Shown piece after piece: positions 1 through 21,588 of a stretch of DNA of 21,588 nt. Every line of letters starts with the position of its first letter. Positions within the stretch are counted from its first letter, which is position 1. A model generated the notes under the pieces. It saw nothing but the letters and a program-made list of their open reading frames with translations, was not told where the DNA came from and made no database searches. The position numbers and the translations under genes were made by a program. Source of the DNA: a virus; IMG/VR virus record IMGVR_UViG_3300035670_001383, positions 1-21,588 of that record. The stretch is one strand, 5' to 3'.

Positions 1-1
1 G

Positions 2-229
2 GCAGCTCCCAGACCGCTGACAAAGACGCAGCAGGCTTATCTTGCAGAGCTCGATGATTGGAAGTCGTTGCAAGATCTAGCCGATAAGTTCAATTGCACG
101 CCACAAAATGCGCTCAAGATCATCAGGGTCTTGGAAGCAAACCGACTTATAAGCAAAACAAAACTCTTTAAGCTCAGGACAGATAAAGGCGCATGGGCCT
201 ATTACTACAGGCGAAATAATGAACATTGA
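2..229 (+). CDS. Partial winged-helix DNA-binding protein (C-terminal 75 aa)
   Basis: The frame is open from the left edge to a TGA at 227-229, so the start lies outside the window. The visible part reads like a winged helix-turn-helix: a helix around WKSLQDLADKFNCT, a recognition helix around PQNALKIIRVLEAN, then a basic wing (LISKTKLFKLR) and a conserved-looking end with WAYYYRR. This pattern is typical of small MarR/ArsR-like phage regulators, and a role as a DNA-binding regulator or replication accessory protein is inferred. The next gene starts inside its last codons (11-base overlap), so the two are probably translationally coupled. Confidence 0.65.
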   Translation, partial: AAPRPLTKTQQAYLAELDDWKSLQDLADKFNCTPQNALKIIRVLEANRLISKTKLFKLRTDKGAWAYYYRRNNEH

Positions 230-560
230 TCGATTCGAAGAAGATTTACTCAATAGCATCCAGGCGCAGCGATGCCGCAAATTGCTCTGGGCTGTCATTG
301 AGCTGGCCGTTGATGATGCTTGCAGGGTTCCTAACCGTGTCACGCCGCAAGACGATGCGGTGTCAGCCCTGCGATTCCTGCTGTCTGAAGACATCGACGG
401 CTATCTGATGTGGCTCGATGTCAATGCTGGAGAGTTTAAGCGCCGGTTGTTGGAGGCTATGTACTCGGAGAAGCAAAACAAGTTCGATGAGAGCTCGAAA
501 CGTGCTTTTCGATTCAATCACAAATGGTATGTCAGAAATGCGAATCATACTAACCACTGA
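219..560 (+). CDS. Hypothetical early phage protein, 113 aa
   Basis: I do not recognise a domain. The product is mostly helical and acidic in its first 90 residues, with two hydrophobic helical stretches (LLWAVIELAVDDA and ISAL-type region near residues 50-65), and ends in a basic, aromatic tail (FRFNHKWYVRNANHTNH). It starts at an ATG inside the end of the upstream winged-helix gene and its 3' end overlaps the NinB-like gene by 32 bases. The chain of overlaps and the dense packing support a real gene in the early recombination/replication cluster. No function is proposed. Confidence 0.7.
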   Translation: MNIDRFEEDLLNSIQAQRCRKLLWAVIELAVDDACRVPNRVTPQDDAVSALRFLLSEDIDGYLMWLDVNAGEFKRRLLEAMYSEKQNKFDESSKRAFRFNHKWYVRNANHTNH

Positions 561-948
561 GAATGACCGTGCGAAGGCTTTAGAGTCCGTACAAAGCGCG
601 GAACTGGGCCTGATGGTAACAATCATCAAGCCACCTCGAACAGCGGCTCAGAATCGCTTTTATTGGGCTTTGCTGACTGCTTGCTCGGAGCAGTTAGTCG
701 CTGGCCGATATTCTCAGGAAATCTGGCACGAATGGGCGAAGTCTCGGTTCTTAGGATCGGAGATGATCGAGTTGCCTGGAGGCCAACTTAAGGAGGTGGA
801 AGCAAGTACAACAATGCTAAACATGGAGTCTTTTACTAACTACGTTGAGCAGATTCTGGCCTACGCGCTAGAAAAAGGCTTGATCTGGACCGACGAGATG
901 AAGGATTCAGAGCTTGACCTTGTAAAGCTCGGCATCAAAAAACGATAG
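529..948 (+). CDS. ninB: NinB-like recombination protein, about 139 aa
   Basis: The protein resembles lambda NinB (Orf), which binds single-stranded DNA and assists recombination in the RecF-type pathway. The key match is the segment IIKPPRTAAQNRFYWALL near residue 30, equivalent to the NinB region with the conserved basic-x-x-x-QN-R-x-x-W core. A C-terminal helical segment follows (SFTNYVEQILAYALEKGLIWTDE). The length fits the family (142 aa in lambda). The frame is open further upstream to 418, but similarity begins at MRIILTTEN, so the start is taken as ATG 529; ATG 538 is equally possible. Its companion nucleases downstream (YqaJ type) make this a recombination module. The overlap with the upstream gene suggests coupled translation. 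Confidence 0.78.
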   Translation: MSEMRIILTTENDRAKALESVQSAELGLMVTIIKPPRTAAQNRFYWALLTACSEQLVAGRYSQEIWHEWAKSRFLGSEMIELPGGQLKEVEASTTMLNMESFTNYVEQILAYALEKGLIWTDEMKDSELDLVKLGIKKR

Positions 949-957
949 GGGTTGCAT

Positions 958-1197
958 ATGAACCGAGAAGACATCATACGCATGGCGCGGGAAGTTGCTG
1001 ATAAAGAAAAAGTAGACCCGTACATAAACGAGTTCGTGGTGCTTACTCCGGAAGAACTCGAACGCTTTGCTGCACTTGTTGCCGAGCATGAACGTAATAC
1101 GTGTGCGAAGGTTGTCGAAGATTACTGCGGAGCATGGGATGACGAAGGTTATGCGCTTGCCGCGGCCATACGAGCAAGGGGCGATCATGCAGCTTAG
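958..1197 (+). CDS. Small conserved-type phage protein, 79 aa
   Basis: The start is the ATG at 958, preceded by AGGGG at 947-951; a TTG at 952 is in frame but too close to that site. The protein opens with MNREDIIRMAREV, continues with a segment of the form LTPEELERFAALVAEHER, and ends in AAAIRARGD. From memory this arrangement is common among small proteins of phages from Burkholderiales and related metagenomes, where the ends MxREDIIRMAREA and AAAIRARG recur. There is no recognisable catalytic motif; two cysteines (in NTCAKVVEDYCG) are seen. The 3' end overlaps the zinc-finger gene by 11 bases. Function unknown. Confidence 0.72.
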   Translation: MNREDIIRMAREVADKEKVDPYINEFVVLTPEELERFAALVAEHERNTCAKVVEDYCGAWDDEGYALAAAIRARGDHAA

Positions 1198-1414
1198 GGG
1201 AGACAGAAACCAATGCCAAGCCTGCAAAGGCTATTTTAACTCAACGTTCGCCTTTGATAAGCATCGAACTGGCGATTTTGGACTGAGCCGTAGATGCAAA
1301 ACAGGCGATGAAATGAGGCGGGCGGGGATGAGTGTCAACAGCGCAGGTTTTTGGATTTCTAGCGCTTATGCAGGACCAGCAAAAAGGGGTGAAAATGGAT
1401 CAGAGAACGGTTGA
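1187..1414 (+). CDS. C2HC zinc-finger-like phage protein, 75 aa
   Basis: The ATG at 1187 is preceded by AAGGGG (1176-1181). The first half carries a single zinc-finger-like pattern: CQAC, then a histidine twelve residues later in FDKHRTGDFG, then a cysteine in SRRC, that is C-x2-C-x12-H-x9-C. The rest (DEMRRAGMSVNSAGFWISSAYAG) looks like a conserved small-domain tail. I recall similar small proteins in many phages next to YqaJ-type exonuclease genes, but no tested function. Nucleic-acid binding is inferred from the finger only. It overlaps the exonuclease gene by 20 bases. Confidence 0.72.
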   Translation: MQLRGDRNQCQACKGYFNSTFAFDKHRTGDFGLSRRCKTGDEMRRAGMSVNSAGFWISSAYAGPAKRGENGSENG

Positions 1415-1991
1415 GTGGTATCAAGCGAGACTTGGACACGTTACAGCGAGCAGGGCTAGCGATGCGATTGCAAAAAAAGATAGCGCGACCAGGCGCAACT
1501 ATGCGATTCAGCTCGTAACGGAAAGACTGACGAAGTTACCCGTCGAAGGCTTCCAATCAGCAGCGATGCAATGGGGTGTCGAGCAAGAACCGGTCGCTAG
1601 GGCTTGCTATGAGGCCCATACAGGCGTTTTTGTAGAGCAGACAGGGTTTCATACCCACCCGTCGATAAAATGGCTTGGAGCATCGCCGGACGGGTTTGCT
1701 GACGATGGTTTACTCGAAATCAAATGCCCGAACAGCAATACTCATGTAGATTACTTACTCGCCAAGGAGGTGCCAGCAAAGTACAAGTCTCAAATGCTTA
1801 CTCAAATGCTCGTGACTGGGCGAAGGTGGTGCGACTTTGTGTCGTTCGATCCACGTCTGCCTGAGCACTTGCAACTATTCGTTATTCGCTATCAACCAAA
1901 GCCAGAGGATTTCAAGATCATCGAAATTCAACTCACTAACTTCTTGGCCGAGGTCGAACAAATGGAGCAGCAGCTATGCCAAAAGAACTAA
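1395..1991 (+). CDS. YqaJ-type viral recombinase / lambda-exonuclease-like nuclease, 198 aa
   Basis: This is a PD-(D/E)xK nuclease of the YqaJ/lambda Exo group, which resects double-stranded DNA ends for annealing-type recombination. Visible motifs are W8-Y-Q-A-R-L-G with VTASRAS following, the acidic residue in WGVEQEP (E65), the SPDG motif with D99, and E108-I-K110 in LLEIKCP, followed by a helix with the glutamine-rich QMLTQMLVTG. The length is normal for the short YqaJ form. The ATG at 1395 is chosen because AAAGGGG lies seven bases upstream; the frame is open earlier (1332), but without a good site. It overlaps both neighbours, which fits one coupled recombination operon. No annealing protein of the Beta, Erf or RecT type is seen inside the window. 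Confidence 0.92.
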   Translation: MDQRTVEWYQARLGHVTASRASDAIAKKDSATRRNYAIQLVTERLTKLPVEGFQSAAMQWGVEQEPVARACYEAHTGVFVEQTGFHTHPSIKWLGASPDGFADDGLLEIKCPNSNTHVDYLLAKEVPAKYKSQMLTQMLVTGRRWCDFVSFDPRLPEHLQLFVIRYQPKPEDFKIIEIQLTNFLAEVEQMEQQLCQKN

Positions 1992-2200
1992 CAGGTTCGT
2001 TGAGTAAAAATAAGAAAAAAGAGAAGGAGCAGCACCCCGATTATCGAGGGTCTGCAACGATAGCCGGTGTTGATTACTGGATCAGCGGATGGGCTAACGA
2101 GGGCTCCGACGGGAAATATCTTGGCTTAAAGTTTCAGCAGAAAGATGAGCAAGCCAGACCAGCTAAGAAGGCATCCGACGATGACGACATCCCATTCTGA
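1976..2200 (+). CDS. Small basic protein with an SSB-type C-terminal tip, 74 aa
   Basis: The protein has a very basic start (LSKNKKKEKEQHPDYRG), a short beta-rich middle (ATIAGVDYWISGWANEG and YLGLKFQQ), a lysine/alanine linker and the acidic end SDDDDIPF. The last residues DDDIPF are the same as the tip of bacterial single-stranded DNA-binding proteins, which recruits repair and replication partners. The body is far too short for a full OB fold of the EcoSSB type. I infer a DNA-binding phage accessory protein that uses the SSB interaction tip. It starts 16 bases before the end of the YqaJ gene, with GGAG (1964-1967) upstream, and is likely coupled to it. Confidence 0.75.
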   Translation: MPKELTGSLSKNKKKEKEQHPDYRGSATIAGVDYWISGWANEGSDGKYLGLKFQQKDEQARPAKKASDDDDIPF

Positions 2201-2381
2201 TTGGCGAGAGTTGCTAGCGAGCCAAGCTAGCAAAGAGCGATTCCGACCTGTTGAGCAAATCTGGGCCGAATACGGATGGCAACCACCATCCACACATTGT
2301 CAGGACACTATGGCAAAGCACAAAGCCTTCAGGGAGTGGTCGATCCGTGGCATCGTGGATCAACCTTATCAAGCAGGTTAA
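2181..2381 (+). CDS. Hypothetical early protein, 66 aa
   Basis: An ATG at 2181 sits inside the acidic tail codons of the SSB-tip gene, with AAGG about ten bases upstream. The product has segments that look protein-like rather than random (DWRELLASQASKERFRPVEQ, then IWAEYGWQPPST and AKHKAFREWSIRGI), rich in tryptophan and charged residues. No family is recognised. The frame extends upstream to 2145 but the longer start has no better site. It overlaps the previous gene by 20 bases and the next one by 35, in keeping with the rest of this cluster. Confidence 0.55.
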   Translation: MTTSHSDWRELLASQASKERFRPVEQIWAEYGWQPPSTHCQDTMAKHKAFREWSIRGIVDQPYQAG

Positions 2382-2604
2382 AAGCTCAGACGTTGATGAG
2401 ATAAGGGCAGCGTATAAAAAAGCGTTGCCCTTTGTCGTTCATGACTGGGCGGTGATGATCTTGCGAGCGCCTAAAGCCAGACGTTTAGAGCTGCTAGAGA
2501 AGATTGACAAAGTACATGGCGAGCATATCGGGCAAATGGTGCGCGATAAGGTTATTGCTTTGCACAAACCGCGCTCACATAACCCTGAAGGCCAGACAGT
2601 TTGA
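2347..2604 (+). CDS. Hypothetical early protein, about 85 aa, last gene of the rightward cluster
   Basis: The protein-like part begins around VASWINLIKQ and runs through a helical, basic segment (EIRAAYKKALPFVVHDWAVM and ILRAPKARRLELLEKIDKVH). I place the start at GTG 2347, ten bases after AGGGAG (2331-2336); an ATG at 2251 is in frame, but the sequence between looks like an out-of-frame reading of the preceding gene. Similar short proteins with a pattern like RAAYxxALPxxxxDWA occur near replication and recombination genes of phages, to my recollection, with no known function. Its last 53 bases overlap the 3' end of Rz on the opposite strand. Confidence 0.62.
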   Translation: MASWINLIKQVKSSDVDEIRAAYKKALPFVVHDWAVMILRAPKARRLELLEKIDKVHGEHIGQMVRDKVIALHKPRSHNPEGQTV

Positions 2605-3016
2605 CGCTTACTTGGTCAGCCTCTGCCGCCATGCTTGCAAGAGTTTCTGCACACGCTCGGAAAAGCTCGCGCTCTGTGGCTCCATAAGCTCCGGTGCTGG
2701 TGGCGGTATCTTTGCTGGCTGACTCACTACGGGTAGCGAGCGAGTGGCGCAGCTGCTCAAGCTCAGACAGATTAGCAGTGGCAGCACTAGCCGCCTGACG
2801 TTTAGTTTGGGCATATTTCACCTCGGCTTGGTGTTTCTCGGCTGTAAGTCGTTGCTCGGTCTCTCTGGCTTTCTGCTCGATCTCGATGATCTGATTTTGC
2901 TGTTCGATCATGGCACGATCTAGCGCAGACTTGCCAATGCTTCGACCCATCCAGGCAGCAGCGCCGTGTGTGAGAACGAGCGTAACGATAAGAGCAACGA
3001 GTCGCCAGTCTGTCAT
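2552..3016 (-). CDS. Rz: Rz-like inner-membrane spanin subunit, 154 aa
   Basis: The i-spanin spans the periplasm with its partner Rz1 and fuses inner and outer membranes at the last step of lysis. It shows an N-terminal membrane segment (LVALIVTLVLTHGAAAWMG, residues 6-24), followed by a long periplasmic coiled-coil-like region rich in E, Q, K and A, and a C-terminal stretch with two cysteines (FRACAETLAS and SAVCAKQ). The start is ATG 3016, after AGGGG, overlapping the lysozyme stop in an ATGA arrangement. The Rz1 gene lies wholly inside it in another frame, which is the diagnostic layout for this family. Its 3' end crosses the end of the converging early cluster. Confidence 0.9.
   Translation of the reverse strand: MTDWRLVALIVTLVLTHGAAAWMGRSIGKSALDRAMIEQQNQIIEIEQKARETEQRLTAEKHQAEVKYAQTKRQAASAATANLSELEQLRHSLATRSESASKDTATSTGAYGATERELFRACAETLASMAAEADQVSVKLSGLQGYVSAVCAKQ
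2608..2814 (-). CDS. Rz1: Rz1-like outer-membrane spanin lipoprotein, 68 aa, nested in Rz
   Basis: This is the o-spanin partner of Rz. It has a basic start (MPKLNVRR), a hydrophobic signal core (LVLPLLICLSL) and a lipobox LSSC with the lipidated cysteine at residue 22, so it would be processed by signal peptidase II and anchored in the outer membrane. The mature part is short and has the usual proline-rich patch (KIPPPAPELMEP), then a helix (FSERVQKLLQAWRQRL) that could pair with the Rz coiled coil. The reading frame lies entirely within Rz, as in lambda-type phages. The predicted mature length of 47 residues is typical. Confidence 0.9.
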   Translation of the reverse strand: MPKLNVRRLVLPLLICLSLSSCATRSLPVVSQPAKIPPPAPELMEPQSASFSERVQKLLQAWRQRLTK

Positions 3017-3474
3017 GCTTTTACCCCTATGCACTTGCGGTATTCGTCTTGTCTGCGCTTGGTGAGCCCTGCAAGCGTCTTGCCTTGGAACTTATCCCAT
3101 TTCAATAGCTCTTTGCAGGCTCCTGCGTAATCCCTTGCTTTGAGCTTCTTGACCAGCGTTGATTTGCAAGCAGCGCTTGATCCTACGTTGTAGGCCCACG
3201 AAATGTAGGCTTCCCACTCGTGCTGGTGCAAAGGAACGTCACCGATGCAGGCCTTCATCTCTGATTCAAACCGGCTTACATGCTCGCCAAGCCTAACCAA
3301 TGCTCTGACCGGATCGGTCTTGTCTGTGGGCTTGACGTTAGTAGCGTCACCGAATCCGATGGTTAGCCGGTCGCCTTTGACAGGGATAATCGGACGGTCT
3401 GAGTAGCCCTCGTGAACAGCGATACCGATGAGCGCTGCCGCACTTAGTGATAAGGTTGCAATAGCTCTACGCAA
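3013..3474 (-). CDS. Phage lysozyme, glycoside hydrolase family 24, signal-anchor type, 153 aa
   Basis: It hydrolyses the peptidoglycan glycan chain. The catalytic glutamate is E22 in HEGYSD, and the downstream conserved element is GDRLTIGFGDA with T38, the spacing found in the betaproteobacterial-phage form of GH24. Residues 4-20 (AIATLSLSAAALIGIAV) are weakly hydrophobic and abut the active site, which suggests a signal-anchor-release endolysin exported by Sec and activated when membrane potential collapses. The only workable start is TTG 3474: no ATG or GTG precedes E22, and GGGGAAG, part of the end of the upstream gene, lies just ahead. It overlaps the phosphoesterase by 8 bases and Rz by 4. 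Confidence 0.92.
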   Translation of the reverse strand: MRRAIATLSLSAAALIGIAVHEGYSDRPIIPVKGDRLTIGFGDATNVKPTDKTDPVRALVRLGEHVSRFESEMKACIGDVPLHQHEWEAYISWAYNVGSSAACKSTLVKKLKARDYAGACKELLKWDKFQGKTLAGLTKRRQDEYRKCIGVKA

Positions 3475-4402
3475 TGGCTTCCCCTCGGAAATACGCTACG
3501 TTGTCGATGACTTCGACGAGCTCGGGCGGTAAGAGTAGACCATCTCTAAAGTGCAATACAGCAAAGCCAGAGCACCAAGGCACAGGATTGTCCTCGGTAT
3601 AGGCGAACTGGTTGCCGGTTGGGTCTGAAAGCATCCCCGTAGACACTCCATAACGTCTGCCCCGATAGTCGCCCCAGCCTTTGACTTCAAGCAAGTGCGT
3701 ATGGCCGCTTACCGTAGAAATACCAGCCTTCAAGACGTTGTTGTACCCGCTGTGGATGCCGCCATGTTGCAGCCTATGCTTAACCATGCAAAGATCATTA
3801 ACCATGACAGACCAGCTTACAGACCATTCTGGCAGGTGATCTTTAAGCGAAGTACCTGCAATGCCTTTGTACTCTGGCACAAATCCGGCGAGCTTCTTGT
3901 CAAACCGGATGTCATGATTGCCAGTCGTGCGATGCAGAAACGTGCCTAAGCTTTTGCAAGACTTCACGATCTGGTCCATGTGCCACTGCACTGCTTCGAG
4001 CTCATCGCGCAGGCTTGTTACAGGCTCCCAGTCAGCAGGTCCGTACTTTGAGATTGTGCCGCCATCGAGGATGTCGCCATTCGCTATGATTGCCTTAGGC
4101 TTAAGCGTCTTAATCAGCTTAATCAAAGCTTTAAAGCCTACAGAGGGCTCACCAGGCATGAAGTGAGCATCGCTAAAAACAAGGACATAGCCTTCGATCT
4201 CTAGCGTTGCTCGCCTGCGATTTTCTGGCAGCGTGAAACGTCCGTCTTTAGTGGGCAGCAGGATGTTGTATTTTTTCTCAATAATCCTGCGCCGTTCGTA
4301 AACGTTACGCAAAGCAAAGCCGAGACGGTCTGCAATCTTTGTCGGACTGCCTAGCTCTTTCCAGACTTCGATGAAGTATTCATCTTCTGACTTTTTACGC
4401 AC
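3467..4402 (-). CDS. Calcineurin-like metallophosphoesterase with N-terminal helix-turn-helix, about 311 aa
   Basis: All metal-binding blocks of the metallophosphoesterase fold are visible: SDAH (D78, H80), GDILD (109-113), GNHD (161-164), a histidine in VKHRLQHG (H209) and SGHTH (232-236). The family cleaves phosphomono- or phosphodiesters with two metal ions; the substrate here is unknown. Residues 19-45 (PTKIADRLGFALRNVYERRR) look like a helix-turn-helix, so DNA or RNA may be the target. The start is taken as GTG 4402, seven bases after AAAGG; TTG 4408 is two codons earlier but too close to that site. It lies in the lysis region, between the holin-like gene and lysozyme, and overlaps both neighbours. 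Confidence 0.88.
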   Translation of the reverse strand: MRKKSEDEYFIEVWKELGSPTKIADRLGFALRNVYERRRIIEKKYNILLPTKDGRFTLPENRRRATLEIEGYVLVFSDAHFMPGEPSVGFKALIKLIKTLKPKAIIANGDILDGGTISKYGPADWEPVTSLRDELEAVQWHMDQIVKSCKSLGTFLHRTTGNHDIRFDKKLAGFVPEYKGIAGTSLKDHLPEWSVSWSVMVNDLCMVKHRLQHGGIHSGYNNVLKAGISTVSGHTHLLEVKGWGDYRGRRYGVSTGMLSDPTGNQFAYTEDNPVPWCSGFAVLHFRDGLLLPPELVEVIDNVAYFRGEAIA

Positions 4403-4647
4403 TGCCAAGCCTTTCGCTCGACGCTGATAATCATTTTGCGAGGGATTACCAAAGTCTGAGCAATAGCGTCATCCGTAATGGACTGACAAATCTTCAAGCC
4501 CTTCTCGTTCTCAGCTACTAAGTATCCAACGCTGACAATGACAGGTACTTGAAACGCTTTGGCTTTCTCTAGGCTTTCACCCCAGCCTAGTGTGTCGTGA
4601 GCGGCATCCTCCCAGACAACTTTAACTATCGGAGGATAAACCTGCAT
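4351..4647 (-). CDS. Small conserved-type phage protein, 98 aa
   Basis: The core PPIVKVVWEDAAHDTLGW, then a helix (ESLEKAKAF), then VIVSVGYLVAENEKGLKI and VIPRKMIISVERK, follows a pattern I recall from small beta-rich phage proteins: W-x-D, a strand ending VSVGxLV, and IPRxxI near the end. The function is unknown. The last 20 residues, basic and serine-rich, are encoded in the region that overlaps the start of the phosphoesterase gene (52 bases to GTG 4402), so this tail may be poorly conserved. The start overlaps the end of the holin-like gene by 26 bases. Confidence 0.72.
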   Translation of the reverse strand: MQVYPPIVKVVWEDAAHDTLGWGESLEKAKAFQVPVIVSVGYLVAENEKGLKICQSITDDAIAQTLVIPRKMIISVERKAWQCVKSQKMNTSSKSGKS

Positions 4648-4849
4648 TCTTCTTGTCTTTTATAGCGTGATACCACTTCCAGACAAGCCAGCCGGACTGT
4701 AACACAATGTAGATCAGCGTGGCAATGGCAACCCACTCATTGATTGTGATGCCTCCGGCAGTAGCAGCAGTAGCGACAGCGACAGGTGGCGCAGCTTTAG
4801 CAGCCTCAGCGATTACATCGGATTTCTGTTCAGGGCTCATGGTTGTCAT
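4622..4849 (-). CDS. Holin-like small membrane protein, 75 aa
   Basis: A short protein with a charged N-terminus (MSPEQKSDVIAEAAKAA), a weakly hydrophobic alanine/glycine segment (PPVAVATAATAGGIT, residues 22-36), one strong membrane segment (WVAIATLIYIVLQSGWLVW, residues 39-57) and a basic C-terminus (HAIKDKK). Size, charge layout and position upstream of lysozyme and Rz/Rz1 fit a holin with one or two membrane helices; the holin role is inferred from context. ATG 4849 and ATG 4840 are both possible starts. It overlaps the upstream 55-aa gene by 20 bases and the downstream gene by 26. Confidence 0.72.
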   Translation of the reverse strand: MTTMSPEQKSDVIAEAAKAAPPVAVATAATAGGITINEWVAIATLIYIVLQSGWLVWKWYHAIKDKKNAGLSSDS

Positions 4850-4997
4850 CTGGCTCGGATTGAATTTGAGGCGTTACCTGTTGCTTGATCTTATCAATTA
4901 GCGCGACAACTTGCACATAAGGCATATTACCAAGGGCTTGCAAAATGCCGTTAATCTCGATGAGGCTTAGTTCAATTTTGACGCTAGTTTTGTTCAA
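4830..4997 (-). CDS. Short TTG-started phage protein, 55 aa
   Basis: This gene is easily missed because it is short and lacks an ATG. The frame starts at TTG 4997 (CTGGAG lies about nine bases upstream) and ends at TGA 4830. The product begins MNKTSVKIELSLIEINGIL and continues QALGNMPYVQVVALIDKIKQ, then a proline/glutamine tail. The layout (a beta strand VKIELSLIEIN, a short helix ILQALGNMPY, and a helix VVALIDKIKQQ) is one I recall from small proteins of many aquatic tailed phages next to tail-fibre or lysis genes; the function is unknown. It fills the otherwise empty 150 bases between its neighbours and overlaps the holin-like gene. Confidence 0.72.
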   Translation of the reverse strand: MNKTSVKIELSLIEINGILQALGNMPYVQVVALIDKIKQQVTPQIQSEPDDNHEP

Positions 4998-4999
4998 GA

Positions 5000-5314
5000 T
5001 TAGCTCCAGGGTAGATCAACCTTTGTTGCTACAGGTTGCTTTTGTTGATCTATTTGATTTTGCACTTCTTGTTCAATTGACAAAACGCCTTCCGGCTCTA
5101 AAGCCTCTTTAGTCCAAGCAATCGCTTGATCGTGCGTCAGTTGTTCGTAAGGCAAGAAGTTGTTTGGGTCGGCAGGCTTTAGCATCACCGCATGGTTTGC
5201 AGATGCTGTTAATTCACCTTCAACGCCCCTGACCGTAAAGTTACTCAAAATCACGGTGTTTGGTTCAGGCGTTTGCAACACTTTTAAGGCTTCAATCTTC
5301 CAGGTAAATTCCAT
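5000..5314 (-). CDS. DUF7936-type conserved phage protein, 104 aa
   Basis: The sequence MEFTWKIEALKV, a strand around NTVILSNFTVRGVEGE, then PADPNNFLPYEQLTHDQAIA and WTKEALEPEGV, and the short end VDLPWS, match a small protein family that I know from marine and freshwater phages (TWKI start, YxxLTxxxxxxWxxxxL centre, LPW end). No function has been established; the position just after a tail fibre gene suggests a fibre accessory or virion-linked role. AAGGAAT lies six bases before ATG 5314. The family assignment is from memory of its pattern. Confidence 0.78.
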   Translation of the reverse strand: MEFTWKIEALKVLQTPEPNTVILSNFTVRGVEGELTASANHAVMLKPADPNNFLPYEQLTHDQAIAWTKEALEPEGVLSIEQEVQNQIDQQKQPVATKVDLPWS

Positions 5315-5325
5315 CGCTAATTCCT

Positions 5326-6759
5326 TTATGCTACAACAGCGAGTTTGCGAACAGTGCCGCCAGAGTCTTTGATCTCAATATAGCCAGCGATAGTTAAGGC
5401 TGTTCCCGTGTAGGTGCCAAAAGACACCTTGCCTGCATTTTTTGGCGTGAGCAAAAGATCAATATCTGTGTCTGAACCCCCAACCATTAATTGAGGGCCG
5501 CTGCCGGTTACATTGCCTCTAGCCTGCAAATAATTGACTGCTGAAGCAAGATTGGCAATCCGAAACTGCTCGCCACCACCAGTATAGAAATGATGAAATC
5601 CACTATTTTTTGATAAATATTTAATACCTACATTGGTGCTTGAACCTTGAGCAGATATAACGGGCGTTTGTATGGGTGAGCCTGTAGATGCTCCACCCGT
5701 AACTTCAAGATAATTAAAAGCATTCCCTGTGTGCGCTATGCGAAATTGTCTGTCGGTAGAATTGGTAGCAAAGTCAAATACACCTGTACCTTGCGTACCA
5801 AAGTACATTGATACGTTGGTATCTGTTCCGGCAACGTAAAACAGTGGGCTTGAGCCTGTTGGCGACCCTACAGCCTGAAAATAATTGACTGCTGGTGCAC
5901 CAAACGTGTACGCAAAGAGTGAAGTTCCATCCGCTGTGCCTATAGAGACACCGCCGAGAGCACCTTTTCCGGTAAGTTTAAGTTCAATGTTTGTATCAGT
6001 GCCCGTGGCCGCAATCGTTGCTGGATTGCCTGTAGAAGAACCGCTAAGAGTTAAAGTGTTAGCAGTTCCTGGAAGCGCTAAAGCCCCTGCGTCACTAATC
6101 GTTGCGCCTGATGCTTCGATGACCTTGCCTGTAGTGCCGTCATACCGAGCGATAGCATTGTCAGTGGCACTAGCAGGTCCAATTACATCACCGCCAAAAG
6201 TTGCTGCAATCCACGCGCTGCCGTTCCAAATGCGGAGATTTCCCGAAGATGTGTTCCAATACAGTGCGCCCGTTAGTAACGCATTGCCGTCGTTGTCCAC
6301 GCTTGGGTCCGACGACTTAGCGCCTAAGTAACGATCATCAAAGGAGTCATAAGCGGCATTGGCAGCGGATGCGCTTGTGTCGGCAGCGGTAGCGCTTACG
6401 GAAGCGGCGGCAGCGCTTGTAGCAGCTGCTTGCGCGTGATGCTTGGCTGAATATTCGCCACCAGCGACAGCGGAGCCTGTGAGCGTTGCCCATTCCTTAG
6501 CCGAGCCTGCTGGTACATAGGTTCCTATTGCGTATTCTTTGGCCGAGTATTCGCCTTCTATGGTGTCACCAGTAAGCGTTGCCCAGTCCTCAGCCTCAGA
6601 AAGCCAAACAGAGACCGATGCAGCGTCTAGGCTGATCGAGTCTGCAAGGTTATTTAACTCGATAGCAAAGTCAGGTAAAGCACCAAGGAAAGAATCCGCA
6701 CGCGCTGCAAAGTTAGTCGGATCGTCTCTAGATGGCGGAGTAGGTAACGGAGTGATCAT
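5326..6759 (-). CDS. Tail fibre / receptor-binding-type protein, 477 aa
   Basis: The N-terminal 110 residues ([19 protein letters not shown], then [19 protein letters not shown] twice in variant form) are the usual attachment-type region of phage tail fibres. An alanine/serine-rich stretch ([20 protein letters not shown]) suggests a coiled-coil stalk. A conserved module follows: [32 protein letters not shown] and [22 protein letters not shown]. The C-terminal half holds about four diverged repeats built on VNYLQ/NYLEV and GTDTNI/GSDTDI elements, probably a beta-structured shaft, and ends in [22 protein letters not shown] 6759 overlaps the upstream stop by four bases. It probably forms the distal fibre that binds the host surface. 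Confidence 0.85.
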
Positions 6760-7676
6760 ATAAGTCCTTCGATTTCTAGCCTGCAAAGGCTGCGCGTAGG
6801 ATAAGCGATGTCAATGGAAAAATCACGGTAAAAGCCATAAACAACTAGCGGCTCGTAAGTCTCATCGTCTGAGCCAATATAGACCGATGGCGTTGCGCGA
6901 ACGTCTGCGAGCAATCGCTGAACGTTTCTTAATCCGGTGTTGTCTAGCAAGAAGGTTGCACTCATTCGCTTGCTATACGCTCGCTCGGTAAAGGTAACAA
7001 CGCCCGTGTCTGGGTCAGTGTCCTTGCGCGAATAGTCGATGATGCCAATCGTTGCGCCTTGCTCAGTGCCGTAGTCGCCGAGCGTATATAAAATGCCATA
7101 GAGAAATTCGCCAATGCCTACAGTGCCCGTTCCTGTGATCGTGACCTTGATCTGGCTATTAAGATAAAGCGGCAATCCAGTGATAACAAGCTGGTCGCGG
7201 AAAACAAAAGGCTCGAAAAAGTATTCGTACCAATCATCGACAAACGATGTCTCAAGATCATAGGTTTGATCGAATAGCGGTGGGCTAGCTCCAGCATCGG
7301 TAACTGTAACGCGCACCGTTAAACCATCAAGGTTTAGCAAGGCAATAGAATCAACGAAGTTAGGTGCGGCTGCAACCGTGACCGAAAAGGTTGTTGTTGC
7401 CGTGGTCTGTGAGCTGACCTGACGATCAAACATAGCGCACTTATTGCATACGCCTAAATCCTGCCATTTCGTTGCGTCTGTGCCTGGTGTCGATGTGTTG
7501 CTGCTAACGAGGCTTATGAATATGTGGTTAACCGTATAACCAGGGTAAGAGACCGGATACAGTACCTTTGCGTCTTTAGCGTAGGAAGTGCCGCTTGCCC
7601 ACATAGCTGTAGGCTCTGGTGCCGTGTTAGCGATCACCATTGATGGCAAATAAGGTGCTGGCTTTAATAGTTTCAT
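6756..7676 (-). CDS. Tail-tip protein with carbohydrate-binding-like N-terminus, 306 aa
   Basis: Residues 25-75 have the spacing of a CBM5/12-like module: W26-x2-G-x2-Y32, then V38-L-Y, and a final tryptophan in ATKWQDLG. The rest is beta-rich with a segment about ligand-free strands ([20 protein letters not shown]) and a conserved-looking end ([18 protein letters not shown] then [15 protein letters not shown]). The position directly after the tape measure and before the fibre is where distal tail or hub proteins lie in siphophages, so a tail-tip role is likely. It is joined by ATGA overlaps to both neighbours. The exact homologous role (Dit versus other tip protein) cannot be decided from the sequence alone. 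Confidence 0.72.
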
Positions 7677-10600
7677 ACGGTCACCGTCTCTAGCGGTTGA
7701 TCGACATCAGTCTTGACCGTTAGCCCGCGAACATCCCAGTTATCTTGCAAGCGGAATATCTTAGAGGTGTTGATGGCCGTCGATCGGGTCTCGGCTCGCA
7801 TAAGCGTCACCTCATCGCGCAAAGCTCGAATCTCTGCTGCTACAACGTTCTCGCCGCCTACGACTGGGTTGTACTGCGCTGGCACGACAGCTTCGCCTTT
7901 GTGAAGGTAAGCGAGCATGTCTTGCGGGATAAAGTTTGTGCCGGTGGCCATGCCTCTGACATCGCTTTCAAGGTCTTTGTCACCTTGAGGGCCGCTATTA
8001 GCACCAGGGCTTGTGCCGCGAGTAAGACCAAGCGCTACGTTAACCGCATCGGTCGATGCAAATTGCAATTCTCGGCTAAATTGCTCGACTGCCTGTGCAG
8101 CAGATAATGATTCGCTAAAGTTCCATTGGTTCGGGTTGTTGTTTGGTACAACATCACCGAAGAGCTGACCATCGGTGAGCTTACCTCCGACGAATGTACC
8201 CCCCTTGCCATTCTTAGATGACTCAAGGCCAGCGTAGAGCTCTGCAACGCGTGTCCCACTGCCTGCTGCTGCTAGAGCTTCGTTAATACCACCTGCAAGC
8301 CCAGAGATTTCAGACTGTACGGTTGCGCCTTCGATCTGTCCACCGGATGGACCGCCGACATATTCAACTCCGTTAGGACCGAATAGATAACGACCCCCTG
8401 CGCGTGTTTCTCCGCCGCCTGCTAGCTTAGCAATTAGGGCCGCTGCACCTATGGCTAGACCTATAGGACCAAGCGCAGTAGCGACGCTGCTCATAGCCGA
8501 ACCTATGCCGCCAGCAATAGAAGAGACACCGCCAGCAATGCTTGTGCCTATGCCTGCGAGTGTCGTTCCAGCAGTTGCCGCTCCACCTGCAATAGCAGCC
8601 CCGCTAGTAACAGCACCGCCAGCGACAGCAGATGTAGCAGCCTGAGTGCCAAGCAAACTGGAAACCATGCTTTTGATCGCATTTGAAATCGGATTAGTAA
8701 TGCCGAGCAAACCTGCTGCGATACCATCCATGAATGGCTTGATAATTGATTCAGCGACAAAAGCCTTAAACCTGTTCTTAAGAACGTCAAGCAGGTTGTC
8801 GAAAAATCCCTTGCCTGACTCAAACCCGCGCATTAGTGCATCGGTTAGACCCTTGGAAAGCTCATCGGTTGTTTTCTTCCAAGCCTCAGCAGCATCTTTT
8901 GCTGATTGAACGTGTACGCCCTGTTCTTTCAGTTCGGCTAATTCTCTTAGTCGCTTAGCCTGCAAACTGTAGTTCTCTGCTGTCTCTGCATCGAAGTCAG
9001 CCTCTAGTGCTAGCTGTGCAGCCCTTTCTAGGCTTGCAGCCCGTTCTTTGATTTTGGCAACCTCAAGCATACCGACTTCTTGCTTGCTTAAAGTAAGACC
9101 TGCATTGAGTTCTTTTTGCTTTTCAACTTCTTTCTCAATCGAGCCTAGCGATTTGATCTGCTCACCAAGCAGCTTGTCTCGTGCATCTTGATAGCGCTGA
9201 GCCGCGGCAACACCGTTAGTCATCGCATTGTTTAGCTCTTTCTGTGCGACCAGCTCTTGAAGCATGACACCAACGCGAGTCTTTTGTTCGTCCGATAGCT
9301 TAGAGATTTCGTCGATGTACTTCTTGAGAAAATCGTTAGCATCGCGCTGAGCCTCAGACATCCCAGACAATGCGCCATCAGCCTCTAACAACTTAGCTGC
9401 CTGCTCATTGATTGAGCCTACAACCTTCTCGTAGGCCTTGGCCTGTTCTTCTAATTGCTTTTTGACTTCGCCTCGCTTAGTCGCCTCTTGTTCTAGCGCG
9501 ATGTTTCCTTCAAGCAGGGCAGCAATCTCTAGTTTGCGAGCGTCTGTGAGTTTGAGCGCACCCGTCTGGATGTCCATCATGACCTTGAGCGCTTCTTTCT
9601 GCGTCGAAGTCAGCTTTCCGTTATTAACCTCTTCAAGCAATAGCTCTGCATTGGTCTCGCGCAACTTCTCGACTAGCTTGGTATAAAGAGCCTGTTGCTT
9701 TTCCTGCTCTTTAATCTGCTCTTTAGTAAGCGCAATTGCTTTTTCTTGAGCTGGTGATGCGTTGGCTTCCATGAAGGCTGCACGCTGCTGCTCGCTCTCA
9801 TAAACTGCCTTGGTTGCTTCCTCGGCTCGCTTATTCTCGGCAACCATTGCGCTTATTGCGTTCACTGCTGGAACAGCAGCAGCGGTTAAGGCCATGATCG
9901 CAAGGGCAACAGGGTTAGCAGCGAAAGCAGCAGATAGCGCAACCACGCCAGCGGTTAGCGCACCGACAGCGGCAACGATGGCAGGCAACGCCGCAAGAAG
10001 AGCGCCGCCGGTAAAGATCCCAGCCCAAATCATGAGCTGCGTCTTGTTATTCTCGATGGCCGTTCCAAGGCTTGCAACACCGTTATTAAGGCCTTGAATA
10101 ACAGAGGTTAGACCGCGAACCGAATCAAGCAGGATGTCGCCAAATAGACCCTTATTGAAGGTCATGAAGAGCTGATCCCAAGTGTCGCCAAGGTTAGAAA
10201 TAGCGCCGTCTAAGGTCTTGGCTCGCGTCTCCATAGCGCCAGCAAAATCAACCTCACCAAGCCTGCGAAGATACTCGGTAATCTCTGCTGCGTTCTTTCC
10301 GACGGTCTCAGACATGCCGCGAAAGGTTAGCGTGACGCGATCACCCTCGGAACTCGCCTTGATGCCAAACTCTTTTAGACGCTCAAACTCGCCTGTAGCT
10401 GCGTCTGCAACAGCCTCGATGAGCTGGTTCAAGCTCTTGCCCATAGCGCTTGCTGTGTTGCCGTATGACTCCAAGGCTTCACGGCTTGCATCCAAGCCCA
10501 GCGCCTTCATCTTTACAAATGCGCCTGTAACCTCAGCGAGGCTAAAAGGTGTCGTTGCAGCGAAGTCCTTAATCCATGCAAACTCGATCTCTGCCGCACG

Positions 10601-10852
10601 GCTTGAGCCAGAAACGGTAATCAACGATGAATTAAGCACGTCGAACTCGCGCTGTACGGCTATGAGCTTCGTAGCAAACGCCTCGACGGATAACGCACCG
10701 ACAATGCTAGCAATGGCAGCAGTGGCAACGTCTACCGATTTCTTGATGTCGCCCATCGCGGTATCAACGGTCTTTTTGGCTTTGTCCATGTCCTGCTGCA
10801 AGCGGACTATGTTTGCCATCATCTCAATCGTAAGCGTGCCGACTGTGTTCAT
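7673..10852 (-). CDS. Tail tape measure protein, 1059 aa
   Basis: It sets tail length and later helps DNA passage. Residues 60-240 form the tape-measure N-terminal domain (FDVLNSSLITVSGSSRAAEI, then FAATTPFSLAEVTGAFVKMK, ALESYGNTASAMGKSLNQLI, and ATGEFERLKEFGIKASSEGD). A hydrophobic segment rich in A, V and L covers about 265-335, a long charged coiled-coil region about 340-690, and a glycine/alanine-rich hydrophobic stretch about 725-815. The C-terminus includes GTNFIPQDMLAYLHKGEAVV, common at tape-measure ends. There is no visible lysozyme or peptidase insert. With the usual 1.5 angstrom per residue, a tail of roughly 150 nm is inferred. The ATG overlaps the T-like stop by four bases. Confidence 0.95.
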   Translation of the reverse strand: MNTVGTLTIEMMANIVRLQQDMDKAKKTVDTAMGDIKKSVDVATAAIASIVGALSVEAFATKLIAVQREFDVLNSSLITVSGSSRAAEIEFAWIKDFAATTPFSLAEVTGAFVKMKALGLDASREALESYGNTASAMGKSLNQLIEAVADAATGEFERLKEFGIKASSEGDRVTLTFRGMSETVGKNAAEITEYLRRLGEVDFAGAMETRAKTLDGAISNLGDTWDQLFMTFNKGLFGDILLDSVRGLTSVIQGLNNGVASLGTAIENNKTQLMIWAGIFTGGALLAALPAIVAAVGALTAGVVALSAAFAANPVALAIMALTAAAVPAVNAISAMVAENKRAEEATKAVYESEQQRAAFMEANASPAQEKAIALTKEQIKEQEKQQALYTKLVEKLRETNAELLLEEVNNGKLTSTQKEALKVMMDIQTGALKLTDARKLEIAALLEGNIALEQEATKRGEVKKQLEEQAKAYEKVVGSINEQAAKLLEADGALSGMSEAQRDANDFLKKYIDEISKLSDEQKTRVGVMLQELVAQKELNNAMTNGVAAAQRYQDARDKLLGEQIKSLGSIEKEVEKQKELNAGLTLSKQEVGMLEVAKIKERAASLERAAQLALEADFDAETAENYSLQAKRLRELAELKEQGVHVQSAKDAAEAWKKTTDELSKGLTDALMRGFESGKGFFDNLLDVLKNRFKAFVAESIIKPFMDGIAAGLLGITNPISNAIKSMVSSLLGTQAATSAVAGGAVTSGAAIAGGAATAGTTLAGIGTSIAGGVSSIAGGIGSAMSSVATALGPIGLAIGAAALIAKLAGGGETRAGGRYLFGPNGVEYVGGPSGGQIEGATVQSEISGLAGGINEALAAAGSGTRVAELYAGLESSKNGKGGTFVGGKLTDGQLFGDVVPNNNPNQWNFSESLSAAQAVEQFSRELQFASTDAVNVALGLTRGTSPGANSGPQGDKDLESDVRGMATGTNFIPQDMLAYLHKGEAVVPAQYNPVVGGENVVAAEIRALRDEVTLMRAETRSTAINTSKIFRLQDNWDVRGLTVKTDVDQPLETVTV

Positions 10853-11163
10853 TTCTTGGCCTGAATAAATGCCTTAAATGCGTTGCCTATTCTCTTGCTT
10901 ACTGCTGCGCGATCAAAGGTGTTAATAGGATCACCATAAGGCGGTGGCCGATCTGGTGACTCAGCCTGCCGAAATTCGTCCAAGTATACCCTTGACATGC
11001 CTAAAAGGATAGCGAACTCCCAGGGCTGTAGGTCAGCGCTGGTAGCGTTTGCCCATGCCTGTACAGTAACGGGAGAAAGCGGAGATGGCCCTGCGCCGTG
11101 GTTCTCGACCATGCCCAAAGCAGTCCAATAGCTAACAAGATAGTCGGCCTGCACATCCGGCAT
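10849..11163 (-). CDS. Tail assembly chaperone, T-like part (probably made as a G-T frameshift fusion), 104 aa from its first ATG
   Basis: The gene lies between the G-like chaperone and the tape measure. It contains the helix DLQPWEFAILLGMSRVYLDE, typical of lambda gpT-like proteins, and a basic C-terminus. Its frame is open upstream of ATG 11163 all the way back through the end of the G-like gene; in that frame the codons read YAEVAEELTLYARQLGWF and on to the ATG, 48 codons without a stop. The ATG has no clear ribosome site. This favours production by a -1 shift at 11307-11313, giving a fusion of about 279 residues (127 from G, 152 from this frame). Independent initiation at 11163 cannot be excluded. 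Confidence 0.85.
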   Translation of the reverse strand: MPDVQADYLVSYWTALGMVENHGAGPSPLSPVTVQAWANATSADLQPWEFAILLGMSRVYLDEFRQAESPDRPPPYGDPINTFDRAAVSKRIGNAFKAFIQAKK

Positions 11164-11282
11164 AAGCGGAGTGCCGCCACGGTTGAGGATGTCTTGCTGT
11201 CGCGGAAGTGGCTTCTCTTTGCTAACAGATTCAGGACGCTTAGGGGTGGCATGAAACCACCCGAGCTGGCGAGCGTATAGCG

Positions 11283-11687
11283 TCAGTTCTTCTGCGACTT
11301 CTGCATAAAATTTGCCCAGTCACCGATAGCTTTGTTTACCTGCTCGCTAATAAAGCCAATGCTTGCATCAAGATACACAGCCTTAAACATCTCAGCGCCG
11401 GTCAGGTCTTTGTAACCAAAGCCATTAAAAGAGACTGTGCAAGCGGCTAAGAACTCTGCATCGAGCTCCCGCTGCTCGTTGTCTTTCATCTTCTTGCCGC
11501 CCTTCTTGACGAATTCTAGGACCGCACGATTGCGGATGCCCTGCGCCCGTTGGAATGGCTTAGAGCCTGGCCCGTAAATGGTGATGCTAAGGGCTTCGCC
11601 TTTGTCGTTAGTTAGCGGGTCGCCATCAGGCGTTTCTAACTCGACGATTGTAGTCTCGCTGACTGCGAGTGAGGAAATGTCAAACAT
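11283..11687 (-). CDS. Tail assembly chaperone, G-like, 134 aa
   Basis: It follows the tail tube gene and precedes the tape measure, the place of gpG in lambda-type tails, where the chaperone coats the tape measure before tube assembly. The N-terminus (FDISSLAVSETTIVELETPD) and the middle (ITIYGPGSKPFQRAQGIRNR) resemble chaperones of the tail-tube-adjacent type. The C-terminal part (FNGFGYKDLTGAEMFKAVYL, then FISEQVNKAIGDWANF) is helical. The start is ATG 11687, six bases after GAAGGA; the frame is open to 11780 but that part is proline- and glycine-rich and lacks an initiation site. A slippery heptamer lies eight codons before the stop. Confidence 0.85.
   Translation of the reverse strand: MFDISSLAVSETTIVELETPDGDPLTNDKGEALSITIYGPGSKPFQRAQGIRNRAVLEFVKKGGKKMKDNEQRELDAEFLAACTVSFNGFGYKDLTGAEMFKAVYLDASIGFISEQVNKAIGDWANFMQKSQKN
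11307..11313 (-). other. Programmed -1 ribosomal frameshift site, A AAT TTT
   Basis: Read on the minus strand, the zero-frame codons GCA AAT TTT ATG contain A AAT TTT, a perfect X XXY YYZ slippery heptamer (codons for N and F). Slipping back one base puts the ribosome into the T-like frame, which has no stop until 10849. The G-frame stop (TGA) comes 22 bases after the heptamer. The arrangement is the same as in lambda, where a -1 slip near the end of G makes the gpG-T fusion at low frequency; the heptamer sequence differs from the lambda one. A short inverted repeat at 11244-11262 lies downstream but rather far away. Confidence 0.78.
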
Positions 11688-11695
11688 GATTGATC

Positions 11696-11743
11696 CTTCG
11701 CGGGGATGTTTGCCCTTACCCCGAGCCCGTTGACCCCGCGAAG
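11696..11743 (-). promoter_or_regulatory. 10-bp hairpin ahead of the chaperone gene, covering part of its ribosome binding site
   Basis: On the minus strand CTTCGCGGGG (11743 to 11734) pairs perfectly with CCCCGCGAAG (11705 to 11696) around a 28-base loop. The 3' arm contains the GAAG of the Shine-Dalgarno sequence GAAGGA of the chaperone gene (ATG 11687). Folding would hide that site and hold down translation relative to the tail tube gene just upstream. There is no T-run after the stem, so it is not a classical terminator. It could alternatively be an mRNA processing or stability element. Confidence 0.6.
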
Positions 11744-11780
11744 AGTCAGGCGAGCCAGGGGCAGGTGCTAGGTGAGCCAA

Positions 11781-12257
11781 TTAAGCGGCTAAAGATTCGA
11801 CGATGCCTACGCCAGCACTGTTGGTCGTGATCTCAAGCGTTACCGATGCGGTGGTGATCGAATCAACCGAACCGACGTTAACCTTGAAGTTCATGACCTT
11901 GGCCTGGAAGAAATACTTATCGCCATTCTGAGTCGTAACTTTGAACGAATAGTCAGCGTCAGAAAGCGAAGCGGTTTTCATAATAATCTGGCCAGCATCG
12001 TCGGTGTCTAGACCGAGCGTCATCGACATCGTGCCCTCGTTAAAGCTACCCTTAAATTTCTGGGTGCCACGAGTACCGACGGGGTTATGAGTAACAAGTG
12101 CGTACTCACGACCAAACTCGCCAAGGTCGGTGATCTCGCCAACCAAGGCTGGTGCGGGCGATGCGTCGAACAGCGTGTTGTAGCCGGATGCGTTAAAGGT
12201 TGCAGGTGCAGACGATGTGACCCTAAGGGTTGAGCCTGCGGAGGTTGCGACAGTCAT
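11781..12257 (-). CDS. Major tail tube protein, 158 aa
   Basis: The size, position and composition fit the major tail tube protein of a siphophage: a beta-rich, G/T/S/V-rich sequence with FNASGYNTLFDASPAPALVG at the start, GEFGREYALVTHNPVGTRGT, GSFNEGTMSMTLGLDTDDAG and a regular strand pattern at the end (SITTASVTLEITTNSAG). The tube is the most abundant tail protein and polymerises as hexamer rings around the tape measure. GGAG lies six bases before ATG 12257. It is bordered by a terminator-like hairpin upstream and a stable hairpin downstream, as expected for a gene that needs its own expression level. Confidence 0.87.
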   Translation of the reverse strand: MTVATSAGSTLRVTSSAPATFNASGYNTLFDASPAPALVGEITDLGEFGREYALVTHNPVGTRGTQKFKGSFNEGTMSMTLGLDTDDAGQIIMKTASLSDADYSFKVTTQNGDKYFFQAKVMNFKVNVGSVDSITTASVTLEITTNSAGVGIVESLAA

Positions 12258-12271
12258 GGTTTTCTCCAGTT

Positions 12272-12289
12272 AAAAAGCCCCGTTGGGGT
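12272..12289 (-). terminator. Terminator-like hairpin with T-run between the tail terminator and tail tube genes
   Basis: On the minus strand the sequence reads ACCCC-AAC-GGGGCTTTTT: a four-base C/G stem with a three-base loop, followed one base later by five Ts. It lies at the stop codon of the DUF3168 gene and about 15 bases before the tail tube start. The stem is short, so it would be a weak or partial terminator, or a 5' end that stabilises the tail tube message. Confidence 0.5.
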
Positions 12290-12687
12290 CACTCGTAGTA
12301 CATCAAAACGTAGTCGGCTGGTTGCGTCCAGACTCCAATGTCGTTGTCTCGATCAACAGGGCCGATGACATCTAATCGACAACTTACGATTTTATGTCCC
12401 AAAACAGTGTCATTATGCTTGAAATCAAGCAAATTTCGCAACGCAGTGAGAATAGAGGCAACGCCTGCAATGTTTTTAGCCAGCGGATTAAATTGAATTC
12501 GAGCGCGCGCCATTTGATCAGCCGTCTGGTAGGACAGCGTAGGCTCTGGCGTGGTGTCAATCACTGTGTAAACCAGCGCCGGATATTGCGTATTCTTAGG
12601 TAGCTGCACGAGCGCCTTACGACTGCCGACAAGATTTGTAATGCTTGCGTCGTTTAGCAGCTCGGCAATGATTAGTTCAGCGCTCAT
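12289..12687 (-). CDS. DUF3168-type tail completion/terminator protein, 132 aa
   Basis: It resembles the DUF3168 group (gpU or SPP1 gp17-like), which caps the head-proximal end of the tail tube and joins it to the head. Typical features are the N-terminal helix (ELIIAELLNDASITNLVGSR), a strand pair QYPALVYTVIDTTPEPTLSY, a central RARIQFNPLA strand followed by the helix SILTALRNLLD, and an end DIGVWTQPADYVLMYYE. The length is usual for the family. The start ATG overlaps the stop of the upstream gene (ATGA), and a terminator-like hairpin begins at its stop codon. Confidence 0.85.
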   Translation of the reverse strand: MSAELIIAELLNDASITNLVGSRKALVQLPKNTQYPALVYTVIDTTPEPTLSYQTADQMARARIQFNPLAKNIAGVASILTALRNLLDFKHNDTVLGHKIVSCRLDVIGPVDRDNDIGVWTQPADYVLMYYE

Positions 12688-13244
12688 TTTAGCTTTGCAA
12701 CCTCGATGGGTAAGCGATTCTCGACGTAAAGCCTAAAGGCCTCGGCAGCGTCTTTCTGCTTGCGATCAAAAGCCTTACGCATAAAAAACTGTGGCTTAAT
12801 GCCAGGGTGCATGACAGCGTTACGGATCACAAAGCCTCCAGGCGTTTGAAACTTGATCCTTTTCGATACCGTGTTTTTCGTTTTCGCACTGCCCCTACCC
12901 ATTGTGGCCTTTGGGATTCTGTAGGGCTTACGCACACTTCGACCGCTTCCAACGTAATAGCTGGCAGTCCCAAATTCGAGCATGTGAGCGTAAAAAGCAC
13001 CGCCTTTATTTTTATCGATTCTGACGTACCCGTACGCGACACCACGACGAACGTCTGACTCAGACTTGATGGACTTGCGAAGAAAACCGGAATCTCTAGG
13101 GACATTAGCCCTTGCCTCATCTCTAAAGACAGCAGCGCCAGCGCGCAAAGCACCGCGAGTGATGTTGCGCTCGATTCTTACTGGTAGCTCCTGAAGGGCT
13201 GCGTAGAGCTCAGCAAGTCCGGTGACTTCGAATTCGTTAGCCAC
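12684..13244 (-). CDS. HK97 gp10-family tail completion protein, 186 aa
   Basis: The N-terminus FEVTGLAELYAALQELPVRI, followed by TRGALRAGAAVFRDEARANV, PRDSGFLRKSIK and YAHMLEFGTASY, and the end GIKPQFFMRKAFDRKQ are the standard blocks of the HK97 gp10/lambda gpZ-like family, which acts at the head-tail joint during tail completion. The protein is slightly longer than most because of a basic insert (about residues 105-140, RKPYRIPKATMGRGSAKTKN). The start is GTG 13244; no strong ribosome site precedes it, so it may depend on coupling with the upstream gene, whose stop is four bases away. Confidence 0.9.
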   Translation of the reverse strand: MANEFEVTGLAELYAALQELPVRIERNITRGALRAGAAVFRDEARANVPRDSGFLRKSIKSESDVRRGVAYGYVRIDKNKGGAFYAHMLEFGTASYYVGSGRSVRKPYRIPKATMGRGSAKTKNTVSKRIKFQTPGGFVIRNAVMHPGIKPQFFMRKAFDRKQKDAAEAFRLYVENRLPIEVAKLK

Positions 13245-13247
13245 GGT

Positions 13248-13589
13248 TTAGCTTAGAGAATCAGCGCCTACCGAATCAGCAGCGATGGGATCAGCAACAA
13301 CAGGCACAATCCATTGGCAAGTCGCTTCGTCAAGCGTTGCATCATCACTTGGCCGTGGCGGGATGAAAGCATCACGCGCTGCGTCGTAGGTATAACCCAG
13401 GCCAGCGTAATTCTTGCGGAAGTTGCCGTTATACGAAGTCTGCTTCCAAGTGCCGCCAAGCAATCGTTCGCAGAAGGCTGCGCCGATGTATTCCTTCTCA
13501 ACACCGCTTGCGTCTGCTGTGTCTTTGTTATCAACAACGATGACTTGTTGGACGATTCCGTTTTCATCAATGCGGCAAAAATGTGCCAT
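13248..13589 (-). CDS. Aquatic-phage-type conserved protein, 113 aa
   Basis: The pattern MAHFCRIDENGIVQQVIVVD, then GAAFCERLLGGTWKQTSYNG, NFRKNYAGLGYTYDAARDAF and IPPRP, then a late ATCQWIVPV, is one I know from many marine and freshwater tailed phages, where the gene lies among fibre and tail genes. Its role is unproven; suggestions in annotations are structural or fibre assembly. GGAGG, encoded in the last codons of the oxygenase gene, lies seven bases before ATG 13589, so the two genes are coupled. The acidic C-terminal tail (AADSVGADSLS) is low complexity. Confidence 0.8.
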   Translation of the reverse strand: MAHFCRIDENGIVQQVIVVDNKDTADASGVEKEYIGAAFCERLLGGTWKQTSYNGNFRKNYAGLGYTYDAARDAFIPPRPSDDATLDEATCQWIVPVVADPIAADSVGADSLS

Positions 13590-13591
13590 GG

Positions 13592-14194
13592 CTATGCCTC
13601 CAGCTTCAAACCAGTTAAATCCATCTCTTCCCCAACAGTACCCACAGGGAAGGTATTAAACGATAAAGAGATGCGGGTTGTTTCACCCTGCACGTTAGGA
13701 ACCATATGCGTTAAAGATGAGGGAAACAGAATCAATCGGCCTGCATAAGCCTCAAACCACCAACTCTCTGAGTTATAAGCATTCCAGTTATCGGTAGGAA
13801 ACTTGATCTGTTGCCAGCCGTCTTTGTAAAAATAGATTCGGTCATCAGGATTGGTCTGCACATAAAACACACCTGAGATATACGAATTGGGGTGTGCATG
13901 CTTGTGGTGGTACTGACCTTGTTCTGAGTAGTTGCACCAGCTTTGCGTAACGCGCAAGGACACGTTGTGCTTTGGGTTGACAGTGGATTTGAAGTATTCC
14001 GATACCGAATCTTCAATGAATGATCTGAGTGACGTTAAGGCTGGATCACGCAAGACAAAGTTATTCGTGCTTGTCGTGTTACCCATATTCGGGCGTGTCT
14101 CAAGCTCACGGATGAAGAACAACTCCTCATCGCTTAACGGGCGACCGAGATCGGCAAAACCTACCGCTGTCGGGAATAGGTTATGCAATTGCAT
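13592..14194 (-). CDS. 2-oxoglutarate/Fe(II)-dependent oxygenase, TIGR02466-like, 200 aa
   Basis: The family of putative 2OG oxygenases found in cyanophages and other aquatic phages shares the block SWCNYSEQGQYHHKHAHPNS followed by ISGVFYVQ, and a second block AGRLILFPSSLTHMVPNVQG with TTRISLSFN. From ATG 14194, likely iron ligands are a histidine of the HKHAH group (H99 or H101) and H163, and R174 would bind 2-oxoglutarate. The expected substrate is a protein or small molecule hydroxylated at the cost of 2OG; nothing here identifies it. TTG 14200 is an alternative start. It lies in the fibre block, between small proteins of unknown function. Confidence 0.85.
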   Translation of the reverse strand: MQLHNLFPTAVGFADLGRPLSDEELFFIRELETRPNMGNTTSTNNFVLRDPALTSLRSFIEDSVSEYFKSTVNPKHNVSLRVTQSWCNYSEQGQYHHKHAHPNSYISGVFYVQTNPDDRIYFYKDGWQQIKFPTDNWNAYNSESWWFEAYAGRLILFPSSLTHMVPNVQGETTRISLSFNTFPVGTVGEEMDLTGLKLEA

Positions 14195-14438
14195 CTTCAA
14201 TCTCTTTCATCTTGATGCCCATTTCCTCTAACTGCTCTGGCAGCCACATTGTAGGAATTGACTCTTCAAACTCTTTGATCTTGTCCATCACCCAGTAAAC
14301 CTCATCCATACTCGGACAGGGGCGTGGATCATCCCAGCGTGTAAAGACGTTATTAGAGATTTCCCACTTAGCACCAGGGCGAAGCATGTGCATCGCCGTA
14401 TCAATGCCGAGGAAGCGGTAAATTTTCGTGTTTTCCAT
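14181..14438 (-). CDS. Aquatic-phage-type small conserved protein, 85 aa
   Basis: The sequence KIYRFLGIDTAMHMLRPGAK, then WEISNNVFTRWDDPRPCPS and a helical acidic end (YWVMDKIKEFEESIPTMWLP) follow a small family I recall from marine and freshwater phage genomes. No function is known. GAGGT lies a few bases before ATG 14438 and follows the stop of the glycine-rich gene directly. Its end overlaps the oxygenase gene by 14 bases, so the pair is probably translated together. Confidence 0.8.
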   Translation of the reverse strand: MENTKIYRFLGIDTAMHMLRPGAKWEISNNVFTRWDDPRPCPSMDEVYWVMDKIKEFEESIPTMWLPEQLEEMGIKMKEIEDAIA

Positions 14439-14446
14439 TTGACCTC

Positions 14447-16147
14447 TTATTGATTTATTTTGATGATGACAATGCCTGAACCGCCAGTGCCACCAGCGGG
14501 AGTAACATCACCTGTTCCGCCACCACCACCGCCCGTATTAGCAGTACCAGAACCGCCCGCTGTTGCATTGTTAGTTCCGCTGCCTGCGCCTCCAGGATCA
14601 TTGGGTGCAGCACCGCCCCCACGTCCAGCAGTCCCTGCGGGTGAAGTATTTGCACCGCCACCGCCCCCACCCGCATAGTAAACAGTTGTTCCCGATATAG
14701 ATGAACTCGCAGCAAGACCGCCGTTTCCAGCTACGTTGGTTGACGGAGACCTAGCACCATTTTGTCCTGCTCCACCTGCTCCACCTCCACCGCCTCCACC
14801 ACCGGTAGCAGCAGTGTTTAATTCCTGAGAATTGCCACCAGCATAACCTTGAACGGAGTTTGCATCCGGTGGTGAAGATGATGCCGGTGTATTACCTGGG
14901 CCTCCAGCAGAGTTTCCTCGCCCGCCACTACCACCCCCAGAACCACCTGGGCCACCAGTAAGGCCATATCCCCCTGCATAACCACCGCCTGTTGACGTAA
15001 TCGTCCCGTAAGGCGAGTTTGCGCCAGCAAGCGTAGAGTCAACTCCTTTTGTAGCACTACTGGGGAAAGAACTTCCTGGCCCTCCACCACCAATGGTAAT
15101 GGTTAAGACACTTCCTGCGGTTACTGCCAAACCTGTTCCTCGTCTAAACCCGCCACCACCACCACCACCGCCTCTATCAGCGGAACCACCACCACCGCCA
15201 GCGACGATCAAATAGTCAATACTCGTCACACCAGCAGGGACAGTCCACTGACCAGACCCTTTGAAGGTGAATACAGTTTGACTTGGTGCTTGATATTTCA
15301 GAATGACAATGCCGGAGCCGCCAGATGCTTGTGTGACTGCTGTTGAACTATAGTCAGAACCACCGCCTGCGCCACCTCCAGTATTTGCCGTTCCATCAGT
15401 GCCTTTTACTTGAGTGGTCGTAAATCCACTAGAACCGTTTCCACCACCACCTTTTTCAGATGCTGGGCTAGAAACACCACCACCAAGGCCTCCGGTTCCA
15501 CTAGCGCCACCGCCGCCTCCGCCGCCAGCGTAATAAACCGTTGAGCCGCTAATGGTAGAAGATAAGGCAATACCTCCATTGCCACCATTAGTGCTTCCTG
15601 CTGCGCCTGCGCCACCTGAACCACCACCGCCACCGGCCTGTTGATTTGGAGCCGCCGATCCAGCTCCGCCAGCAGATCCCTGGCCTGAAGGTGATGCTGT
15701 GCCACCTCCGCCACCACCTCCGCCACCACCTCCGCCAGAGCCGCCGCTTCTTCCAGCTTGGCTTTGGTTATTACCGCCGCCACCACCTGTAGACACAATA
15801 CCTGGGGTTGCAAATGGTGATGGACTGCTACCACCAACAATGGAAGAAATGCTTCCATCTTGCGTTGCACTAGCATTTACAGTACCAGCACCCCCAGCAC
15901 CGCCTGCACCAACTGTAATAGTGTAATCAGTTCCGGCAGATACAGCAGCACTAGTTCCGGTTCTGTATCCGCCGCCACCGCCGCCACCATTTCTATTGCC
16001 AGAAGTTCCACCACCCCCAGCAACGATCAAGTAATCAACCTCAGTTACCCCAGCAGGGCAAGTCCAGTCTTGTGTCGCTGTGAAGGTTTGGATGATGGTG
16101 TACCTACTCCCCATCGCTCCAATCAATAAATTAAGGATGCCAGTCAT
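14447..16147 (-). CDS. Glycine-rich surface protein with a duplicated domain, 566 aa
   Basis: The protein consists of two copies of the glycine-rich domain often seen at the tips of phage fibres and in adhesins. Copy 1 (about residues 22-290) begins QDWTCPAGVTEVDYLIVAGG and ends SGIVILKYQ; copy 2 (about 295-566) begins GQWTVPAGVTSIDYLIVAGG and ends SGIVIIKINQ. Between these edges both copies consist of runs of glycine with YYAGGGGGGG motifs, suggesting polyglycine-type helices packed in layers. A role in host or surface contact is inferred. ATG 16147 follows the stop of the upstream gene by one base with no clear ribosome site, so coupling is likely. Confidence 0.8.
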   Translation of the reverse strand: MTGILNLLIGAMGSRYTIIQTFTATQDWTCPAGVTEVDYLIVAGGGGTSGNRNGGGGGGGYRTGTSAAVSAGTDYTITVGAGGAGGAGTVNASATQDGSISSIVGGSSPSPFATPGIVSTGGGGGNNQSQAGRSGGSGGGGGGGGGGGGTASPSGQGSAGGAGSAAPNQQAGGGGGSGGAGAAGSTNGGNGGIALSSTISGSTVYYAGGGGGGGASGTGGLGGGVSSPASEKGGGGNGSSGFTTTQVKGTDGTANTGGGAGGGSDYSSTAVTQASGGSGIVILKYQAPSQTVFTFKGSGQWTVPAGVTSIDYLIVAGGGGGSADRGGGGGGGGFRRGTGLAVTAGSVLTITIGGGGPGSSFPSSATKGVDSTLAGANSPYGTITSTGGGYAGGYGLTGGPGGSGGGSGGRGNSAGGPGNTPASSSPPDANSVQGYAGGNSQELNTAATGGGGGGGGAGGAGQNGARSPSTNVAGNGGLAASSSISGTTVYYAGGGGGGANTSPAGTAGRGGGAAPNDPGGAGSGTNNATAGGSGTANTGGGGGGTGDVTPAGGTGGSGIVIIKINQ

Positions 16148-16148
16148 G

Positions 16149-16598
16149 TTAGGTCAACCCGTTGCCAGAGATCAGCCATGTCGTGCTAGTCATCTTGACT
16201 GCTGTGGCAATACCATACTGAGCAAGACTCCGTGATCCCGTAGATCCCGTTCCTGCTTGGTAAAGCGTATCGCTCGTGATCGCAATCGTGACAACCTGCG
16301 AAGTCATGTTAATGAAAGTCAACACCGTACCCGTCGCATAAGCCACCGAAGCGTTAGCAGGGATCGTGAACGTCCTTGCGTTGGCGTCCGTCGAGGGGTG
16401 GAAGATAACCTTCCCGGCATCAGCAGCAACCGCCGTATAAGCGGCAGACTGCTCATTGATCGGCGCGTTTAGGTAGCCAAGCGTGTCTGCTGACGTTGAA
16501 TCAGGTAGCGTAAGGGTTGCTGATACCGACGTATTCGGGCTTTGTAGCGTGGTCGTACCAGCGCCAGAAGCATTACCCTGAACTTTAAGATTGCTCAT
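16149..16598 (-). CDS. Phage structural-type protein, 149 aa
   Basis: The start SNLKVQGNASGAGTTTLQSP and the beta-rich body (ARTFTIPANASVAYATGTVL, then FINMTSQVVTIAITSDTLYQ, ending in TSTTWLISGNGLT) match a type of small virion protein that I recall from phages with similar fibre genes; the middle resembles the last beta domain of many fibre proteins. It may be a fibre partner or decoration protein. The GGAG for ATG 16598 is provided by the last codons of the 837-aa fibre gene, so the two are coupled. Confidence 0.72.
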   Translation of the reverse strand: MSNLKVQGNASGAGTTTLQSPNTSVSATLTLPDSTSADTLGYLNAPINEQSAAYTAVAADAGKVIFHPSTDANARTFTIPANASVAYATGTVLTFINMTSQVVTIAITSDTLYQAGTGSTGSRSLAQYGIATAVKMTSTTWLISGNGLT

Positions 16599-16604
16599 TG
16601 ATGT

Positions 16605-19118
16605 TTACTCCAAAATTAACCAGCGTTGACCTGTTCCAACCGTAACTGCAACACCCGTATTAACTGTCACCGGACCTGCACTTAAACCGTTGTAAGAGGA
16701 GGTTATTGTGTAGTTGCTTGAGATAGTCTGCAAGTTTTCAAGAATAGTTGCAGAACCACTGCCACCAGGTATATTTACTGTTACCGCTCCGGTTGATGCT
16801 GTTGCGGTCACTCCTGCGCCGGTGAAATTAAAACTTGTGACTCCGGCTGTAATCTGCGTACCTTCATCGGATACAGGTACGGAACTTCCTCCGCCACTAG
16901 CAGCAATCGTGATTGCGCCATCGCCATTCGTGATGGTTACGTTAGAGCCAGCAGTCAATGTAGCCTTGCTTAGACCGCCAGAAGCGTTACCAATCAATAG
17001 CTGTCCATTGGTATAACTTGTTTGGCCTGTACCGCCGTTAGCAACTGCTACTGTGCCGGTCACATTTGAGGCTGTGCCTGTCGTATTCTGATTCAGTGTT
17101 GGAACGTCTGCTGCTTGTATAGCAGACATAACCACGTTTGTGCCGTTGCCGCGCAAGAATTGACCGCTAGTGGTCGCACCTGCCAGCGAGTTGATAGCAG
17201 ATTGGGCAGTTGTCTGGCCTGTGCCGCCATTGGCTAGCGCAAGCGTTCCGGCTAACGTAATCGTTCCTGTGCTTGTAACTGGGCCGCCAGACGTTGTAAG
17301 GCCGGTCGTACCACCTGAGACATCAATCGATGTAACCGTTCCTGATCCAGCGGTCGATGAAAGTGTTCCCGCTGCTAATGTCAAGCCAGATCCAACCGTG
17401 ACATTAGCAAAACCGCCTGAGCCATTGTTGGCGAGCAATTGCGCGTTCGTTCCTGTCGTTGCTGCTGCGTAGTCAGTACCAGCAGTGGCATTGCTAAACC
17501 CGCCGGTTCCGTTGCCCTTCAGAATCGCTGTACCAGAGGTTGCCGGAGCGTAATCTGTGCCTGCAACCGCATTAGCAAGCGCACCGCCTGAGTTAGCTTT
17601 GAGAATCGCTGTGCCTGATGGAGGTGCTAAATAATCGCTGCCAGCAGATGCGTTGCTAAAGCCTCCGGTGCCAGAACCCTTGAGTATGCTTGTGCCTGAT
17701 GTTGCGGGAGCGTAATCCGTCCCGCTTGCAGCCGCTGCGATCACGCCTGACGATGCTTTTAGCAATCCAGTGGTTGATGCAGCCTTAATCAGCTTTCCGG
17801 TCGTGCCATCGAATAGTGCAATTTGACTATCTGTGGCCGATGATGGTCCGACAACATCGCCTGATCCGCCTGCGCCAGTAGCCGAGAGCGTTCCCGCGCT
17901 AAAACTCAAACCAGTGCCGACGGTTACGTTGCTAAAACCGCCTGAACCATTGCCGTAGAGAATCGAGGTTCCGCTTGTGGCTGGTGCGTAATCTGTGCCG
18001 CTTGTCGCTGTAGTAAAGCCAGACCCGTTACCCTTGAGAATCCCGCTAATGGCAGTCGTGACAGCGATCGTGCCCGAAGTAGTTACTGGAGAATTGGCAA
18101 CCGTGAACCCACTGGGCATGGTTAAACCAACAGATGTGACCGTTCCCGAGCCTGAACCTGTAGCCGTTAGCGTACCGCTGGTTAGGTCAAGCCCTGAGCC
18201 TACAGTAACGTTGGAAAAGCCTCCAGAGCCATCGTTAGCAAGTAGCTGGGTATTTGTACCCGTCGGGCTTGCTGGTACGCCTAGAGCTGTTCTAGCGCCT
18301 GATTCTGTAGTCGCACCAGTGCCGCCATTAGCGATTGCGACCGTTCCAGTCACATTAGAAGCCGTGCCCGTCGTGTTTTGGTTAAATGTGGGCCAGGTCT
18401 GACCAGCATCAAAGCTGATTGAGCCTGTCATTGTCCCGCCCGCTAAGGGCAGCTTTGTACTATCTGCAACCGTGATATTCGCGGTGCCGTCAAACGACAC
18501 GCCGTTGATTGTCCTGGCGGTCTGTAAGGCTGTGGCCGTTGCTGCGTTGCCCGTCGTGTTTTGATTAAGCGTTGGAACATCAGCAGCGACTAAAGCCCTG
18601 AAAGTAGGCGCACCAGACGATCCGTTAGGCGCAGCAAGTACATAGTTTGCTGTCTTGGCCGCATAAGGGTTAACCGTGTCGCCGTAGGCTGTGGCAAGCG
18701 CAATCGTGCCTGTGCTGGTAATGGTGCCACCGCTTAGTCCTGTGCCTGCTGTGATGCTAGTGATACCGCCCGCGCTTTCCTCTGCCCACTCTACATCCGT
18801 CGCTCCAGCATTGACCTTAAGCACCTTCGTAGCGTTGCCAGCATAAGGCGGCAATAGATTAGTCCTTGCCCCAGCAGCAGTGCCAGCCCCAGTGCCACCG
18901 TCTGCAATCGCCAAGTCAGTGATTCCAGCAATTGAGCCTCCCGTAATCGAGACATTGTTAGAGTCTTGCGTTGAAATCGTGCCGAGCGTACTAGTTGCAA
19001 GCGTCGTAATATCGCCAATAGAGATTTTGAAGTTACTAGCGCCGCGCGTAACGGGGATTTCATCGCCTGCTTGGGCTGGCGATCCGTCGTTAAGCTGACT
19101 GATCTTTACGTCTGCCAT
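16605..19118 (-). CDS. Large fibre-like structural protein with tandem repeats, 837 aa
   Basis: It begins MADVKISQLNDGSPAQAGDE, IPVTRGASNFKISIGDI, a start common to phage fibre and spike proteins. The body is nearly all G, T, S, A and N in short strands: ANGGTGATT- and ANGGTGQTT-type turns, LQTARTINGVSFDGTANITV near residue 200, and three exact-length 27-residue repeats (17481-17723) of the form GTDYAPATSGTAILKGNGTG plus GFSNATA. One segment, GDVVGPSSATDSQIALFDGT, is shared with the fibre at 5326-6759. The end is QRWLILE. A trimeric beta-rich fibre is inferred. The position upstream of the tail-completion genes, rather than after the tape measure, is unusual. Confidence 0.82.
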   Translation of the reverse strand: MADVKISQLNDGSPAQAGDEIPVTRGASNFKISIGDITTLATSTLGTISTQDSNNVSITGGSIAGITDLAIADGGTGAGTAAGARTNLLPPYAGNATKVLKVNAGATDVEWAEESAGGITSITAGTGLSGGTITSTGTIALATAYGDTVNPYAAKTANYVLAAPNGSSGAPTFRALVAADVPTLNQNTTGNAATATALQTARTINGVSFDGTANITVADSTKLPLAGGTMTGSISFDAGQTWPTFNQNTTGTASNVTGTVAIANGGTGATTESGARTALGVPASPTGTNTQLLANDGSGGFSNVTVGSGLDLTSGTLTATGSGSGTVTSVGLTMPSGFTVANSPVTTSGTIAVTTAISGILKGNGSGFTTATSGTDYAPATSGTSILYGNGSGGFSNVTVGTGLSFSAGTLSATGAGGSGDVVGPSSATDSQIALFDGTTGKLIKAASTTGLLKASSGVIAAAASGTDYAPATSGTSILKGSGTGGFSNASAGSDYLAPPSGTAILKANSGGALANAVAGTDYAPATSGTAILKGNGTGGFSNATAGTDYAAATTGTNAQLLANNGSGGFANVTVGSGLTLAAGTLSSTAGSGTVTSIDVSGGTTGLTTSGGPVTSTGTITLAGTLALANGGTGQTTAQSAINSLAGATTSGQFLRGNGTNVVMSAIQAADVPTLNQNTTGTASNVTGTVAVANGGTGQTSYTNGQLLIGNASGGLSKATLTAGSNVTITNGDGAITIAASGGGSSVPVSDEGTQITAGVTSFNFTGAGVTATASTGAVTVNIPGGSGSATILENLQTISSNYTITSSYNGLSAGPVTVNTGVAVTVGTGQRWLILE
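17481..17723 (-). repeat. Three tandem 81-bp coding repeats in the large fibre gene
   Basis: Units at 17723-17643, 17642-17562 and 17561-17481 (minus strand) each encode 27 residues. The first and third are close copies; the middle one is diverged (GSDYLAPPSGTAILKANSGG). A 29-residue derivative follows (17480-17394) and another related unit begins at 17999. The units could expand or contract by recombination. Confidence 0.75.
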
Positions 19119-19120
19119 GT

Positions 19121-19549
19121 CTACTCCAAAATCAAATAATCGCCATTTTCGAGAATGAGAATATCGCCATTCTCAAGCGCAAAGCTCTCAATCTCTCCTT
19201 GCAGTACAACGCCAGAGTCTTTGCATTCAAAAACAATAGAGCGTCGATCTTCCTCGATGTCATACGCCGCGGCAATGTTGTAAACACGGCTCTGGTAGAC
19301 AATCCGCCGAGAATCGGTAATCGATGCAGGCAGAAAATTAGGGTTATAACGAACAGTAATTTCATGCGTAATGTCTGGGCTAAGCTCAAAGGCTTTAATT
19401 TTCTCACGCGCAGACGTTGATTTGACCGGACGGATGCCAGCCCAAACAATTGCAATATCAGCCCAGTTTTCAATTTGCTGGCCATAGTCATCGGTCGATA
19501 CGCTTTGCTCTTGTATGCGTATGCGTCGGTTGAGTTTTCCAGCTCGCAC
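19121..19549 (-). CDS. SPP1 gp16-type head closure (head-tail joining) protein with extra repeat tail, 142 aa
   Basis: The first 115 residues fit the head-closure stopper family: GKLNRRIRIQEQSVSTDDYG, then WADIAIVWAGIRPVKSTSAR, then ITHEITVRYNPN, and the closing strands RIVYQSRVYNIAAAYDIEED and RRSIVFEC. This protein plugs the connector after packaging and receives the tail. The end is odd: after KDSGVVLQGEIESFA comes LENGDILILENGDYLILE, a near-perfect duplication not expected in the family. The start is GTG 19549, placed just after the stop of the connector gene. The last codons (TTG GAG TAG) also supply the ribosome site of the next gene. Confidence 0.85.
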   Translation of the reverse strand: MRAGKLNRRIRIQEQSVSTDDYGQQIENWADIAIVWAGIRPVKSTSAREKIKAFELSPDITHEITVRYNPNFLPASITDSRRIVYQSRVYNIAAAYDIEEDRRSIVFECKDSGVVLQGEIESFALENGDILILENGDYLILE

Positions 19550-19550
19550 A

Positions 19551-20150
19551 TTAAACCCCCATCTTGATTCGATAGGGTGTTAAAAGGTGAATCATGCCGA
19601 ACGGATAGGCCGTAACCATGTTTCCGACATTGACGGTCTCACGGTTTTCGTACAAGTGGCCGACCATCATAAGCATAGCCTGGTAGATAGGCTTAGGCAG
19701 ATTCCAGCGCGTAGGGCTTCCAGCTGCATAGCCAGCAACGAAAGTAACCGTGACTGCGTTCTTTTGCACCTTAGTCGAAGGCCATGCGTCAACGTATTGC
19801 AGGACTGCTGGCTTGTCGTTAGGATCTAAACGATAGGCGGTCGATGAAAGTGTCTGAGTATTTCCATCACTATCGACATATTGAACGGAGGTGATCGAGC
19901 GAACAGGCCAGATACCAAGATCTAAATCGTCTGTTGAGAATTCGTCGTAATAAGCGACAAAGGTTTGCTGAGTAAGGGCCAAGCCCGTATAGTTCTCAGC
20001 ATCTTGGCGGGCTACGGTGATGAGTGCAGATACAAGCGAATCGTCTGGGTGTGCATCGTTCTCGACATCAAGTCGAAGATGCAAACGTGCCTGCGACAAA
20101 GATACAGGCTCAACTGATTGGTCGCCCTGTGCGATCAGCTTGGGTAGCAT
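19551..20150 (-). CDS. Head-tail connector, phiE125 gp8 / HK97 gp6-like, 199 aa
   Basis: The N-terminal helix EPVSLSQARLHLRLDVENDA, then DDSLVSALITVARQDAENYT and GLALTQQTFVAYYDEF are the standard start of the phiE125 gp8/HK97 gp6 group of adaptors, which form a ring below the portal. The centre holds a strand region (WPVRSITSVQYVDSDGNTQT and LQYVDAWPSTK), and the end has the helix LPKPIYQAMLMMVGHLYENR, then a C-terminal LLTPYRIKMGV often seen in this group. It overlaps the glycosyltransferase gene by 41 bases. Confidence 0.9.
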   Translation of the reverse strand: MLPKLIAQGDQSVEPVSLSQARLHLRLDVENDAHPDDSLVSALITVARQDAENYTGLALTQQTFVAYYDEFSTDDLDLGIWPVRSITSVQYVDSDGNTQTLSSTAYRLDPNDKPAVLQYVDAWPSTKVQKNAVTVTFVAGYAAGSPTRWNLPKPIYQAMLMMVGHLYENRETVNVGNMVTAYPFGMIHLLTPYRIKMGV

Positions 20151-20844
20151 TCTTGCCGTCCTTATCGTTCATGTAGTACTGAGAATCTGCCCCGAGCCAT
20201 TCTCTCAGTTTTGACCCATCGCGGTCAAATTCTCCGTGGAAATGCGGGTCATGCCCTGATCCGATGCCTACTCGCCCTGGTAGTCCTTTGATACCGACTG
20301 TAAGCTGCGAATCGAAAAGATGCCTCGACTTAGCCTTCTCCCAGAGCACAATGTCAATAAACTTGTGCTGAGTTAAAGCAACGCTTCTAAACAATGCAAG
20401 CGCATTGCTACGCATGGCAGTAGAGCATAGGCTTGCGTGAATCATGTTCTCCATGCGCCGCCAAGTCTTTGTTTGCACGTTGTAGTAACGGGCTCGTCGC
20501 TCTCCGATCAACTCAGCGTTCTTAAACTGAGCAAAAACAGTCTCTAGCCATTGCGGAGCGTAATAATCGTCATCCTCGATAATGACAACCCACTCGATGC
20601 CGCTAATATGTGCAAGCCCTGCCTGTAAGTTCCTTGCCTGCGTGTTTGAACCATTCCAGAATGGCTCAGGCCTTACAAAGACTAGCTCCCAGTGCTTGCG
20701 GCTAAATGTCGTTTCTTGCTGCTGCTTGCCATCGTCCACGATGACCCAGCGGACAGGGCCGGTATAGGTCTGCCTTGCCATCCAGATTTGGCACAAGTCC
20801 CATGCTCGCTGCCTTTCTCCGGTGGTAGTCAGTAGGGTTAGCAT
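20110..20844 (-). CDS. Family-2-like glycosyltransferase, 244 aa
   Basis: The protein has the GT-A layout: an N-terminal strand MLTLLTTTGERQRAWDLC, the nucleotide-binding WVIVDDG (residues 33-39), and the metal-binding acidic motif EDDDYYAPQWL (90-100). These residues transfer sugar from a nucleotide donor. Downstream segments (ELIGERRARYYNVQTKTWRR and HFHGEFDRDGSKLREWLG) resemble bacteriophage and bacterial family-2 enzymes. The acceptor is unknown: virion protein, DNA or host surface are possible. It starts inside the last codons of the MAF-like frame (7 bases) and its 3' end overlaps the connector gene by 41 bases, so it is firmly part of the structural operon. Confidence 0.85.
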   Translation of the reverse strand: MLTLLTTTGERQRAWDLCQIWMARQTYTGPVRWVIVDDGKQQQETTFSRKHWELVFVRPEPFWNGSNTQARNLQAGLAHISGIEWVVIIEDDDYYAPQWLETVFAQFKNAELIGERRARYYNVQTKTWRRMENMIHASLCSTAMRSNALALFRSVALTQHKFIDIVLWEKAKSRHLFDSQLTVGIKGLPGRVGIGSGHDPHFHGEFDRDGSKLREWLGADSQYYMNDKDGKNATQADRTGRPIS

Positions 20845-21479
20845 TGGTCTATTGGTTTACGCTCAAAGCATGTCAACGTGGTGTGTCTGCTTGCGTTAAT
20901 AACCTTTACGCCTTGCCTTTGCAAGTCTGCTGCAAGCCTTGGAAACTTAGCTCGCCAGAGCTCGTAGGGCTGTGTCGTTGTTAGCGTTGGCGGGTGCTGG
21001 CCGAACCAGTGCGCCTCACCTTTTAGGTTAGGGCCGCAATCAAACCCAAGCAGGATGATTCTGTCAGCGCCCCAGAGATACGCAAGATTGATAGCCTGAT
21101 AGCCACTATTGCCGCCTTGATGGATTTTGTCATGAAGGCCAAGCCCTGGATGTGATTCTGAACCTATCCGATGAAGGCCGTATTTGCTTGCAGCCCACTC
21201 GTCTTGGGTCCAGAGCTCGCCTTTGAAGGCCTGCCTCGCTTCTTGGTGATAGACCTTCCACCATCCTCCATCACATGCGTAGAGAACGTCTGCGAAGGGT
21301 GCTCGTTTGTAACTGTCGTTGATTGCGATAAAGCGCCAGGGCTTTGTGCCAGCGAGCTCACAATCCTCTGCGGTGAGACTTGGGCCGGAGGCGAAGATAC
21401 AGACAGTGTCGCCCCGCCAGCGCCCGTGGTCTCTGATGCTGGTGGCATTGTGCGAACTGTCCTGCGAGGGTTTAGGATT
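20838..21479 (-). CDS. MAF/DUF115-like Rossmann protein without a normal start codon, up to 213 aa
   Basis: The frame (TAA at 20838) reads as a coherent protein: NATSIRDHGRWRGDTVCIFA, the nucleotide-sugar-type motif ASGPSLTAEDC, FIAINDSYKRAPFADVLYAC, a tryptophan-rich DGGWWKVYH, GGNSGYQAINLAYLWGADRI and ILLGFDCG. This resembles DUF115/motility-accessory-factor proteins and sialyltransferase-like Rossmann enzymes, which handle sugar nucleotides. Between the in-frame TGA (21480-21482) and the conserved part there is no ATG, GTG or TTG. An ATG exists at 21448 but one base out of frame. Either one base has been lost near that start, or the protein is made by frameshifting from the upstream gene. 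The start coordinate given is the limit of the open frame. Confidence 0.72.
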   Translation of the reverse strand, partial: NPKPSQDSSHNATSIRDHGRWRGDTVCIFASGPSLTAEDCELAGTKPWRFIAINDSYKRAPFADVLYACDGGWWKVYHQEARQAFKGELWTQDEWAASKYGLHRIGSESHPGLGLHDKIHQGGNSGYQAINLAYLWGADRIILLGFDCGPNLKGEAHWFGQHPPTLTTTQPYELWRAKFPRLAADLQRQGVKVINASRHTTLTCFERKPIDQC

Positions 21480-21588
21480 TCAACGCATCCGGCTGACTCT
21501 AGCTGTTCAGCGAGTCCAATCGGCAGTTTTAGGCGTTGCTTGCGTGTGACGCTTCCAATTCTGGAGTCTGCAAAGTGTTGCAGCGCTA
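21164..21588 (-). CDS. Partial gene of unknown function, C-terminal 140 aa, overprinted by the MAF-like frame
   Basis: The frame is open from the right edge to TAG at 21164, so the start lies outside the window. The first 40 residues look like a real small domain (ALQHFADSRIGSVTRKQRLK, then LPIGLAEQLESAGCVEILNP), with a strand-helix pattern of the kind seen in small phage proteins next to connector genes. After about 21467 the sequence becomes S/T/P-rich (TLSVSSPPAQVSPQRIVSS) and ends with KKRGRPSK and TAFIG. That second part lies over the MAF-like frame and may be only a shadow reading. The upstream part is more trustworthy than the tail. Confidence 0.5.
   Translation of the reverse strand, partial: ALQHFADSRIGSVTRKQRLKLPIGLAEQLESAGCVEILNPRRTVRTMPPASETTGAGGATLSVSSPPAQVSPQRIVSSLAQSPGALSQSTTVTNEHPSQTFSTHVMEDGGRSITKKRGRPSKASSGPKTSGLQANTAFIG

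Follow-up and report, generated by a model that had tools for sequence, protein, structure and literature searches.

A covarying RNA element upstream of a predicted frameshifting G/GT-type tail chaperone cassette in a phage genome

It is known for bacteriophage lambda that the relative amounts of tail tube, chaperone and fusion protein matter. In RBS-masking pseudoknots, as in the SAM-II and preQ1 riboswitches and in r-protein autoregulation, the SD region of the following gene is masked through pairing with a hairpin loop. The lambda chaperones gpG and gpGT bind the tape measure protein, and T recruits the tail tube protein (PMC5009743). The locus described here lies in a viral DNA stretch of 21,588 nucleotides (IMG/VR record IMGVR_UViG_3300035670_001383), which is called the window throughout, and it is organized like the lambda gpG/gpGT pair (PMC5009743). 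Two chaperone products would be made from one start by a -1 slip near the end of G, the T domain would be present in the fusion only, and the pair has the major tail gene on one side and the tape measure gene on the other (Table 1). With a probability of about 0.8 we take the locus to be a lambda G/GT-type chaperone cassette with a slip on A_AAU_UUU and with an upstream RNA element which controls ribosome entry and most likely keeps it low.

Table 1. Features of the chaperone locus and its neighbours in the window.
Feature	Position	Strand	Basis
Major tail protein	11781..12257	(-)	phrog_158 major tail protein, 1.1e-14
Structured RNA element, 80 nt, between major tail gene and G	11691..11770	(-)	Covariation; recurrence in other phages
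RNA element hairpin (conserved bulged A and internal loop close to the base)	11712..11768	(-)	RNAalifold, pair counts
Long-range helix, 5' strand (hairpin apex TTCGCGGGG)	11734..11742	(-)	Complementary to 11705-11697
Long-range helix, 3' strand CCCCGCGAA, running into SD GAAGGA (11699-11694)	11697..11705	(-)	Pairing retained in loci with altered sequences
G-like tail assembly chaperone, 134 aa	11283..11687	(-)	ORF; between major tail protein and tape measure
-1 slippery heptamer A_AAT_TTT	11307..11313	(-)	Sequence; kept exactly in 82/83 loci
-1 frame, T-like domain of the predicted fusion	10849..11319	(-)	Open frame, phrog_18915 match, linker selection
ORF starting at the ATG, in the form expected from a gene caller	10849..11163	(-)	ATG absent in 14/60 distinct relatives
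Tape measure protein	7673..10852	(-)	PF20155 TMP_3, 3.4e-13; several tape-measure PHROGs

Searches of PHROGs, Pfam and NCBIfam with the G protein of the window returned no family at E <= 0.001. Among PDB structures the HK97 tail assembly chaperone 2ob9 best matched the AlphaFold model of G (mean pLDDT 69), with a Foldseek E value of 0.38, which is weak as a number, and the top structures in VIA-align were YqbN 3klu (Z 5.8) and again 2ob9 (Z 5.7). In BFVD the models of G and T (pLDDT 80 for T) separately matched the same annotated fused proteins, namely the tape measure chaperones of Seurat (A0A0A0RTG6) and Sansa (A0A0K1LLW3) and the tail assembly chaperone of K1H (D2XJD7); the matches of the G model to named chaperones were at 6e-3 and weaker. 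The G proteins of relatives match phrog_313, Tail assembly chaperone. The T domain matched phrog_18915 with 1.7e-13. Against PF23812 (Phage_TAC_18) it reached 0.0074 in the window, 1.8e-5 in the Salicola relative and 3.4e-28 in the distant Mannheimia phage relative, which scores 98; the T domain of the window, at 16.8 bits versus a curated cut-off of 27, is no formal member of this family. Position, fold and remote family matches together support the assignment of G and T as chaperone-like. The tape measure gene begins with an ATG that shares bases with the stop codon of the -1 frame. In the Acinetobacter phages Effie and MD-2021a (L038, L040) a gene annotated as terminase was found soon after the chaperone pair, in the place of the tape measure gene. 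The window also contains long repetitive fibre-like ORFs (14447-16147 and 16605-19118) and other small genes in the region 13248-19118 (-). These fibre-like ORFs are unusually placed, between the head closure protein (19121-19549) and a gp10-like tail completion gene (12684-13244).

The reading frames around the putative shift site were checked directly in the sequence, and what the earlier note had described there was borne out. The G codons GCA AAT TTT place A_AAT_TTT in the zero frame (11313-11307), and the stop codon of G starts 22 bases past the heptamer. The last stop in the -1 frame is TGA 11322-11320, after which this frame reads from 11319 without interruption until the stop whose last base is 10849. 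Ahead of ATG 11163, which follows 48 codons past the slip, the -1 frame contains neither ATG nor GTG nor TTG. The predicted G-T fusion has 279 residues, as had been estimated. An in-frame XXXYYYZ occurs 9 times in the 5709 codon positions of the window's minus-strand genes, and the overlap, with some 10 codon positions that could be used, would be expected to contain about 0.016 by chance. A chance origin of the heptamer is untenable because it is conserved across loci.

This conservation was determined in two scans. The first scan used the -1 frame protein as query and yielded 35 loci; AAATTTT was present at the same place in all 34 loci that reached the site, down to 48% protein identity. 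One of its patterns, KFYAEVAE, overlapped the heptamer site. In order to remove this bias, the query alignment of the second scan started after the heptamer (patterns NAFKAFI and RQL[AG]WF...). Among its 83 usable loci, 79 viral and 4 from bacterial genomes, 82 carried AAATTTT at the homologous place and the remaining one showed TTTTTTG one codon on. The result was the same as in the first scan, despite a query without the heptamer. The earlier note had proposed such an alignment of related phages and had named -1 frame stops ahead of ATG 11163 as an outcome that would speak against a fusion. The -1 linker was open in 62 of 62 distinct sequences, with a stop upstream of ATG 11163 in none. In the linker, from the G stop to ATG 11163, pN/pS amounted to 0.08-0.29 in the -1 frame, whereas the other two frames gave values of about 0.7-6 or undefined ones and contained stops in 21-22 of 25 sequences. 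By this comparative measure the linker evolves as protein in the -1 frame only. Of the 61 G residues that are invariant in 24 loci, codon choice is likewise fixed for just two, the N and F within the heptamer. This is supportive, and the invariant AAT TTT codons were dropped as a proof of slipperiness, since the K-F-Y of the overlapping -1 frame forces the same bases. The conserved heptamer and the selection on the -1 linker, along with the chaperone-like position, fold and remote matches, support the lambda-style G/GT pair with a -1 shift which the earlier note had proposed.

Alternatively, T could be a separate protein made from ATG 11163, with the open -1 frame upstream being incidental. 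An ATG is indeed found at this position in 32 of the 34 loci of the first scan. In the wider scan, however, 14 of 60 distinct relatives have no start codon there, and the ATG lacks a consistent SD, a GGAGG-like sequence preceding it in about one relative. Moreover, the linker is open in all relatives and under purifying selection in the -1 frame, and the phrog_18915 profile aligns well upstream of the ATG. Separate synthesis of T is thus very unlikely, and the ATG-started ORF probably does not correspond to a separate product.

Shift sites are present at the same junction in distant isolates as well. AAATTTT was found in Salicola CGphi29 and in the Acinetobacter phages Effie and MD-2021a, AAATTTC in 438212, TTTTTTC in Vibrio 230E39-1 and GGGAAAG, the site of lambda, in Mannheimia 1152AP2. 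Unrelated-looking chaperones apparently keep the frameshift while swapping the shift site. These sites also bear on transcriptional slippage, which could generate the fusion in place of ribosomal frameshifting and for which the homopolymer runs at the site would speak. The runs are just A3 and T4, though, and such runs are short for polymerase slippage; the TTTTTTC, GGGAAAG and AAATTTC of relatives fit tandem tRNA slippage. We regard a transcriptional origin as extremely improbable. The heptamer differs from the lambda site, as the earlier note had remarked. Its further statement that the efficiency is unknown holds only in part, since A_AAU_UUU belongs to the class H_HH.U_UU.Y, whose members were among the most efficient heptamers with the IS3 pseudoknot in a systematic E. 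coli assay (PMC4066793).

Some junctions contain no XXXYYYZ. In phiHSIC-like Vibrio phages (L041, L042, L044-L047, L049 and L050, near 3001) the G/T junction shows a constant GCT/ACT TTT A. These phages, taken together with L285, L307, L268, L287, L330 and L317, which bear the RNA element, have a constant GCT, ACT, CTT or CGT codon before TTT A (TTC in L307). The constant codon followed by TTT A suggests a -1 shift of the T_TTT tetramer type or an otherwise non-canonical one; in E. coli, T_TTT tetramers have a weak tendency to shift (PMC4066793).

No conserved stimulator of the slip could be established in the aligned loci. On the 3' side of the heptamer the z-scores of single sequences vary and RNAalifold gives no consensus hairpin. 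A candidate helix 43-63 nt downstream of the heptamer (window 11263-11243, (-)) had 78.6% paired cells with mixed controls. On the upstream side, visual inspection of the aligned sequences revealed nothing SD-like that could act as a stimulator. From the open frames, the shift site and the selection in the -1 frame we infer that slippage takes place, at a rate that would leave the fusion the minor product. By the comparative evidence the frameshift at the window locus is real and ordinary in kind.

Upstream of G, where the SD-like GAAGGA is located, an alignment of the 90-nt spacer that follows the tail gene revealed strong conservation. The earlier note had not remarked on the RNA element here. 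RNAalifold folded this region into a hairpin of 22-23 bp. In 11 sequences 98.4% of the cells were paired, and 12 of the 23 pairs had changes on both sides. The covariation score for these sequences was 0.593, compared with 0.235 for shuffled alignments and at most 0.14 for slid versions. The apex of the hairpin can in addition pair with the sequence just before the start codon. One set of loci had been picked by its apex/SD complement and was therefore kept out of the test of this long-range helix, for which we used only loci found through the T protein or the hairpin base. In 17 loci fetched by protein alone, 7-8 of 8 positions paired and three pairs were changed on both sides, examples being ATCGCTGG/CCAGCGAT and TTCGCGGA/TCCGCGAA. 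In a scan that used the hairpin base only, an apex/pre-start complement of 7-12 nt was present in 25 of 25 model hits. In 1000 shuffles a complement of at least 7 nt occurred on average in 0.4 of the 25 loci and never in more than 3; among mismatched partners it occurred in 14%. The sequences of the helix differ widely among these loci, as in CTCGCAGGTG/CACCTGCGAG and CTGTGCTGGGG/CCCCAGCACAG.

The stretch covered by the element is also open in the G frame (window 11780-11688, (-)), from TTG 11780 directly after the stop of the tail gene, and in relatives this stretch starts with ATG (MATRAPTRVSSHPSRG...). Judged from these frames, an N-terminally extended G is possible. In L300 four matches to the hairpin-base pattern follow each other within 330 bases (846-1178, (-)), where the RNA model is silent; they probably represent an unrelated repeat.

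The element recurs in many unrelated phages. Searches with the RNA model gave 95 hits, for which 87 distinct intact downstream genes were readable. These encode proteins of 103-164 aa and start at a median of 5 nt past the end of the element. In 77 of them an in-frame XXXYYYZ at the end is combined with a -1 ORF of at least 50 codons, the heptamers being AAATTTT (31), GGGAAAC (17), TTTTTTG (11), AAATTTC (8), AAAAAAC (7) and others (3). Nine more have a -1 ORF without XXXYYYZ, several of them with CTT or GCT TTT A, and the last one is cut by the end of its locus. Those downstream genes that were sampled gave matches to tail families with chaperone or tape-measure labels, and the upstream gene sampled in L157 matches a major tail protein family (phrog_584, 4e-54). 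Four Burkholderiales genomes contain the element in the same context. The element is thus a practical marker which points to a classical frameshift gene in 77 of 87 cases. One further hit of the RNA model, in L179, was rejected as a chance match.

The window and 15 other loci showed no match in Rfam 15 at the gathering threshold; the best hit below it was sX7 on the opposite strand, with 13.2 bits versus a cut-off of 55. The element models matched none of the isolates checked, which is no evidence that isolates in general go without it. Because it is absent from all of these, the element is not general to such cassettes. A blast search of the element against phages returned only short chance matches inside coding sequence. 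In the literature searched, with most subscription journals outside its reach, neither a report of such an element nor a dedicated RNA control upstream of G turned up. At the boundary between tail gene and chaperone gene a terminator-like hairpin was read by eye in DC31 and P26059A, both among the isolates without the element, and one is annotated in the Mannheimia record. These hairpins suggest that a drop of expression after the tail gene is generally wanted.

The element most likely sets the translation of G/GT, probably as a brake. It could also raise translation of G, its fold positioning the ribosome or replacing a weak SD. In accordance with an activating role, the element-bearing loci L307, L285 and L317 lack a clear SD in the stretch from the helix to the start codon, an arrangement that agrees poorly with a brake that acts purely by SD masking. 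Most members, however, have an SD-like AAAGGA or GAAGGA into which the 3' strand of the helix runs, and the terminator-like hairpins at the same boundary in other phages suggest that expression is meant to fall. Activation is rather unlikely. Processing or stability of the RNA, with an mRNA end or an RNase site between the tail gene and G in place of an effect on initiation, would agree with the intercistronic position and the very stable hairpin. In essentially all loci, however, the long-range helix precedes the start codon by a few bases (median distance from element end to start, 5 nt), which would be needless for processing, and we consider this role improbable.

For a cassette under translational control by the element we propose the following course of events. 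Most ribosomes would end at the G stop and release the 134-aa chaperone. A minority would slip back by one base on A_AAU_UUU, where the tRNAs on AAU and UUU would re-pair on AAA and UUU in a standard tandem slip, and would produce the G-T fusion of 279 aa. If its two parts act like their lambda counterparts, the G part would bind the tape measure protein and the T part would recruit the major tail protein. The RNA element would control the entry of ribosomes into the cassette. The apical loop of the long hairpin would pair just before and into the SD of G, either as a pseudoknot or with the top of the hairpin displaced, and would most likely hold the translation of G/GT far under the level of the abundant tail protein. 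This control may be relieved or reinforced by a protein that binds the conserved hairpin base. Sequence evidence shows the hairpin, the long-range helix and the linkage to frameshifting chaperone genes; the protein partners and the direction and trigger of the control are inferred.

Follow-up is warranted for the RNA element more than for the frameshift. The loci compared show both its structure and its linkage, and its role may be that of a brake, an activator or a sensor. Tentatively, and with somewhat less than an even chance, it may represent an undescribed, widespread class of phage RNAs for frameshifting tail chaperones, a switchable pseudoknot which senses a tail protein through the conserved hairpin base. 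If so, the chaperone would be made in the right amount and at the right time relative to the tail tube. The occurrence of a covarying RNA at the boundary between tail tube and chaperone genes in many lineages makes such a control testable.

Compared with the known systems, the locus has a zero-frame slippery site near the end of the first ORF, an open and startless coding -1 frame and a location between tail gene and tape measure gene. The frameshift by itself adds a member to the known lambda G/GT kind, and the textbook system gains one more phage group with a different heptamer. Unlike lambda with its G_GGA_AAG, the window uses A_AAU_UUU, its G has no detectable sequence similarity to named families, and an RNA element precedes G. 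The top structural matches of the G model, the HK97 chaperone 2ob9 and YqbN 3klu, share about 10% identity with it, and the match is not significant alone. The T domain is like Phage_TAC_18 (PF23812), yet stays under the cut-off of the family. Like RBS-masking pseudoknots, the hairpin loop of the window element can pair with the SD region of the next gene. Unlike them, the element has no Rfam match and no known ligand and is tied to phage tail chaperone genes.
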